Origin: a bacterium | GTDB lineage: Bacteria; Babelota; Babeliae; Babelales; Vermiphilaceae | DNA: 63,307 nt | Direction: 5' to 3' | Assembly: GCA_021818945.1 (NCBI GenBank) | Contig: JAKASV010000004.1 | Coordinates: forward strand, 1-63,307 | Shown: positions 1-63,307 of the stretch, one piece after another | Layout of the letters: each line of letters begins with the position of its first letter | How positions within the stretch are numbered: the first letter of the stretch is position 1 | Notes under the pieces: generated by a model | What the model saw: only the letters and a program-made list of their open reading frames with translations | What the model was told of the DNA's origin: nothing | Databases searched by the model: none | Position numbers and translations under genes: made by a program

Positions 1-25
1 AACGTTTTAAACATGGATATTTTAT

Positions 26-1276
26 ATGGTTTCAAAATTAACTGTTTCACTAAGACTGCTCAGCTTACTTGCGATCGTTAACGCTGCTCATAATCTAAGT
101 GCAGCTGAGATGCGCACTGCAAGAATCAAAAGTACTCCGCTAATTGGACATACAGGAATTGTCTATTCAGGCAATTTTAGCCCTGATAGCAGATTAATAG
201 TAACTGCTTCATGGGACTATACAGCACGCATATGGGATACTGCTACAGGAACTTTAGTACATACCCTAGCTGGACATACAGATTGGGTTAGTTCAGTCAA
301 TTTTAGCACTGATGGCAGATTAATAGTAACTGCTTCTGATGACCAAACAGCTCGTATATGGAATACTGCCACAGGTACTTTAGTGCATATCATAGCTGGG
401 CATACAGCTTTTGTTAATTCTGCCAATTTTAGCCCTGATGGCAGATTCATAGTAACTGCTTCTGATGACCGTACAGCTTGTGTATGGGATACTGCTACAG
501 GAACTTTAGTACATACCCTAGCTGGACATACCGGAGCTATCAGGTCAGCCCATTTTAGCACTGATGGCAGATTCATAGTAACTGCCTCTGATGACCATAC
601 AGCTTGTGTATGGGATACTGCTACAGGGACTTTAGTGCGTACCTTAGCTGGACATACAGATACTGTCCGGTCAGCCAATTTTAGCCCTGATGGCAGATTG
701 ATAGTAACTGCTTCTGATGACCATATAGCACGTGTATGGAATACTGCCACAGGTACTTTAGTGCGTACCATAGCAGGACATACAGGAACTGTCTGGTCAG
801 CTAATTTTAGCACTGATGGCAGAGTCATAATAACTGCTTCATTTGATCGTACAGCTCGTGTATGGGATACTGCTACAGGCACTTTACTACATACCCTAGC
901 TGGACATACAGATTGGGTTAATTCAGCCAATTCTAGCCCTGATGGCAGATTGATAGTAACTGCTTCATTTGACCGTACAGCTCGTATATGGGATACTGCT
1001 ACAGGTACTTTAGTGCATACCTTAACTGGACATACAGATACTGTCCGGTCAGCCAATTTTAGCTCTGATGGCAGATTGATAGTAACTGCTTCTGATGACC
1101 AAACAGTTCGTATATGGCGTGATACTCATGTCCAGCAACAAGAAAAAGCTTTGGCACTGGTTCTTGCATCAGCTCAACACCCTCGTCTAGGGGCCTATTC
1201 ACCGGCAGGGTCACTTGATCGATTGACTACTCAGTTAATTGCAAGCTTCGGCTTAGCTGATAGTTTTTCCAAATAA
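26..1276 (+). CDS. Exported WD40 repeat protein (8 repeats)
   Basis: The 416-residue product starts with a hydrophobic signal peptide (about residues 1-27, ending near LSAAE). It then carries eight WD40 repeats of 42 residues (about 37-370). Each has the GH dipeptide, the FSPDGRLIVTAS strand, a conserved D and a terminal [IV]W[DN]. The C-terminal tail of about 45 residues (from VQQQEKALALVLASAQH) is shared with the next gene. WD40 propellers are protein-binding scaffolds with no catalytic role, so an exported one probably binds a host or surface protein. Seven or eight blades would close one propeller. The repeats are nearly identical at DNA level (126-bp unit), so repeat number can change by recombination. 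Family assignment is secure; the target is unknown. Confidence 0.93.
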   Translation: MVSKLTVSLRLLSLLAIVNAAHNLSAAEMRTARIKSTPLIGHTGIVYSGNFSPDSRLIVTASWDYTARIWDTATGTLVHTLAGHTDWVSSVNFSTDGRLIVTASDDQTARIWNTATGTLVHIIAGHTAFVNSANFSPDGRFIVTASDDRTACVWDTATGTLVHTLAGHTGAIRSAHFSTDGRFIVTASDDHTACVWDTATGTLVRTLAGHTDTVRSANFSPDGRLIVTASDDHIARVWNTATGTLVRTIAGHTGTVWSANFSTDGRVIITASFDRTARVWDTATGTLLHTLAGHTDWVNSANSSPDGRLIVTASFDRTARIWDTATGTLVHTLTGHTDTVRSANFSSDGRLIVTASDDQTVRIWRDTHVQQQEKALALVLASAQHPRLGAYSPAGSLDRLTTQLIASFGLADSFSK

Positions 1277-1278
1277 CC

Positions 1279-1350
1279 TAATCATAAGACACAATAACTA
1301 TGATTATAGAGAATATTGATAAAACGTTTTAAACATGGAGATTTTATATG
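1279..1350 (+). repeat. Duplicated leader of the WD40 genes (copy 2)
   Basis: A block of about 70 bp precedes the second WD40 start: (c)ataagacacaataact, then gagaatattgataaaacg, then ttttaaacatgg and an AT-rich stretch up to the ATG. Nearly the same block precedes the truncated copy (about 2508-2580), and its last 28 bp lie at window positions 1-28. It probably contains the shared promoter and 5' leader, but no clear -35/-10 pair could be assigned. Confidence 0.7.
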
Positions 1351-2511
1351 GTTTCAAAATTAACTGTTTCACTAAGACTGCTCAGCTTACTTGCGATTGT
1401 TAACGCTGCTCACAATCTAAGTGCAGCTGAGATGCGCACTGCAAGAATCCAAAGTACCCCACTTGTTGGACATGCAAGAATTGTTAGTTCAGCCAATTTT
1501 AGCCCTGATGGCAAATTGATAGTAACTGCTTCTGATGATCGTACAGCCCGTGTATGGAATACTGCTACAGGTACTTTAGTACATATTCTAGCTGGACATA
1601 CAGATTGGGTTACTTCAGCCAATTTTAGCCCTGATGGCAGATTAATAGTAACTGCTTCATGTGACAATGTAGCCCATGTATGGGATACTGCTACAGGTAC
1701 TTTAGTGCGTACCCTCGCTGGACATACAGGACATGTCAGGTTTGCCAATTTTAGCCCTGATGGCAGATTGATAGTAACTGCTTCTAATGACAATACAGCT
1801 CGTGTATGGAATACTGCTAAAGGTACTTTAGTGCGTACCCTAGCTGGACATACTGATTGGGTTTATGCAGCCAATTTTAGCCCTGATGGCAGATTGATAG
1901 TAACTGCTTCATTTGACCGTACAGCTCGTATATGGGATACTGCTACAGGTGCTTTAGTGTGTACCCTAGCTGGACATACAGGAACTGTCTGGTCAGCCAA
2001 TTTTAGCCCTGATGGCAGAGTCATAATAACTGCTTCTAATGACAATACAGCACGTCTATGGGATACTGCTACAGGTACTTCAGTGCGCACACTAGCTGGA
2101 CATATAGGAACTGTCTGGTCAGCCAATTTTAGCCCTGATGGCAGAGTCATAGTAACTGCTTCTGATGACAATACAGCACGTCTATGGGATACTGCTACAG
2201 GTGCTTTAGTACATGTCCTAGCTGGACATACAGGAACTGTCTGGTCAGCCAATTTTAGTCCTAATGGCAGATTCATAGTAACTGCTTCTGATGATCATAC
2301 AGCTCGTTTGTGGCGTGATACTTATGTTCAGCAACAAGAAAGAGCTTTGGCACTGATTCTTGCCTCAGCTCAACATCATCGTCTAGGGGCCGATTCACCC
2401 GCACAGTCACTTGATCAATTGACTACTCAGTTAATTGCAAGCTTCGGTTTAGCTGATAGTTTTCACTCCCCTCGTCCAAACCGCCAGGCAATTATGTGCA
2501 TAATAACCTAG
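1348..2511 (+). CDS. Exported WD40 repeat protein (7 repeats), paralog
   Basis: This 387-residue product is a tandem duplicate of the preceding gene, with the same signal peptide and C-terminal tail. It has seven rather than eight 42-residue WD40 repeats, i.e. one 126-bp unit fewer. The C-terminus differs: after GLADSF it continues for 15 residues (HSPRPNRQ...) because about 33 bp is inserted before the stop relative to the first copy. Seven blades is the classical closed WD40 propeller. The roughly 70 bp before the start is nearly identical to the region before the third, truncated copy, so the genes may be co-regulated. The role is inferred to be protein binding outside the cell. Confidence 0.93.
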   Translation: MVSKLTVSLRLLSLLAIVNAAHNLSAAEMRTARIQSTPLVGHARIVSSANFSPDGKLIVTASDDRTARVWNTATGTLVHILAGHTDWVTSANFSPDGRLIVTASCDNVAHVWDTATGTLVRTLAGHTGHVRFANFSPDGRLIVTASNDNTARVWNTAKGTLVRTLAGHTDWVYAANFSPDGRLIVTASFDRTARIWDTATGALVCTLAGHTGTVWSANFSPDGRVIITASNDNTARLWDTATGTSVRTLAGHIGTVWSANFSPDGRVIVTASDDNTARLWDTATGALVHVLAGHTGTVWSANFSPNGRFIVTASDDHTARLWRDTYVQQQERALALILASAQHHRLGADSPAQSLDQLTTQLIASFGLADSFHSPRPNRQAIMCIIT

Positions 2512-2580
2512 TCATAAGACACAATAACTATATTTATAGAGAATATTGATAAAACGTTTTAAACATGGATATTTTATATG
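2508..2580 (+). repeat. Duplicated leader of the WD40 genes (copy 3)
   Basis: Third copy of the leader block found at 1279-1350, differing at only a few positions. It ends at the start codon of the truncated WD40 copy. Its conservation next to a gene that has lost its body dates the deletion as recent, or means the leader has its own use. Confidence 0.7.
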
Positions 2581-2652
2581 GTTTCAAAATTAACCGTTAC
2601 ACTGAAGATTCTCAGCATACTTGCGATTGTTAACACTGCTCACACTGTTTAA
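2578..2652 (+). pseudogene. Truncated third copy of the WD40 gene start
   Basis: A 24-codon frame begins MVSKLTVTLKILSILAIVN and stops just after the signal peptide (TAHTV-stop). It matches the first 23-24 residues of the two preceding WD40 proteins with a few substitutions. The WD40 body is absent. The upstream block (about 2508-2577) is also conserved. I read it as the remnant of a deleted third tandem copy, or possibly a free signal-peptide-like micropeptide. Confidence 0.75.
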
Positions 2653-2707
2653 CTATAACCTGATGTAACGTTTTGACTATTGTCTCAGGCCCTAAGTTTG
2701 ATTAGTC

Positions 2708-2713
2708 TATAAT
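2708..2713 (+). promoter_or_regulatory. Possible -10 element (TATAAT) of the YeeE pair
   Basis: A perfect TATAAT lies 22 bp before the first YeeE start. No good -35 occurs at 16-18 bp; a TTGACT at 2673 is 29 bp away, which is too far. Treat as a weak promoter call. Confidence 0.35.
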
Positions 2714-2734
2714 GCGTAGTAACTTATTCAATCA

Positions 2735-3262
2735 ATGAAAGGGGTTCCATTGAAATTTTTAAAAAAACCATACTGGTCACCATACATTGCCGGTATCATT
2801 ATTGGACTATTACAAATTCCTATTTTTTTGTTGCTCCATGCTTCAATAGGTAGCTCAGTTTCTTTCAACGGCATGGCATGCTCTCTAATCTCTTGGTTTA
2901 AGCATCTTGATGCACAACAGATATCTAACAGTTGTTTTCCTGTGCTTAAACATTGGTGGCAACTCGGATTCGTTTTCGGAATCGCAGGCGGAGCATGGCT
3001 TTCTTCAACATTATCGGGAATTCGAAGAAAATCATTTTCTCCGATCTGGCAGCAAACAACAGGAACTACAACGCTGACCCAACGATCTATAGTTGCTTTT
3101 TGCGGCGGATTTATTATGCTTCTGGGTGCACGCATTGCTGACGGGTGCACAAGCGGGAATGGAATTTCCGGCATTTCATTACTATCAATCGGATCGATGA
3201 TTGTCATTGTCTCAATGTTCATTGCTGGCATCATTGTTACATGTTGTTATAAGAAACTTTAA
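2735..3262 (+). CDS. YeeE/YedE (TsuA-like) sulfur transporter, first half
   Basis: The 175-residue integral membrane protein has about four hydrophobic segments. It carries the YeeE/YedE signature near residues 125-150, where a GG-containing helix is followed by GARIADGCTSGNGISG with its conserved cysteine. Family members import thiosulfate or related sulfur species and use conserved cysteines in the translocation path. Many bacteria split the transporter into two adjacent half proteins, and the next gene is the other half, 17 bp downstream. No strong Shine-Dalgarno precedes the ATG. The substrate is not proven by sequence. Confidence 0.85.
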   Translation: MKGVPLKFLKKPYWSPYIAGIIIGLLQIPIFLLLHASIGSSVSFNGMACSLISWFKHLDAQQISNSCFPVLKHWWQLGFVFGIAGGAWLSSTLSGIRRKSFSPIWQQTTGTTTLTQRSIVAFCGGFIMLLGARIADGCTSGNGISGISLLSIGSMIVIVSMFIAGIIVTCCYKKL

Positions 3263-3279
3263 TTTATGGAAGAAAAATC

Positions 3280-3855
3280 ATGACAATAGTACTTACTCTT
3301 TGCCTTGGCCTGGTAATGGGAATTATTTTTGGTTTTGCGTTAGAAAAATCGCGCGTCTTTGAACCAGGCATCATTATTGGCCAGTTCCAACTGCGAAACT
3401 TCGTTATGCTCAAAGTATTTTTAACAGCTATCGTCACGAGTTTAGCAGTATTTACATTTTTTTTCTCATCAGGATTTGAACGGTTGAATTGGAAAATAAC
3501 CATCTACAATGCCGATATTATTGGCGGTCTTTTACTTGGCATTGGCATAGCCCTTGCAGGAGCTTGTCCTGGAACACTATTTGCCCAAATCGGCGCCGGG
3601 TACAAAGACAGCATTGCTACATTTTTTGGTTGTTTATTCGGAGCAGCCGTATTTATCTTGGTTCGCCCTTGGCTAGCTCAATTACTCAGTGGATATCCTC
3701 ATGAAAAAATAACATTAGATCTGATTCTTGGTTGGCCATATAGTTTAACCGCGGTTTCAGTAATGCTCGTCTTTATTGTGGCACTTTATGGTCTTGAAAA
3801 ATATCGTTCCTGGCAACAAGAGCTGGGCAATAACTTTGATGGGCGAACTCTATAA
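3280..3855 (+). CDS. YeeE/YedE sulfur transporter, second half
   Basis: The 191-residue membrane protein is the partner of the preceding gene. It has an N-terminal GxxxGxxFGFALEKS-type helix, and a central GIGIALAGACPGT motif (about residues 87-99) whose cysteine matches the conserved YeeE/YedE cysteine. About five hydrophobic segments are visible. GGAAGAAAAATC before the ATG supplies a Shine-Dalgarno. The two halves probably form one sulfur-compound importer, useful to a bacterium with reduced sulfur metabolism. Family call is strong; thiosulfate as substrate is inferred. Confidence 0.85.
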   Translation: MTIVLTLCLGLVMGIIFGFALEKSRVFEPGIIIGQFQLRNFVMLKVFLTAIVTSLAVFTFFFSSGFERLNWKITIYNADIIGGLLLGIGIALAGACPGTLFAQIGAGYKDSIATFFGCLFGAAVFILVRPWLAQLLSGYPHEKITLDLILGWPYSLTAVSVMLVFIVALYGLEKYRSWQQELGNNFDGRTL

Positions 3856-3896
3856 AGATTATTTGACTATCCTAAATGCACCCCGATAATCTTTTT
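3854..3896 (+). terminator. Possible terminator after the YeeE pair
   Basis: AAAGATTAT (3854-3862) pairs with ATAATCTTT (3886-3894), followed by further T and C. It overlaps the stop codon and the loop is long (about 23 nt), so it is a weak call. Confidence 0.35.
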
Positions 3897-4364
3897 CTTT
3901 GATAAAGGAGGGGCTACTATTGTCAAAGAATGAATACCCAATAAGCTATCTGCCAAACCTCTTTGGCATGAGCAGAACAGAAGGGGCCTTTGTCCAACAT
4001 TGCCATGGAATTTATTGATACTTTTCGGAGTCAAAAATAGGAAGTTTTCACTTTGCTTAAAGCGGATGTTTTCATTCTGCTTTGACATTCTCCATTCATT
4101 CTTCTTGTCATGTTGAAATAGAAACTGTGCATTGCAACTTTATTTATTGCTTTTTTAAAGGTCACTTTGATAAAGTTTTGTAAACGGGGTAGCACATATC
4201 AGATCATGTATAGGAAGGGACAATTCTGTGGAAAAATTTCCCAATTTTAATTTTAAAAATGGCTCACAGATTTTTTAAAACAATATGAAAAACAGGGATC
4301 CAAATAAAGTTCTATCTACTAATTGATAGAGAAATTTACAGGTCTTATTAAAAAAAGGAGACAG
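3897..4364. other. Intergenic stretch without a convincing gene
   Basis: About 470 bp with no supported gene. A 73-codon minus-strand frame (3867-4088) has no ribosome binding site, recognised domain or typical composition. Short translated pieces in other minus-strand frames look weakly protein-like (e.g. around 3920-4000, KGPFCSAHAKEVWQIAYW), so this may be a decayed gene. The last 100 bp presumably holds the promoter of the next gene. Confidence 0.4.
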
Positions 4365-5390
4365 ATGAATAATAATACTTTATTGGCAATTGTCATCCTA
4401 ATATCAAACAGCAATGCGTTTACTATGGATCAACAAGAATCCAGCACGTCAAAGGCAGTAACTCCGAAAAAAAATCAAATTTTATCGCCGCATCTAGAAA
4501 TCGAGCACAAGGTAACTGGCCATAAAGACAGAACGTCTTTGACTCTCAGTATTAGTGTTCCTGAAAGTTCTCAGGGAACACAATCTGCAGATGCTGATGC
4601 CACGACTCCCAAGAAACATGACGTCAGCCCTTCAGAAGACTTTACATCAGAAAGCTTACCTGAGACTGAAAAAGCGGCACAAAAAAAACATAAAGGCCAT
4701 CAACATAAAAATAGAGATTCTGTCATCATCGAAATTGAAATACCAGACCTTGAAAATCCATCAGATGAAGCGCTTGATAAGATCGTTGATAAATTGATAG
4801 TTCAAGCAAGTATTGCTGCATTTGGTGAACACCATAAAGATGCATTTTATGTAGCTGAATTAAAAGCGGCACTCAAGCAGTCCTTTATCGAATTTATAAA
4901 AATGCGAAGTAAAAGTAAAAGTTCAAGTGCCAGTTCATCCGTCAGTGATTCCAGCGAAGAACCCCAGCCTATTAGCAAGAAGCATGAAGATAGTCTTGTA
5001 TACCCTAAACAAGAAGCTGTAGAAAGACTACGCGCCATCGTTTTTGAACGAATAAGCCCAAAGCACCTCAGCGTTTCAGAGCGGAAAGAAAAGGAAGCTG
5101 GGATCCCTGAGGCAGCGCCATCAGCAACAAAAAGCGCAGATTCTGACGGCATGTCACATAAGGACTTGAAAGAATGGTTCATGCGCGAACTTGAACTCCA
5201 TGATCTAAAAATGCGTGAACAAGAAAGAGAAATGAGAGAAAAAGCAACTAAATATCAAGAAAAGCTTGATGAAGCTCATCGTAAGACAAAGTATGCCGTA
5301 ATAGCTACGGCAGTAACAACCATCTGTGGTATTGCAGTAACTCTTGCAACCTATTTTACCACACATGCCCCTCACCCTGGGAGCAATTGA
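4365..5390 (+). CDS. Exported/membrane coiled-coil protein, unknown
   Basis: I chose the ATG at 4365 (341 residues) because AAGGAG lies 5 nt upstream and it opens a signal peptide (MNNNTLLAIVILISNSNAFT), whereas the longer frame adds a charged extension. The body is hydrophilic and low-complexity: S/T/K/E-rich (20-140), with serine runs near 190-205. A charged coiled coil (about 265-312, repeats of MRE/EKA) follows, then one C-terminal transmembrane helix (about 313-333) and a short tail. That is the shape of a tail-anchored surface or host-membrane protein. No known family recognised. The mature end begins near Met-Asp (TMDQQ), as in two other exported proteins here. Confidence 0.8.
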   Translation: MNNNTLLAIVILISNSNAFTMDQQESSTSKAVTPKKNQILSPHLEIEHKVTGHKDRTSLTLSISVPESSQGTQSADADATTPKKHDVSPSEDFTSESLPETEKAAQKKHKGHQHKNRDSVIIEIEIPDLENPSDEALDKIVDKLIVQASIAAFGEHHKDAFYVAELKAALKQSFIEFIKMRSKSKSSSASSSVSDSSEEPQPISKKHEDSLVYPKQEAVERLRAIVFERISPKHLSVSERKEKEAGIPEAAPSATKSADSDGMSHKDLKEWFMRELELHDLKMREQEREMREKATKYQEKLDEAHRKTKYAVIATAVTTICGIAVTLATYFTTHAPHPGSN

Positions 5391-5398
5391 ACCCAACA

Positions 5399-5441
5399 GA
5401 TATAAAACTACGCATGCACCAAAATATGTGTAGTTTTATCT
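5399..5441 (+). terminator. Hairpin terminator after the coiled-coil gene
   Basis: ATAAAACTAC (5402-5411) pairs with GTAGTTTTAT (5430-5439), just after the stop codon and 10 bp before the ftsL-like start. The T-rich 3' arm fits an intrinsic terminator, though no separate T-run follows. It separates the coiled-coil gene from the cell-division pair. Confidence 0.5.
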
Positions 5442-5450
5442 AAGGAAGCT

Positions 5451-5726
5451 ATGAATAGACAGACATTTATTCTGTTCTTTATTGCTTGCAACATAACCAT
5501 GATCTTTTTACATATTCAAAATCATACCAATATAATACGTCAGTTGTATCGTAAACAACGCAATGAAAAATCAATCGATGTTTTAAAACAAAAAAAAGCC
5601 TATGCCCTTCGAACCCTGTATAGCTTTAAAAATCCGGTATCAATTAAGGAATATGCTGTATCAGAGTTACATATGCAAAAAATAGATCTACAACAAATCA
5701 AAACGGTAACATTCAATGGCAAATGA
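5451..5726 (+). CDS. FtsL-like small division protein
   Basis: The 91-residue bitopic protein has one N-terminal transmembrane helix (about 5-22) and a charged, helical, probably coiled-coil external part. That is the layout and size of FtsL, the small divisome protein that with FtsB activates FtsWI. Sequence alone is too short for a firm call. Its position directly before ftsI, with which it overlaps by 11 bp, is the standard ftsL-ftsI order. AAGGAAGCT before the ATG is a good ribosome binding site. Confidence 0.7.
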   Translation: MNRQTFILFFIACNITMIFLHIQNHTNIIRQLYRKQRNEKSIDVLKQKKAYALRTLYSFKNPVSIKEYAVSELHMQKIDLQQIKTVTFNGK

Positions 5727-7359
5727 TATACAAAAACAACGAGTGCTCATATTATTTTTCTGTTTTTGCGGCATGTATTCGATCATATGCGCTAATCTGT
5801 ACCGCATTCAAATATACAGACACCAATTTTTTCGTGAACTTGGACAAAAACAATACAGCACGGTAATCACTATCCCTGTATCTCGAGCTCCCATCTATGA
5901 TAGAAATGGTGACCATCTTGCCATCAATAAAGAATGTATCTCGGCATGCCTGATACCTTCTGAATGCAAAGAAGAAAATGCCTTGATCGAATTTTTAAAA
6001 GATCATTTTCCATTATCTGTTGATCGATTTGAACAACACCGTGCAAGCAATTTTATGTTTATCAAGCGGCGACTCAGCGACCGAGAACAAAAACTCATTG
6101 CTAATTGTGCCATCAATGGTATTCGCCTACTATGTGAAGAAAGTCGATATTATCCTATTGAATCCACCAGTTCATTGCTAGGTATTACAGACATCGATAA
6201 TAAAGGACTATTTGGCCTTGAACTCCAGTGTGACCATCTTTTAGCAGGCAGGCCGACCACTGTTCAATTACAAAAGGATGCACGTTCTGGTCTTTTATAT
6301 TTTGATAAAGAAACTAAAATAGCAGGAGCCGAAGGAACCCCAGTCAAATTAACAATAGATGGGACAGCTCAATTTTTGGTTTCAGAAGAACTGAAAGAGA
6401 CAATGTCTACTCATAGCGCATTTGAGGGGGCTGTATTAGTCATGGACCCTAAAACCGGGGATATCATTGCCATGGCAAATAACCCAGATTTTGATCCAAA
6501 TCATACAGAAAATCTTACTACAGCAATGACTAAAAATCGTATTCTGTGCGAACGATACGAACTGGGTTCAGTATTAAAAGTATTTGCTGCTCTTGCCGCT
6601 ATCGAAGAAGGAGTAGTTACACCCGATGAATTGATAGATTGCAAGAATGCAAAAACTGCTTATGTTGCTGGACGTAAAGTCAACACAGTACATGAAAATG
6701 CCACCATTCCTTTTTGGCAAGTAATTGCCGATTCCAATAATATAGGAACAGCGACCGTCTCACTGCGCCTAGGCACCAAACTCTACGACCATTATAAACG
6801 GATGGGTTTTACCGAGACTACAGGAATAGGATTTCCGGGAGAACAACCAGGTTTTGTGAATCATCCTGACAATTGGTCAAAGCAATCTATCCTTTCACTG
6901 TCATATGGATACGAAGTCGCGATCAGCATTCTGCAATTAGCACAAGCTTTTGCCATGATTGCCAATGATGGTTATATGGTCCATCCAAGACTGATTCTTG
7001 AACCGACACCCATACAAAAACAAGCGTCATCTCACCGATTGTATACCCATCAAAGCATTGAGGCACTTAAAGATATTCTGGAAAAGACTACTATGCAAGG
7101 TTCATGCAAACGAGCACGCATTAAGGGATACAGAATAATGTGCAAAACGGGTACGGCCAATACACTGACAAACGGTGTGTATAACCGCGAGATCAATAGA
7201 TTTACTTGCTCTGGTATTGTAGAAAAAGATGGTTATAGACGTGTCATTGTTGCCTACATTAAAGCCCCATTCATAAAAGGTCGGTATGCAAGCTCAATGA
7301 TTGTGCCGCTCTTTGAGCGTGTCGCAGAAAAAATCTTAATACATGACAGAATTGTGTAA
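5716..7359 (+). CDS. ftsI: Penicillin-binding protein FtsI/PBP3 type
   Basis: The 547-residue septal peptidoglycan transpeptidase has an N-terminal membrane anchor (about 9-29), a PBP dimerisation domain (about 50-210, with RAPIYDRNG) and a transpeptidase domain. All three catalytic motifs are intact: SVLK with nucleophile Ser285 and Lys288, SNN at 340-342, and KTGT at 477-480. It cross-links DAP-type stem peptides during division, acting in the periplasm with FtsW. No C-terminal PASTA domain is present. It overlaps the ftsL-like gene by 11 bp, so translation is probably coupled. It fits the murE gene found elsewhere in the window. Confidence 0.93.
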   Translation: MANDIQKQRVLILFFCFCGMYSIICANLYRIQIYRHQFFRELGQKQYSTVITIPVSRAPIYDRNGDHLAINKECISACLIPSECKEENALIEFLKDHFPLSVDRFEQHRASNFMFIKRRLSDREQKLIANCAINGIRLLCEESRYYPIESTSSLLGITDIDNKGLFGLELQCDHLLAGRPTTVQLQKDARSGLLYFDKETKIAGAEGTPVKLTIDGTAQFLVSEELKETMSTHSAFEGAVLVMDPKTGDIIAMANNPDFDPNHTENLTTAMTKNRILCERYELGSVLKVFAALAAIEEGVVTPDELIDCKNAKTAYVAGRKVNTVHENATIPFWQVIADSNNIGTATVSLRLGTKLYDHYKRMGFTETTGIGFPGEQPGFVNHPDNWSKQSILSLSYGYEVAISILQLAQAFAMIANDGYMVHPRLILEPTPIQKQASSHRLYTHQSIEALKDILEKTTMQGSCKRARIKGYRIMCKTGTANTLTNGVYNREINRFTCSGIVEKDGYRRVIVAYIKAPFIKGRYASSMIVPLFERVAEKILIHDRIV

Positions 7360-7394
7360 ACAGAGAGCCATGAGAAACATAGCTCTCTGTTTTT
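7360..7394. terminator. Terminator between ftsI and the RBR gene
   Basis: ACAGAGAGC (7360-7368) pairs with GCTCTCTGT (7382-7390), followed by TTTT on the plus strand. It lies between convergent genes, serves ftsI, and could act weakly on the minus strand too. Confidence 0.8.
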
Positions 7395-7403
7395 CAGTAA
7401 GAT

Positions 7404-8993
7404 TTATTGAACAAAGATAAGGTCCTGTCTGCCAGCAAGCACAAGAGCATCAGTGAGTGTTTGGCGACGTGAACCAAGTATATTGGTAAACTGACGAAAT
7501 ATCACAGCCAGCTCACCTGCGCCATCAATCTCCAAAGTATCAATAAATCTTTGAACATCATAATCATGCAAAAATGGAATAATATGACCCAAATTTTGAA
7601 TAAATGCCCACCTGAATGGTAAATGAGATTCGTAATCTAGAAGGTCATGCAGGCGTCTTACAAGCTCCCCTAAATTTGCCTGGCCCATTGTGAACATTCC
7701 TGGCACGAAACCAGCTGGAAATGCTGCTGGTGCTAGAAAAGGGACGGGAAATGCTGCTGGGGCTGGGTCTGGAAATGTCGCTGGGACTGGAGAAGCTGCA
7801 GGAGCAGGCTCAGATGCATGGGCTGTTGTACGACAGACATGTCCCAAGTATGATCTTCTCTCTCCTAAACAAAGCCAACAAAATTCATACCCACACGTAC
7901 ACGTCATATGATCACATCCGCCATTTTTTTCAACACCTTGATGACAACGAGGGCATTGTTTAGTTCTTGATTGTAACAATAACTGGGTTGCACGTTCGGC
8001 AGCCTGAGGGTCAGAAGCAATTTTGCGATCGGATTCCGCCCGAGCGGCAATAGATGTACGTTCTTCTTCAGCTTGGGCGCATGTCATCCAACGTTCATGG
8101 GCAAAACGACAATCAGAACAATAACGTTGCCGACAACTAGGACATGTAATCGTCTCAGGACGTCCACCAAACTCATAAATATAAGAACAGTTAGCAGTTG
8201 GACATTGTCTAAATTGTGCACCGTGTTGCGTCACAAATTCTTGGAATTGAACATCTCTAAGTGCATTAATCAAAGCAGTGTCATGTGCAATTACTGCAAT
8301 ATCAGTCTCACTAAAAGACCGTCCGCAGCCTGGGTTCGGACAATGCAACGTCCTTGAACTGCGTGACCTGACTGCAACAGTAAGTTGCTCATGCAAACAA
8401 TCTCTACAATATCCATGCCCACAGGATAACTGGCAAAAATTATTTCTAGATTTATCTTCCAAGCATATAAGACAATTTCTAGTAGCCTGTTGGACTGCCT
8501 TGGCAGCTTGAGCAGGCCTTGGTTGAGCAACTGCTGCGGCACGTATTGGAGCTGATGCCCTAGGACGCACTGTTGATGCTGCAGTTGAGCGAGATACTGT
8601 GACAGATGCTGGAGCTGACAACCTAGGAGGTTGAGACTGAACAGCTGGGCGTGGAACTACTGCAACCGGAGCCTGAGGGATATGCGACGTGTCCGACAAT
8701 GGCACTTGCTGCTGCGTAATGATACTTGGTGACTGATGTACTACCGATACTCTAGGCTGTTGAGCCTGAGAATGAGATTGTGACACGGATTGCCGACTTG
8801 TTTCAGCATGAGGTATAGAATGTGTAGGTGTTTGCAATGCCTGGGACCCGTTAGCAGCCTGTCTTGTCCGTCTTGCATCTTCATTAATTTTCTGCATCGC
8901 TTTAGCTACTGCATTAAGTCGCACCCAATCCATCCCATACATCTGACATGAAAAAATTGAAACAATAATAAAAACAATAGCTGAATTTTTCAT
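7404..8993 (-). CDS. Exported RBR (RING-IBR-RING) E3 ubiquitin ligase-like protein
   Basis: The 529-residue product has a signal peptide (1-20, ending QMYG), a Q/P/A/S-rich linker (about 45-170) and a complete RBR module. RING1 spans about C174-C223 (CLIC, CGHGYC, CPNPGC). IBR spans about C264-C305. RING2/Rcat spans about C347-C375, with CPRC, NGGCDHMTC and CWLC. C360 in GGCDHM aligns with the catalytic cysteine of HHARI and Parkin, which accepts ubiquitin as a thioester before transfer to substrate. A Pro/Ala-repeat linker (about 393-430) and a C-terminal domain of about 100 residues follow. Bacteria lack ubiquitin, so export to a eukaryotic host is the sensible reading. After the signal peptide it shares the motif D-[WF]-x-R-L-x-AVA-x-AM with the neighbouring nucleotidyltransferase-like protein. 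Confidence 0.93.
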   Translation of the reverse strand: MKNSAIVFIIVSIFSCQMYGMDWVRLNAVAKAMQKINEDARRTRQAANGSQALQTPTHSIPHAETSRQSVSQSHSQAQQPRVSVVHQSPSIITQQQVPLSDTSHIPQAPVAVVPRPAVQSQPPRLSAPASVTVSRSTAASTVRPRASAPIRAAAVAQPRPAQAAKAVQQATRNCLICLEDKSRNNFCQLSCGHGYCRDCLHEQLTVAVRSRSSRTLHCPNPGCGRSFSETDIAVIAHDTALINALRDVQFQEFVTQHGAQFRQCPTANCSYIYEFGGRPETITCPSCRQRYCSDCRFAHERWMTCAQAEEERTSIAARAESDRKIASDPQAAERATQLLLQSRTKQCPRCHQGVEKNGGCDHMTCTCGYEFCWLCLGERRSYLGHVCRTTAHASEPAPAASPVPATFPDPAPAAFPVPFLAPAAFPAGFVPGMFTMGQANLGELVRRLHDLLDYESHLPFRWAFIQNLGHIIPFLHDYDVQRFIDTLEIDGAGELAVIFRQFTNILGSRRQTLTDALVLAGRQDLIFVQ

Positions 8994-9087
8994 AAATTAT
9001 AACCCCTATTTAGCTGTGAATGACATATAAGAAATAATTTTTTTTATTTATTATCACCTAAAATATAACACAAAAATCGGTTCATTA

Positions 9088-9120
9088 AAAAAGGGCCGCT
9101 TTTTATCACGACCCTTTTTT
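9088..9120 (-). terminator. Terminator of the nucleotidyltransferase-like gene
   Basis: On the minus strand, AAAGGGTCG pairs with CGGCCCTTT (plus-strand positions 9109-9117 and 9090-9098, one G-T wobble) and a T-run follows. It lies 20 bp after the stop of the gene at 9141. Confidence 0.8.
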
Positions 9121-9140
9121 TTATCTATGTAAAAACTATC

Positions 9141-11024
9141 TTATCTCAGATTAGCAAATGCTTGCTTGTTCCCTTCTAAGAATGACTGTTCAGTCTCAAA
9201 CAACTGCTTCAAGAATGGCAAATATTTACCATTGAGAGCTTCTATTTCTTTAGGGCCTAAAATTGAATCCGGTGACATCAGCCTCATTTTTTGTAAATCT
9301 CGTAAAGCTCCGTCAGCCTTTAATATTTTGTGGTCTAAAGCATCTAATTCTGAACGCGATCCATGAGAACGGGTAAGCATAGTACGGGATATACGCAAAT
9401 TGGCAAGCTCTTGGGTAAGCTTCTTCTCTTGGTCCTGAAATTCTTCAAGAGTAACCGGAACAGCCCATGTTTGTCTGCGCATCTTCTCTTGCTTGCGTAA
9501 ACGCATACCCATACAGAAATTCATAAGATCTACAAGTCGATTACTCAAAGAAGCACTTATCACACCTTTTTCTGCAAGTGCGCGTGCAATAGCTAACGTG
9601 TTTTGGACCTGTACGTTATACCAGAAGCCCAAATTCGTGAGCAACTGTTCTGCAAAACGATACAATTCACGCTTAATGTCTATTTCTTTTTGCAACTTAC
9701 CTTGAACGACAGAAGATTTATCTGCTTTTTGTAAATAACGAGAAATATCTTCACGCATCTTACAATAGGCAATTTCTTGGCGTCTAGTGGTGTAATTTGG
9801 ATTTTGATAGCGCGATACCCCATTTAAAAATGCTTCACGAGACAATTTATAGCGATTAAAGAGTGCTTTATCACCATACAAACAGGTAATATTACGTGAC
9901 AAGTTTGCAATAGAATCAGATACACGTCGTTCGCGGGCAGAATATGGTTGTGTCATTTCCTGAACAAGACTATCTACCTTAGCGGAAATATCATGGCGAC
10001 TCATACCCTTATATGCAGGATTTTTCAATGCCTTTGCAAGTTCACTGTCAAAGAGCTTTTTGCCCTCTAAATTTGCATATTTTTTATATGCGCCCGATAC
10101 CAAAATATCTAAGTAATGAGCATTCAAATGGCTTGCCAATTCTTCTGGTGTGGTTATAAATAATCTGCTGCCTTCTGTTGGAATATTCTCAAAAGCTCGC
10201 TTCTCTATAGCTTCACGCAATAAAGATTTGATCTGAGAAGGTGATGCATAGCGGGCAAAAAATTTGTTATGAATTGGGCTATTATCAGCCTCATCAAGAC
10301 GCATACCCTTGCCCCCTACATCGGGATGTTCCCCAAGCAAGAAGATTCTATCGGCTAACTCTTGGGAAAACTTGTTAAAAAATGCCACCGCTTGGGTAGT
10401 TTTTTTATCTAAAATTATACCAATTTCAAGGTCAGTAAAAAATCCTGTTTCTTGACGCGCTAAAGACCCAAGGCTAAAAATACAAAAACGAGTAGGAGCG
10501 GGTCCTAGCTTTTTCAAAGTATCACTCACAAGACTATTGATATAAACAATAGTATCATTGGTAATATCCTTCATTAAAGCCGAATATTGAGGTAATGGCT
10601 TAGTTTTTTCTTGATTATAGCGAGCAATATGTTTCTCTCTCAATGCATTTAAGTCTGATCGGTCTTTTTGGATTCTTCCAAATAACTGCTTAACTGCATC
10701 AAATTTTTTGCCCCAATTATGGGTTTTTGCTTTAATTTGATTGCCTGCTGCTGGTGTATAGACTGGAGGACGTTGGGTGACTACAGAGTTTGAAGGCTTC
10801 TTTGAACCAACTGGATTAACTTTTTTTGTCACGCCTCCAACCACAGGAGTAGGTGCTTTGACAGTTGTTTTTTGTGATGCAACTGCGTGCTTACCTATCA
10901 ACTTTGTCATGGCAGCTGCAACCGCATCTAATCTATCAAAATCAACTACCGAATATATAGGGCTGCTCGAAATAACCGCTAGAACACTGACAAGCGATCC
11001 TAAGGTTAAAGATTGTCTTTTCAT
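9141..11024 (-). CDS. Exported nucleotidyltransferase-like protein
   Basis: The 627-residue product has a signal peptide (about 1-25, SSSPIYS) followed by a basic, Pro-rich linker (50-100). A nucleotidyltransferase signature lies at about 184-206: FSLGSLARQETGFFTDLEIG. This resembles the G-S-x(2)-R-x-E-x(5)-D-[LQ]-[DE] motif of the GlnD/DUF294-type polymerase-beta fold, where the acidic pair binds metal. The second acid is Glu rather than Asp. The rest is alpha-helical and charged. Family members move a nucleotide onto protein or RNA; an exported one could modify a host target, but this is inference. GGAGGATTTGTT before the ATG fixes the start. Just after the signal peptide it shares a motif with the adjacent RBR protein. 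Confidence 0.7.
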   Translation of the reverse strand: MKRQSLTLGSLVSVLAVISSSPIYSVVDFDRLDAVAAAMTKLIGKHAVASQKTTVKAPTPVVGGVTKKVNPVGSKKPSNSVVTQRPPVYTPAAGNQIKAKTHNWGKKFDAVKQLFGRIQKDRSDLNALREKHIARYNQEKTKPLPQYSALMKDITNDTIVYINSLVSDTLKKLGPAPTRFCIFSLGSLARQETGFFTDLEIGIILDKKTTQAVAFFNKFSQELADRIFLLGEHPDVGGKGMRLDEADNSPIHNKFFARYASPSQIKSLLREAIEKRAFENIPTEGSRLFITTPEELASHLNAHYLDILVSGAYKKYANLEGKKLFDSELAKALKNPAYKGMSRHDISAKVDSLVQEMTQPYSARERRVSDSIANLSRNITCLYGDKALFNRYKLSREAFLNGVSRYQNPNYTTRRQEIAYCKMREDISRYLQKADKSSVVQGKLQKEIDIKRELYRFAEQLLTNLGFWYNVQVQNTLAIARALAEKGVISASLSNRLVDLMNFCMGMRLRKQEKMRRQTWAVPVTLEEFQDQEKKLTQELANLRISRTMLTRSHGSRSELDALDHKILKADGALRDLQKMRLMSPDSILGPKEIEALNGKYLPFLKQLFETEQSFLEGNKQAFANLR

Positions 11025-11280
11025 AACAAATCCTCCGTTTAAAAAACAAATAAGACAACTATATCGCGATAAAAAATATTTTTTTCAATTCAAATTGTAA
11101 AACTATTACTCATGATAAAGACTTTTTTTATAATGTCAAGATTAAAATTTAAGTATTTATTTATTTTATTGTTTTTTTAGATTGAATTATTTTGATATAT
11201 AAAAAATATCAAATAGAAAAGTAATTAATCAATATCTACGAATAATTTTATCTATTTATAATTAATTTTAGAAAAGTATA
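11025..11280. other. AT-rich spacer
   Basis: About 255 bp of very AT-rich DNA between two minus-strand genes. It must hold the promoter of the nucleotidyltransferase-like gene (proximal to 11025) and the 3' end of the next gene. I see no gene and no clear hairpin. Confidence 0.5.
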
Positions 11281-12465
11281 CTAAATTTGGTTAATAGAGT
11301 TAAAAAATTTTTTAAGATCGACTGGCGGACTGACTCTCTGCGTAGAATGGCTACCGACTTGAACAATTCTTATATAACCGGCTTGTTCTAGCCATGGGCT
11401 GATAGCCTCTATATGAAAGCCTCCAGCACATACTATGACCAGTTTATCGCAACGGTGTTCATAGATAGCCTTGAGTATCTTTAAATCAATAATTGGCGCC
11501 CCCATAACTGAAAAAATTAGATCCTGGGCACCACTATAAAAGTCAGCGCATGACAACCGCAATACATCTTGAACAATCGGGGTATAGATACTATTATAGT
11601 CATGAAAAAATCCGAACATACTCCGTACAACTTCCTTAAAGCATCGTACTCCTACTCGAGCACGATCTTCCATAGCAATAAGCTCCATAATCTGAGTATG
11701 AGGATGAGCCACGACACGAATATTTCGCATATACTGTGCGACAGCATCAAAAACTCGCTTTTTATAACCAAGAGACGCAATCCGCTTATAAGGCAACCCA
11801 ACGATAGGTGATTCGGCAAAAGATTCAAGATGTCTTAAATTGAGATCTAATTGAGATAACAATTTTTTCAATCCCGTCCAGGTGGTTCGATCAACTTCAG
11901 GATGTCTACATTCGATATTCTCAACTCCAATACCCCTACGCGCCGAGCGCAATGCTAAAAATAACAGACTATTTTCTTGAAGTTGGCATAGAACCTTTCC
12001 CCGACATACCCTCATTTGAGGATCTGCAGCAATAATATTTTTTAACTGTAAATTTTTGAGGTCCAGCATTCGTGTATTCTCTACAGAATTAACCAGTCGA
12101 CGTAATCGCGGTTCATTGGTTACTGAAATAGCAGCACAGCACAAATCTATTTCTGACAACGCAGCATAACTTTTAGCAAAAACTATTTGACGATCTGGAG
12201 ATAGTGGGACCACTGCACTGGCTGCATCTTCAACAATAATGAACCCATGTGACTTCTCTGCTGAGCACAATATTGCATCAGATTGTTCCATAGCTACGGC
12301 CCAATCAGCTCGAGGACATGCATGTCTATCACTGAGTAAAATAACAGAGCGAGGTTCATTACCTCCGTTTAATGTGAATAATTGGGCCTGATAGATATAT
12401 GGCTTAGACGCTAATACATACAATAACAAAATAAGAATTGTCAACCGCACTAACATCTTAAACAT
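11281..12465 (-). CDS. Exported protein of unknown function (weakly TraB-like)
   Basis: I chose the ATG at 12465 (394 residues) because a GGGGGG run sits 4-5 nt upstream; an ATG 6 bp earlier is possible. An N-terminal hydrophobic helix (about 4-20) acts as signal or anchor. The rest looks globular, with alternating alpha and beta segments. Near the start is SVILLSDRHACPRADW and near the end LVIVCAGGFHIEAISPWLEQAGY. That pairing, an early [DE]xH and a late GGxHI before a G-Y strand, recalls the TraB/ChaN-like fold, but the similarity is too weak for a call. It is the first of three exported minus-strand products in a row. Confidence 0.7.
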   Translation of the reverse strand: MFKMLVRLTILILLLYVLASKPYIYQAQLFTLNGGNEPRSVILLSDRHACPRADWAVAMEQSDAILCSAEKSHGFIIVEDAASAVVPLSPDRQIVFAKSYAALSEIDLCCAAISVTNEPRLRRLVNSVENTRMLDLKNLQLKNIIAADPQMRVCRGKVLCQLQENSLLFLALRSARRGIGVENIECRHPEVDRTTWTGLKKLLSQLDLNLRHLESFAESPIVGLPYKRIASLGYKKRVFDAVAQYMRNIRVVAHPHTQIMELIAMEDRARVGVRCFKEVVRSMFGFFHDYNSIYTPIVQDVLRLSCADFYSGAQDLIFSVMGAPIIDLKILKAIYEHRCDKLVIVCAGGFHIEAISPWLEQAGYIRIVQVGSHSTQRVSPPVDLKKFFNSINQI

Positions 12466-12471
12466 ATACAT

Positions 12472-12757
12472 CCCCCCTTCGACTTATTTAACTGATCTCC
12501 CTTTTCTATATACCATGATATATATTTACAACTGAATTTTACAATTAAATTATTATTAATATTTTTTTATATTTATTATTAATGAAAAAGATATAGATTT
12601 TTGACTATGCTCAACAATTTAAAAGATTAAGTAAGCTTTTTGAGCAGAACCATGTTTTTTAGAGATAGCTTTACCGACAAATCTGCGCAAGCATTGTACC
12701 AAAAGAACATATTGAATTTTTTAAAGGTCATGCTGAACGATATTTTGACAAATTAGC
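12472..12757. other. Intergenic stretch with possible gene remnant
   Basis: About 285 bp with no intact gene. On the plus strand two short open stretches in different frames look protein-like: about 12603-12655 (DYAQQFKRLSKLFEQNHVF) and about 12668-12761 (ending KEHIEFFKGHAERYFDKLA-stop). Together they may be the frameshifted tail of a decayed gene. The 12540-12590 part is almost pure A/T. Confidence 0.35.
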
Positions 12758-13606
12758 TTAACGGTGCGTATGATTTTTTGTTGCACACAGTTCATGGGCA
12801 TTGCGTAAGAATGAATCAACCTCTGCATTATTTAAGCCATACTTATGCATAATATGGATGTATTTGTGTGCATCACGACAAAGTACAAACCCCTCTTTTA
12901 TGAACAATCTCTTTTGCGCTCTTGATAAGTTTGGCATGGTCGTTATAGGATACAAAGCATAACGATCTATTAACATCGGAAGGTTCTCTTTAGCAGGATA
13001 AGCCCAACCCAAAAGTTCTATACCTGTACAGGTTGCATAACGAATTGCTTCCGAGGTAAATTTTGTATTGGTAACAATCCATATTTCATGAAATCGTCGT
13101 CTATGACTTGCTTCCAATTCCCAATTTTTTTTCATATCATCAAATCGGGCTTTACAATAAAGAGCGACTTTTACGTCAGTCTTCAAGGACTGAGTATTAT
13201 GAAATTTACACTCAACCATAGATAAGATCGAATCACGCGTCAGAATAACGTCGAGTTCATGCTCTACACAAAATCCTTGTTCAATCTGATCAGTTATAGC
13301 CGTATACCCCTGCATTCTAAAAAGCTCAGCAATAAATTGTTCAAACGGAAAGCCCGCTGGACCTAGATCTAATAATGCACGTTTGATATTATAGCGTGCA
13401 GCAGCCGCTGGATGTTCTTGTTGCAACCGACTCAAAGCATAACCATAAATTTCTTTGGTACTACGCAGAGGAGTCAACTGTTGAATTTCAAAAATCATAC
13501 GCTCGATAAGTCTTTCATCTGCACCGGCACGTTTTAAAGAGGTACGAAATTTTTCAATATCAAATAATTCCTTTTTGCCCGATACTTTGCGCACATAAAA
13601 TTCCAT
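12758..13606 (-). CDS. ATP-cone domain fused to Mrr-like endonuclease domain
   Basis: The 282-residue product starts with an ATP-cone (about 3-85: VRKVSGKKELFDIEKFRTSLKRAG), the nucleotide-sensing domain best known from ribonucleotide reductases and NrdR. A restriction-endonuclease-like domain (about 86-215) follows, with the PD-(D/E)xK core visible as D119 (HELDV) and E132-C-K134 (VECKF). Related two-domain proteins occur in many bacteria and are thought to be Mrr-type nucleases gated by nucleotide binding, perhaps for DNA repair or defence. No methyltransferase gene is adjacent. AAGGGAGAACG precedes the ATG. The combination is clear; the role is not established. Confidence 0.85.
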   Translation of the reverse strand: MEFYVRKVSGKKELFDIEKFRTSLKRAGADERLIERMIFEIQQLTPLRSTKEIYGYALSRLQQEHPAAAARYNIKRALLDLGPAGFPFEQFIAELFRMQGYTAITDQIEQGFCVEHELDVILTRDSILSMVECKFHNTQSLKTDVKVALYCKARFDDMKKNWELEASHRRRFHEIWIVTNTKFTSEAIRYATCTGIELLGWAYPAKENLPMLIDRYALYPITTMPNLSRAQKRLFIKEGFVLCRDAHKYIHIMHKYGLNNAEVDSFLRNAHELCATKNHTHR

Positions 13607-13778
13607 CGTTCTCCCTTTTGTAAAAGCTTCGTTTAGGTATTAGTGTACAAAGATCATTACCAAGGTTTCAATCTCTGCGCAAATATAAATTACAAAATCT
13701 TGACTAGGGCAGAAAAAAAAGCAAGTATAAAATCATAGAATCAGAGTCGTATGGTTTAATCCATTATAAGGAGAGAGA

Positions 13779-14369
13779 ATGCGTAAAGTAATAAATGCTG
13801 CTCTAGTTGCTGGCATTCTTGGCATGGTAGCACTTATTGTTGCACAAGAGGTGATGGTTTCACGAACTCCACAGGGACAAGCAAAAGCACTTGAATCCGA
13901 ACCAAATATCGGCATTAATACAAACAATCGCCAAGCAGTATGCAAAATGCTCAATACGTTGCTATCTGATGAATATCTTCTGTATGTAAAAACACAGAAT
14001 TATCACTGGAATGTAACTGGTCTTATGTTTAATGATTTACATCTATTTTTTGGCGAACAATATAAACAACTTGCTTCAATTGTCGATATGGTAGCAGAAC
14101 GTGTTCGCATGCTTGGCGGCACAGCACATGGCACGATGCAAGAATTTGTTGAAAATGCACGCATAAAAGAAGCTGCTGGCATGGTACCACCATACAAAGA
14201 GATGCTCAAAAATCTTCTTGCCGATCAGGAATCTATCATCCGATCGATTCGTGTAGACATCGATGCTACATCAGATGAATTTGAAGATATGGGCACCAAT
14301 AATTTTTTGTGTGAACTTATCACAAAGCATGAAAAAATGGCCTGGATGCTTAGGGCATATATTTCATAA
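13779..14369 (+). CDS. Dps-family ferritin with N-terminal membrane/export segment
   Basis: The 196-residue product has an N-terminal hydrophobic segment (about 5-22) and a linker absent from normal Dps, then a complete Dps domain (about 44-196). Ferroxidase residues are recognisable in YHWNVTG...FNDLHLFFGEQY...D(x)3AER. Dps proteins oxidise Fe(II) with peroxide and store iron as a 12-mer. The extension suggests a membrane-attached or periplasmic form. A soluble paralog follows 22 bp downstream. GGAGAGAGA precedes the ATG. The approach region holds TTGACT (13700) and TATAAA (13726), but their 20-bp spacing is too wide for a firm promoter. Confidence 0.88.
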   Translation: MRKVINAALVAGILGMVALIVAQEVMVSRTPQGQAKALESEPNIGINTNNRQAVCKMLNTLLSDEYLLYVKTQNYHWNVTGLMFNDLHLFFGEQYKQLASIVDMVAERVRMLGGTAHGTMQEFVENARIKEAAGMVPPYKEMLKNLLADQESIIRSIRVDIDATSDEFEDMGTNNFLCELITKHEKMAWMLRAYIS

Positions 14370-14391
14370 TTAATTATTATAAGGATTACAA

Positions 14392-14862
14392 ATGGAAACA
14401 AATATTGGCATAATGCCTAACAATCGTGATGCAGTATCAAAATTACTCAATATTTTATTGAGCGATGAATATGTATTACTTATCAAGACAAAAAATTATC
14501 ATTGGAATGTAACAGGGATGAATTTCAATGATTTACATCTTTTTTTTGACAAACAATATGGCGAACTTCTTGAGATAGTCGATGATACAGCTGAACGAGT
14601 CCGCGCGTTGGGTAATTATTCTTTTGGTACTATGAAAGCATTTATAGAATATGCTCGTATCAAAGAACATATGGGCGAAATCCCAGCGGAAAAAATCATG
14701 ATTAAAAACTTGTTAGCTGATCATGAATCTATTATCAAACTTATCCGTATTGATATAGATAAAACGGTTGAATTTATGGATGCGGGCACTAATAACTTTT
14801 TATGCGAGCTTATTGACAAGCATGAAAGGATGGCCTGGATGCTCAGAGCATATCTCTCATAA
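14392..14862 (+). CDS. dps: Dps-family ferritin (cytosolic)
   Basis: The 156-residue product is a normal-length Dps with no export signal. It has the same ferroxidase motif (YHWNVTG, LHLFFDKQY, DDTAERVRALG) and the C-terminal NNFLCELIDKHERMAWMLRAYLS helix shared with the preceding gene. It would protect DNA and store iron in the cytosol, so the pair covers two compartments. AAGGATTACAA precedes the ATG. The strong similarity of the two proteins points to a tandem duplication followed by gain or loss of the N-terminal extension. Confidence 0.92.
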   Translation: METNIGIMPNNRDAVSKLLNILLSDEYVLLIKTKNYHWNVTGMNFNDLHLFFDKQYGELLEIVDDTAERVRALGNYSFGTMKAFIEYARIKEHMGEIPAEKIMIKNLLADHESIIKLIRIDIDKTVEFMDAGTNNFLCELIDKHERMAWMLRAYLS

Positions 14863-14886
14863 ACATACCCCGTTAAACTATAACAG

Positions 14887-14917
14887 GAAAAGGGTACGTT
14901 GCGAACGTACCCTTTTC
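14887..14917 (+). terminator. Intrinsic terminator after the dps pair
   Basis: GAAAAGGGTACGTT pairs perfectly with AACGTACCCTTTTC around a GCG loop; the T-run is part of the 3' arm. Symmetric enough to work on both strands. Confidence 0.85.
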
Positions 14918-14969
14918 TATAAATGCAAAACAGATGGCGTACCTGCACGTGTGATTGCACTATTAAATC

Positions 14970-14991
14970 GGGGAGCCTAACCAAGCTCCCC
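14970..14991. terminator. Hairpin near the 3' end of the Cache gene
   Basis: GGGGAGC (14970-14976) pairs with GCTCCCC (14985-14991). It lies 36 bp past the stop of the minus-strand Cache gene and may end its transcript, but there is no T-run on either strand. Confidence 0.4.
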
Positions 14992-15026
14992 CAATGTGTC
15001 ATCAATATCTCAATGAAAAATTAATT

Positions 15027-16748
15027 TTATTGATAAAAGCTTGAGCCGACTATGTAGGTTCCACCATTTTTTTTAACCTCTTCGATATAGGCTATCGATT
15101 TGAGTTTATCACGTGTATAGGAAATAAGTCCCGGTCCACGCGCAAGCGTATCATCAAGTAGTTTTATTATAGGTATACCACTTGCATCTTTCCATGAGGA
15201 AATATTCTTCCAAATAAGATCATAATCTATCCCAAACGCAAGACAAATACCATCAAGAGTAAATACAAAGATACTCAGATCTCCACGAACAAATCGCCCC
15301 TGTGGTTTTACAAATTCCGAAATTGCATCTTGAAGTTTTGACGCTGAACGAATATAATCTGCAGCATTTTTTGCTAATAATGTCATCGTTTCCAATTTAG
15401 TGGATGGATATAAGCCACAGCCGATCACATATTTTCCCGTACCAAGATCAACCAACTCTACATAGTTTGATTTGAAAGAATTTTTTAATTTGTAATCTAT
15501 CCAACCGCCACCATCTTTAGCTTTTTGTATGAGATCTCGTACGAAGAATCTGCCATCTTCATCTCTGTCATCCCACATTTTTTGGCCCACGTATTCTTGA
15601 TTACTCCCTTCTGCTATACACATTCCTTTCAGATCAAAAACATAGAGATACAAATCCCCATAGCGAAATTCTTCATGATCAAGATTATTAAATTCAAGTG
15701 CAGCCTCAGATAATCCATGAGACTTCATAAAGACATAGCCTTTACGAACAAGGTCAACTACTGCATTTCGATCTGCATCAGGATAATAACCGCAGGCAAT
15801 AAAATACTCAGTACCTTTACTGTCTACTACTCGTTCTGCATAAGCTTTTTTTGGCGCACGCTTTGAAAAGTAATCAACCCAAACTCCACCCTTTGATTCT
15901 TTCAGCTTACTAACAATTGCGCGGTTAACATATGTACCACGCGAGTCCTTATAGTTCCATCCATTAGTGCCTATAAGGCCAGCCCTTTCTCCATGAGCTA
16001 CAACATCACCGCTAAAGGTCATAGCATACAAATATAAGTCTCCAGAAACAAATCGCCCTAGCGGATACCCAAAAAGTCCAAATGCTTCATTCTTTTGTTT
16101 CCCTTCTCCTATAACCTTGTTAAATAAGGAAACTCCTGCTTTAACAAGCCCAACAACAGCATCGTCTTTTGAAAATGGATAATAGCCACAGCCTATTGCA
16201 TAATCTTTACCGCCTTTAGTTATCATTTTGGTATACGTGACTTTAATAGCACCAAACCACTCATAGGTAATCCAACCTCCACCTTTTTTTGCGGTCTCTA
16301 TAATATTTTGCACTATAGGTGTACCAAAAGAATCTTTCTCATGGTAGAAATTCTGCCATACACGATCTTGATTTAATCCACTGGCAAAACAAGTTCCTTC
16401 CATGTCATAGACAAACACATAGAGTTCACCATGTAAATATTCTGGATTACTGCTAAAAGCATAAAATACTTTTTCGACAGATTTTGTCTTGTTAAAATAA
16501 GTACCAGCTTTATTGACAAGATCGATAACCTGTTTGCGTTTTGCTTCAATATTAAAATCATACCCAGTTGGCCTTTTGTCATCCGTACGAACAATAGCCG
16601 GCGTTTCTTTTTCGTCTTCAGGAATTTGATCTGCACCACCCTGTGCTTCTATAGGGGTTATTGGTGGAATTTTACGAACACGAGATTCTAGTAGACATGT
16701 TTGACTTATGATAGCTAGAAATATTAATAACTTCATATACCGCATCAT
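15027..16748 (-). CDS. Exported protein with four tandem Cache domains
   Basis: The 573-residue product has a signal peptide (about 1-21) and then four repeats of about 125 residues, roughly 65-190, 190-325, 325-450 and 450-573. Each repeat has a [GR]xLYxYVxxxxGxCxAxG core, a GG[GV]W[IV]xY segment and an IxCGxYP ending typical of sCache_2/Cache domains. Cache domains bind small ligands, such as amino acids or carboxylates, outside the cell, usually as sensor parts of chemoreceptors or kinases. Here there is no kinase, HAMP or methyl-accepting domain and no C-terminal helix. The protein is therefore a free ligand-binding array rather than a receptor. AAGGAAAAATT precedes tandem ATGs. Confidence 0.82.
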   Translation of the reverse strand: MMRYMKLLIFLAIISQTCLLESRVRKIPPITPIEAQGGADQIPEDEKETPAIVRTDDKRPTGYDFNIEAKRKQVIDLVNKAGTYFNKTKSVEKVFYAFSSNPEYLHGELYVFVYDMEGTCFASGLNQDRVWQNFYHEKDSFGTPIVQNIIETAKKGGGWITYEWFGAIKVTYTKMITKGGKDYAIGCGYYPFSKDDAVVGLVKAGVSLFNKVIGEGKQKNEAFGLFGYPLGRFVSGDLYLYAMTFSGDVVAHGERAGLIGTNGWNYKDSRGTYVNRAIVSKLKESKGGVWVDYFSKRAPKKAYAERVVDSKGTEYFIACGYYPDADRNAVVDLVRKGYVFMKSHGLSEAALEFNNLDHEEFRYGDLYLYVFDLKGMCIAEGSNQEYVGQKMWDDRDEDGRFFVRDLIQKAKDGGGWIDYKLKNSFKSNYVELVDLGTGKYVIGCGLYPSTKLETMTLLAKNAADYIRSASKLQDAISEFVKPQGRFVRGDLSIFVFTLDGICLAFGIDYDLIWKNISSWKDASGIPIIKLLDDTLARGPGLISYTRDKLKSIAYIEEVKKNGGTYIVGSSFYQ

Positions 16749-16778
16749 AATTTTTCCTTATGTATTAACAATTAAATT

Positions 16779-17468
16779 TTAGTCGCGCTTACGACCCGTT
16801 AAACTCAGGATATATAAAAAGAGGTTAATAAAATCAAGATATAGCGTCAGTGCCCCAAAAATGGCAATTTTTGATATGCCTTGCCCTTCGGCCAACATAA
16901 GCCTACCAATATATTTGATTCGCTGAGAATCATACGCAGTTAGAGCGGTAAATATGATGACTCCGACTGAAGACAATATGATATCGAACATGTCATTCTT
17001 AAAAAACAAATTAACAAGAAGACCGATCACTAAGCCTACGAGCGCCATAAGAGCTATATTACCTATGCTTGACAAGTCCGTTTTGGTGACATAACCATAG
17101 ATAGCCATAGCTGCAAACATAGCTGCAGAGACAAAAAACGCTATATAGATTGAATGAGTATCATATATTAAAAAAATAACAGAACTTGTAATACCCATCG
17201 ATATGGCATACAGAAAAAAAAGAAGTGCTGCAATAGAAGTATTTAATCGTGGCATTAAAAGTGTTATGAATACGACTAATATGAGTTGGGCAATCAGGAC
17301 AACCATAAAAATACCGGGGCTTGTCACTAAAGGTTTGTATAAGGTTGGGGTATGCGAAATATAGTAGGCTATAGCAGCTGTAATAACAAAAGCAACTGCC
17401 ATCAAGCCATACACTTTGTACATAAAGCCAGCTAACCGTTCTTGCAATGACTGCGTGGTATATTCCAC
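16779..17468 (-). CDS. Bax inhibitor-1 (YccA/BI-1) family membrane protein
   Basis: I chose a GTG start at 17468 (229 residues): AAGGAG lies 6-7 nt upstream and the protein then begins MEYTTQSLQERLAGFMYKVYG, as in BI-1 relatives. About seven transmembrane helices are visible. The conserved C-terminal part (FTALTAYDSQRIKYIGRL, ALTLYLDFINLFLYILSL) is the family signature. BI-1 proteins form pH-sensitive Ca2+ leak channels; bacterial YccA also modulates the FtsH protease. A soluble role in host cell death is not implied. The reading continues upstream in frame without ribosome binding site support. Confidence 0.92.
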   Translation of the reverse strand: MEYTTQSLQERLAGFMYKVYGLMAVAFVITAAIAYYISHTPTLYKPLVTSPGIFMVVLIAQLILVVFITLLMPRLNTSIAALLFFLYAISMGITSSVIFLIYDTHSIYIAFFVSAAMFAAMAIYGYVTKTDLSSIGNIALMALVGLVIGLLVNLFFKNDMFDIILSSVGVIIFTALTAYDSQRIKYIGRLMLAEGQGISKIAIFGALTLYLDFINLFLYILSLTGRKRD

Positions 17469-17677
17469 CGTTATCTCCTTTTTAAATACAAACCAATATA
17501 CTGTAACTATCAAATAGCCTAGTCGTGTTGTTTACATTACTGCAATAATTTAGTTGGCATTTATTTATTTCTTGCATACAATAGACTGGTTTAGTAAACA
17601 TAATAGTCAGGTACTTACCGATGCTACATAAATCTAGGATAAAAAGAACGTATATACTTTTATATAAAGGAACAGAT

Positions 17678-17998
17678 ATGGTTGTTACAATAACCAAGCA
17701 AAATTCCGATCAAGAAATCGCTCAATCAACTATCCCAGTTGTACTAAAAATTTACGCTAGTTGGTGCGGCCCATGCCAGCAAATGGCACCACTCTATGAC
17801 GAGCTCGCAAAAGAATTGGCAGGCACCTATAAATTTGCCCAATTGAACGTCGATGATGCACGAGAATTATCTATCCAATATGGAGTAACCTCCATTCCTA
17901 CCTTTGTATTTATCAAAAATAATGAAGTTGTAGGAAAAGAAGTTGGCTACATGGGCAAAGAAGAACTCAAGGCAGTTATTGAAGAACATCTGAAATAA
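17678..17998 (+). CDS. trxA: Thioredoxin
   Basis: The 106-residue thioredoxin has the classic active site ASWCGPCQQMAPLYDEL (about 27-43) and the cis-proline motif TSIPTFVFIKNNE. It reduces protein disulfides in the cytosol with electrons from thioredoxin reductase. I chose the ATG at 17678 because AAAGGAACAGAT lies just upstream and the length then matches the family exactly; the longer frame adds an unrelated basic extension. It is divergent from the BI-1 gene. Confidence 0.95.
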   Translation: MVVTITKQNSDQEIAQSTIPVVLKIYASWCGPCQQMAPLYDELAKELAGTYKFAQLNVDDARELSIQYGVTSIPTFVFIKNNEVVGKEVGYMGKEELKAVIEEHLK

Positions 17999-18012
17999 CC
18001 TATAAACTAACA

Positions 18013-18056
18013 AAAATATTGGGAGGCATCCATAAGAAACATGCCTCCCATATTTT
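18013..18056. terminator. Bidirectional terminator between trxA and cysS
   Basis: TGGGAGGCAT (18020-18029) pairs with ATGCCTCCCA (18041-18050). Flanking A-rich and T-rich tracts extend the stem and give a T-run on each strand, as fits convergent genes. Confidence 0.85.
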
Positions 18057-18094
18057 AATTATAGATTTTGCGCACACAAGATATTATATATCCC

Positions 18095-19438
18095 CTATCT
18101 CAATTTTTTATCCTGAACTTCGTAGCCAAGCTCACGCAACTGCTCACGAATCTTATCTGCACGACCCCAATCTTTAGAGGCACGAGCCTGTTCTCTTTTT
18201 TCTATCAGGTCTTGAATCTCGGGAGTAATGACAATTTCTGGTTCAGGCAAAAATTTACAAGAAAGTCCTACAACTTGTTGCAATAACAGTTTAACTTCGC
18301 ACAAAATTTCTCTATCATTTTTCACACTATCGAGTGATTCATAAAGAACGCCTAGCATGCCTGGGGTATTTAAATCATCGAGCAAAAATTCGATCATGTG
18401 CTTTGCTATATCTGACTTGATAGTATCAATACGTAAAGGCTCTTGATCATCACATGGCACTGAATCAAGAATTCGTGTCAAACGGGCGTAACTTTTTTGG
18501 GCTACTGTCATATCTTGAAAAGAAAAATCTAGCGGTGCCTTGTACTGGTGTGTTACAAAATAATAGCGAACAACCATAGGATCAAACTTTTTGAATATAT
18601 CTCGCAACGTAAAGAAGTTTCCAAGAGATTTTGACATCTTCTCATGGTTAATCATCACAAAACCATTATGCAGCCAGAATGTTGCAAATGGTTTATTGGT
18701 AAGAGCTTCTGTTTGAGCAATCTCATTCTCATGATGAGGGAAAATTAAATCAAGACCACCGGCATGGATATCAATTTGCGAGCCAAGAAATTTACTTGCC
18801 AATGCGGAGCATTCGATATGCCAGCCTGGTCGGCCATATCCCCATGGGCTTGACCAAAATTCACCTTCCGGTTCAGATTTCCAGAGAGCAAAATCTAGAG
18901 GATCTTCTTTTCTTTCGCTCACATCGACACGTGCTCCGGCGCGCAGATCTTCTAGTTTATGCTTGGATAGTTTTCCATACTGTGGAAACTCACGAATACT
19001 AAAATAAACATCTCCATTTGATTGATAGGCCTTGCCAGCCTGAATGAGTTTTACGATAAAATTAATAATCGCATCTATGTTATCGGTAACCAGAGGTTCA
19101 AAACTCGGTGGCAAACAGTTTAATGCAGCCATATCTTCATGAAAATTATCTATTACAGGTCCAGTCACATCGTGAAAGCGCATGCGATTGCCAAATAATT
19201 CTTGGGATTTTTTTAAAATTTTGTCATCAATATCAGTTAAATTACGACAATAGCGAACATCAAAGCCTATACACTTAAGAACACGATATAAGATATCAAA
19301 AGAAACATAACAACGACCATGTCCTACGTGAGCATTATCATAAGGTGTGATACCACACACATACATGCTCACCTTATGCTGTTCTAATGATCTAAATTCT
19401 TCTTTTTTACCCGTAAGAGTATTTGTTAATTTGAGCAT
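18095..19438 (-). CDS. cysS: Cysteinyl-tRNA synthetase
   Basis: The 447-residue class I synthetase charges tRNA-Cys. It has the HIGH-box variant HVGHGR (about 36-41) after the Zn-binding YVCGITPYD, the second zinc cluster in WHIECS...HAGGLDLIFPHHENE, and KMSKS (EKMSKSLGN). I chose the ATG at 19438 because the product then begins MLKLTNTLTGKKEEF like other CysRS; an in-frame ATG 57 bp upstream would add a non-conserved extension. The C-terminal anticodon-binding part is present (DWGRADKIREQLRELGYEVQD). Confidence 0.96.
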   Translation of the reverse strand: MLKLTNTLTGKKEEFRSLEQHKVSMYVCGITPYDNAHVGHGRCYVSFDILYRVLKCIGFDVRYCRNLTDIDDKILKKSQELFGNRMRFHDVTGPVIDNFHEDMAALNCLPPSFEPLVTDNIDAIINFIVKLIQAGKAYQSNGDVYFSIREFPQYGKLSKHKLEDLRAGARVDVSERKEDPLDFALWKSEPEGEFWSSPWGYGRPGWHIECSALASKFLGSQIDIHAGGLDLIFPHHENEIAQTEALTNKPFATFWLHNGFVMINHEKMSKSLGNFFTLRDIFKKFDPMVVRYYFVTHQYKAPLDFSFQDMTVAQKSYARLTRILDSVPCDDQEPLRIDTIKSDIAKHMIEFLLDDLNTPGMLGVLYESLDSVKNDREILCEVKLLLQQVVGLSCKFLPEPEIVITPEIQDLIEKREQARASKDWGRADKIREQLRELGYEVQDKKLR

Positions 19439-19659
19439 AGCAAAAACCTTTATACATAATTGCGGGACACTCTTATTCTGTGGATATTGTAACATGAAGC
19501 ATCGGGAATGAGAAAGATTCTTATGTTCAACAAACTAGAACACGGAATTCCTCTAGTCAATTATTAAAACATAGAGTATGATATCCGTATCGTCACCAAC
19601 GAATGAAAGCGAGAAGTTTTAGGCACGAGACACGAGACAAAAGCCCAGGAGAGCTTTGC

Positions 19660-22137
19660 ATGAAATCTTCAGTTAACATACGACATTGCACACGTGCAAT
19701 ATTGCAGATTTTATATTTCTCTATTCCTTTAACATTGGCTATCAGAACTATCGCTCAAGAAGATAGCAAAACTGATCTTCCTGATTCACGAGTATTACAG
19801 GAAAATCCAAAAATAATTAATGCAATTATTGTGCAAGGCAACAAACATGTTCCTTCTTCGGCGATTTTGCATCGTGTTCCTTTTAAACCTGGAGAGCCTT
19901 TCAACCCGATCAAAACTGGCCCTATGATCCGCAACATGTACAATGAACTTAAACGATTCAGAAATATCACGGTCAAAGGGAAAGAAGTAGATCAAGATCA
20001 TATTGATCTGTACATATTAGTTGAAGAAAAATGGCCTTTCAAAGAAGCACAATTTGTAGGTAATAATCAGGTCAGTGCATCAGATATTACAAAAAAGATA
20101 AATTTTACAGAAATACCTGCCATTGATAAGGATGAACTGTATAAGTATGCACGAATCATGCGGCAGCTTTATATTGAAAAAGGATTTCATCGTGTAGACA
20201 TTGACCCAGAACTGATTATCAATGATGATGGTACCGCTACTGCTACATTCCGTTTTAAAGAATATAAAAAATCGACAATTAAACGTATCCTTTTTAAAGG
20301 CAACAAACATATTAGCAGCAAAAAACTTTTAAGTACGATAATGACACGTGAAGAATGGATTCTAAGTATTTTAGATAAAACAGGAACTTTTATTGCCGAT
20401 CGACTTGAAGCAGATCGGCATTTTCTAGAAATGCTTTACCAGAGCAACGGATTTTTAAATGCCAAAGTGATTGACATTGATGTTCAAACAGACCCTAAAT
20501 CTGGACAATTAACACTGGTATATGAAATTCAGGAAGGCGAAGAATATTTTATTAAAGAGATTAAAGCAACGGGCAATGATATCTTAACGGAAGAACAACT
20601 TCTGGCCGCCTTACCCATACGCCCCGGTCAAGTTTATTCTCGCGAACAAATTGCCAATAGTATACAAGCTCTTGAAATGATATGGGGAAATAGAGGGTAT
20701 GCATATGCACACATTGAACCATCGATTATACCTGATGATGACACAAAAACAGTAAGTCTCGCATTTAACTCCGATCTTGGCCAAAAAGTCAACCTCAATA
20801 AGATAACAATTAAGGGAAACAAAAAAACACGCGACAAGGTAATCAGACGAAACATTACCTTAGTAGAAGGCAATCCCATCACCAACTATGCTATGGAAGA
20901 CTCAAAAAATCGCATTGAGTCTCTGGGGTACTTTGACCAAAAAGAAGGTGTTAACTGGAAGATGACACGTTTATCTGAAGACATGGCTGACCTTGATCTT
21001 CTTCTCAAAGAAGCTCCAACTGGAAATGCTCATATCAAACTAGGTATTGGAGGACTTGAACGCGACATAAAGTCTCCTATTTCTGGGGTATCTGCAGAAG
21101 CAGCGATAGCTGACCGCAATCTATTTGGAAGCGGTATCCAACTTAACGCCTCTGCACGATTTAGCAAAGATGAACGATCGTTCTTATTCAGCTTAGCAGA
21201 TCCATGGCTCTTTGACAGGCCATTATTTGGAAAACTTGATATTTATTTAAGAAGCCTTGGTTATGATGAATTTCGTCATACACGCCCAATAAATGAGCGT
21301 GATGCCGGTGCTAACACTACCTTCGGGTTTGTTACTAATTTTCATCAACTAGGGCTCTTTAATGAAACGTTTATTCGTTTTAATTTGGGTATCGATAGTA
21401 TTCGATACGATCATCGTCCGATTGCTACAATAACGCAAAACGCCCAGGCTAACGTTGTCTATCAATCGATTTTAGATAAATTATTCTGTCCTGGCGAATA
21501 TCTGTGGCTCACCCTTAACCTTGGTCAGGATACAAAAAATCATCCTATGCATCCAAGCAGAGGTCATACCTGGCTATTTAAAGCACAACTTGCTGTACCA
21601 AGTTTTGGAAGTTGTTTGGCATTCCACAAATTTGAACTTGATTTCAACTGGTTCACACCGTTAATAAATGAATATGATCTTGTATTTCATCTTCATAGTT
21701 TTATAGGCTTTGTAAATAATTTCCATGGCCATTTGATTCCTTACCGTGAACTTTTTAATATCGGCGGTCCTGCAAGTGTTCGTGGTTTTCTCTTTGGACA
21801 GATAGGACCACAGTTTTTTGTTAATGGATATGGTGATCCTATCGGTGGCAGAAAATCATTTTTCTGGAATGCTGAACTTATTTTTCCTATTACCCCAGAC
21901 TTTAATATGAAAGGCGTATTCTTTTATGATGGAGGTACTGGCTGGGATAACCCTTATGTCAGCAATCTTTCAGAAAGATATGTCAGAAATAACTACTTCG
22001 ATTATCGGCAATCAGTAGGCCTGGGCGTGCGCATCTACAATCCAATGCCAGTACGAATTGACTGGGGCTTTAAACTTGATCCGCGAAAAGGAGAAACCCC
22101 TTACGAGGTACATTTTGGTATGGCCTATGATTGGTAA
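19660..22137 (+). CDS. bamA: Outer-membrane assembly factor BamA (Omp85)
   Basis: I chose the ATG at 19660 (825 residues) because AGGAG lies 8 nt upstream and a signal peptide (about 12-34, ending AQED) follows at once. Five POTRA domains (about 42-430) are recognisable from repeated strands such as IIVQGNKHVPSSAI, AQFVGNNQVSASDI and ILFKGNKHISSKKL. A 16-strand beta-barrel (about 470-825) carries the Omp85 VRGF motif (SVRGFLFGQ, about residue 706). BamA folds and inserts barrel proteins into the outer membrane, which shows that this organism has one. No skp/ompH or lpx genes are adjacent, unlike in proteobacteria. Confidence 0.95.
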   Translation: MKSSVNIRHCTRAILQILYFSIPLTLAIRTIAQEDSKTDLPDSRVLQENPKIINAIIVQGNKHVPSSAILHRVPFKPGEPFNPIKTGPMIRNMYNELKRFRNITVKGKEVDQDHIDLYILVEEKWPFKEAQFVGNNQVSASDITKKINFTEIPAIDKDELYKYARIMRQLYIEKGFHRVDIDPELIINDDGTATATFRFKEYKKSTIKRILFKGNKHISSKKLLSTIMTREEWILSILDKTGTFIADRLEADRHFLEMLYQSNGFLNAKVIDIDVQTDPKSGQLTLVYEIQEGEEYFIKEIKATGNDILTEEQLLAALPIRPGQVYSREQIANSIQALEMIWGNRGYAYAHIEPSIIPDDDTKTVSLAFNSDLGQKVNLNKITIKGNKKTRDKVIRRNITLVEGNPITNYAMEDSKNRIESLGYFDQKEGVNWKMTRLSEDMADLDLLLKEAPTGNAHIKLGIGGLERDIKSPISGVSAEAAIADRNLFGSGIQLNASARFSKDERSFLFSLADPWLFDRPLFGKLDIYLRSLGYDEFRHTRPINERDAGANTTFGFVTNFHQLGLFNETFIRFNLGIDSIRYDHRPIATITQNAQANVVYQSILDKLFCPGEYLWLTLNLGQDTKNHPMHPSRGHTWLFKAQLAVPSFGSCLAFHKFELDFNWFTPLINEYDLVFHLHSFIGFVNNFHGHLIPYRELFNIGGPASVRGFLFGQIGPQFFVNGYGDPIGGRKSFFWNAELIFPITPDFNMKGVFFYDGGTGWDNPYVSNLSERYVRNNYFDYRQSVGLGVRIYNPMPVRIDWGFKLDPRKGETPYEVHFGMAYDW

Positions 22138-22270
22138 CATATTGTCTCACTAAATTGCAATACTTACTCTTTTAGCAAGATTTGGCTGCAATCTGATCTA
22201 TCGCTTTTGCTCAATTGAGTATGATATACTCAAATTCATCGGTAGTACCATTTAATAAAAAGGAGTTCTT

Positions 22271-22489
22271 ATGAATTTTTTTCCTAGTCTTTCAGATACC
22301 GTCAAAGGGAATCTATTAATACTTGCAGGCATCATTTTATTGTTAAATGCATTGGGCATTACCTTACAAGTAATTGGCTATCTTACTCTTATCGTCTCGA
22401 TTTTCATGATAGTATATGGTTTTATTCAAGCTGGCTACTATGCAAAAATTATGGAATTGATCACAAAAAAACATGACACGCATGCCTAA
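22271..22489 (+). CDS. Small two-helix membrane protein
   Basis: The 72-residue product has two hydrophobic helices (about 15-31 and 34-56) and a charged tail (ITKKHDTHA). AAAAGGAGTTCTT is a strong ribosome binding site. An extended -10 (TGATATACT) lies about 45 bp upstream. No family recognised; size and hydrophobicity recall short bacterial membrane peptides of unknown role. Confidence 0.75.
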   Translation: MNFFPSLSDTVKGNLLILAGIILLLNALGITLQVIGYLTLIVSIFMIVYGFIQAGYYAKIMELITKKHDTHA

Positions 22490-22509
22490 AGTTTCAATCA
22501 TAAGAACAT

Positions 22510-22556
22510 ACAGACCGCTTATCTATGATTATTGAAAAAAAAGATACGCGATCTGT
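22510..22556. terminator. Hairpin at the 3' end of the MscS gene
   Basis: A 15-bp stem with one mismatch: 22510-22524 pairs with 22542-22556. It lies 7 bp past the stop of the minus-strand MscS gene and 20 bp past the small plus-strand gene. The T-run sits in the loop on the minus strand, so termination is plausible but not typical. Confidence 0.5.
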
Positions 22557-22562
22557 AGTTAT

Positions 22563-25500
22563 TTATTCATCTGATTGGCGATGATCAGGAAATTCTAGTG
22601 ATGCAGTTGATTGACCCGGTATATTACCAGGCACTACATTTGTTGCACTAATTGAAGATATTTTAATATTATTTTTACGTAAAGCTACCGCAATAGCCAT
22701 ACGAATATCACCAGCTATATCCCACATATCAAGTGTATAGCTAGAACTTAGAAATCCTCTAATTTGGAACACAAAACCATAGGCACCGAACCTATATAAG
22801 CGCACAATAGGGGCAGGACTCTTTAAGATATAAGGACTTGCAGCAAGAACTTCGTTACAAAGAGTTTTTACCTTGAGTGGATCTTCATTATAATCAACTG
22901 AAATAAATATGTCATCAAACGCAATAAACCCACGCCCATAGTTCCAATTGGAAAAGGAAGAACTCATAACTTTAGAATTTGGAACAATAATGGTCGCACT
23001 ATTGCGTCGACGCAAAATCACAGCTCGTGGCGTAATACGTCGGACAACACCACGTACGTCATCATCAAACCTAATGTAATCACCAATTTTAACAGGACGT
23101 TGGATAAGAATGATAAAATAAGAGATTAAATCGTAGGCAGGATCTTTAATGACCCAACCGACACCCAGTAATAAAGCTGCAACAAAATAGGAAATTTGCG
23201 CGCCAAGCCCAACTGATTGAATACCGAGAATAAATGCTATGATAATAATGCAATAACGAGTCAAACTTGATACTGCATTTTGAACTCCATGCTCCACCAA
23301 GAGCACATCAAAAATACGATGGAGCACAAAACGATCAAAAATATAGGCGATTAACAAGCCTCCAAGAATAAAGGCAATAATGTGCAAAATAGAGAATAGC
23401 GATATTGGATGTTCGCTGAGCTTCATCAAAATAGGCATTGTCAGCCAACTTTTAATATCTTCCCACCTGTTAATCTTTGCAAGAGCTTCTGGCCAATGCC
23501 ATAATTTGGCACCAATAATGAGCGCTAAAACAACAAAGGTAACCATGGTAGCAATAACAAAAATCCCATACCAGGTCTTTGCATAGGCAAAACGCTCTCG
23601 TATACTCTCTTCTTTGATACTAAAAAAGAATGAGGCTGAAACTCGTTTTAAGAAGTTATGCGCAATGAGTAAAGTCTGAACGAGAAGCGCGGTAGCACTA
23701 ATACGCACAAGAATTCGCAAAATATAACGTCCAAAACCCACATAAGGGTTACTCAGTACAATAAGTGTCACAACCACCAATAAGATAAAATTATAATAGG
23801 TATCTACCTGCTTGTAGACCCATTCTCCAAAGACTGTTTGTGTAGGTATTATGTTTAATATTTGGTCTTTTCCAAGCATAAGAATTAATGAAATCTGTAA
23901 GATGATAACATTGATTGCAAGCAATATTGTTGGCAACTCAGACTTAAGATAATTGACGAGTAAAAATGCTTCACGAAATAAAAAGATTCCGATTGTTGCA
24001 TACAATAGTATAGAAAAAATGAGGGCAAATCGGTGTCGAAATTCTTCACTAATCAGAATATAGTTGTGTCGTTCATTAAATAAAACTAAGTGCCGTACAA
24101 AACGATTGACCAAAAACAACCAATAGGGAATTGAAAGCAAATAAAAAAGAACATAAATATAGGGATCCGGTATAAAATACAGTTGCCCTATGATATAGAA
24201 AATCAACCATGGAACAATATAGACAAAATACCCTACAAAAAATTCGCTCAAGCAGGCACAAAGCAGGCTCACAATGCGTAGCCCCCTATAGGTTTTGCCA
24301 ACTCCAAGAAAACCCTGAGCTATTGATGGCAGATAGATTCGAAGCATAAAAAAGAATGCTATAAGCAGCAATAATTTAATAATAAAGAAAAGCCATGAAA
24401 GTGACGTATCAAAAATCGATATAACCGTCATGGCTAATGCTTTTAAGTTTACATGGGTCAAATAGGTTGTAGCATCGCGCACAAAACGCCCGAGATCAGT
24501 ACCAATATTTCGTACATCTTTTATTGTTATGGCATATTCAGAACGATACCACTTAATATTTTCAAGTTTATCTACAATAAAGTTTAACTGTAATAATTTG
24601 GCATTGAGCTTTGAGATTATATCATCATACACGCTGACTATTTCTTCGATAATTTTAATCTGTCTTTTTACGAGCGTTTGAGCCGAATGCAATAAATCAA
24701 GAACCCGTGCATATGAATTTGGATTATTTTTAAACGATGTATCTTTGAGCTTTTTTAGTTCCCGTTCGCGTACATGCAATGATTCAAGCGCTTTGCGTTG
24801 CGCATCAGCCATGCTGACAAAGCTTTTTCGTTTGCCTTCAGATTCAGAGCTTTTTGCTGCTGTCTCATCACGCATACCCGTATATTTTTTAATTTCTGCG
24901 ACAATTTCATGTTCAGATTTAAACTTACGCGATGTTGCGCGATAATATGATTCTTGAATATCTACCTGCAAAGCCTCTTGCGCATATTGTTCTTGTTCAA
25001 GAATTTTACGCGTTTCAAGCAAATCTTTTTCTCGCCGCGCGAGTAAAGATTGATCATTAACAAGACCAACCTCAAAAAGACCTATGTAACTTTCGACACT
25101 TTTACCTGGTTCAGTTTTCCATTCATTCAGATCTGCATTAAGAAACACATTATATCGTTTGCTGATTTCCTGCAATACAGCATCTTTAGTATCAAATTGA
25201 TCTATCTCTTTTTGAAGATTCGCTATAGTAGCATCTATCTGCTGTTTGCGTTTGATCAGGTCATCTCGGGCTACAAAAATGTCCAGTTCAGTTACCTTAA
25301 TTGATGATTCTTCTTTAGCTAAAATATTTTTGAGAATATCCAATTTGGCTTTGCTTACAATGATATTCATGCTTATTATAGCACGCCTGTTTTCTATATC
25401 TTTCAAATGCATCTCTTCAAGAATGGTTTTGTCATGATAGAATTTTTCTTCCATAATGAGCAGTTCACTTTTTTGACGTGCATTTAAACCGAAATATTCT

Positions 25501-26162
25501 GAGGCCTCAGACCCAAGATGCATCCCGGCAAGTTCATCTTTCTTCTTTTTATATGTTTCCTTTACCCCTGCAAGGTACCGCTTTTTGTTCTCATATTCAT
25601 CTTGTGTATTTTTTTCTTGGCTTGCTAAGGTCTCTATGTTATTTTTAAGCTCAATTATTTTTTGATTAAGACCCTGAACATATTCAAACGAACGGCCTGC
25701 AATACCTGCACTCTTTTGGTCTCGCTCATAATTTTTAAAATTAGGGTCCTTAAGATACTCAGTAAGCTGAGCAATCCGCTCATTGACATGTACAAGAATA
25801 GCTTCTTTAACCTTTTGCTGTTCTTTTAGTATCTGAAACCAATCGTTCAAAAGTGATTGAGTCTTGAGCAAAAATTCATTTTCAGGTTCAAGCTTGAGAG
25901 CCTCTTTGAGGGAGGCAAGCTTTTTTTCGATTTCATTGGTTTTAAGAGACATTTCTGTTGCAAAGGGTGATTTTGCTGCTTCAAGTCCAGCCTTTTCTTT
26001 TTCCAATGAGTCCAAACGCTCTTGTCTTTCTTTTAGACCCAACTCCAAGACTTCATCAGGGCGTCCTATCCTATCTGTAACAATTTTTAAAATTCCTTCT
26101 GAGGCACTTAAAGTCCCGATAGTACTCAACAGACTGCCCAGAATTATTGTTTTTATGTTCAT
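22563..26162 (-). CDS. Large MscS-family mechanosensitive channel (MscK/KefA-like)
   Basis: The 1199-residue product has a signal peptide (about 1-20), then about 500 residues of charged coiled coil in the periplasm. About ten transmembrane helices (about 580-1010) follow, then the MscS pore helix and beta domain (about 1010-1175: GVGWVIKDPAYDLISYF, RPVKIGDYI, RRNSATIIVPNSKVMSSSFSNW). MscS-type channels release solutes on hypo-osmotic shock; the long periplasmic domain places it with MscK/MscM. I chose the ATG at 26162, which forms an ATGA overlap with the stop of the upstream gene and implies translational coupling. A C-terminal tail (about 1180-1199) is not conserved. Confidence 0.92.
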   Translation of the reverse strand: MNIKTIILGSLLSTIGTLSASEGILKIVTDRIGRPDEVLELGLKERQERLDSLEKEKAGLEAAKSPFATEMSLKTNEIEKKLASLKEALKLEPENEFLLKTQSLLNDWFQILKEQQKVKEAILVHVNERIAQLTEYLKDPNFKNYERDQKSAGIAGRSFEYVQGLNQKIIELKNNIETLASQEKNTQDEYENKKRYLAGVKETYKKKKDELAGMHLGSEASEYFGLNARQKSELLIMEEKFYHDKTILEEMHLKDIENRRAIISMNIIVSKAKLDILKNILAKEESSIKVTELDIFVARDDLIKRKQQIDATIANLQKEIDQFDTKDAVLQEISKRYNVFLNADLNEWKTEPGKSVESYIGLFEVGLVNDQSLLARREKDLLETRKILEQEQYAQEALQVDIQESYYRATSRKFKSEHEIVAEIKKYTGMRDETAAKSSESEGKRKSFVSMADAQRKALESLHVRERELKKLKDTSFKNNPNSYARVLDLLHSAQTLVKRQIKIIEEIVSVYDDIISKLNAKLLQLNFIVDKLENIKWYRSEYAITIKDVRNIGTDLGRFVRDATTYLTHVNLKALAMTVISIFDTSLSWLFFIIKLLLLIAFFFMLRIYLPSIAQGFLGVGKTYRGLRIVSLLCACLSEFFVGYFVYIVPWLIFYIIGQLYFIPDPYIYVLFYLLSIPYWLFLVNRFVRHLVLFNERHNYILISEEFRHRFALIFSILLYATIGIFLFREAFLLVNYLKSELPTILLAINVIILQISLILMLGKDQILNIIPTQTVFGEWVYKQVDTYYNFILLVVVTLIVLSNPYVGFGRYILRILVRISATALLVQTLLIAHNFLKRVSASFFFSIKEESIRERFAYAKTWYGIFVIATMVTFVVLALIIGAKLWHWPEALAKINRWEDIKSWLTMPILMKLSEHPISLFSILHIIAFILGGLLIAYIFDRFVLHRIFDVLLVEHGVQNAVSSLTRYCIIIIAFILGIQSVGLGAQISYFVAALLLGVGWVIKDPAYDLISYFIILIQRPVKIGDYIRFDDDVRGVVRRITPRAVILRRRNSATIIVPNSKVMSSSFSNWNYGRGFIAFDDIFISVDYNEDPLKVKTLCNEVLAASPYILKSPAPIVRLYRFGAYGFVFQIRGFLSSSYTLDMWDIAGDIRMAIAVALRKNNIKISSISATNVVPGNIPGQSTASLEFPDHRQSDE

Positions 26163-26764
26163 AATATTTCCACCCACTCGCTTATAACCATCGTTTTAAA
26201 TTTTTGTTCTTGTGTATGCATAGCTATACACGATTTCAACCACTCTTCAATATCCTTCTCTTGCACCATCGATACCCAAAATGCCCAAAGATTGTCAAGA
26301 GATTCAGTTATCAAACTATGAAAAAATTTATTTTGAAATTTTTTTTCTTGAGGGTAAAAACCAAGTAATGCGAATAGTTTACATAAAAAAATTTTTTTTA
26401 CCACACTCGTTCTCAGCCGAATCACCACTGAATCATCATATAATCTTTGCACATGCTCAAAAACTCCCGGTGTCAAACTCCCAGCTGGCATGCAAAGTGA
26501 ACAAATTTCAAGAACACTATGCAACAGTAATAAATCTGTATATTGCTCCACGTATGGCATACCAATCATCTCTACTTCATCTGCAACTAACCAGGTACGC
26601 TGATTACGTATGGTATATTCAATACTGGCACCGATATATATATCTTCTCGGGCAATAGAACAAACCATAACCCCCTCAAGATGGTCCAAGATTGAAAATA
26701 CTTGTTTAGTTGGATTGTTCCGCTTGAGGATAATCCCAAGACTTCGTATCATAAAGAACACCAT
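26159..26764 (-). CDS. recO: Divergent RecO-like DNA repair protein
   Basis: The 201-residue product resembles RecO in layout. It begins SLGIILKRNNPTKQVFSIL, like the RecO OB-fold start (GIVLKxxxxxETDxxLxLF). A helical domain follows with LLLLHSVLEICSLCMPAGS and FLCKLFALLGFYPQ, matching the conserved [FL]xLRLLxLLGYxP helix. The zinc-binding cysteines that some RecO proteins have are not apparent. RecO loads RecA onto SSB-coated DNA with RecR. The stop overlaps the MscS start by 4 bp. The match is by pattern only, and the protein is shorter than the typical 230-250 residues. Confidence 0.5.
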   Translation of the reverse strand: MVFFMIRSLGIILKRNNPTKQVFSILDHLEGVMVCSIAREDIYIGASIEYTIRNQRTWLVADEVEMIGMPYVEQYTDLLLLHSVLEICSLCMPAGSLTPGVFEHVQRLYDDSVVIRLRTSVVKKIFLCKLFALLGFYPQEKKFQNKFFHSLITESLDNLWAFWVSMVQEKDIEEWLKSCIAMHTQEQKFKTMVISEWVEIL

Positions 26765-26870
26765 AATTAAAGCTTTATACTATCATTATAAGCCTAACGC
26801 ATCCTGCAAATCAAAACTACAAAAAAATCAAACTATATATAATTATTCAGCTTGAATAATTTTCAGCATC

Positions 26871-26899
26871 TTGACATAAGAGGCATCTTCACATATCCT
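26871..26899 (+). promoter_or_regulatory. Promoter of the lipoprotein thioredoxin
   Basis: TTGACA (26871-26876) is followed after exactly 17 bp by TATCCT (26894-26899), 46 bp before the ATG. A perfect -35 with an acceptable -10 makes this the best sigma-70-type promoter I see in the window. Confidence 0.6.
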
Positions 26900-26945
26900 T
26901 AGTTAAAGAAGTATTATTATATACCATTAAACAAGAAGGGTTATT

Positions 26946-27347
26946 ATGAATTACAAAATGTTGTTCATTCCTGCATTTGTTCTACTCTCAGTTGCCTCCT
27001 GTTCTAGTAAAGAAATTTTGAATTTAAAGACCAAAGAAACTATTGATGCTGCAATCAAAGAGAATAAAAAGGTCATTATCGATTATCACGCTGAAAAGAC
27101 TTGTGGTCCTTGTCAACAAATGGCAAAAATCCTGCCTGATTTGGCCAAAGCATTCCCAAAAATTCAATTTATAAAGGTCGACATCAACGAATTTGATGTT
27201 GAAGAAATTCGTTCTGTGCCAACATTCGTAATGTACCATCATCAAAAAGAGGTCAAACGCTTTACCGGCTCACGTTCAAAAGCTTCATTCACCAATCTGA
27301 TTAACGATACTTTCAAAAAATGCGTCGATACAAAAAAGAAGAATTAA
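26946..27347 (+). CDS. Lipoprotein thioredoxin-like protein
   Basis: The 133-residue product has a lipoprotein signal peptide with lipobox LSVASC (lipidated Cys19) and then a thioredoxin fold. The active site is KTCGPCQQM (about 55-63), where the usual Trp before CGPC is Thr, and the cis-proline motif is RSVPTFVMY. It would act at the periplasmic face of a membrane, probably in disulfide reduction or cytochrome/thiol quality control. It is distinct from the cytosolic thioredoxin at 17678. It is a single-gene transcript, with its own promoter and a strong terminator. Confidence 0.9.
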   Translation: MNYKMLFIPAFVLLSVASCSSKEILNLKTKETIDAAIKENKKVIIDYHAEKTCGPCQQMAKILPDLAKAFPKIQFIKVDINEFDVEEIRSVPTFVMYHHQKEVKRFTGSRSKASFTNLINDTFKKCVDTKKKN

Positions 27348-27359
27348 GTATATAAAACA

Positions 27360-27412
27360 GAGCAGCATAAAAAAACCCTGCGAATTTTTCGCAGGGTTTT
27401 TTTATGCTGCTC
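27360..27412. terminator. Strong hairpin terminator
   Basis: A 25-bp perfect inverted repeat, GAGCAGCATAAAAAAACCCT and on, with a 3-nt loop. The inner CCCTGCGAA/TTCGCAGGG stem followed by TTTTTTT is a typical intrinsic terminator after the lipoprotein thioredoxin gene. The outer arms make it unusually long and symmetric. Confidence 0.95.
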
Positions 27413-27589
27413 AAGTTATTTTAGAAACCATTAAAGCACAGGAAAAATTACCTGTAACACTATCATCACTATAGCAAAGCAATATACAATCCCAATATTG
27501 CAGATATTAAAAAAGTTTGACTAATAAAAAATAATAATGTAAAATTACTATTATTGTAATAATAGTAAAGTTTTTATGGGGAGTCTTTT

Positions 27590-29191
27590 ATGAAATTAAT
27601 ACGCACAATAAGTCTTGTCTGCCTCATTATGGTCACATGCGTCCTGGCCATGGACCAAGAAGAACAGGCAATTCTCAATTCAGGACAATTTGCAGTGATG
27701 CCACTTGAAGTTTTACGGTTGGTTGCAGACGCCATGGAACCAGATCCAGAGTGTCAATGTGACTGCTGCGGCGACTCCATTTTAGACTGGAAGGACATTA
27801 ACGCTGTACAAAGCACCTGTAAGCACTTGCGTCAATATTTTATTCCCGATGATCGGAACATCTTATTAGATTTTTCCACAAAAAGACAAGAAACTGAAAC
27901 GGTTGAAGCTTTTTTGAATCGTGTTCTGGTTCATATGCTCAAATGTAAAATGTACCCACACGAAAAGCCAATTATTCTTAAGCTGAATGAGAATAGACTG
28001 TCTGAAGATCTAGTAGCAGTGGCTCGATTCTTTAAAAATATCGACACCCTTGGCCTATCAAAAAGAATTATTGACCTTCAGCTTGCGGACAACAACCTGA
28101 CCAGTATTGCAGACAACATTGTATTATGTAATAAACTCGGGTATCTAGATCTGGCCAATAACCAGTTATCGACTGGTGATGTTGCTAAATTATGCACGAT
28201 TTCAACCCTTATGGATCTAAACCTTTCACACAACAACTTGCACCAGCTCCCTGATACTCTTGGAATGCTTGTCAATCTTGAATATTTACAAATTGACAGC
28301 AATGATCTATTTCAGCTACCTGATAGCATAGGTTCATTGGCAAAGTTACATCAAATAAACCTTTCTTCGAATCATTTGCCTTCACGAGAGATCGACAAGG
28401 TTTGCGCCCTTGAATCAATCGATGATGTAAATCTTTTTAATAATCCAATTACAGAACTTCCCAGCTCGATAAATACAAGAAAAGATCTTGATACCCATTC
28501 TTTGACTGTCCTTTCGCTAGATGTCAGCCAATTACCAATGACAGAAATCGCCAAAATTTTTCGTCTTTCTCAGTTAACCGATCTAGTTTTATATGAATAC
28601 AATCAAGCCACACTGCCAGTTGAAATTGGCAATCTTAAAAAACTTACTAGTTTATGGATATATGGCAACAATGGACCGGTAGTATTACAAGGCTCAGAAT
28701 TAGCAAAATTAGCAAAACTTGATAACCTCCAGTCTCTGGCATTTCTAAACATTCATATAGCTGTACTTCCTGAAGAAATTTTACGCTTACCACATCTTTC
28801 CTCTCTTACCCTCGTACACATCGAATTACCAATAGATGAATTGACAAAGATAGGAGACTGTTCCAATCTCGTATCTCTTGATCTTTCAGCAAATGGCCTG
28901 GTGAGCCTTCCAAATAGTATCAGCCGTTTGCAAAAACTAAAGATTCTAGACCTAGAAGCCAATAACTTGCCTGTTGAAGAAATTGCCAAAGTCGGCACCT
29001 TAGCGAATCTTGAAATATTAAGGATCAATTTTAATAACCTAGTTTCATTGCCACCACAATTATCACAACTTAAAAAACTCAAAAGACTCGATGTATCAAG
29101 CAATCCGATTGAACAAGATGATGAAACCTTTGCCCAATTATTCAGTCAACTACCTAAAAATCTTGAGATCATTGGATTACCCGAAGCTTAA
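27590..29191 (+). CDS. Exported F-box-like plus leucine-rich repeat protein
   Basis: The 533-residue product has a signal peptide (1-20, ending VLA) and then an F-box-like segment (about 37-85: MPLEVLRLVADAM...WKDINAVQSTCKHLRQYF). This is interrupted by a cysteine-rich insert, CQCDCCGD (55-62). From about 155 to 525 it has leucine-rich repeats of 22-24 residues (LxxLxLxxNxLxxLPxxIxxL). In eukaryotes F-box/LRR proteins are substrate adaptors of SCF ubiquitin ligases, with the F-box binding Skp1. An exported bacterial version may redirect host ubiquitination, as known for Legionella F-box effectors. The LRR call is firm; the F-box call is moderate. GGGGAGTCTTTT precedes the ATG. Confidence 0.88.
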   Translation: MKLIRTISLVCLIMVTCVLAMDQEEQAILNSGQFAVMPLEVLRLVADAMEPDPECQCDCCGDSILDWKDINAVQSTCKHLRQYFIPDDRNILLDFSTKRQETETVEAFLNRVLVHMLKCKMYPHEKPIILKLNENRLSEDLVAVARFFKNIDTLGLSKRIIDLQLADNNLTSIADNIVLCNKLGYLDLANNQLSTGDVAKLCTISTLMDLNLSHNNLHQLPDTLGMLVNLEYLQIDSNDLFQLPDSIGSLAKLHQINLSSNHLPSREIDKVCALESIDDVNLFNNPITELPSSINTRKDLDTHSLTVLSLDVSQLPMTEIAKIFRLSQLTDLVLYEYNQATLPVEIGNLKKLTSLWIYGNNGPVVLQGSELAKLAKLDNLQSLAFLNIHIAVLPEEILRLPHLSSLTLVHIELPIDELTKIGDCSNLVSLDLSANGLVSLPNSISRLQKLKILDLEANNLPVEEIAKVGTLANLEILRINFNNLVSLPPQLSQLKKLKRLDVSSNPIEQDDETFAQLFSQLPKNLEIIGLPEA

Positions 29192-29196
29192 TATTG

Positions 29197-29235
29197 AAAG
29201 CCGCGAATCACCAAATTTGTTCGCGGCTTTTTTGA
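29197..29235 (+). terminator. Terminator after the F-box/LRR gene
   Basis: AAAGCCGCGAA (29197-29207) pairs with TTCGCGGCTTT (29220-29230), followed by more T. It starts 5 bp after the stop codon. Confidence 0.92.
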
Positions 29236-29397
29236 TTCTGTGAACCAAATATAAAAAGCCTATAAAATTTATTAATTTTTACAAAATCCCCATCTCTCGA
29301 TGTAAACCCTTTCTCTTTGTAAGTACATTAAAAGTTGATTAATACATGGTTATGTGCCAGCATAAAAATATCAATCAAATTAAAGATAGGTAGTAAC

Positions 29398-29445
29398 ATG
29401 AAGTTTTTTATATGTTCAAGCCTTATGTTGAAAGATAAATTATGA
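29398..29445 (+). CDS. Possible 15-residue leader peptide
   Basis: A 15-codon frame, MKFFICSSLMLKDKL, ends in TGA overlapping the ATG of the next gene (ATGA at 29442-29445). GATAGGTAG lies upstream. The next gene has only a weak ribosome binding site of its own, so translation of this leader could feed it by coupling. It may also be chance or a remnant of a signal peptide. Confidence 0.3.
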   Translation: MKFFICSSLMLKDKL

Positions 29446-29786
29446 ATTCTTATGTACGCTTATTTATCTATGCAGCCATACTTGCCCTAATGAACACCTT
29501 ATTTACAGGATACTGGGATGGTGGTTTTATCCTTTCTAAATTCATCATCAATATTCCACTTATGGGAATTTGTCTTTGGTTTTTTAAAGCATCATTTCCA
29601 TGTTCAAGTCAATTTAATATGAAAAAAACATTGGTTAATATGGGACCATTCGCGTTGGTTGCTATCTTTTTGTTAGCTGGATACCAATTCTATCTTCATA
29701 GGCAGGTAAACATCGGATACGTTACCATGAGCATAGCCTTCGTGTTTTTGGTAATAATTTTCGCTGATATATATCGAGTTAACTAA
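29442..29786 (+). CDS. Small four-helix membrane protein
   Basis: The 114-residue product has about four transmembrane helices (about 6-22, 30-49, 66-84 and 90-109) with short loops. No family recognised. The ATG overlaps the stop of a 15-codon frame, and the local ribosome binding site (GAAAGATAAATT) is weak. It lies alone between two terminators. Confidence 0.65.
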   Translation: MNSYVRLFIYAAILALMNTLFTGYWDGGFILSKFIINIPLMGICLWFFKASFPCSSQFNMKKTLVNMGPFALVAIFLLAGYQFYLHRQVNIGYVTMSIAFVFLVIIFADIYRVN

Positions 29787-29860
29787 AGTTAAAATTCCTC
29801 GGGATATGAGTATCATAGGGGGCTTTTCTAGAAGTGGCTTACAAGAGTACACAGTTTTAC

Positions 29861-29899
29861 TATATCAAGCACACCCGTAATGCGGGTATGTTTGATATA
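29861..29899. repeat. Strong 17-bp stem-loop
   Basis: TATATCAAGCACACCCG (29861-29877) pairs with CGGGTATGTTTGATATA (29883-29899) with one mismatch and one G-T wobble, and a TAATG loop. No T-run follows, so it is not a simple terminator. It precedes a second hairpin. Confidence 0.7.
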
Positions 29900-29901
29900 G
29901 C

Positions 29902-29940
29902 AAGCCGCTAATCATCAAAAAATGGTTCGCGGCTTTTTTT
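29902..29940. terminator. Terminator between convergent genes
   Basis: AAGCCGC (29902-29908) pairs with GCGGCTT (29929-29935) and TTTTT follows on the plus strand. It ends the plus-strand transcript just at the 3' end of the minus-strand NamZ gene. Confidence 0.75.
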
Positions 29941-31175
29941 TAATGCAACTCAACTATCCTTGGCCACGGTTTATATAAAAAACAATTTTGCGCTTTTTTA
30001 TAAAATTGGGCAAGGCCCATATTGATTGATTTTACTAAGGGATCACGTTGTAAGGTACCTGCTATATAAGCACGAATTTTCTTTGTTCCTATAGCTTTAT
30101 CTCCAGATTCTGATAAGTTCAGAGAAATTCTTTTGTTTCGCGCAAAATCTAACAAAGTTAATAGAACTTCAAATGTTGGTACATTACCGATTTCCGGAAT
30201 CTGCAGTTGCAAACCTCTGTACCATAATCCCTGCTTCTTTGCATATGCACGGCAGATAATGGCATTGATACCATAGTGTTGCAATTTTTTTGCCAAAATA
30301 CTCCAGTCGGCAAATCTCAGACGATCATTTTCAGGCAACATAATCATCTGAAAAGGTTTTTCTAAAGCAATGCCTACCTGGAAGGGTTTACATTCACCTA
30401 ACATCCCCAAAAAACTATAGCCATAACAGGCAGATAATGAAGGTAAATTGGGTGACAGCGGTGCAAGCAGGTTGCCACAAAGTCCTTTTTTGCGATCATA
30501 ATCTTTCATTGACACAACCTGTAGATGAGCAGAGCTTGAGAGCAGATACTTATTAAAATAAAGAGCAAGTTCCCCGATGGTCATGCCATGACGCACCGGA
30601 ATAGAAGCGATCGAAATAAACGAATGCAGCGATGGTTCAACAAGTGGCCCCTCCATACAATCGCCAAGTGGATTAGGTCTGTCGAGTACGATTATTTTCT
30701 TTTTATGGGCTGCACAGGCTTTAAGAATAGTATACAATGTTGAAATATAGGTAAAATGGCGCATACCACAATCTTGCAAATCGATCATAAAAAGGTCTAT
30801 GCGATTAAGAATTTTTTGATCAATATTTTTACCGGTACCATGACCATATAAGCTGATAACCGAAATACCTGTTTTTGCATCCTTGTAATCTGCTACAACA
30901 TGGCCTGCAGGCACTTGACCATCAAGACCATGTTCCGGTACGAGAATAAGGGTAGGTTTAAGGCCACGGGAGACAAGCACATCAATGGTACGGCGACCCT
31001 GCATGTCTTTACCTGTTTGATTGGTAACCAGAGCTACGCGAACTTTACGCAACGACTGAATCAATGAATCAGAAACAGCTTCAAGTCCTATTGTATAGTC
31101 AGGTACAGAGGTTTGGTCAGTGCCGTGCAGTACGAAATTTAACAGCACAAAGATAAACAACAGTCTCACACACAT
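29940..31175 (-). CDS. namZ: NamZ-type exo-beta-N-acetylmuramidase (DUF1343)
   Basis: I chose the ATG at 31175 (411 residues): AAGGATAGGT lies upstream and a signal peptide (MCVRLLFIFVLLNFVLHGT) follows. The longer frame would need a TTG inside the upstream gene. DUF1343 signatures are present: VALVTNQTGKD, LVPEHGLDG (Glu81), MIDLQDCGMRHFTYISTL, VLDRPNPLGD and PVRHGMTIGELA. Characterised NamZ enzymes release terminal MurNAc from peptidoglycan, so this one may recycle own wall or digest other bacteria. It lies 10 bp downstream of a second family member. Confidence 0.9.
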   Translation of the reverse strand: MCVRLLFIFVLLNFVLHGTDQTSVPDYTIGLEAVSDSLIQSLRKVRVALVTNQTGKDMQGRRTIDVLVSRGLKPTLILVPEHGLDGQVPAGHVVADYKDAKTGISVISLYGHGTGKNIDQKILNRIDLFMIDLQDCGMRHFTYISTLYTILKACAAHKKKIIVLDRPNPLGDCMEGPLVEPSLHSFISIASIPVRHGMTIGELALYFNKYLLSSSAHLQVVSMKDYDRKKGLCGNLLAPLSPNLPSLSACYGYSFLGMLGECKPFQVGIALEKPFQMIMLPENDRLRFADWSILAKKLQHYGINAIICRAYAKKQGLWYRGLQLQIPEIGNVPTFEVLLTLLDFARNKRISLNLSESGDKAIGTKKIRAYIAGTLQRDPLVKSINMGLAQFYKKAQNCFLYKPWPRIVELH

Positions 31176-31185
31176 ACCTATCCTT

Positions 31186-32484
31186 TTAGCCCATGACAAC
31201 TTTTGGATATGGTTTATAAATGAACGAACTCGAGGCCATCACAAAAAAATGCTCTAATTCATATTTAAGCTCGGCTTGAAAATCTTCTCTTTTAAGAGTT
31301 CCCTGGACCAACTCTTTAATTTTAGTCATGCCGGGAATAGTACAAAATTGATTGGAAAATTTTAGCGCTAAGCCCTCTTTTTGGAAAAATTCTAAAGTAC
31401 CGACAAGCGCCTTTAATAAAGAAAAATTACTAATATCACGAATGCATACTCGTAACCCACTACAAAATTCTTTTTTTCGATGACTATAATATCGATAGCA
31501 GCTACTATCAATACCAAGATCTTTTAGTTGCTCTCTGAGTCTGAACCATTGTTTTTTGGAAAATGCAATATGTTGGGGAAGCAAAATACATTGGAATGCC
31601 TTATCAGTACCGATACCTATATCAAAAGGAGATACTTCGCCAAGGAGGCCTAAAAAACTATAGCCATGACATGATTCTAATGAATTGATATTTGGCGAAA
31701 GTTTCCCTACGGAAACCTTATAGGGATACAAATGTCGGTTGTAATGATCCATAGGAACTACATATAAGTTTGCAGATTTTTTAAGTAAATATTTATTACA
31801 GTATTGAGCAAGTTCACCAATTGTCATTCCATAGCGAATAGGAACCGATATTGACAAGAGAGATTGTTGCAAATCAGTCGCTCCAAATGCTCCTTCTATC
31901 ACATCACCAAGTAAATTTGGTCTATCAAGAACCACGACAGTTTTATTCAATCTACCCGCTACCTCCATGATATTCATAAGGGTACCAAGAGAGCTACAAT
32001 AACGAATGCCAACATCCTGCATATCAAAAAAGATAACATCTATACCCTTTAGATCTTCCTGTTTGAGTTGTTTGCCCTGTAGATTCATAATAGGTATGCG
32101 CGTTACAGGATCAAGACTCTTTTGGTTGCCTGACATCCTGCCTTCATCATTCAAGCCATGAATAGGAACAAAAATTTTTTTAATATGAAGACCTTTTTGC
32201 AACAATAGATCAACGTTTCTATTGCCTATCTGATCATGGCCAGTATGATTAGTAATAAGCGCAACCGTAAATGAAAGATCTCCTTTTGATGTTAATGCAC
32301 ACAAAAACTCATGAGAAATATTTTCAAGACCAAGCTTGAAATTTTCTGTACAATCTTCAATTTTGTGAGGATGGTTAAGATACGAAATAAAGAATTGCGG
32401 CAAGATAAAAACAAAAACTATCATGCAAGACACCGGCAGCAACGCAAGCCAGTAATTGCCTATTGGCTTTATACTTAATGCCAT
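31186..32484 (-). CDS. Divergent NamZ/DUF1343 paralog
   Basis: The 432-residue product has an N-terminal signal or anchor helix (about 12-34) and a DUF1343 body. It keeps VALITNHTGHD, FFDMQDVGIRYCSSLGTL, VLDRPNLLGD and PIRYGMTIGELA. The conserved PEHG is here PIHG (residues 107-110), so the family Glu is Ile. That suggests altered or lost catalysis while the fold is kept. It is the first gene of a two-gene operon with the intact paralog. GGGGACTGTC precedes the ATG. Confidence 0.88.
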   Translation of the reverse strand: MALSIKPIGNYWLALLPVSCMIVFVFILPQFFISYLNHPHKIEDCTENFKLGLENISHEFLCALTSKGDLSFTVALITNHTGHDQIGNRNVDLLLQKGLHIKKIFVPIHGLNDEGRMSGNQKSLDPVTRIPIMNLQGKQLKQEDLKGIDVIFFDMQDVGIRYCSSLGTLMNIMEVAGRLNKTVVVLDRPNLLGDVIEGAFGATDLQQSLLSISVPIRYGMTIGELAQYCNKYLLKKSANLYVVPMDHYNRHLYPYKVSVGKLSPNINSLESCHGYSFLGLLGEVSPFDIGIGTDKAFQCILLPQHIAFSKKQWFRLREQLKDLGIDSSCYRYYSHRKKEFCSGLRVCIRDISNFSLLKALVGTLEFFQKEGLALKFSNQFCTIPGMTKIKELVQGTLKREDFQAELKYELEHFFVMASSSFIYKPYPKVVMG

Positions 32485-32586
32485 GACAGTCCCCCTACTA
32501 CAATCCCCTAACCTTCTGACCCAAGATGTTTTGTGCTTTGCAATTTCATACTATCGAGCAAAGTAAAGAGAAAACAAGAAAAAAAT

Positions 32587-32614
32587 AAAAAAGAGGTCAG
32601 GAAATCCTGACCTC
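32587..32614 (-). terminator. Terminator of hppA
   Basis: On the minus strand GAGGTCAGGA pairs with TCCTGACCTC (plus positions 32605-32614 and 32593-32602) and TTTTTTATTTTT follows. Lies 26 bp past the hppA stop. Confidence 0.93.
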
Positions 32615-32639
32615 AACAAAAATCACTAGGCGATATCAG

Positions 32640-34607
32640 TTATCTAATCGCGATTAACAACGAAATAATCGACATTAGCTTGATCAAAATATTCAGTGCT
32701 GGTCCAGATGTATCTTTGAATGGATCACCGACTGTATCACCAACGACGGCAGCCTTATGTGTCGCAGAACCTTTTCCTCCAAGGTTTCCTGCTTCAATGT
32801 ATTTTTTAGCATTGTCCCAAACACCACCACCATTTGCCATCATAAGAGCAAGTAATACACCAACAATCGTTGCTCCCACCAAAAAACCACCTAGTGCCTT
32901 TGGGCCCAATAACCACCAGGTAACAACTGGAGAAGCAACAGTCAACACACCCGGCAAAATCATTTCTTTGATGGACGCACGTGTGGATATTGCAATACAG
33001 CTATGATAATCCGGTTCTGCTGTACCTTGTAATAAGCCTGGAATGTTTTTGAACTGACGACGAACTTCCATGACCATTTGCAATGCTGCCTTACTGACCG
33101 AGCGCATCGTTAACGCTGAAATCAAAAATGGCATGACGGCGCCGATAAAGAGGCCAACAACAACATAAACATCTGTTAAATTAAGCACATCAAGTTTTGC
33201 TTCTTTCGTATATGCAGCAAATAATGAAAGCGATGCAAGTAAAGCAGAGCCGATTGCAAATCCTTTACCTAAAGCTGCAGTCGTATTACCAAGCGCATCA
33301 AGTTTATCAGTAATTCCTCTTACTGGTGTTCCAAAGCCTGCCATTTCAGCAATGCCGCCCGCATTATCTGCGATCGGTCCATAGCCATCAACGGTCATAG
33401 TTATGCCGACCGTCGCAAGCATTGATACTGCCGCAAGGGCAACACCAAACAATCCACCAAATTTGAATGCTGCAAGCACGATAAGTGCCAAGATAATAAC
33501 TGGTAACACCGTTGATTCCATGCCCACAGAAAGACCATAAATAATATTAGTGGCAGCGCCGGATTGAGCACTTTCGGCAACATCGCGCACCGGTTTGCCA
33601 CTTGTATAATATTCTGTCACGAGCCCAACAATTACCCCAGATGCACAACCTAAGAGCACAGCAACAAAAAGGCCAGACTCGATACCCATATAGGACATAT
33701 AAAAATAAGAAGAGACTAGTAAAAAGAGGATAGCTACATAGGTTGCATTGCGTAACATAGCAGAAGGACTAAAACGCAATACAAGATTGGAGAATAAGCC
33801 TATGACAGAGCCGATAAGCCCAAAAGCTGAAATCACCACCGGTAACAGCATATAAGTCATATTAGAACCATAGGTATTACTTGCAACAATCACTGTTGCC
33901 ACCATAGAACTTACATATGATTCATAAATATCTGCACCCATACCAGCCGTATCACCAACACAATCGCCAACGTTATCAGCAATAACAGCTGGGTTTCGTG
34001 GGTCATCTTCAGGTATTCCTGCTTCTAATTTGCCTACTAAATCGGCACCAACGTCAGCTGACTTGGTGTAAATACCTCCCCCAACACGAGCAAAGAATGC
34101 AACAAAGCTTGCGCCAAAACTAAATGCTGTTAATAACCCCAGAAAATGTGCATGATCCGAGAACAAAATAAAAAGACCCAGAAGACCAAGTAACCCAAAA
34201 CTTGCAACTGCAAAGCCCATGACACCACCACCAAAAAATGCTTCAAAAAAAGCTTCTATTTCGCCCTTTTGCTTGGCAGCCATGGTAGTACGAACATTAG
34301 CCTGGGTCGCAGCATTCATCCCAATAAAACCAGTCAATAATGACATAAGTGCCCCAACTACAAACAGCAGTGCAGCAAGCCAACCAAGACTGAATATTAA
34401 AATAGGAATTAAGACAGCAACGACGATACCAATGACTTTGTATTCTTCTTTTAAAAAGGTCATAGCCCCATTTCGAATTGCAGCAGCAATGTGCAATGCT
34501 TTAGCATCCTCAACTTTGAGACTTTTAACACGCCCAAACAAATAAAGAACGACAAGAAAACCAATCAAAGTCGTCCCTGCAATTAACAAATACTGCAGTA
34601 ACACCAT
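32640..34607 (-). CDS. hppA: Membrane-bound proton/sodium pyrophosphatase
   Basis: The 655-residue membrane pyrophosphatase couples PPi hydrolysis to H+ or Na+ export. It has about 16 transmembrane helices. Catalytic motifs are intact: [37 protein letters not shown], the C-terminal [19 protein letters not shown], and GPIADNAGG. At the K+-dependence site the sequence is [10 protein letters not shown] (about residue 440); Ala here is typical of K+-dependent enzymes, while K+-independent ones have Lys. AGGAGG lies 5 nt before the ATG. In an energy-limited host-dependent cell it would recover energy from biosynthetic PPi. Whether H+ or Na+ is moved cannot be decided here. Confidence 0.95.
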
Positions 34608-34704
34608 ACAGGCCTCCTAAAAAAAGGTTAAAGAAATACCAATCATTATTATTTAATTTTAAGCAACATCAGTTTTTTGTCTATAAAGAGGTTAAATCGC
34701 AATC

Positions 34705-36147
34705 TTATCGTAGCGATTGAACAATCTCTGCATCAACCAGCCGTACTGGCCCAGTGCCTAAGATTTGAAATTCTTCATGCCCACGTCCAAGCACCGCAAT
34801 AATACTGCCTGGTCGTGATAATGAATATGCTTTCTCAATCGCCAATTTTCGGTCAAGCTCCCGTATTATATGGCCATGTAAATCTGGCGCAACCCCTTGC
34901 ATAATGTCATCCGCTATTTGTACCGGATCTTCAGATCGAGGATTATCTGATGTGATTACAAAAATATGCGCATAACGGGCAACAATGGAGCCCATTTTAG
35001 GTCGTTTGGTATGATCGCGATCACCACCTGCACCAAGAACGACAATCAGATGATTTGTTAAAGTACTCAGTAATGACAATACTGCCTCACATGAAGAAGG
35101 GTTATGTGCATAATCAACCAGGCCTATTGCTCCATTAGGTAATAGATAACGTTCAAGACGTCCGGGCACTTTAGTGAATGTTTTTAACGAAGTAACAACT
35201 AGATCAAGATCAATACCAAGTTGTAATGCTATAGCAAAAGAGGCAAGACAATTATACACATTATAGCGCCCCATAAGAGCTGGGCATTCAACCTGAGCTT
35301 GGTTATTACCAACCTCTAAGGTAAATCGTACTTCATCGCGCTGCTCGCCAATAAGTTTAGCGCACACATGTGCATGCGGCCTTGAAACGCCATATGAAAA
35401 GACATGTGCATATGAACTTACGATAGTTGTAAGCCAAGGATCATCTATATTAAGACATGCAACAGCTCCAGGCTTACGGTAGGAAAATATTTGGCATTTT
35501 GCCTGAAAGTAATTTTCCATGGTCTTGTAATAGTCAAGATGATCCTGCTCAAAATTAGTAAATACAACACCATCAAACAGAATGCCATCAACCCTATTAA
35601 AGGTAAGCGCTTGTGCAGAGACTTCCATAATGACATAATCAACAGAGTCCTCTACAGCTAATTTCAAAAATTGATGTAAATAATCTGGCTGAGGAGTTGT
35701 TAAGGGAGAAGGAATGAGAAGATCATTGACATGATTGACCACCGTTGTCAATAATGCAGTCTTATAGCCAGCCTGCTTGAGTATATGATCAAGAAGATAG
35801 GCAGTTGTAGTTTTCCCTTTAGTGCCAGTGATACCTATTATGCGCAATTTTTGTGCTGGATAACCGGCTGCTTGCGCACTGCGCAAGGCCAAACAAAGCC
35901 GTGGATTAGATGAACGAGTTATTATAACGTCTGATGATACTATACGCTCAGCAATAGCAGGCGGTACCTGAACATCATGAGAAAGAATGATTTCCGATGC
36001 CCCCCGTTCTATGGCTTCTGGTATATAGCGAATGCCATCTTCCTTAAGTCCTTTTATGGCAACAAACACTGACCCGTGGCCAACATGTTTTGAGTGACAC
36101 GTGACCGGAAACGTGTCTGGAATTTTCCTAATTGTCGTTTTTTCCAT
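34705..36147 (-). CDS. murE: UDP-MurNAc-tripeptide synthetase
   Basis: The 480-residue Mur ligase adds the third residue to UDP-MurNAc-dipeptide in the cytosol. The ATP P-loop is GITGTKGKTTT (about 105-115). The substrate-choice motif DNPRSEDP is the meso-diaminopimelate type (DNPR; lysine-adding enzymes differ). The Mur catalytic FTNFEQDHLDYY is present. I chose the ATG at 36147; a frame extending 36 bp further would start at TTG and has no ribosome binding site. It is divergent from ruvX with a short shared promoter region. It makes the substrate chemistry on which FtsI acts. Confidence 0.95.
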   Translation of the reverse strand: MEKTTIRKIPDTFPVTCHSKHVGHGSVFVAIKGLKEDGIRYIPEAIERGASEIILSHDVQVPPAIAERIVSSDVIITRSSNPRLCLALRSAQAAGYPAQKLRIIGITGTKGKTTTAYLLDHILKQAGYKTALLTTVVNHVNDLLIPSPLTTPQPDYLHQFLKLAVEDSVDYVIMEVSAQALTFNRVDGILFDGVVFTNFEQDHLDYYKTMENYFQAKCQIFSYRKPGAVACLNIDDPWLTTIVSSYAHVFSYGVSRPHAHVCAKLIGEQRDEVRFTLEVGNNQAQVECPALMGRYNVYNCLASFAIALQLGIDLDLVVTSLKTFTKVPGRLERYLLPNGAIGLVDYAHNPSSCEAVLSLLSTLTNHLIVVLGAGGDRDHTKRPKMGSIVARYAHIFVITSDNPRSEDPVQIADDIMQGVAPDLHGHIIRELDRKLAIEKAYSLSRPGSIIAVLGRGHEEFQILGTGPVRLVDAEIVQSLR

Positions 36148-36240
36148 AGATTTTCTTCTCACGTTATCATTCTTCTTTGACAATGCATACTTTTTAGTAT
36201 ACTGATCTATAATAAAAAAACTAACGAAATAGGCATAACT

Positions 36241-36657
36241 ATGAAAATTCTTGCTCTCGATATCGGTGACGTTTGGATTGGAACCGCAATTTCAGACCCT
36301 TTGGGCATTCTTGCTCGCCCTTATAAAACCATAAAAAGTAATGTTTTTAATGAGGCTTTTGGTGAAGTAGTACTCATAGAACATATACAAACGGTTGTCG
36401 TGGGATACCCTAAAACTATGCATGGCACTGAGAGTGAACAAACAAAAAAAACGAAACTTTTTATTGAACAATTAAAAGAGGCTTTCCCCTTAATTAACTT
36501 CGTCTTATGGGATGAACGTTTGAGCAGTAAACGTGCTGACAGCCTTAAGCGTGGTAACCTTGATCGGTCAGAAAAGCAAGCTTCTCATTCACGGGCAGCC
36601 GCATTCATATTGAGTTCTTATCTAGAGTATCAACAGATACATGCAGACATAAAGTGA
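36241..36657 (+). CDS. ruvX: RuvX/YqgF family nuclease
   Basis: The 138-residue product has the RNase H-like YqgF fold: an N-terminal ALDIGDVWIGTAISDPLG (catalytic Asp7), VVVGYPKTMHGTESEQ, and DERLSSKRAD near residue 97. Family members process the 5' end of pre-16S rRNA and were first proposed as Holliday-junction resolvases. Usual length. It starts an apparent plus-strand run with the zinc-ribbon gene and tsaB. Confidence 0.92.
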   Translation: MKILALDIGDVWIGTAISDPLGILARPYKTIKSNVFNEAFGEVVLIEHIQTVVVGYPKTMHGTESEQTKKTKLFIEQLKEAFPLINFVLWDERLSSKRADSLKRGNLDRSEKQASHSRAAAFILSSYLEYQQIHADIK

Positions 36658-36757
36658 TAAAGGGCTTTCTTTAGATATTTATTGACAAAAATAGAGGAGA
36701 TATATTACGTTTTTGATTGAGGGAAAGTAAGCGGGAGTTTTAAAGGGAGCGAGCAGA

Positions 36758-36937
36758 ATGAAGTGTAAAAAATGCGGAGGCCTGATGGTCCTGCAGTCTT
36801 TTTTTGACCACTTTATAAACTTTGACGGCTGGAAATGCCTCAACTGCGGAAGGGTGGCTTTACGGAAAGAAAAGACAATAGAGTTTGACGCATTTAGTTT
36901 ATTTTATCAACAACAAAAATGGCGAAACCGCGGCTAA
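36758..36937 (+). CDS. Small zinc-ribbon protein
   Basis: The 59-residue product begins MKCKKCGGLMVLQSFFD and continues with GWKCLNCGR. C3/C6 and C27/C30 form two CxxC knuckles of a zinc ribbon. AGGGAG lies about 9 nt before the ATG. It ends 6 bp before tsaB. Codons and flanks are visibly richer in G+C than the neighbouring genes (GCGGAGGCCTGATGGTCCTG-like), which suggests recent transfer. Short proteins of this type are common in deltaproteobacteria and Nitrospirota, with unknown role, probably nucleic-acid binding. Confidence 0.75.
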   Translation: MKCKKCGGLMVLQSFFDHFINFDGWKCLNCGRVALRKEKTIEFDAFSLFYQQQKWRNRG

Positions 36938-36943
36938 GAATTC

Positions 36944-37609
36944 ATGAGTCTCGTTATCTGTATACATAACACCTACAACACAGTAGAAATTGCGCTGGCA
37001 CACGACAACAATGTTATTGCTCATAGTTCAATCTCAAAAGAGCTGGCAAGTGCATCCCTCATCCCCATGATCAATGCATTATTAATCAGTTCTCATCATA
37101 CACTTTCTGATATAAGCCATATCATCGTTAACCAAGGCCCAGCTCCATTTACTACATTACGTACTGTCATAGTAACAGCAAATGGTATTGCCTTTGCTCA
37201 CAAAATTCCTATTATTGGCGTCGATGGGCTTGATGCTTGTATGCAAGAATACGGGTCTGGCTCTATAGTCTCTGTTGTATTACTCAATGCATTTAATAAA
37301 GCTGTTTATTATGGGATCACAGATCCCATGAAAGGTGAAACCAAAAAAGGTTATGCCTCAATTGAGTCATGCCTTGATATGATTAAATCTATGTACCGCA
37401 ATATGGACGTACAATTTATAGGTAATGGAACAGCCCTCTATAGAAAAGAGATCGAATCAATATTCAAAAGGCAAGCATATTTTCCCGATCCTCTCCCTTT
37501 AACAGCATCCTGCAATCAGATATTAAACTCAGGAATAAATCAGTTGAAGGCTGGTTATTCAACAGTTCACTTTATTGAACCTTTATATCTAAAAAAACCT
37601 TTGTCATAA
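36944..37609 (+). CDS. tsaB: TsaB, tRNA threonylcarbamoyladenosine (t6A) synthesis
   Basis: The 221-residue product matches TsaB. It has the ASKHA-type start, the diagnostic VNQGPAPFTTLRTVIVTANGIAFA (canonical GPGSFTGLRxGxxxAxGLA, about 64-87) and a DGLDA segment. TsaB pairs with TsaD and TsaE to place t6A on position 37 of ANN-decoding tRNAs, an essential step. The canonical Gly-Ser is Ala-Pro here. There is no strong ribosome binding site in the 6-bp gap, so coupling to the zinc-ribbon gene is likely. Confidence 0.88.
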   Translation: MSLVICIHNTYNTVEIALAHDNNVIAHSSISKELASASLIPMINALLISSHHTLSDISHIIVNQGPAPFTTLRTVIVTANGIAFAHKIPIIGVDGLDACMQEYGSGSIVSVVLLNAFNKAVYYGITDPMKGETKKGYASIESCLDMIKSMYRNMDVQFIGNGTALYRKEIESIFKRQAYFPDPLPLTASCNQILNSGINQLKAGYSTVHFIEPLYLKKPLS

Positions 37610-37731
37610 TGTGCTGATAGTTTTTTAAAGAAACTATCGCATGAGATATTAACGCGACAAATAGCTGCAAGCCCAATACTCAGCAAGATCAACGTCAATA
37701 ATAACAGATCAATATCTGATAAGCGCTTCAT
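37567..37731 (-). CDS. Small single-helix membrane protein antisense to the tsaB end
   Basis: A 54-residue frame with a clear ribosome binding site (AAGGAG, 3 nt before the ATG) starts MKRLSDIDLLLLTLILLSIG. It has one transmembrane helix (about 8-25) and a basic tail. Its 3' end overlaps the tsaB coding end by 43 bp on the opposite strand. The ribosome binding site and the clean hydrophobic helix favour a real gene; the overlap and short length argue for caution. Confidence 0.5.
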   Translation of the reverse strand: MKRLSDIDLLLLTLILLSIGLAAICRVNISCDSFFKKLSAHYDKGFFRYKGSIK

Positions 37732-37816
37732 ATGCTCCTTACATAAACAATGTAATCACATCTTGTATCTGCTATGTACTGTAACAAAAATAAGGAAAAA
37801 AGATCAAGGGTAAACT

Positions 37817-38590
37817 CTAGCTGGTACGCACCATCGACCGTAAAGCTCCTAATGAAACAGCTACCGCTTGTTGAGCCCGCAATATCGTATCGGTTAATCG
37901 ACAGAAAACAAAACCACTATGGTTAAGACTACATTTTTCATCGGCCGTTAAATCTCCCTCAGGACCAATCAGCAAGACTATGTTAATAGGCAATGAAGTA
38001 TATATAGAATGAATTAACGTATTAAGATGACAACCTTCGGGATCAAAAAAAATTTTAATTGATTCTGGATGAAGATCATTAACCGCGTTCATGAGGGGGA
38101 CAGGGCTTGACACGTGAGGAAAAGCGAAATTTTTAGATTGCTCAGCCGCTGCCTGCAGTATGCGTTCTATGCGTTCAGCCTCTTTTTGTCCACCCCATGC
38201 TCGCTGGGTTTTTTTAGTCATCACCACTTTAACATCTGAGGCGCCAAGTTCAGCCAATGCATAGATCGCTTGGTCAAATGCCTCTTTTTTTAATAGCGGC
38301 AATAGAAATGTGATAGAGGGTGTATACTGCACGTTGCATGCAGATGATTGTAACAACATATTAACATGTCGTTCATTAACCTCTTGTAGTTCACAGACCA
38401 TATGTTTGTCCGAATCAAACAAAGTAAATGTTTGTCCTTTTTCCAGTCGCAGGACATGCATGATGCGGTGGCACAGTACACGATCTTGCACAATCAAGTG
38501 AGCACCCCTGCGATTATCATGACAAAGCTTTGTTGTTTCAGCATAAAAAAAAGCAAATGAATGTTTTTCATGGTGACTTTTGTTACGCAT
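37817..38590 (-). CDS. rsmE: 16S rRNA (uracil-1498-N3)-methyltransferase
   Basis: I chose the ATG at 38590 (257 residues), which overlaps the stop of the upstream gene by 8 bp. Longer starts fall inside that gene. RsmE signatures are the N-terminal PUA-like part (VLRLEKGQTFTLFDSD) and the SPOUT knot: LLIGPEGDLTADE and LTDTILRAQQAVAVSLGALRSM (SAM-binding trefoil). It methylates U1498 in the decoding centre. The usual LGxRILRxETA is LTDTILRAQQA here, a mild divergence. Confidence 0.92.
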   Translation of the reverse strand: MRNKSHHEKHSFAFFYAETTKLCHDNRRGAHLIVQDRVLCHRIMHVLRLEKGQTFTLFDSDKHMVCELQEVNERHVNMLLQSSACNVQYTPSITFLLPLLKKEAFDQAIYALAELGASDVKVVMTKKTQRAWGGQKEAERIERILQAAAEQSKNFAFPHVSSPVPLMNAVNDLHPESIKIFFDPEGCHLNTLIHSIYTSLPINIVLLIGPEGDLTADEKCSLNHSGFVFCRLTDTILRAQQAVAVSLGALRSMVRTS

Positions 38591-39428
38591 CACAGCAATG
38601 TCCCCGCATAATAGATTGAGTATTGTTCTGACCTTCGTGAGCATGCCACCATGAATTCCAAAAGTTATGTATAGCATTCTTCAATGCTAAATATTGCACA
38701 AAAATATGACTGCCAAAAGTACGCAGTTTAGTCATAAATGGTGAAACAGGTTTAACTTTGATTATGCCATCTTGTACCATTGAATCAATGATATTCTCAA
38801 ATTCAATTTCTCTCTCTATGTCAGGATCGATAAAAATCTCGTCCCGGTTTTTTGCAATGACTAATCCTTGTCGACATCCTTCTAATAAGGACATCGTTTT
38901 TGATGTCACGTGCAAACTATCGACTATGTGAGTAGGAAGTAGGCAAGCACAGGCACTTTTTACTGGGCAATCGTTAACTATCTCAAGAGCAAATGACCTA
39001 TTGTTGACCATGCCAGATATTTTTACACACGGATTACCTGCAATAGTAGATCCGACAATTACAGAAACTGGCTGCATGATAAGTGATTGAGTTACATCAA
39101 CACCAAACATGGCACCCCAATTGAAACAGTAATCAGATATCGCAACATTGTGTGAGCGAACAACAAGTAACCCTTGTGTTTCAGCATTACACAGAACAGC
39201 ATCATACCCCTCTAAAGGATCAGATAAATCAAGACTAAATATCTTCTGATTTTCACTACACCCTCGAACAATTGGACACCTATACAGGCTGACAAGCCCA
39301 TGTTCAAGCGTAACTAGGATCAGATCATAGGAAGTATCCTGATAGGAGGTTACATCAGAATTTTCACCATAAACTAATAATCCCGACAGAACCAGCAATA
39401 ATCCAGACAGTTGAATAGGTAGTTTCAT
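38583..39428 (-). CDS. Exported protein of unknown function
   Basis: The 281-residue product starts at the ATG at 39428, after AAAGGAAAATTAC. It has a signal peptide (about 1-21, ending LVYG) and several cysteines spread over the mature part, suiting a disulfide-bonded exported protein. I recognise no domain. A central AVLCNAETQGLLVV stretch weakly resembles AILCSAEKSHGFIIV of the exported protein at 11281-12465, but the rest does not align by eye. It is coupled to rsmE by an 8-bp overlap. Confidence 0.75.
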   Translation of the reverse strand: MKLPIQLSGLLLVLSGLLVYGENSDVTSYQDTSYDLILVTLEHGLVSLYRCPIVRGCSENQKIFSLDLSDPLEGYDAVLCNAETQGLLVVRSHNVAISDYCFNWGAMFGVDVTQSLIMQPVSVIVGSTIAGNPCVKISGMVNNRSFALEIVNDCPVKSACACLLPTHIVDSLHVTSKTMSLLEGCRQGLVIAKNRDEIFIDPDIEREIEFENIIDSMVQDGIIKVKPVSPFMTKLRTFGSHIFVQYLALKNAIHNFWNSWWHAHEGQNNTQSIMRGHCCDA

Positions 39429-39776
39429 GTAATTTTCCTTTCTCAAGCAAACTCAATTCCTACGAGTCAGCATACACAACTGATTCATGTATGTATACTT
39501 TCTATATAGAATTATCATCAATAACCAGCCGCATACACAAAAAGTAAAGCAATATGACAAAAATAAGCGTTTACCATGCGTTATCATAGCGCTTACATAA
39601 GCCCAACTATCTTAACGCATGCCAATAAATAATTATCAAACTATGTCACCCGAGCAACGACATACAGCGGCTTTTACGAACATATAAATCATCTTATAAG
39701 CTCATCGAATCTGTACAATTCGAAAATTAGTGCTATGCTTATAAAATAAAATATTTATTGATCAAGGAGTCACTAT
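39429..39776. other. Divergent intergenic region
   Basis: About 350 bp between the minus-strand exported-protein gene and the plus-strand GT2 gene. It must hold both promoters. I see no convincing frame, RNA gene or perfect inverted repeat, only an imperfect one around 39565-39595. Confidence 0.5.
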
Positions 39777-40721
39777 TTGATTAAACGACTCACCATAAGC
39801 ATTATCATTTGTACCCGCAACCGCCTTGATTGTATTGGGCAATGCCTGACATCAATTACACAACAAACAACCGCCCCAGATGAACTCATAATCATCGATA
39901 GTAGCGATGTCCCATTAATAGCCCAGGACGCATTTAATTCTCAATTCGATCATAATACCTATACAAAGACAAAGCTTCTCTATAGACATACAAGGCCTAG
40001 TCTAACTTACCAGAGAAACATAGGAGTTGATCTTGCCCATGGCGATATCATATATTTTTTTGACGATGATGTTATCTTAGAGCCCAATTACATCCAAGAC
40101 ATGCAGCGTGTCTTTGCAGGACATCCAAAATATAGCGGCGGATCTGGCTCTATCACAAACATTCCGCCTTATAAAAGAACATTCAGATACGTTATCCGTA
40201 GCTTTTTTTTGATTCAACGTAATTATTCATCCGGGTACTTTACAAGCTCTGGGATGCCTACCCATGCGTATGGAACTTCAGAATTTAGAGAGATTCAAGC
40301 TTTGAGCGGATGTTGTTGTGCCTATAGGGCACAGATATTTAAAAAACATAGATTCGATGAAAATTTAACACGTTATGCATATATGGAAGATTGCGATTTT
40401 TCAAAACGTGTGTCCCGCGACCATCTACTATTTTACAACCCATTTGCCAAACTGGCACACAATCAATCCCCATTAAACAGAGAGAAATTGATTGATTTTC
40501 GTACTATGTTTTCGAACTATTATACGTATCTATTTTTTAAAAATTTTTATCCAGAAAAAAAACTACGTATCATCTCCTATTTGTGGAGCATGCTAGGCTT
40601 AGGCATCGAAGCTTTTTATAGCACGGTGGTATTGCACAATACAGGATACATTCGTGGCTACTTTAAAGGAATTTATACCTATCTGCACACACAAAGACAT
40701 CAAAGACATTACCTTCCTTGA
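39777..40721 (+). CDS. Family 2 glycosyltransferase (cytosolic face)
   Basis: The 314-residue product starts at TTG 39777. AAGGAG lies exactly 7 nt upstream and no ATG fits. The domain begins at once (ISIIICTRNRLDCIGQCL), so unlike the later cluster there is no signal peptide. GT2 features: nucleotide-binding IIDSS at about 40-44, R-NIG-D near 85, metal-binding FFDDDV (about 98-103), and an acceptor-site MEDCDFSKR. A hydrophobic C-terminal part (about 260-295) may touch the membrane. It probably makes a surface polysaccharide or glycolipid; donor and acceptor cannot be read from sequence. Confidence 0.9.
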   Translation: MIKRLTISIIICTRNRLDCIGQCLTSITQQTTAPDELIIIDSSDVPLIAQDAFNSQFDHNTYTKTKLLYRHTRPSLTYQRNIGVDLAHGDIIYFFDDDVILEPNYIQDMQRVFAGHPKYSGGSGSITNIPPYKRTFRYVIRSFFLIQRNYSSGYFTSSGMPTHAYGTSEFREIQALSGCCCAYRAQIFKKHRFDENLTRYAYMEDCDFSKRVSRDHLLFYNPFAKLAHNQSPLNREKLIDFRTMFSNYYTYLFFKNFYPEKKLRIISYLWSMLGLGIEAFYSTVVLHNTGYIRGYFKGIYTYLHTQRHQRHYLP

Positions 40722-40797
40722 CAAAATACCGAGCATACCGTACCTTTCAAAGTGATTTGCGTTTATTGTCTGTTGGTCCTCCAGAGTAAGGATTCTT

Positions 40798-41532
40798 ATG
40801 AAAAATACATTATCGTTGGCAATTGTTCCATTGGTTTTAACACTGATATCTGCATCAGCAACACCAACCAAAGTCCCTGGGCAATTGTCTAATCTTTTAC
40901 ATGAAAAACAGATTGAAACATATGTTCAGAATATTATTGCGTCTTTACTTCATGGCAGTGCAGCACGAGACCAACAAGCAATTTGTAAGCATATCACCAA
41001 AAAAATATCAACCCCTACCGGTTGGGAAAAATCATACAACCTTCCTGTTGAACGCACCCAACAAGAAGTGTATCAAGCAGTTTTAAGTGGCATTCTAGAT
41101 TTTGTTGAGCGGCAAAGTTTTACATTAGCAAAAAAAGAAACCGGAGATTACCTATCAACTACTCAGATAAGTGAAAAAATTCGTAATGAATTAGCTTATA
41201 AAATATCATCAACAGACAACTTTATTCCAGGTGAACTCAGCGAGTTTATAGGAAAAAATTTAGAATACAAAGTTCAGTCAACATGTTATTATATGAGCAT
41301 TCCTTATAAACCATTTATTAAACGATACGATGAGAAAAAATGTCGTATCTGTTTCAATCGTTTTAACTCATCTCGCCCATGGATTTATATTTCTCCATGC
41401 GGACATGACATATGTACGACATGCGCAGATACGTATTTTATCCGTCAAGACAAAGTCCGGTGCCCCGCATGCAACCAGTTTGTTGATACCTACCAAATTC
41501 GTATGAACCTCTATATACCTACCGTTCTATAA
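40798..41532 (+). CDS. Exported RING-finger protein
   Basis: The 244-residue product has a signal peptide (1-21, ending SASA), a helical middle part without a recognised domain, and a C-terminal RING-HC finger. The zinc ligands are C182, C185, C201, H203, C206, C209, C222 and C225, i.e. C-x2-C-x15-C-x-H-x2-C-x2-C-x12-C-x2-C with the CGHDICTTCA core. RING domains recruit ubiquitin-loaded E2 enzymes, so this is a candidate secreted E3 ligase, the second in the window after the RBR protein. GTAAGGATTCTT precedes the ATG. Confidence 0.87.
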   Translation: MKNTLSLAIVPLVLTLISASATPTKVPGQLSNLLHEKQIETYVQNIIASLLHGSAARDQQAICKHITKKISTPTGWEKSYNLPVERTQQEVYQAVLSGILDFVERQSFTLAKKETGDYLSTTQISEKIRNELAYKISSTDNFIPGELSEFIGKNLEYKVQSTCYYMSIPYKPFIKRYDEKKCRICFNRFNSSRPWIYISPCGHDICTTCADTYFIRQDKVRCPACNQFVDTYQIRMNLYIPTVL

Positions 41533-41871
41533 TTATTAGTGGACAAAATCAGTGGAAGATATTTTGAATGCCTGGCGATTTTCAAAAAAATATCAAAATT
41601 TAAGCCAAAAATAACGATCTAAGCAATATTTAGATTATAACGGCAAAGTCCTAACTATAAAATGTTTAACAGAGCGCACTTATTACTAAAGTCATTACTC
41701 CATAATTATTTTTGCAGCTATGAAAAGCTTGACTTTCCTCCATTTTTTTGGAACTGTTTTAGTGTCCCTAAACGAACAATACAATAAAGTATTGTTCACC
41801 CCCTAACCCTTCAGCTTTTTCAAGTTGAAGGGCTTTTTTTGCCCTGTTTAACGTTATTATTTTACTTTCGT
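41533..41871. other. Intergenic region with two hairpins; possible small RNA
   Basis: About 340 bp without a frame. Two hairpins close its right end: GAACAATAC/GTATTGTTC (41774-41797, 9 bp perfect) and an intrinsic terminator (41807-41840). The terminator points in the plus direction, yet the nearest plus-strand gene ends 275 bp earlier, so it ends either a long 3' UTR or a separate short transcript. Confidence 0.45.
41807..41840 (+). terminator. Intrinsic terminator, plus direction
   Basis: CCCTTCAGCTT (41807-41817) pairs with AAGTTGAAGGG (41822-41832, one G-T pair), followed by C and seven T. On the minus strand no T-run follows, so it does not serve the pilO-like gene. Confidence 0.9.
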
Positions 41872-42438
41872 TTAGCTTAAAATCATTAAAGAGGATATGG
41901 TTACATGACACCGGAACAAATTGGGATTTGTCGTTGCCAAGTTGATGTTTTGCACAGACATTAATCGAGTATTACCTGCAATTGCAGAAATCCATTGAGG
42001 AACTGTGGGCAATGCACCAAGGAGTTCGACAATGATTGGCTCTTCTTGATACCACCCATGACTCACGCTAGGCTCAGTAGAACATGTGACACAATGTAGA
42101 GAATTTTTGCACGCTTGTTTAACGATGCAAGCCATCAGATCATGTGTCTTTATCTGCGTATTGTATACACCACAAAGTTCCCTCTCCATCTCTTTGATAG
42201 ATTTTGAAAGCATTATACAAACTTGTTGTGCTTTTTCTTGTTCTTTAATCTGTGCTTTCAGAGTCGTATTTATTCTGCGATAACGATCAATCGAGCCCTG
42301 CAAAGGTTTATAGAGTACCAGGTACCACACGGCAGATATTACCATCAGTATCAATGCAGTACCGAAATAACGGTACCCAGTAGGATATTGCACCATATGC
42401 ATATACCAATGTTGATAATAGGGAATAAAATATTTCAT
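41872..42438 (-). CDS. PilO-like pilus assembly protein
   Basis: The 188-residue product has one transmembrane helix (about 24-44), a coiled coil (about 50-90) and a C-terminal alpha/beta part. This is the layout of PilO/GspM-type inner-membrane proteins that align the type IV pilus or type II secretion machine. The sequence itself is not diagnostic and no pilM/N/P gene is adjacent, so the call rests on architecture. It is 27 bp downstream of an M23 peptidase gene. Confidence 0.5.
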   Translation of the reverse strand: MKYFIPYYQHWYMHMVQYPTGYRYFGTALILMVISAVWYLVLYKPLQGSIDRYRRINTTLKAQIKEQEKAQQVCIMLSKSIKEMERELCGVYNTQIKTHDLMACIVKQACKNSLHCVTCSTEPSVSHGWYQEEPIIVELLGALPTVPQWISAIAGNTRLMSVQNINLATTNPNLFRCHVTISSLMILS

Positions 42439-42465
42439 AACTACTCTCTTTTTTTTAGCACAACA

Positions 42466-43662
42466 TTAATAATTTTGTTTGATCCATTGCATTGGATCAA
42501 CAGGCATATTATTTACACGCATTTCCCAATGTAAATGGTATCCTGTAGCATAACCAGTTTTACCTATAGTTCCAATAGGATTACCCTTGGCAACTCTTTG
42601 CCCGACTTTAATATTGGCAAAATCTTCAAGATGGAAAAATAGCGACAATATTCCCCATCCATGATCAATAATAACTGTATTGCCACTATTAACATAACGG
42701 CCCATATGCGCAATAACACCATTTTGGGTAGCCCAGACAACACTACGCGGTGCATTGATAAGATCAATAGCTCTATGCATGTAGCGACCTCTTTCCTGAG
42801 TTGTACGAACAGTGCCAAATTCACACGTAACGCGACCATTATCTATGGGGAGACAAAAAGCTCCGTGCCATAATTTTTCACGCCATGATTTCTCATTTAT
42901 CTGCACCAATGCATCTTCAAGTTTTTGCTGGTCATCTCCTTTTTCTCGTTCTTCTTTCAGTTTTTCAGCACTTACATGTAAGGTCTCTTTTTTGAAGGGA
43001 TACAACACAATCTGAAACTTATTGTCAAGAGTTACCGTATTACCGACCTTATCGGCAATTTCAACCGAGAAAAGATATTCATTAGGAGTTTCTTCACATG
43101 ATGTTGGTATAAAACACTCATAGATCAAAGAATTTTTTGCTTCAGGAAAACTGGCATATTTATTGGCAAGCGCATAGACATAGGCACTTTCGATCTCTTT
43201 GTTTACTTGAAATTGGACATGTAGTGTACGTCCCTGTAATACCTTGTACTCAGACTCAGACTGAACAAGTGCTGCTTGTAGGGGCAAATTATCGACAAAA
43301 AATGAACAACTATGTGAAGCTTTATTCTTATGGTAACTACTATCAGTAAACTCAACTTTTAGTGTATGTTTGCCATTATTTAACGTCTGAGTAGGAATAG
43401 TGAAAGGATAGTCTCGATTCCGTTTGATACCTTCATATGCACGGGTTAAAGGTTTTTCGTCTAACGCTACCGAAATCGTTCCTGATTTATTACATGCAAT
43501 GCTACATACTATATCTCCATTGTAATAGGAATTTTCTGATAATCCAGACAATACCAGTTGAGGGCTATGGGTATCAAAAAAGTAGCTATAACCCTTCCAA
43601 CTAATAATTGACACAATAAGTAGACCTGTAACAGCTAAAATAGTATGTATACGAAAGATCAT
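42466..43662 (-). CDS. M23-family metallopeptidase
   Basis: I chose the ATG at 43662 (398 residues), which opens a signal/anchor helix (about 5-22); the longer frame adds an unrelated leader. The middle part is beta-rich, followed by a short coiled coil (about 245-270). The C-terminal LytM domain keeps the zinc site: HRAID (H-x3-D) and HLHWEMR (HxH), with GNTVIIDHGWG and VGQRVAKGNPIGTIGKTG around it. These enzymes cut peptidoglycan cross-bridges or stem peptides in the periplasm and serve cell separation. Intact zinc ligands imply a true hydrolase rather than an EnvC/NlpD-type activator. Confidence 0.9.
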   Translation of the reverse strand: MIFRIHTILAVTGLLIVSIISWKGYSYFFDTHSPQLVLSGLSENSYYNGDIVCSIACNKSGTISVALDEKPLTRAYEGIKRNRDYPFTIPTQTLNNGKHTLKVEFTDSSYHKNKASHSCSFFVDNLPLQAALVQSESEYKVLQGRTLHVQFQVNKEIESAYVYALANKYASFPEAKNSLIYECFIPTSCEETPNEYLFSVEIADKVGNTVTLDNKFQIVLYPFKKETLHVSAEKLKEEREKGDDQQKLEDALVQINEKSWREKLWHGAFCLPIDNGRVTCEFGTVRTTQERGRYMHRAIDLINAPRSVVWATQNGVIAHMGRYVNSGNTVIIDHGWGILSLFFHLEDFANIKVGQRVAKGNPIGTIGKTGYATGYHLHWEMRVNNMPVDPMQWIKQNY

Positions 43663-43931
43663 TTTTTCTGTTCCCGAACATGAAAAATTTGTTAAGCCAT
43701 TTATACCTGAACTGCTAAAAAGTATACATATTTTATACAATGACGCAAATCTAGAAAAAAATTTTTGATGTGTAGTTACGTATCTTAAAAGCATAAAAAT
43801 CGGCTACCTGAAAACTACCAAGCAAAATTTTTAAGCCACAGGTAAAACGCGATACTTTTTTATTCATTAAACGTCAATTATGTACATTGGCAGGGTAAAA
43901 AATTTAATAAAAATTTTCTATTACCTGAAAT

Positions 43932-44612
43932 TTATCGTGAATGGATAACACCGAGTTTGGGACACAAATGCGCGATAGCACAACGAGAACAGTAAGGTCG
44001 CGTTGGAGTACAAATATTTTGTCCCCAAAGAACAAATAGGTGATTAAGCTCAATCCAATAATGTTTTGGAACTATTTTTTTTAAAGCTTGTTCAGTCTGT
44101 TCTGGTGTTCTTGTTTGTACCCATCCTAAACGATTTGCAATCTGATGCACATGGGTATCAACACACAGAGCAGGAATATTAAAAGCATAACCAAGTACTG
44201 CATTGGCAGTTTTTTGGCCTACACCTTTTATCGATAGCAGTTCTTGCTCCGTCTGTGGCACATGACCAGAAAAACGGTCAATCAGTTCCTGACATACAGA
44301 TCTGATTGTTCGCGCTTTCGCCCTAAAAAAGCCTATCGAATAGAAGATTTTTTCTAAATCATGTACTGGTATCGCCAAAATTTCTTGCGGAGTGTGCCCC
44401 CGCGAAAAAAGCTTACGAGAAATTACTACAGATGTCGTATCTCTCGTGCGCAGACTTAAGAGACAACTTATAAGAATTAAAAAAGGATCACGACCAAATT
44501 CTAAAATAATTTGATCAATTGCCGGAGGAATAAAGGTCTTGGAATTTTTGCGCAAAAGAACAAAAACTTTTTTAACCTGAAATTGTACTTCCTCCGGCTT
44601 GCCCACATCCAT
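43932..44612 (-). CDS. nth: Endonuclease III
   Basis: The 226-residue base-excision enzyme removes oxidised pyrimidines and nicks the DNA. The helix-hairpin-helix is LLSIKGVGQKTANAVLGYAF with the catalytic Lys, and the catalytic Asp is in VDTHVHQIANRLG. The 4Fe-4S ligands follow at the end as C-x6-C-x2-C-x5-C (ICTPTRPYCSRCAIAHLC). Length and spacing are typical. ACAGAGAG precedes the ATG. Confidence 0.96.
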   Translation of the reverse strand: MDVGKPEEVQFQVKKVFVLLRKNSKTFIPPAIDQIILEFGRDPFLILISCLLSLRTRDTTSVVISRKLFSRGHTPQEILAIPVHDLEKIFYSIGFFRAKARTIRSVCQELIDRFSGHVPQTEQELLSIKGVGQKTANAVLGYAFNIPALCVDTHVHQIANRLGWVQTRTPEQTEQALKKIVPKHYWIELNHLFVLWGQNICTPTRPYCSRCAIAHLCPKLGVIHSR

Positions 44613-44659
44613 CTCTCTGTTTTCTTTCTACCTTGTAAGAAGCAATCTACAAATGCCTC

Positions 44660-44773
44660 TTATACACATGGAGGTAATTCAGAGAGTACAATTCCAACAA
44701 CCAGAACTGCCATAAGAGCAAACTTATAGAGTGCTGCTGTGTTGAAAGCAGTAAAACATGGTTTAAAATTCAT
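44660..44773 (-). CDS. Possible 37-residue membrane peptide
   Basis: A 37-codon frame, MNFKPCFTAFNTAALYKFAL and on, has one hydrophobic helix (about 19-32) and AAAGGGG 6 nt before the ATG. It lies in the gap before nth on the same strand. No homolog recognised; too short for certainty. Confidence 0.4.
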   Translation of the reverse strand: MNFKPCFTAFNTAALYKFALMAVLVVGIVLSELPPCV

Positions 44774-44858
44774 AAAAAACCCCTTTGTAAAAAAGTTAAA
44801 CTATATTACTATGTAAGAGTATAATTTATTACTGTCCATATGCCAAGAGATAAAAAAA

Positions 44859-47603
44859 ATGATAGGTAATAGTTCCGCTATCTCTACCCTAGCAATTCCA
44901 GAAACATTAGATTTTCTAGAGCACATATTCGGAAACTGCTATTTTTTGTTAATAATGGCGATTATTTCTTTTTTAGTAAAATTATACATTTCTGTTGTTC
45001 TTGCCAAGAACAAACCTACATCCAAAACGCTCAGAGTTAGTTGGATATTTCTGATGATAGTTCTAGTTGGAGCAATGTCGGAAGACCTCGCTTGGTTTTT
45101 GCATACATTACAGAGCTATATTTTTCCCACATTGGACTACCGCATCGTGAGAATTTTTGTAAGAATTTCTTTGATTCTAGTCCCCATTCGCTACCAAGCC
45201 ATTGGATTTTTTTTAGAAAATTCAGTAACCCAACATTACAAGATAGGCTGGCGACAAAAGATATTTTTAGGTCTTACCAGCATACCGATCGTTACCTACT
45301 TAATAATTATATTCATCGACTTCAATTGCACTTTTCATGAAGTATGTTTATTACCTGAAATCGTTGCCGTCAAATTTACTCCCATGTACTGTCAACTCAT
45401 TCTTTTGCCGATCAGCCTTTGGTATACTCTAAAACAATTGAAGCGAGCTCAGCTGCCACGAATTCTCACCCATCAAATTCGCATGCTCACGCAGGCTCTT
45501 ATTATTCCAACTATTATCATGGACTTTTTACAAAGCTTCCCTTTTGATTTTTGTATTACGTCAATCACCTGGATCACCAACAGCTATACAATTTTAGGTA
45601 TTTCTAACATTCTACTCACTTCTATGACCTATTATTGTGCTCGCAAAATGGTTGGCTTGCGCTTTCTGAATCTGACCAATCATGTACAATCACAAAAAAA
45701 CTTTAATTTCATCGACAATTTCAAGGATGTATTAGAACAGTTAGGACAAGTTTCAACAATTCAAGAGTTGAACTTTATCGCACAAGAGAATTTTCAAAAA
45801 GCGTTTCATATTCCATTACGCGCCACAACCTTACACACCTGTACCTATCCAATCCACAAACACAGACAATCACAAACTTCTGTTTCTTGCGCGATTGATA
45901 CTGTTCTTAGCACGTCTGAGAGTCAATTATACAAAGATATAAGACAAGCAAAGATTCTCATTAATGATGAAATCGCTTTCAATAATTTTTATGAGCAAGA
46001 TGAACAATCAACCAATATGCTTAAATTTCTCGACAATATCGGCGCAGATATTTTCCTTCCACTATGCATTCAACACAAAATTGTTGGATGTATAATCATT
46101 GAACGTGGGTCTCGAGCTAAAGCTCTGTATGGGAATGTAGAACGGGATGAGATGATAATTTTTGCCAGCTACTTGGGTAATATTATCAATCTTTTACAAA
46201 ACAGAACACTTGAACATGTTCTTGCTTCAGAAAAGGAAATGAAAGAAGCACTATTCTCTAAGCATCAAGAGGTCAATCAATACAAAGAGAGCATGCGCTC
46301 ATTTTTACACAACACAAAACATTCACGCGTCGGGATAGTATTTTATAAAAATCGTCAGTTTGTTTTTGGTAATCGCGAAGCTCAAGAACTCATTAAGCTG
46401 AATCTCAATGTCCATATAGGACACCCTATTACAAAAGCATGCCGTCAAATTGTCAATGATGTTGAGCGTTATCAATCTACCCAAACAAAGCTTACTCATG
46501 ATGGCAACGGGTCAAAGATTGTCATTAATGGTATGCCCTATTTAGAGCGAACACACGTAATATTAGTCATTTATTATCCCGAGGCGACTGATCTCATATA
46601 TAAACAGATCGATCAACTTAAAGATCCATCTGAATGGGATTACCTGCTCTACTTAGAAACTACAAAATCGGGAAAACTCATCAATCAGATGATACCCGGT
46701 AATGGTAGACATCTATTGAATTTTAAGATTGATCTTCTTAAAACCGCGTTGAGTTATAAAGCGACATTGCTCGATATGCCCTCTGAAGATCTTGTTCCAA
46801 CAGTTGAGCTGCTTCATCATATAAGTCTGCGGACTCAACTTCATACACTCGTTCTTGAACAACCACAAACAACGCCTGATATTACCATTAAATTATTTGG
46901 TATGAATCCATTGTTTGGAACGCAGTCAGAAGAACCTTTATTACAGAAACTCGACAATACCGGCACTCTTTTTATACAGAATATCCATTTTTTAAATCGA
47001 GAAACTCAAGATTATCTTGCTGATTTTATTCACTATGGATTTTTTAAAATGTATAAAAGTGATCAAAAGATTTTAAGCAATGCTCGCATTATCTGTTCGA
47101 GTAACCAGCAATTAGATACGTTAGTCAATGCAGGAAAAATGTCACTCGAACTATTACAAGAATTACAAAAAACAACACTCATGATGCCAGCCTTGAGCAG
47201 CATGGGTGAAGATGAAATTGATGATTTGGCACATGGTTTTGTCCAGCAAGCTTTGTCAGACAAAACTTTTGAAAAACTTCTTGAATTTGATAAACGCGAC
47301 CGCAAGCACATTATCGATTCACGGCCTACAAGTTTACAAGAACTGAAAAAGCGGATCCAAAGCCTTCTTGCCCAAAAGTCGCGTTCCCATAATATCAACC
47401 TTGAAAAAATTTTCGATCCTGCCTACCAGATTACAGATCCAGATCTTATTGAAATAGCACGATTAGGCAAGCATGCCCTTAAGGATGAAAAAGCAATGAC
47501 TATTTTGTGGAACAAGTTTAAAAATCAGAATAAGATTGCCTCATTTTTAGGCGTTAATCGATCTTCAGTCAATCGTCGATGCAAAGACTATAAGTTAATT
47601 TAA
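44859..47603 (+). CDS. Membrane-bound, degenerate NtrC-type regulator
   Basis: The 914-residue product has about seven N-terminal transmembrane helices (1-275), a GAF-like sensor (about 300-447) and a coiled linker. An AAA+ domain related to sigma-54 activators follows (about 595-790), then a Fis-type helix-turn-helix (about 880-914: NKIASFLGVNRSSVNRRCKDY). The AAA+ core is degenerate. The Walker A position reads LETTKSGKL, the sigma-54-binding GAFTGA loop is replaced by NPLFGT (about 683-688), and the Walker B acids become FIQN (about 706-709). So ATP hydrolysis and sigma-54 remodelling are unlikely. It may work as a membrane-anchored DNA-binding sensor. Alignment to NtrC (GTLFIQNIHFL for GTLFLDEIGEL) is by eye. 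Confidence 0.8.
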   Translation: MIGNSSAISTLAIPETLDFLEHIFGNCYFLLIMAIISFLVKLYISVVLAKNKPTSKTLRVSWIFLMIVLVGAMSEDLAWFLHTLQSYIFPTLDYRIVRIFVRISLILVPIRYQAIGFFLENSVTQHYKIGWRQKIFLGLTSIPIVTYLIIIFIDFNCTFHEVCLLPEIVAVKFTPMYCQLILLPISLWYTLKQLKRAQLPRILTHQIRMLTQALIIPTIIMDFLQSFPFDFCITSITWITNSYTILGISNILLTSMTYYCARKMVGLRFLNLTNHVQSQKNFNFIDNFKDVLEQLGQVSTIQELNFIAQENFQKAFHIPLRATTLHTCTYPIHKHRQSQTSVSCAIDTVLSTSESQLYKDIRQAKILINDEIAFNNFYEQDEQSTNMLKFLDNIGADIFLPLCIQHKIVGCIIIERGSRAKALYGNVERDEMIIFASYLGNIINLLQNRTLEHVLASEKEMKEALFSKHQEVNQYKESMRSFLHNTKHSRVGIVFYKNRQFVFGNREAQELIKLNLNVHIGHPITKACRQIVNDVERYQSTQTKLTHDGNGSKIVINGMPYLERTHVILVIYYPEATDLIYKQIDQLKDPSEWDYLLYLETTKSGKLINQMIPGNGRHLLNFKIDLLKTALSYKATLLDMPSEDLVPTVELLHHISLRTQLHTLVLEQPQTTPDITIKLFGMNPLFGTQSEEPLLQKLDNTGTLFIQNIHFLNRETQDYLADFIHYGFFKMYKSDQKILSNARIICSSNQQLDTLVNAGKMSLELLQELQKTTLMMPALSSMGEDEIDDLAHGFVQQALSDKTFEKLLEFDKRDRKHIIDSRPTSLQELKKRIQSLLAQKSRSHNINLEKIFDPAYQITDPDLIEIARLGKHALKDEKAMTILWNKFKNQNKIASFLGVNRSSVNRRCKDYKLI

Positions 47604-47656
47604 AGATACGGTAATATGATTAAGCAATAGTAGTTGAAGATTGAAAGGGATTTTCG

Positions 47657-47857
47657 ATGAATTTTGATAGAATTTTTGGCATTATTTGTATAATTTTTGG
47701 CCTATTCATTGCATTATTTGCGCTTGGTGACATCATCTTACGCATTATGATTGCTCTTCTTGGATTATTTTTAGTAAATTTTGGTATGCGCTTGCGTGGC
47801 ATGCTACCACTTCACATTACGATTATGCGCATGTGGAGCAGTCGCTACGATTTATAA
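47657..47857 (+). CDS. Small membrane protein
   Basis: The 66-residue product has two closely spaced hydrophobic helices (about 7-24 and 26-45) and a basic C-terminal tail. GAAAGGGATTTTCG precedes the ATG. No family recognised. It lies between the regulator and a larger membrane protein on the same strand and may be co-transcribed with both. Confidence 0.7.
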   Translation: MNFDRIFGIICIIFGLFIALFALGDIILRIMIALLGLFLVNFGMRLRGMLPLHITIMRMWSSRYDL

Positions 47858-47904
47858 AATTTTTTATAGCTAAAATATCAGTAAAATTTTAGCTGGGAGT
47901 TATT

Positions 47905-48633
47905 ATGAGTTGGCAAAAATTTGTTGCGTCTGATGCGATTATCTATGGATTTAAAGAAACGGTAAATAACGTACGTCTTGCTCTCTATAGCATGCTTATA
48001 CTACTGTGTGAGGTAGTTGCAAGTCTCCTCATTATTGGCTTGCCAACTCTCATTTTTGCTTTATGGCAAATGCCTTCTTTAAGAGCAGCTGCTGTTCAAA
48101 TAAGAGAAGCATTTCGATTAGGATCTTATGGAGTTTTACAAACTATATTTGATCAGATCAGCATTACCCAGATGACTCTGTCGGTTAAAATTATCTTTGC
48201 TCTTGCGATTCTTATATTTCTCATTTTATGTTCAATGTTTGCTGCAGGTTATATTCGCATGATTATCAAATTTCACGATACAGGATCTGCCAATCTACGC
48301 GAACTATGTATGGGATGGCATCGCGGCCCACGCTTATTACTGGCAGGACTGATCTTTTTTGTAGGTATAAGTTTAGGTTTATGTTTGTTTGTAATTCCAG
48401 GGATATACATCTTGGTTCATGGAATTTTATTTCCCTTTTTTATTGTTGATAAAAATGCTGGAGTCATCGACTCTTTTAAAAAAAGTTATGCCTCGGTGAG
48501 CGGCTACGGTTGGCACATAGGCGCGGTTCTTCTTGTAGGATTGGCTATGAACTTCAATCCAATTATTATTATTTTTGTGTGCTTTACTAAATTGCTCATG
48601 TATACCCATGCCTATCGGCGGTTAACAACATAG
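47905..48633 (+). CDS. Integral membrane protein (DUF975-like)
   Basis: The 242-residue product has about six transmembrane segments. The GLCLFVIPGIYILVHGILFPFFIVD region followed by a charged IDSFKKSY resembles the glycerophosphoryl-diester-phosphodiesterase membrane domain/DUF975 type, whose function is poorly defined. GGGAGTTATT precedes the ATG. It ends 16 bp before the P-type ATPase gene, so the two are probably one transcript. Confidence 0.65.
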   Translation: MSWQKFVASDAIIYGFKETVNNVRLALYSMLILLCEVVASLLIIGLPTLIFALWQMPSLRAAAVQIREAFRLGSYGVLQTIFDQISITQMTLSVKIIFALAILIFLILCSMFAAGYIRMIIKFHDTGSANLRELCMGWHRGPRLLLAGLIFFVGISLGLCLFVIPGIYILVHGILFPFFIVDKNAGVIDSFKKSYASVSGYGWHIGAVLLVGLAMNFNPIIIIFVCFTKLLMYTHAYRRLTT

Positions 48634-48649
48634 ACTTTGTAAGGAAAGT

Positions 48650-51187
48650 ATGAAGCATTTTTCTTTTTGGACTACCAAAGATAGCACAGCACTATTACAT
48701 GAACTTGGGACAAGTACTCAAGGTTTATCTTCACAAGAGGCACACCAGCGATTGGCACAGTATGGACACAATCTGATTGATATCAAAGATGAGAGCCCAA
48801 TTACACTATTAATAAGACAATTGAAATCTCCCTTCAATTCTCTACTTCTGGGGGCTACTACCCTTGAGTTATTTATTGGTGAATATACAAATAGTGCTCT
48901 CATTCTTATTCTTACACTCATCAATATTTGCATAGGATTTTTTCAAGAATATAAGGCGCATCGTGCTATCATATTATTGCGCCGTTATATACCATCTATG
49001 ACAACTGTCATGCGACATGGCAAGCCCATGCGTATAGCAAAAGATCTTTTAGTCCCGGGTGATATAATAGTCTTGGGACCAAATTCAGTCGTTCCTGCAG
49101 ATGCACGCGTAATTCAAGGAACAATCATCGTCGATGAATCAACATTGACTGGCGAAGCAGAACCTGCAATCAAATCTCGTGAACCATTGGCTGCGGAGAC
49201 TCAAGAGATTTTTCAGGCAAAGAATATTGTTTTTGCAGGCACGAGCATTATGAGCGGAACTGGTCTTGCAGTCGTTATTGCTACCGGCAATGGTACAATT
49301 TTTTATACAATAACTGCAGGTGGGTCATCTTCACAAAAATTAAGTAGCTATGAAAAGAGTCTCCTTAATGTGTCACGCGTGACTTTGCATTTTGTTATTC
49401 TCACTGTCGCCATTATTTTTATTATTAAGCAATTAATACACGCCAATGTAAGTATGACTGATGAATTGGTATTTTTTATAACTCTCATTGTAGCAATAGT
49501 ACCTGAAGCGTTGCCAACCGTGGTTGCTTTTTCACTCTCTCAAGGTGCCTTGAAATTAGCCAAGAATCAAGTCGTTGTTAAGCGCTTAACCGCTATCGAT
49601 GATCTTGGTGATATCGAGATTCTTTGTACCGATAAAACGGGAACCATTACCGAATTACATCTATCGGTTGACGCAGTTGTGTCTGATGACCCTAAAAACT
49701 GTCTTTTATTCCTACTCATGGATACACTCATCCATGCCAATGGTACTATTTGCACGGGAGTCTTTGATGACGTACTTCTTAACTATGCCGATCAAACATT
49801 AAAAGATACATTAAAAAGATATGCTGTACTGGGCAACATTCCCTTTGATTCATTTCGCATGCGCATAACACTGCTTGTCCAAGATGAGCAAGGTAGACGT
49901 TTTTTGATCGCAAAAGGAGCTCCTGATGTTCTTTTAGAGCTCTCAAGCTCTGTTGATAGTTCTTTATCTATCGAACAAATGAAAGAAAAAATTGAGGCTT
50001 ACGGGCGCGAAGGAAAACGCACATTGGGTGTCGCTTATAAGCAGATATATCAAGATACACTTGACCCTGAACTTGAAAAAGATCTGAATTTTTTGGGATT
50101 TATAGCATTAAACAATCCAATCAAAAAAGGAGTCATAACAACTCTTGAGCTTGCCAAAAAACTTGGTTTAAAGGTCAAAATGATTACAGGTGACAGCAAA
50201 GAAGTTACAGGCTTTGTCGGCAAGCAAATTGGACTTGTTTCGCATCATGATGAAGTTATTACTGGTGCAGAACTTGCACAATTACAATCAGCTGAATTTA
50301 AGGAGAAATGCCTCAAATATTCTCTATTTGCACGTATTGACCCTAAAACTAAAGCTAACATTATCTCATCGTTACAAGAATTTCATGAAGTCGGTTTTAT
50401 GGGCGAAGGTATCAATGACGTGCCCGCACTTAAAAAAGCCAATGTTGCTATCGTCGTTCAAGAAGCTTCAGATGTTGCTCGCGCAGTATCGGATATCGTG
50501 CTCTTGAAACGAGATTTACATGTGATAGTCTCTGGTATTGCGCAAGGGCGCATAACATTTTCTAACATCAATAAATATATAAAATGTACGTTGTCAGGAA
50601 ATTTTGGCAATTATTATTCACTCGCATTTTTTTCTCTCCTAGTCCCCTTTTTACCTATGCTGCCCACACAGATTTTGTTGATCAATCTTCTTTCTGATTT
50701 TCCTCTCATATCAATCGCATCTGATCGCGTTGATGCCTATCAAATTCGCCGGCCCAAAACCTATAGCATAACCACCATGTTGCCTCTTATTTTTTTGCTT
50801 GGCTTTGTGGGAACTTTGAGCGATATTATATTTTTCGCCCTATTTTATAATCAATCGCCAGATATGTTCAGATCACTTTGGTTCCTGCTTAACATTCTAT
50901 CTAATATCATTCTTATCTATTCGGTTCGTACCTCGAACTTCTTCTTATATGGCTCTAGGCCGAGCTGGCTTCTTATGCTAGCGTCCTGTATAAGTTTGTT
51001 TATTTCTTTGATACTGCCGTATAGTACATTAGGACAGGCATGGTTTTCTTTTGTAGGACCAACAATGCCAGATTTAGCAAAAGTCTTTGGTATCGTTATT
51101 ATCTACGGCATCATGACCGAATTTGTAAAAGTGCAGTATACAAAATATATGCTGAGGCCAAACAACAAAGCAGGCACGCCTTCATAG
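48650..51187 (+). CDS. P-type cation ATPase, MgtA-like (P3B)
   Basis: The 845-residue pump has an N-terminal cation ATPase domain, TGEAEP (actuator domain), the PEALP membrane motif, phosphorylated Asp328 in CTDKTGTITE, and a nucleotide domain with KGAPDVLLEL. The sequence VVVKRLTAIDDLGDIEILCTDKTG and the C-terminal LINLLSDFPLISIASDRVD place it nearest Mg2+-importing MgtA-type pumps. The hinge motif is GEGINDVPAL where nearly all P-type ATPases have GDGxNDxPAL; Glu586 replaces a Mg2+-coordinating Asp. AAGGAAAGT precedes the ATG. Mg2+ is the likely, not proven, cargo. It ends 7 bp before the convergent mutL stop. Confidence 0.87.
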   Translation: MKHFSFWTTKDSTALLHELGTSTQGLSSQEAHQRLAQYGHNLIDIKDESPITLLIRQLKSPFNSLLLGATTLELFIGEYTNSALILILTLINICIGFFQEYKAHRAIILLRRYIPSMTTVMRHGKPMRIAKDLLVPGDIIVLGPNSVVPADARVIQGTIIVDESTLTGEAEPAIKSREPLAAETQEIFQAKNIVFAGTSIMSGTGLAVVIATGNGTIFYTITAGGSSSQKLSSYEKSLLNVSRVTLHFVILTVAIIFIIKQLIHANVSMTDELVFFITLIVAIVPEALPTVVAFSLSQGALKLAKNQVVVKRLTAIDDLGDIEILCTDKTGTITELHLSVDAVVSDDPKNCLLFLLMDTLIHANGTICTGVFDDVLLNYADQTLKDTLKRYAVLGNIPFDSFRMRITLLVQDEQGRRFLIAKGAPDVLLELSSSVDSSLSIEQMKEKIEAYGREGKRTLGVAYKQIYQDTLDPELEKDLNFLGFIALNNPIKKGVITTLELAKKLGLKVKMITGDSKEVTGFVGKQIGLVSHHDEVITGAELAQLQSAEFKEKCLKYSLFARIDPKTKANIISSLQEFHEVGFMGEGINDVPALKKANVAIVVQEASDVARAVSDIVLLKRDLHVIVSGIAQGRITFSNINKYIKCTLSGNFGNYYSLAFFSLLVPFLPMLPTQILLINLLSDFPLISIASDRVDAYQIRRPKTYSITTMLPLIFLLGFVGTLSDIIFFALFYNQSPDMFRSLWFLLNILSNIILIYSVRTSNFFLYGSRPSWLLMLASCISLFISLILPYSTLGQAWFSFVGPTMPDLAKVFGIVIIYGIMTEFVKVQYTKYMLRPNNKAGTPS

Positions 51188-51194
51188 TCGAGAA

Positions 51195-53072
51195 CTACTG
51201 TTCCCGTGATTTTGATCTATAATCACGCTTAAATTTTTTCTCAATCTCCTGTATCTCAAGAATCCAACTGGCGGGTCGTCCATGCGGGCAGGTAAGATTG
51301 TTCTTAGTATTACCAAGATCTGCTAGCAACTTTTGCATCTCAAGCATAGTTAACGTATCACCTGCCTTGACCGCCGAGGCACATGCCATAAGAGCACGTA
51401 ATTTGTCATTAATATGGATACGTATATCGCCAGGATACTGATCAGAGAGTAGACTAATAAATTGTTTAATCAGTTCAATCATATCTACTTTTTGTAAATG
51501 CACAGGCGTAGAACTGACGAGCAACTGATTTTTTCCAAACGGTTCAACATGGATTCCATGGGCATACAAGATATCTAAATATGGTTCTACAGCTTGTATA
51601 TCTTCCACTGTCATGTTTACAATAATAGGAAAAACAGTTTTGACTGTTGCAACTTCTTCAAATCGCCTCGCAAAAGCCTCGTACAAAATACGCTCATGGG
51701 CAGCATGTTGATCAATGAGCATAAGACCATCTCCATGTTCAATTAATATGTACGTATTTTTATATTGACCGATGATATGCAATGGTAGATCATTTTTTTC
51801 TTTTTCTTCAACAATATTCAAATTCGCGTCTGGCACCACGATATCCTGCTGTATAACAGACTTAAATTCATGCAGAAACGGAGGCTCTTGAGTAAATTTG
51901 ATCTCATTAAGAGGCTCAGCTTGTATTGGCTTAATTTCCGGACCAAGCACAGACTTTTGTACAGGGGACATATAAGAATTGCTTATAGCAATCATGGGAT
52001 CATGAAATAATGGTGGTGGCAATTCCGTAGATTGTGCCTTTTCAAATTCTTGCTGTTGTGGGATCAGCTTTTTGATAACCCGTTCTTCTAAAGCTTTTTT
52101 AACAGCATCACACAGTATCGATTCGACAACATGTGGATGCAAAAACTTTACTTCTTCTTTGCGCGGATGAATATTAATATCAACGACTGTAGGGTCTACA
52201 ATAATAGAAATCACCGCTGCAGGGTAACGTGCCGGTGGCAGTACATTGGCATAACCTTTCAATAATGCTTTACACAGATGCTGGTTTTTTATCCAACGGC
52301 GATTAACAAACATAAAAATACTAGAGCGATCATACTTTGCAAAATGATGATGTGAAATAAGCCCCTCGATAAAAATATTTTTTGTGGCATCATTACCCCT
52401 TACTGCAATAAGCGCATTACTCGTCTGAAAATCCCATAGTTGTACTGCACGTGCTATCAATGACTCTGCTGGGGGACAATTGATAATCGAATCACCGTCT
52501 GAAAATAATTCAAAATGAATTGACGGATAGTCGAGGCAATAGGCAGACACCAGATGAAAAATTTGGCGCCATTCGGTCTCGCGAGTTTTTAAGAATTTTT
52601 TGCGAGCCGGAATCGTATAGAATAAATCGTATACCGTTAGATCGGTACCCGTGTTTGCACTCACGATTGATTCATCAGTAATTGCTCCATCTTCAAGCAT
52701 AAGTTTGATTCCAACTTGTGACTCGAGTTCTTTAGTAATCAGTGTAACACGGCTCACGGAAGCTATACTTGATAATGCCTCGCCACGAAATCCAAATGTC
52801 GAACATTGTTCAAGATCACGGAGTGTTGTAATTTTGCTTGTCGCATGATGTGCAAAACAAAGCCTGGCATCATCCTGCGCCATGCCACAGCCATTGTCGA
52901 TGATACGCACTAATTGCTTGCCACCATCTTCGATGCAAATTTTTATATAGGTAGCTCCGGCATCAAGAGAATTTTCTACCAATTCTTTGACAATATTCGC
53001 TGGCCGATCAATGACTTCACCAGCCGCAATTTTTTGAACTTCTTGTAAAGATAATTGATGAATTTTAGGCAT
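51195..53072 (-). CDS. mutL: DNA mismatch repair protein MutL
   Basis: The 625-residue product begins PKIHQLSLQEVQKIAAGEVI at the chosen ATG (53072; an ATG at 53084 is also possible). GHKL ATPase motifs are intact: ENSLDAGA, DNGCGM, ATSKI and GFRGEALSSI. The C-terminal domain has DQHAAHERILYE (about 450), the DQHA(x)2E(x)4E metal site of nicking MutL proteins, and CPHGRP near the end. It is thus the endonuclease type that cuts the nascent strand, not the E. coli MutH-dependent type. No mutS lies in the window. Confidence 0.95.
   Translation of the reverse strand: MPKIHQLSLQEVQKIAAGEVIDRPANIVKELVENSLDAGATYIKICIEDGGKQLVRIIDNGCGMAQDDARLCFAHHATSKITTLRDLEQCSTFGFRGEALSSIASVSRVTLITKELESQVGIKLMLEDGAITDESIVSANTGTDLTVYDLFYTIPARKKFLKTRETEWRQIFHLVSAYCLDYPSIHFELFSDGDSIINCPPAESLIARAVQLWDFQTSNALIAVRGNDATKNIFIEGLISHHHFAKYDRSSIFMFVNRRWIKNQHLCKALLKGYANVLPPARYPAAVISIIVDPTVVDINIHPRKEEVKFLHPHVVESILCDAVKKALEERVIKKLIPQQQEFEKAQSTELPPPLFHDPMIAISNSYMSPVQKSVLGPEIKPIQAEPLNEIKFTQEPPFLHEFKSVIQQDIVVPDANLNIVEEKEKNDLPLHIIGQYKNTYILIEHGDGLMLIDQHAAHERILYEAFARRFEEVATVKTVFPIIVNMTVEDIQAVEPYLDILYAHGIHVEPFGKNQLLVSSTPVHLQKVDMIELIKQFISLLSDQYPGDIRIHINDKLRALMACASAVKAGDTLTMLEMQKLLADLGNTKNNLTCPHGRPASWILEIQEIEKKFKRDYRSKSREQ
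51205..51227. terminator. Hairpin in the ATPase/mutL convergence
   Basis: CGTGATT (51205-51211) pairs with AATCACG (51221-51227) inside the last codons of mutL, followed by an AT-rich stretch with TTTTTT on the plus strand. It could end the ATPase transcript. Confidence 0.35.
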
Positions 53073-53324
53073 ATGTTCACGCATATAATAAGTTATTTCA
53101 TTAGACAATATGTAGTTTACTTGCACTCCTTCATGATTACAATGGCCAGAAAATTTTTAACTAAACTATCAATGAACCATCAGAACATCGCATTATATAA
53201 ACATTAAATTCTTGTATTGCTTTTCACGGAATTAATCCTTCGATGCGACATGAAGCATGTCTTACTCAGGACGAATGGGTTAAAAAATTTTTATTCTTGT
53301 ACTAAGTCAAATCACAATAACATG
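53073..53324. other. Intergenic spacer, possible coding remnant
   Basis: About 250 bp between mutL and the glycosyltransferase operon. A short plus-strand stretch (about 53200-53304) translates as GINPSMRHEACLTQDEWVKK before a stop and has protein-like composition, but no ribosome binding site or complete gene. I see no terminator hairpin. Confidence 0.3.
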
Positions 53325-54527
53325 TTATGTTAATTGATTTTTTCGGTCGACATAAAATTTAAGATTGGTTTTTGCGCGTTCATCGTCGGGATTTACCTCC
53401 AAAGCTTTCCTGGCGGCTGCTTCGCCTTTTTCATATTGCCCTACATACCAAGCAGAAATGGCAAGAAGGTCGTATCGTGTAAAGAGATACAATTCTTTTT
53501 CTATATCTAGATTATCTGGACAGGGTAATTCACAGGCTCTATTTGCAAAAAGATAGGTCAACGCATTATCATGCATAAGATAATAATGTTTCGCAATACG
53601 CACCAGTGGCTCAGCCCTGAGAGGATTAAGTGCAAAGGCCTTCAAGTAATATGAGAGTGCAAGTGCCCAGGTTCGTTGTTCGCCATTGCTTGATCTTTCA
53701 AGTGCGCAGGCCAGCTGATACACCTCTCTGAAGGTCTCTTTTCCCCACAGAGAACCATAGCGCTCTCTAATTTTTTTGTCTTCTGCATCTTTTTGTGGCT
53801 TGAATAGAGTGCCAGTTGATAATCCATGGGTATTATAAAAATATAAGGCATAGTAGCCATCTATTTTTTTAAATTGAGCACCACCTTCAACCGCTCTTAG
53901 CCACATTTCCCAATCGCCTGAATATTTGTAAGTCGCATCAAAAAGGCCAAACATATCATGCAATGTTCTACGCCACATAGGATTATTGCATGGCCAACTT
54001 TCATGCATAATCTCTTTAGAAAAATGGGGGGAAGGAGAGAATTTAGCCCCTGTGTGTTTTTCAAATGTTTCATTAGCCACAAGAGTATAATATCTGTCAG
54101 AGTACACAAGCATGATATCAGGATTGCAATCCAATTCTGCAGCATGAATTTGATAGCAATTATGTGCTAATCTATCATCAAGATTTGCATTGGTAATATA
54201 TTCACCCCTGCTCATAGTAATTGCCATATTCCAAACTCCATAGAGCCCCGGATCTTTATCAAGTCGTTTGTAGATGATATTGGGAAATTTAGTCATATAC
54301 TGTTTAATGACTGGCTCTTCATTGTCAGGTGAATTGGCATTTATCATGATCAGTTCACACTGATCAAAGATGGTCTGCCGCGTTATATCAGCTAAAAAGC
54401 CCTCAATAAACTCATCGCCTTTATACACCGATGTTATGATGCTTATTTTTGGGTCTATGCAAAAAATCATTTGCATAGACAACAACACCATCAAACTACC
54501 ATACAGGATAAAATTTTTCTTGTTCAT
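53325..54527 (-). CDS. Exported GT2 glycosyltransferase with TPR-like tail
   Basis: I chose the ATG at 54527 (400 residues): AAGGAG lies 7 nt upstream and a signal peptide (about 1-23, ending QMIFC) follows. The GT2 domain (about 27-230) has ISIITSVYKGDEF, LIMINANSPDNEE and the NANLDDRL metal/donor site, and it resembles spore-coat/cell-wall GT2 enzymes. The C-terminal 150 residues are helical TPR-like repeats (YYLKAFALNPLRAEPLVRIAKHY, GEAAARKALEVNPDDERAKTNL). It closely matches the N-terminal part of the next gene upstream, so the two are paralogs. It is last in a four-gene minus operon. Export implies acceptors outside the cytosol. Confidence 0.88.
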   Translation of the reverse strand: MNKKNFILYGSLMVLLSMQMIFCIDPKISIITSVYKGDEFIEGFLADITRQTIFDQCELIMINANSPDNEEPVIKQYMTKFPNIIYKRLDKDPGLYGVWNMAITMSRGEYITNANLDDRLAHNCYQIHAAELDCNPDIMLVYSDRYYTLVANETFEKHTGAKFSPSPHFSKEIMHESWPCNNPMWRRTLHDMFGLFDATYKYSGDWEMWLRAVEGGAQFKKIDGYYALYFYNTHGLSTGTLFKPQKDAEDKKIRERYGSLWGKETFREVYQLACALERSSNGEQRTWALALSYYLKAFALNPLRAEPLVRIAKHYYLMHDNALTYLFANRACELPCPDNLDIEKELYLFTRYDLLAISAWYVGQYEKGEAAARKALEVNPDDERAKTNLKFYVDRKNQLT

Positions 54528-54566
54528 ACATATACTCCTTCTAGATGTTGTGCCATCCATGTTAAT

Positions 54567-56624
54567 TTACAAATTCTCTAACTCTAACCCCCAAAAATCC
54601 AATCCGGCAAAGTAATCTTTTCCATATTGTTTAACCCACTGTTTCATCTGATCTGCTCGCCATTGCTCTTGAGCATCAAACAACTCTGCATCAAAAAAGT
54701 CATATTTTTGGAACCAACACGTGGGGACATTTAGCAATTGTTCATGGCTGGTATCCATACTAAAGGCATAGCGCTGATTTATAACATCTATCGCTTTTTC
54801 TGGGGTACGTATACGTTCTAAGCATTTATACCATGACTGTTTTTTTACTACATTTGACCAATTGATAAATTGGAAATGAAGCATTCCGTAGTTATCACCA
54901 TCTGTATATCGCAACTTGCCTGATAAATTATTTGGTGTCCTGCCTGTATGAATAAATTCTGAGCTATAGCAACATTGACCATCATCACAGAATGCAAAAT
55001 CTTTATAGCGATACCTCCAGCCTTCATCGGCACGATAAAAGTCAGGACTCTTCCAGAGATGTATCCAATTGAGCATCAATCGATCTCCCGGCTGCAAGGC
55101 ATCGATCTGTTTGGCAATCCAATTATCTTGTAAGCAATTTGCAGTTAACATCTCATCGGCATCTATGACAATAAAATGGGTACCACCAATTTCGCGTCCT
55201 GCTTTTAGTAATGCATTACGGTCGCCAGGCTCATCACGTTTCCAGATTTTTTTTCTAATAATTTTTTCTACCCTATACTTTGTAGCAACTGATTTTACGA
55301 TTGCTACGCTATTATCATCTGATGCATCATCCAAATATACTATAGCATCAGTATATAAAGACAAAGCTCTCAGGCATTGCTCTATTATTTTTGATTCGTT
55401 ACGTGCAGGAATAAGACCAACGACTTTCTTTTTTGAGGCAATTTTATGTTCAATATAAAACTTCAAATTATTCTTTAAATGTTGATCATTCGGATGATAT
55501 TCAAGCGCTTTCTTGGTCGCCTCTAATCCTTCTTGAAATGCATTCACATACCAGGCTGAAATTCCAAGAAGATCCCAGCGCGTAAAATCATAGAGCTCTT
55601 TTTCTACATCTTTTTCGTCCGGACAAGGCAACTGACAGGCATTACGAGCAAAAAAGTACCCTAATGCAGTATTACCAAATGAACAGTAATGTTGTGCAAT
55701 ACGCACTAAAGGTTCTGCACGTTTTGGATTCAAGCTATAAGCCTTGAGGTAATACGTAAGTGCAAGGGGCCATGTATCGTGCGCTCCTTGACAAGATCTA
55801 TCAAACCTGTTAGCCCAGTCATAGTAGCTTGCAAAATTGTTGCTCACCCAGAAATAACTGTATCTGGCCCAGATCATCTCATCTTCTTTACCTTTAATGT
55901 CTTTTAATGTTGCATTTTTGGAAAGACCGTTAGGGTTACAGTAAAAGAGAGCATAGTACCCATCAATTTTTTTAAATTTTGCGCCACATTCGACCGCTCT
56001 GAGCCACATGTCCCAATCGCCGGATATTTTATATCTGACATCAAAGTATCCATACTGATCATGCAATGATCTACGCCACATGGGGTTATTAGATGGCCAG
56101 CAGGTAGACATGATCTCTTTGCAAAACTGAGGAAATGGTGGAAATTTTGTACCCGTCTGGTTTTCAAATGTTTCGTTTGGCACGGTCGTTTCATAACGAT
56201 CTGAGTATACCAGCATGATCTCCGGATCTTTATCAAGCTCTGCCGCATGTACCTCATAACAATTGTAAGCAAGTCTGTCGTCAAGATTGGCATTTGTTAT
56301 ATATTTGCCAGAGCCTATTCTGATCGCTAAGTTCCATACCCCATAGAGCCCTGGATCAAAATCTAGTCGCTTGTAAATAATATTTGGGTATGTTGCCATA
56401 TACTTTTTAATGACAGGTTCCTCAGCCCCGGGCGAATTGGCATTGATCATGATTAATTCACATTGATCAAATATAGTTTGGCGGGTAATATCTGCCAAAA
56501 AGCCTTCAATAAATTGGTCGCCATTATAGACAGACGTAATAATGGTAATTTTAGGTTCAAAGCACAATGTATTCTGAAGCATCATGATGAGTGCTGCAAG
56601 AAAACACTGAAGGATCTTGTTCAT
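54567..56624 (-). CDS. Exported protein with two GT2 domains around TPR-like repeats
   Basis: I chose the ATG at 56624 (685 residues; AGGGATAATACT upstream), which opens a signal peptide (about 1-21, QNTLC). First GT2 domain (about 25-225): ITIITSVYNGDQF, NANLDDRL. TPR-like helices span about 240-395. The second GT2 domain (about 400-640) has VGLIPARNES, YLDDASDDNS and VIDADEML, i.e. an intact DxD-type site. The first half is a paralog of the downstream protein; the second is a different GT2 subtype (the SPBc2-type/TPR-linked family). Two intact active sites in one chain suggest sequential addition of two sugars to one acceptor. It starts 4 bp after the preceding stop. Confidence 0.88.
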   Translation of the reverse strand: MNKILQCFLAALIMMLQNTLCFEPKITIITSVYNGDQFIEGFLADITRQTIFDQCELIMINANSPGAEEPVIKKYMATYPNIIYKRLDFDPGLYGVWNLAIRIGSGKYITNANLDDRLAYNCYEVHAAELDKDPEIMLVYSDRYETTVPNETFENQTGTKFPPFPQFCKEIMSTCWPSNNPMWRRSLHDQYGYFDVRYKISGDWDMWLRAVECGAKFKKIDGYYALFYCNPNGLSKNATLKDIKGKEDEMIWARYSYFWVSNNFASYYDWANRFDRSCQGAHDTWPLALTYYLKAYSLNPKRAEPLVRIAQHYCSFGNTALGYFFARNACQLPCPDEKDVEKELYDFTRWDLLGISAWYVNAFQEGLEATKKALEYHPNDQHLKNNLKFYIEHKIASKKKVVGLIPARNESKIIEQCLRALSLYTDAIVYLDDASDDNSVAIVKSVATKYRVEKIIRKKIWKRDEPGDRNALLKAGREIGGTHFIVIDADEMLTANCLQDNWIAKQIDALQPGDRLMLNWIHLWKSPDFYRADEGWRYRYKDFAFCDDGQCCYSSEFIHTGRTPNNLSGKLRYTDGDNYGMLHFQFINWSNVVKKQSWYKCLERIRTPEKAIDVINQRYAFSMDTSHEQLLNVPTCWFQKYDFFDAELFDAQEQWRADQMKQWVKQYGKDYFAGLDFWGLELENL

Positions 56625-56628
56625 AGTA

Positions 56629-57864
56629 TTATCCCTGTAATTTCTGGTCCACATACATTTTAAATAGCTCTTGTAGATGTTGATCATCCGGTTTATGTTC
56701 AAGTGCCTTTTTGACAGCCCATTCGCCTTTAGCAAACTCACCAATTTTTAACCCGCATTGGGCAACGATATCATAGCGTTCATACACATACATTTCTTTT
56801 TCTATAAATAAGATCTCATGCTCAGGGTATGGTATTTCACAGGCCTGTATGGCAAAGAGATAGGCAATAGCATAATCATGACAGGCAAGATAATGTCTCG
56901 CTATATGTATAAGTGGCTCAATACGGCCTTGTCTTGTTGAAAATGCCTTGAGATAATACCACATTGCTAACGACCAGTCATAACACTTTTTCTTATCGGT
57001 ATCTTTTGCGGCAAGGATCTCAATAGTACCTGCTATGCGAACTAAGGTTTCATAATTTTCTTCTTCCCATGAGGGCAGCTTGCTACGTAATTCATAAAAA
57101 CGTAATGCATTTTCAAAATCACCAAGACATGCATAGGTTTGACCCAGATAGAAAGAAGTACGAGCATCGGTAGGATTCTCTGCATATGCTTTTAACAAAA
57201 AACCAAGATCCCTAGCCCATCGTTTACGCGATTTATCGTCACCATATTGTGTTGAGTTCCATTCAAAAAATATGCCAGCTGGAACTGACATGACTGAAGG
57301 ACTTTCCAGATATTCATGCACAGGACTTTTAAACCGACAATAACTCTCTCTCCTCATCAATCGATCAACGTAGTACTCAAGTTGTCCGTTACGCACCATA
57401 CGAATGAGATATGAAGCATGGCAATCTTCTTTGTTTCTTTCGCAGAATTTCAGTAGCTCTGCGCCATTGCGCAAAAGCCATTCTGCATCAGGCATCATAA
57501 TAAAAGTTGCTTCTGGAAAATGTTTATCAACAAGATCAAGCGCCCTGTTACGGGACGTTGCAAAATCAACAAAATTCTCTTGCTCTATAGCATAATTGGT
57601 TATATTGTGAGCGCTAAAAAATTGGCGTACCTTTTCGATCGTATCGTCAGTAGACCCCGTGTCAAATATCAAAAAAGAATCGATACCCCCTTGCACCATC
57701 GGTGTCAATGTATAATCAATGACAGGAGCCTCATTCTTGATCATAAGTGCAACCACCAATAACGGATCCTTCTTAAGCACTGGAGCTTGGCTATAACTTA
57801 AAAAGAATGTACAGCATGTACAGGCGATTATAATATGCATACATGTGTATAATTGTTTATTCAT
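56629..57864 (-). CDS. Exported GT2 glycosyltransferase with TPR-like tail
   Basis: The 411-residue product has GAGGAGAAATTA before the ATG and a signal peptide (about 1-26, ending SYSQA). The GT2 domain (about 34-215) has VALMIKNEAPVIDY, FDTGSTDDT and MMPDAEWLL with an intact acidic pair. The C-terminal TPR-like helices (about 225-405) include repeats such as DARTSFYLGQTYACLGDFENA. GT2-TPR proteins of this kind occur in amoeba-associated bacteria and giant viruses, in my recollection of the family. It lies second in the operon, 24 bp after the GT32 gene and 4 bp before the double-GT2 gene. Confidence 0.88.
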   Translation of the reverse strand: MNKQLYTCMHIIIACTCCTFFLSYSQAPVLKKDPLLVVALMIKNEAPVIDYTLTPMVQGGIDSFLIFDTGSTDDTIEKVRQFFSAHNITNYAIEQENFVDFATSRNRALDLVDKHFPEATFIMMPDAEWLLRNGAELLKFCERNKEDCHASYLIRMVRNGQLEYYVDRLMRRESYCRFKSPVHEYLESPSVMSVPAGIFFEWNSTQYGDDKSRKRWARDLGFLLKAYAENPTDARTSFYLGQTYACLGDFENALRFYELRSKLPSWEEENYETLVRIAGTIEILAAKDTDKKKCYDWSLAMWYYLKAFSTRQGRIEPLIHIARHYLACHDYAIAYLFAIQACEIPYPEHEILFIEKEMYVYERYDIVAQCGLKIGEFAKGEWAVKKALEHKPDDQHLQELFKMYVDQKLQG

Positions 57865-57888
57865 TAATTTCTCCTCACAATTGTATAT

Positions 57889-59919
57889 CTACTTTACCCA
57901 TGAAGATTCCCATAAGTGCAATGCAAAGGTCTCGGGTCTAAGACTTTTGATAACATTTTCTAGCGGTCGAGGCTCAGGACGTACCGGATACCATGGAAAG
58001 AAATAACAGGCAGGGAAAATTACCGTACGACTCGTTAATATTGCATCAGTCATGATCTCTGCTTTTACACATGCAGTAAGATGCCCTGGACCAGTCCTGT
58101 CAACTACATATTGCCAGCCTTCTTTGCCTTTTTGGGCGCCGCGCAGATTATCAATGCAACGTTTTAATATAGGATGCTCAGGAGCAGAACCTATAATAGA
58201 GTTGCCGATAACAGCGGTTGTTCCTTCAAGCCCTGCGTAAAAATCGCAACAATGATGGAACACGTCCATAGGTGCAATACACTCAAAATCAGAATCAGAA
58301 TATACACCCCCAAATTTGTACAAAATTTCATACCGTGCGATATCAGATTTTTCTCCATACGTCAGCGCAGCATCAAACTGAGCTCTATTTTTCAGCCCAA
58401 GTTCATCTATTTCTTTTTGCGTCCAGAGTCTATATTCCCACTCAGGATGATGAATGAGCCATGTTTGTTGCCAAGCTTTATATTTATCAGGCAATTCACT
58501 GCCTAGCCAGATATGATGAATAATTTTTGGAATTCGTGGCGCATCAAGGTATTGTACATCGGTTATTGTGTATTTTTCATAGATATCTTTAATTTTTTTC
58601 AAAAATGGATCAGTCTCAATCGTAGTATAATTGTAGGCAAAACCATGCTTCATCGAATCATGAAAATCAACACCAAAACCGGCTGGAATCCTAGGGTCCC
58701 GTTTTTGGCTTTCGTTATGTTGTGTCTCTTTGCGTTTGATATAAAAATCTAAATTGCTCAAAAGATGCGTATTATAGGGTTGTGCAATGAGTGCCTTTTT
58801 GAGTGCCATCTGACCAATTTCAAATTCCTGCAAATACCAACCTGTAATACCAAGGATATCAAAGGGAGTATATTCATAGGCATGGCGCTCAATCGACATA
58901 CAGTCATGGTCTGGGTAGGTGATAAGGCTAGCTTGACGTGCAAATAAAAATGCAAGATGATTATTGCCACATTTTAGATAATGCTGTGCTATTTTGACCA
59001 GCGGTTCTGCACGCGTTGACCTGATCTCATGTGCCTTTAGATAATAATACTCTTGCAACTGCCAGATATCTTTATCCTCAGTGACGCTATCAAGTAACTT
59101 TGCTAATCGATAGACAGCAAGATAGTCATGTTCTTTATTGCCTTCCATGGTACTACGCATTGTATAATAGGCGTACGCCGACTTAAGATCGCCTAGTGCT
59201 TCATAGGTACAGGCCAAGTCAAATACGAGCTTTGGATCGTGTCGATCTCTATTATAGGCCTTGAGAAGGTTGACGAGCGTGTTCGTTAATGATTGTTGAG
59301 CATGAGAAATACCCCACTGAATTTTATTCCATTCAAAAAATACCTCTGAAGGTGCCTTCTCGATCTGTATTTTTTGTGGAGCAGGGTCGATCATGCCTTT
59401 AAATTCTACTACGCTTGTAACACGGACCAAACAAGGCATATAAAAATCCTCATCCATACCATGAATGAATAGCTTTATCCAATAGACCGGACTTTGATTA
59501 TCTTTTACCGAGACACAAAAGTCTATAAGTGATTTCACATTGTGCAGTAACCACTGACCGTTGCTTAGCAGTACAAAGTCAGCATCAGGAAAAAGTTTTT
59601 TAGTCTCTGATACTATGTAGTTATAGCGAGCCCCTTGATCATCAAATTTTTTAGTATCGATTTTGACCGATGCTCCTTGGGCAAACAAAAATTCTTTAGC
59701 CTTTTCAGTAGTCGTGTCTGATGGGTCCGAGCACAACAAAAAATTGTTGATACCAGAATCGATGAGTGGCTTGAGAGTATCCTGTATAGCCACTTGTTGA
59801 TTATCGATAAGTATGGCAGAAACCATAATGGGAATTTCTGTCCGGGCCCAAGAAATACAACTTATAGATAAAAAAGCCATACTCATAGGTCGTATACCAG
59901 GAGAATAAAGATACTTCAC
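57889..59919 (-). CDS. Exported protein: inactive-looking GT2, TPR-like repeats and GT32 domain
   Basis: I chose GTG at 59919 (676 residues; AAAGGA 7 nt upstream, with an adjacent in-frame TTG as alternative). It has a signal peptide (about 1-25). The N-terminal domain (about 28-215) aligns with the GT2 domain of the next gene, but the metal-site PDAEW is SNGQW and DTGSTDDT is SDPSDTTT, so it looks inactive. TPR-like helices (about 220-410) follow. The C-terminal GT32 domain (about 460-676) has PKIIHHIWLGSELPDKY and the DxD in YSDSDFEC, as in OCH1-type and glycosyltransferase-toxin-related sugar transferases. GT32 enzymes move hexoses to glycans or protein. First gene of the minus operon. Confidence 0.88.
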   Translation of the reverse strand: MKYLYSPGIRPMSMAFLSISCISWARTEIPIMVSAILIDNQQVAIQDTLKPLIDSGINNFLLCSDPSDTTTEKAKEFLFAQGASVKIDTKKFDDQGARYNYIVSETKKLFPDADFVLLSNGQWLLHNVKSLIDFCVSVKDNQSPVYWIKLFIHGMDEDFYMPCLVRVTSVVEFKGMIDPAPQKIQIEKAPSEVFFEWNKIQWGISHAQQSLTNTLVNLLKAYNRDRHDPKLVFDLACTYEALGDLKSAYAYYTMRSTMEGNKEHDYLAVYRLAKLLDSVTEDKDIWQLQEYYYLKAHEIRSTRAEPLVKIAQHYLKCGNNHLAFLFARQASLITYPDHDCMSIERHAYEYTPFDILGITGWYLQEFEIGQMALKKALIAQPYNTHLLSNLDFYIKRKETQHNESQKRDPRIPAGFGVDFHDSMKHGFAYNYTTIETDPFLKKIKDIYEKYTITDVQYLDAPRIPKIIHHIWLGSELPDKYKAWQQTWLIHHPEWEYRLWTQKEIDELGLKNRAQFDAALTYGEKSDIARYEILYKFGGVYSDSDFECIAPMDVFHHCCDFYAGLEGTTAVIGNSIIGSAPEHPILKRCIDNLRGAQKGKEGWQYVVDRTGPGHLTACVKAEIMTDAILTSRTVIFPACYFFPWYPVRPEPRPLENVIKSLRPETFALHLWESSWVK

Positions 59920-59960
59920 CAACGAATCCTTTCTTGAAAAAACTCAAACTTCTTTCTTCT

Positions 59961-59978
59961 TGCACCATGGTGCATGCA
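59961..59978. promoter_or_regulatory. Perfect palindrome between divergent glycosyltransferase operons
   Basis: TGCACCATGGTGCA (59961-59974) is a perfect 14-bp palindrome, overlapped by TGCATGCA (59971-59978). It lies 42 bp before the start of the minus operon in the only gap between the two operons, where a dimeric repressor or activator could act on both. No promoter elements were certain. Confidence 0.4.
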
Positions 59979-60126
59979 CACATTACCAAATTGTAATCAG
60001 CTGTCAAGCATTTTTTGAACAGAAATAATTTCAGAAATTACCCTTGCTTGAACCAAAATTTAAAATTATATTGGGTTTGATTTATAAAAAAAGGTCGATG
60101 GTAACATTTAAAAAGAGGTTTTACGT

Positions 60127-61050
60127 ATGAGCAGATCGGATAATAGCTTGGTGGGGTATCTGTTGTTACTCTTAACTACTTGTGCAATGCAAAGTGAATC
60201 AGCGCAACATAATCCTATCTATTTTTGCACAGCTGCCGATTCGCGCTATTATTGGCAGGCACTGAACCTTATTGGTAGCATCCAAAAACTGCATTTTAAG
60301 GAACTTGGTGAAATTGCAGTCTACAATCTAGGGTTAACCGATGAACAACGAAGCACACTCAACCGAATACAAAAAGTCAAGGTATACGAAGTCGAAAAAA
60401 CCAATCCAGATATCATAACTCCCTTTGTCACCGATTCTGGCGGCCGACGTGTACCGGGATGGTTTGCATGGAAGCCGGTCATTATCAAACAAAGCCTAGA
60501 TCGATTCCCCCATGTTTTGTATATGGATGCCGGACATGTGGTCTTGCGGCCACTGCACAAATTATTTGAATACATCAACTATCATGGCTATTTTATGTGC
60601 GACTGCGGATTTATGCTCAAGCCTCGATTGACAAAATTTGTTATACAAGCATTTAATCTTGAAAGTGGTGCACGCCGTTGGATATATGAGCAGGGAATCT
60701 CGATTGATGCCAGCAAGCTTGGCTTTTCGCGAGACAGTTTTGTCTACAAAGAGTTTGTTCTGCAAGCATATGAACTGAGTAAGAATTTACATTACTTTGA
60801 GGATGATGGCAGCGCAGAAATGGGTTTTGGACAAGCTCGCCATGATCAGACAGTGTTAAGCATCTATGCCTTATTACTACATTTAGATATTTTGTCATTA
60901 AAAAGCCCTACGCATTTAAAGCTTCAGGATGAAATATATGACCTTTGTATGACCTGGCGTCCCGATTGTCTGTCGAGCGATACGCATATTTATCATTGTC
61001 GACTTGGGTGGGCACCGGATTTTACCGGCGATATTGTGTGGAATAAATAA
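60127..61050 (+). CDS. Exported GT8-like glycosyltransferase (DUF1647-like)
   Basis: The 307-residue product has a signal peptide (about 8-26) and a GT-A domain. Signatures: NPIYFCTAADSRYYWQALNLIGSI at the start, YNLGLTDEQ, FAWKPVIIKQSL, and YMDAGHVVL, where the DxD region reads DAG as in DUF1647-type GT8 relatives. A late HDQTVLSIYAL matches the conserved GT8 D-Q. The donor sugar is unknown. AAAAAGAGG lies upstream of the ATG. It is the first gene of the plus operon, 12 bp before the next one. Confidence 0.82.
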   Translation: MSRSDNSLVGYLLLLLTTCAMQSESAQHNPIYFCTAADSRYYWQALNLIGSIQKLHFKELGEIAVYNLGLTDEQRSTLNRIQKVKVYEVEKTNPDIITPFVTDSGGRRVPGWFAWKPVIIKQSLDRFPHVLYMDAGHVVLRPLHKLFEYINYHGYFMCDCGFMLKPRLTKFVIQAFNLESGARRWIYEQGISIDASKLGFSRDSFVYKEFVLQAYELSKNLHYFEDDGSAEMGFGQARHDQTVLSIYALLLHLDILSLKSPTHLKLQDEIYDLCMTWRPDCLSSDTHIYHCRLGWAPDFTGDIVWNK

Positions 61051-61062
61051 AAAGAGGATTAT

Positions 61063-62559
61063 GTGAATAAAAAATATCTCATTCTTTTGATGATATATGC
61101 AGGATACATACAAACTCACCTGATTGAAAAACCACTTGTCATCATCGTGCCCTCATTTAATAATAATGAAAAACATGAAGATACTGAGCGGTATAGATTA
61201 AATTTAGATTCCATCTTCAGTCAAGAATATTCCAATTATCGCGTCATCTATATTGATGACTGCTCAACCGATGGCACAGCAGATAGGGTTGAAGGATATG
61301 TACAAGAAAAAGGTCAAAAACATCGTTTCACTCTCATTAAAAACATGAAACGATGGGGGCCAAGCAGAAATCGCTATGTAGGCGTTCATCAATGTGATGA
61401 TGATGAGATAGTCATGTTCCTTGATGGAGATGATTGGTTCGCACATCGATCAGTACTGAAACTAATCAATGAGATCTACAATGATCCTGACATCTGGTTT
61501 ACATATAGCCATTTCAGACATTCACCTGACGATGGTACATTAAGTGGAGGGATTCAGATACCAGAAGATGTCGTGAACAACAATAGTTATAGAAGTTATG
61601 GATGGCATTATCATTCACTCAAAACATTTTATGCATGGCTTTTTAAACGTGTTCATCTAGAAGATCTTTTGTATCAAGGCAATTTTTTACCTATCGCAAG
61701 CGACATGGTAGAAACATTCCCCTTAGTAGAAATGAGCGGTGGAAGATTCAAATTTATTGAGGATGTTCTCTATATTGCATCGGTCCACCAAAGCAACGAA
61801 ATGAAGATAGCCGGATGGAACTTGTTTCAAACAATGTACCAACATATTGTAACTATGAAACCCTACAAGCCTTTAATCGAAAAGCCTAACACATCTAGTC
61901 AGACATTGGATCGCAGTGTCGATTGTATCTGGTTCTGCCATACCACGAATTTTGAACAGTTAATCGAACCTTTGCAAGACTTTACAAAATATATGTGCGG
62001 ATTGGGCACCCTGTACCTTATACTGGATAATGATATCTCAGCAGAAAGCGTAGCTAATCTACTAGTCCCATTAGCACAAAATTTTAACTGTCATCTCATA
62101 ATTAAAAGTCTGAGTATATTGACACACCAAGATTTTTTTGAGGCTCTGAGTGATCACCTTGTATTAACATCAGAAGATATTGCTCCATGCATGCCTATTG
62201 ATCTAAAGCGTATAAGCAGCTTTTTAGACAAAACTCACGCATATGCTTTCTATTGTTCAAACTCTGCAGAACAATTGCAAACTCGTCATGACATTCCCTG
62301 TTTTCATATTACATTTGACCTGCAAGAATCTGACCGCATGTATATTTTTCAGTGTGGAATCTCTAAAAAAGCATTCAGATCTTTTAATACATTCAACTGT
62401 AGTATAGTTAATAAAGCAACGTTCGAAGATATTATAGCACATTGTCAAGGTGACAGTGTCGAAGATTATATAAAACATATGGAGGCCATTACACCGCAAG
62501 AATCGAGGATTGCTTGTGTCTATGAATTGCCTCATACAGTATCTATGGATCTTATATGA
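61063..62559 (+). CDS. Exported GT2 glycosyltransferase with unknown C-terminal domain
   Basis: The 498-residue product starts at GTG 61063 (AGAGGA 4 nt upstream) and has a signal peptide (about 1-19). The GT2 domain (about 24-260) has VIIVPSFNNNEK, YIDDCSTDGT, GPSRNRYVG and FLDGDDWF with intact acidic residues. The last 220 residues (about 280-498) form a separate alpha/beta domain with no family I recognise; it contains IWFCHTTNFEQLI and LYLILDND, which could be a second, divergent glycosyltransferase fold. The stop TGA overlaps the next start (ATGA). Confidence 0.85.
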   Translation: MNKKYLILLMIYAGYIQTHLIEKPLVIIVPSFNNNEKHEDTERYRLNLDSIFSQEYSNYRVIYIDDCSTDGTADRVEGYVQEKGQKHRFTLIKNMKRWGPSRNRYVGVHQCDDDEIVMFLDGDDWFAHRSVLKLINEIYNDPDIWFTYSHFRHSPDDGTLSGGIQIPEDVVNNNSYRSYGWHYHSLKTFYAWLFKRVHLEDLLYQGNFLPIASDMVETFPLVEMSGGRFKFIEDVLYIASVHQSNEMKIAGWNLFQTMYQHIVTMKPYKPLIEKPNTSSQTLDRSVDCIWFCHTTNFEQLIEPLQDFTKYMCGLGTLYLILDNDISAESVANLLVPLAQNFNCHLIIKSLSILTHQDFFEALSDHLVLTSEDIAPCMPIDLKRISSFLDKTHAYAFYCSNSAEQLQTRHDIPCFHITFDLQESDRMYIFQCGISKKAFRSFNTFNCSIVNKATFEDIIAHCQGDSVEDYIKHMEAITPQESRIACVYELPHTVSMDLI

Positions 62560-63307
62560 TGAAAGCATCAGTTGGTAAAGTTTTACTTGTCCTCATGGTT
62601 ACTTCTCTTTGTGGCTATATCTACCCCCACTGTATCGTATTTATTCATATAGGCAAAACCATCCCTGACTATCTGTGTGATGGAGTCATACAGACCCGAC
62701 TGTTTAACAAAGATTGTAAAATCTATCTACTCACAAACAACAATGCAATCGATAGTGAAGCTCTCATAAGATTGCAAACTAGCTCTATCACGATGATATC
62801 ATTAGAATCGCTGACAAAAACAGGCGTACACGAAGAATTTCTTGAAAAATCAACTTTAGATCGCAATTTTCGTCAAGCTTTTTGGTTGTATACAAGCGAA
62901 AGATTCTTGTACTTATATGATTTTGTCAGGCAGTTCAATGAAACGGAGATTATACATCTGGAATATGATAACATGGTCTACGTTGATTTTGCTGAATTAA
63001 TGCCAGTATTTAAACGGTATTACACAGGTATTGGAGCAATATTTGATAATGATACAAAGTGCATTCCAGGTCTCATTTACTTTGCAGACAAAACCTGTTT
63101 AAAAGCTTTAGCTCAATACTTTTTAACCTATGCAGCAGACGGTAAAAATGATATGGATGTCCTTGCTATCTTTTATCAAGATAATAAAAGCACGGGCTTG
63201 ATTGATAATCTGCCTGTCATCATGCCCGAGTATGTTAATCCATTAGGGCTACAGAGCAGACATGGTCATTGGACGTGCTACCCAGAACGATATTACAAGA
63301 ATATTCA
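62556..63307 (+). CDS. Exported glycosyltransferase-like protein (partial, runs off the window)
   Basis: An open frame from 62556 (tandem ATG codons, ATGA overlap with the preceding stop) runs 250 codons to the window end. A signal peptide (about 3-22) is followed by HCIVFIHIGKTIPDYLCDGV, KIYLLTNNN and EIIHLEYDNMVYVDF. The E-[YN]-D-[NV]-x-x-Y pattern resembles the DxD-like site of GT-A proteins of the type seen in giant viruses and bacteria (HLENDVxxY). The call rests on this pattern and its neighbours. The end is not seen. Confidence 0.7.
   Translation, partial: MMKASVGKVLLVLMVTSLCGYIYPHCIVFIHIGKTIPDYLCDGVIQTRLFNKDCKIYLLTNNNAIDSEALIRLQTSSITMISLESLTKTGVHEEFLEKSTLDRNFRQAFWLYTSERFLYLYDFVRQFNETEIIHLEYDNMVYVDFAELMPVFKRYYTGIGAIFDNDTKCIPGLIYFADKTCLKALAQYFLTYAADGKNDMDVLAIFYQDNKSTGLIDNLPVIMPEYVNPLGLQSRHGHWTCYPERYYKNI

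Follow-up and report, generated by a model that had tools for sequence, protein, structure and literature searches.

An RBR-type ubiquitin ligase module with an export-like N-terminus encoded in a Dependentiae genome, and its relatives across the phylum

RBR ubiquitin ligases, among them Parkin and LUBAC, are regarded as eukaryotic enzymes, and a gene for such a protein in a bacterial genome raises the questions of whether the encoded module is complete and on which side of the bacterial envelope it would work. The gene lies in a window of 63,307 nucleotides (the whole stretch of DNA analysed, from contig JAKASV010000004.1) that belongs to a 1.25 Mb Dependentiae MAG of 61 contigs, 95% complete. 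Cultured Dependentiae dwell within single-celled hosts, the phylum being mostly uncultured. The open reading frame (ORF) encodes 529 amino acids, and the ATG that yields its export signal is the likely start because a Shine-Dalgarno-like AGGGG stands upstream of it (Table 1).

That the gene encodes an RBR-type module with complete active-site residues is confirmed at the level of sequence. Pfam, sequence matches to PDB entries, an AlphaFold2 model and family profiles concur in the order RING1, IBR and Rcat, and letters and alignment columns together give the full set of zinc ligands, in agreement with a sequence-only reading of this DNA that had announced all three zinc modules. In profile searches the IBR and Rcat profiles exceeded their Pfam cut-offs, while the RING profiles fell below theirs. 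The nearest solved structures by sequence are ARIH2 (E 6e-21) and ARIH1 (E 7e-16), and in the alignments Cys360, already proposed as catalytic from the letters, falls on the catalytic cysteine of RBRs, with the triad Cys360/His362/Glu370, the zinc ligands and Trp373 all intact. Residues 171-380 of the model have pLDDT values of 84-97, dropping to 69 at residues 381-390, and when it is compared with solved RBR structures, several of the alignments span its Rcat. A failure of the Rcat or its cysteine to align, which the sequence-only reading had named as refuting, did not occur at the level of sequence. As described in the covered part of PMC9834252, the RING1-IBR and IBR-RING2 helices of RBRs are the allosteric and donor ubiquitin sites; the helices needed at both positions are present in the predicted model, and we infer that the first of them may be equivalent to the allosteric-ubiquitin helix of that description.

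Table 1. Features of the RBR-type gene, with the IBR-less relatives in the last row.
Feature	Position	Strand	Basis
Whole gene, RBR-type ligase with export-like N-terminus	7404..8993	-	ORF list, Pfam, PDB sequence match ARIH2/ARIH1
AGGGG, Shine-Dalgarno-like, 9 nt 5' of ATG	9003..9007	-	Sequence reading
Signal-peptide-like N-terminus, residues 1-20 (K2, hydrophobic stretch, G20)	8934..8993	-	Hydropathy heuristic 3.30; model helix 2-19
Helix 23-48, then Pro/Ala/Ser/Gln-rich linker, residues 21-171	8481..8933	-	pLDDT <50 across most of 54-159
RING1, residues 174-223, predicted E2-binding module	8325..8474	-	Pfam, PDB match, alignment, fold match, family profiles
RING1-IBR helix, residues 239-256	8226..8279	-	AlphaFold2 model
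IBR, residues 264-305	8079..8204	-	PF01485 41.4 bits over 8079-8258; family profiles
IBR-Rcat helices 305-327 and 329-343, residues 305-343	7965..8081	-	AlphaFold2 model
Rcat (RING2), residues 347-387	7833..7955	-	PF22191 and PF22605 above cut-offs; alignments
Catalytic Cys360 codon	7914..7916	-	Alignments
Pro/Ala linker, residues 392-435	7689..7820	-	pLDDT <50 for 392-437
Orphan five-helix C-terminal domain, residues 436-529 and stop	7404..7688	-	Best of five models of domain alone
IBR-less RING1-Rcat proteins	L012 (two ORFs), L049, L050, L051, L013, L016; also database protein P0057		Catalytic Cys kept

The best PDB sequence matches, ARIH2 (TRIAD1) and ARIH1 (HHARI), are Ariadne-class ligases that share the domain order and the GGC catalytic site. 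The window protein differs from them in being bacterial, in its export-like N-terminus and in its orphan C-terminal domain, and UBA-like and Ariadne domains are unmatched in it by Pfam at E values up to 1, for which reason it is not classed as Ariadne despite the likeness of the core. UBL was equally unmatched in that search, so that the earlier claim of a protein free of known autoinhibitory modules stands. Past the catalytic cysteine the window protein has C-x-C where ARIH2 has C-x2-C; the shorter spacing is also found in the Ariadne-domain database proteins P0060, P0068 and P0069, and many database matches carry PF21235/PF19422. Parkin, HOIP, HOIL-1 and RNF216 share the RBR core and triad and were recovered by sequence and fold, but Pfam matched no part of the window protein to the additional domains of these ligases.

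When the last 94 residues of the protein were folded separately together with one relative, as the sequence-only reading had suggested, a five-helix domain was obtained in the best of five models (pLDDT 84.1, pTM 0.77; the five span pLDDT 44.9 to 84.1). This domain has no Pfam family, no second copy in the source genome and no fold match in the structure comparison, and a database sequence search matched only itself at the sensitivity used. Identity to database protein P0002 is 85-92% up to residue 392 (89-92% in the core), then falls to 52% across the second linker and 43% across the C-terminal domain. The domain might pick substrates, and by our own reading of these sequences it could be a targeting part under change, the comparison being of two sequences, from which selection is not inferable. 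It could also itself restrain the enzyme, so that constitutive activity, at which the earlier reading had hinted, has no support either way.

The N-terminus is export-like, in agreement with the signal peptide first proposed, as judged by a hydropathy heuristic; by our own reading, cleavage would follow G20. A lipoprotein was considered and is opposed by Cys16 being Trp in the relative P0002. The source genome holds two ORFs with secretin domains (the profile also matched 6 of 14 control genomes) and four of the ATP/ADP translocase family. Secretins serve pili too. In the related Babela massiliensis, according to the covered part of PMC4378268, type II is the sole secretion system detected, and ankyrin proteins with a signal peptide are taken as secreted into the amoeba cytoplasm. 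This picture and the secretin ORFs together underlie the export route proposed here, along which a cysteine-rich zinc protein would have to survive the periplasm.

We thus favour, at a probability of about three in four, an exported and complete RBR module that would work inside a protist as a ubiquitin ligase of the RING/HECT-hybrid type. Judging by its N-terminus, the protein would be exported by Sec, would then probably cross the outer membrane through a secretin-type system, the use of the secretins being our inference, and, given the biology of the phylum, would be released into the host cell. In RBRs generally, RING1 binds E2~ubiquitin and the Rcat cysteine accepts ubiquitin before handing it on (PMC9834252, covered in part). 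In the window protein, the partner of RING1 would be a UbcH7-like host E2~ubiquitin, whose ubiquitin would pass to Cys360 as a thioester and, with His362 as base, would reach a host protein selected by the C-terminal helical domain. Searches of the source genome matched neither an E2 nor ubiquitin, a weak absence as the control genomes were likewise unmatched, and one that would fit the use of host ubiquitin. The N-terminal export signal is the one pointer outwards and no delivery machine is tied to the protein, which leaves some room for a protein working in or on the bacterium, for example a zinc-rich periplasmic or surface protein whose ubiquitin link was lost; this seems improbable, however, with an intact ubiquitin-transfer triad that has no known use without ubiquitin, in a genome with no ubiquitin or E2 match.

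The window protein is one of a family. The IBR profile, which also recognizes Rcats so that a genome counted need not hold an IBR, matches 15 of the 101 Dependentiae genomes searched. Among the 68 of these with completeness of 90% or more and contamination of 5% or less it matches 10, and among 14 control genomes none. The statement that RBRs are rare in bacteria hence needs the context that RBR-like ORFs recur within Dependentiae. Loci fetched from the 15 genomes yielded 23 distinct ORFs of at least 120 amino acids matching the core profile, not counting a short, stop-interrupted fragment in G032. Twelve display RING1-IBR-Rcat, seven a RING1-like module and Rcat without IBR, three IBR-Rcat with RING1 undetected, and one RING1-IBR only; the architecture profiles were built from ten proteins of one family alignment, and because they derive from such close relatives an unusual RING1 could be missed. 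In the seven IBR-less ORFs, 41-71 residues with no or one cysteine separate the last RING1-like module from Rcat, too few cysteines for an IBR. Database protein P0057 has the same layout, with Pfam RING profiles passing their cut-offs and IBR_1/IBR_2 passing on its Rcat. The L016 protein has two RING1-like parts, and that of L013 perhaps likewise. Pfam ankyrin repeats lie C-terminal of Rcat in the L049 and L033 proteins, which those of L050 and L015 resemble on reading of the sequence. N-termini are export-like in 20 of the 23 ORFs, with values of 1.77-3.30 on a rough hydropathy rule that has no baseline or fixed cut-off; of the other three, one runs off a contig end, another lacks an early Met, and in the third no Lys/Arg precedes the hydrophobic stretch.

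Among 22 Rcats of the family, the catalytic cysteine is kept in all, the histidine in 14 and the glutamate in six (Gln in three more), and a zinc cysteine at the C372 or C375 position departs in six. With eight Rcats lacking the histidine, 16 the glutamate and six a zinc cysteine, not every member need be active. These eight Rcats, together with the one ORF in 23 that has no Rcat, would also suit a scaffold with an RBR fold but no catalytic activity, binding host E2 or ubiquitin and blocking host ligases; for the window protein we hold this to be unlikely, as its triad, zinc ligands and Trp373 are intact, and its core remains 89-92% identical to that of P0002 while the C-terminus drifts.

On the origin of the module, the search for a protist donor that the sequence-only reading had in mind was run and no donor could be named. 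In a first tree of 68 rows, restricted to rows of at least 120 core positions and hence without the IBR-less proteins, 20 bacterial rows (including the second piece of one protein, L030_72 and L005) were split from 48 eukaryotic ones with 98% SH-aLRT. For a second tree 10 long or partial rows were removed (three bacterial, seven eukaryotic) and 18 added (one bacterial, 17 eukaryotic), giving 76; its 18 bacterial rows formed one group apart from the 58 eukaryotic ones (bootstrap 95, SH-aLRT 76; 96% of 200 bootstrap trees), with several long branches and a bootstrap that had not settled. In both, the eukaryotic rows are all the remaining matches, a partial sampling of RBRs, and P0002, P0003, P0004 and P0055 were assigned in advance to the bacterial rows because they are close to the window protein. 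These sequences fit a single ancient acquisition with later loss and change, and would also allow several acquisitions. Tentatively, at somewhat less than even odds, one RBR taken long ago from a eukaryote may have given rise to exported modular Dependentiae effectors in which a catalytic head carries rapidly changing tails for targeting (orphan helical domains, ankyrin repeats), some of the effectors being RING1-Rcat proteins without IBR. To our knowledge, no earlier RBR is known to do without an IBR, and such ligases would be the first.

When about 85,000 species were scanned with two family patterns, seven loci were returned, four in Dependentiae/Babeliales, two on contigs of the phylum (G032:C72 and G061:C70) and one in a Competibacteraceae MAG. 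This gives no measure of RBRs in other phyla because the patterns came from Dependentiae. On the Competibacteraceae contig, bases 2-628 (L039) hold an ORF with a partial IBR, an Rcat and hydrophobic stretches, and the adjoining ORFs are bacterial-looking; this ORF is possibly an RBR outside Dependentiae or a case of misbinning.

Known bacterial ligases, as far as the literature covered describes them, differ in kind: NEL, SidC, Lug14 and the Simkania RING ligase use host ubiquitin, as proposed here, but have other folds or a plain RING. NEL is delivered by type III and Lug14 by Dot/Icm. SidC is delivered by Dot/Icm, and U-box effectors are a further kind of bacterial E3 using host ubiquitin. 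Preprint-level work on RBRs in relatives of Legionella may exist. Within the same phylum, the covered part of the Babela massiliensis report lists ubiquitin-related proteins, several predicted secreted, that comprise one RING-finger protein, an F-box protein, C19 hydrolases and Ulp1-like AAA proteins, but no RBR, its main text holding neither 'IBR' nor 'E3 ligase' (PMC4378268). More broadly, no description of Dependentiae RBRs was found in the parts covered of the literature searched, which excluded preprints (PMC4378268, PMC6561590, PMC9834252, PMC12445743, PMC11354881, PMC12591485, PMC4327156, PMC8003559). What appears to be new is thus a predicted bacterial RBR that combines a complete active site with an export-like signal and an orphan tail, within a phylum-wide set that includes IBR-less forms. 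If true, the spread of exported bacterial RBRs over a phylum would amount to a natural experiment on which regulators are losable and whether the IBR is dispensable, would show how a parasite retargets ubiquitin by swapping tails, and would offer a concrete handle on host control by Dependentiae; working IBR-less ligases would reveal what the RBR mechanism cannot do without.

The neighbours of the gene are bacterial by Pfam, with a penicillin-binding transpeptidase adjoining and a Mur ligase, a proton pyrophosphatase and MutL farther off. The eukaryotic fold and the draft state of a genome in 61 contigs might suggest that eukaryotic DNA, a contig or a gene, was wrongly assembled into a bacterial bin, which is hardly credible given an unbroken, intronless ORF with a Shine-Dalgarno-like start among such genes, 23 ORFs across 15 genomes of the phylum, and the L033 relative, flanked by DNA polymerase I and PriA genes on a Candidatus Dependentiae contig.

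Other genes of the window were also read. A DUF294-type nucleotidyltransferase at 9141-11024 on the minus strand, whose N-terminus reads as export-like, was matched in one of the 101 phylum genomes, its own; it shares with the RBR protein, directly past the signal peptide, the motif RLxAVAxAM, which has two sites genome-wide. At 12758-13606, also on the minus strand, an ATP-cone-like part (under its cut-off) precedes an Mrr_cat nuclease domain. The plus strand carries tandem WD40 proteins at 26-1276 and 1348-2511, export-like and identical in their first 34 residues, and a leucine-rich-repeat protein at 27590-29191. A cluster of glycosyltransferase ORFs, one being of the DXD sugar-binding type, occupies 53325-62559.
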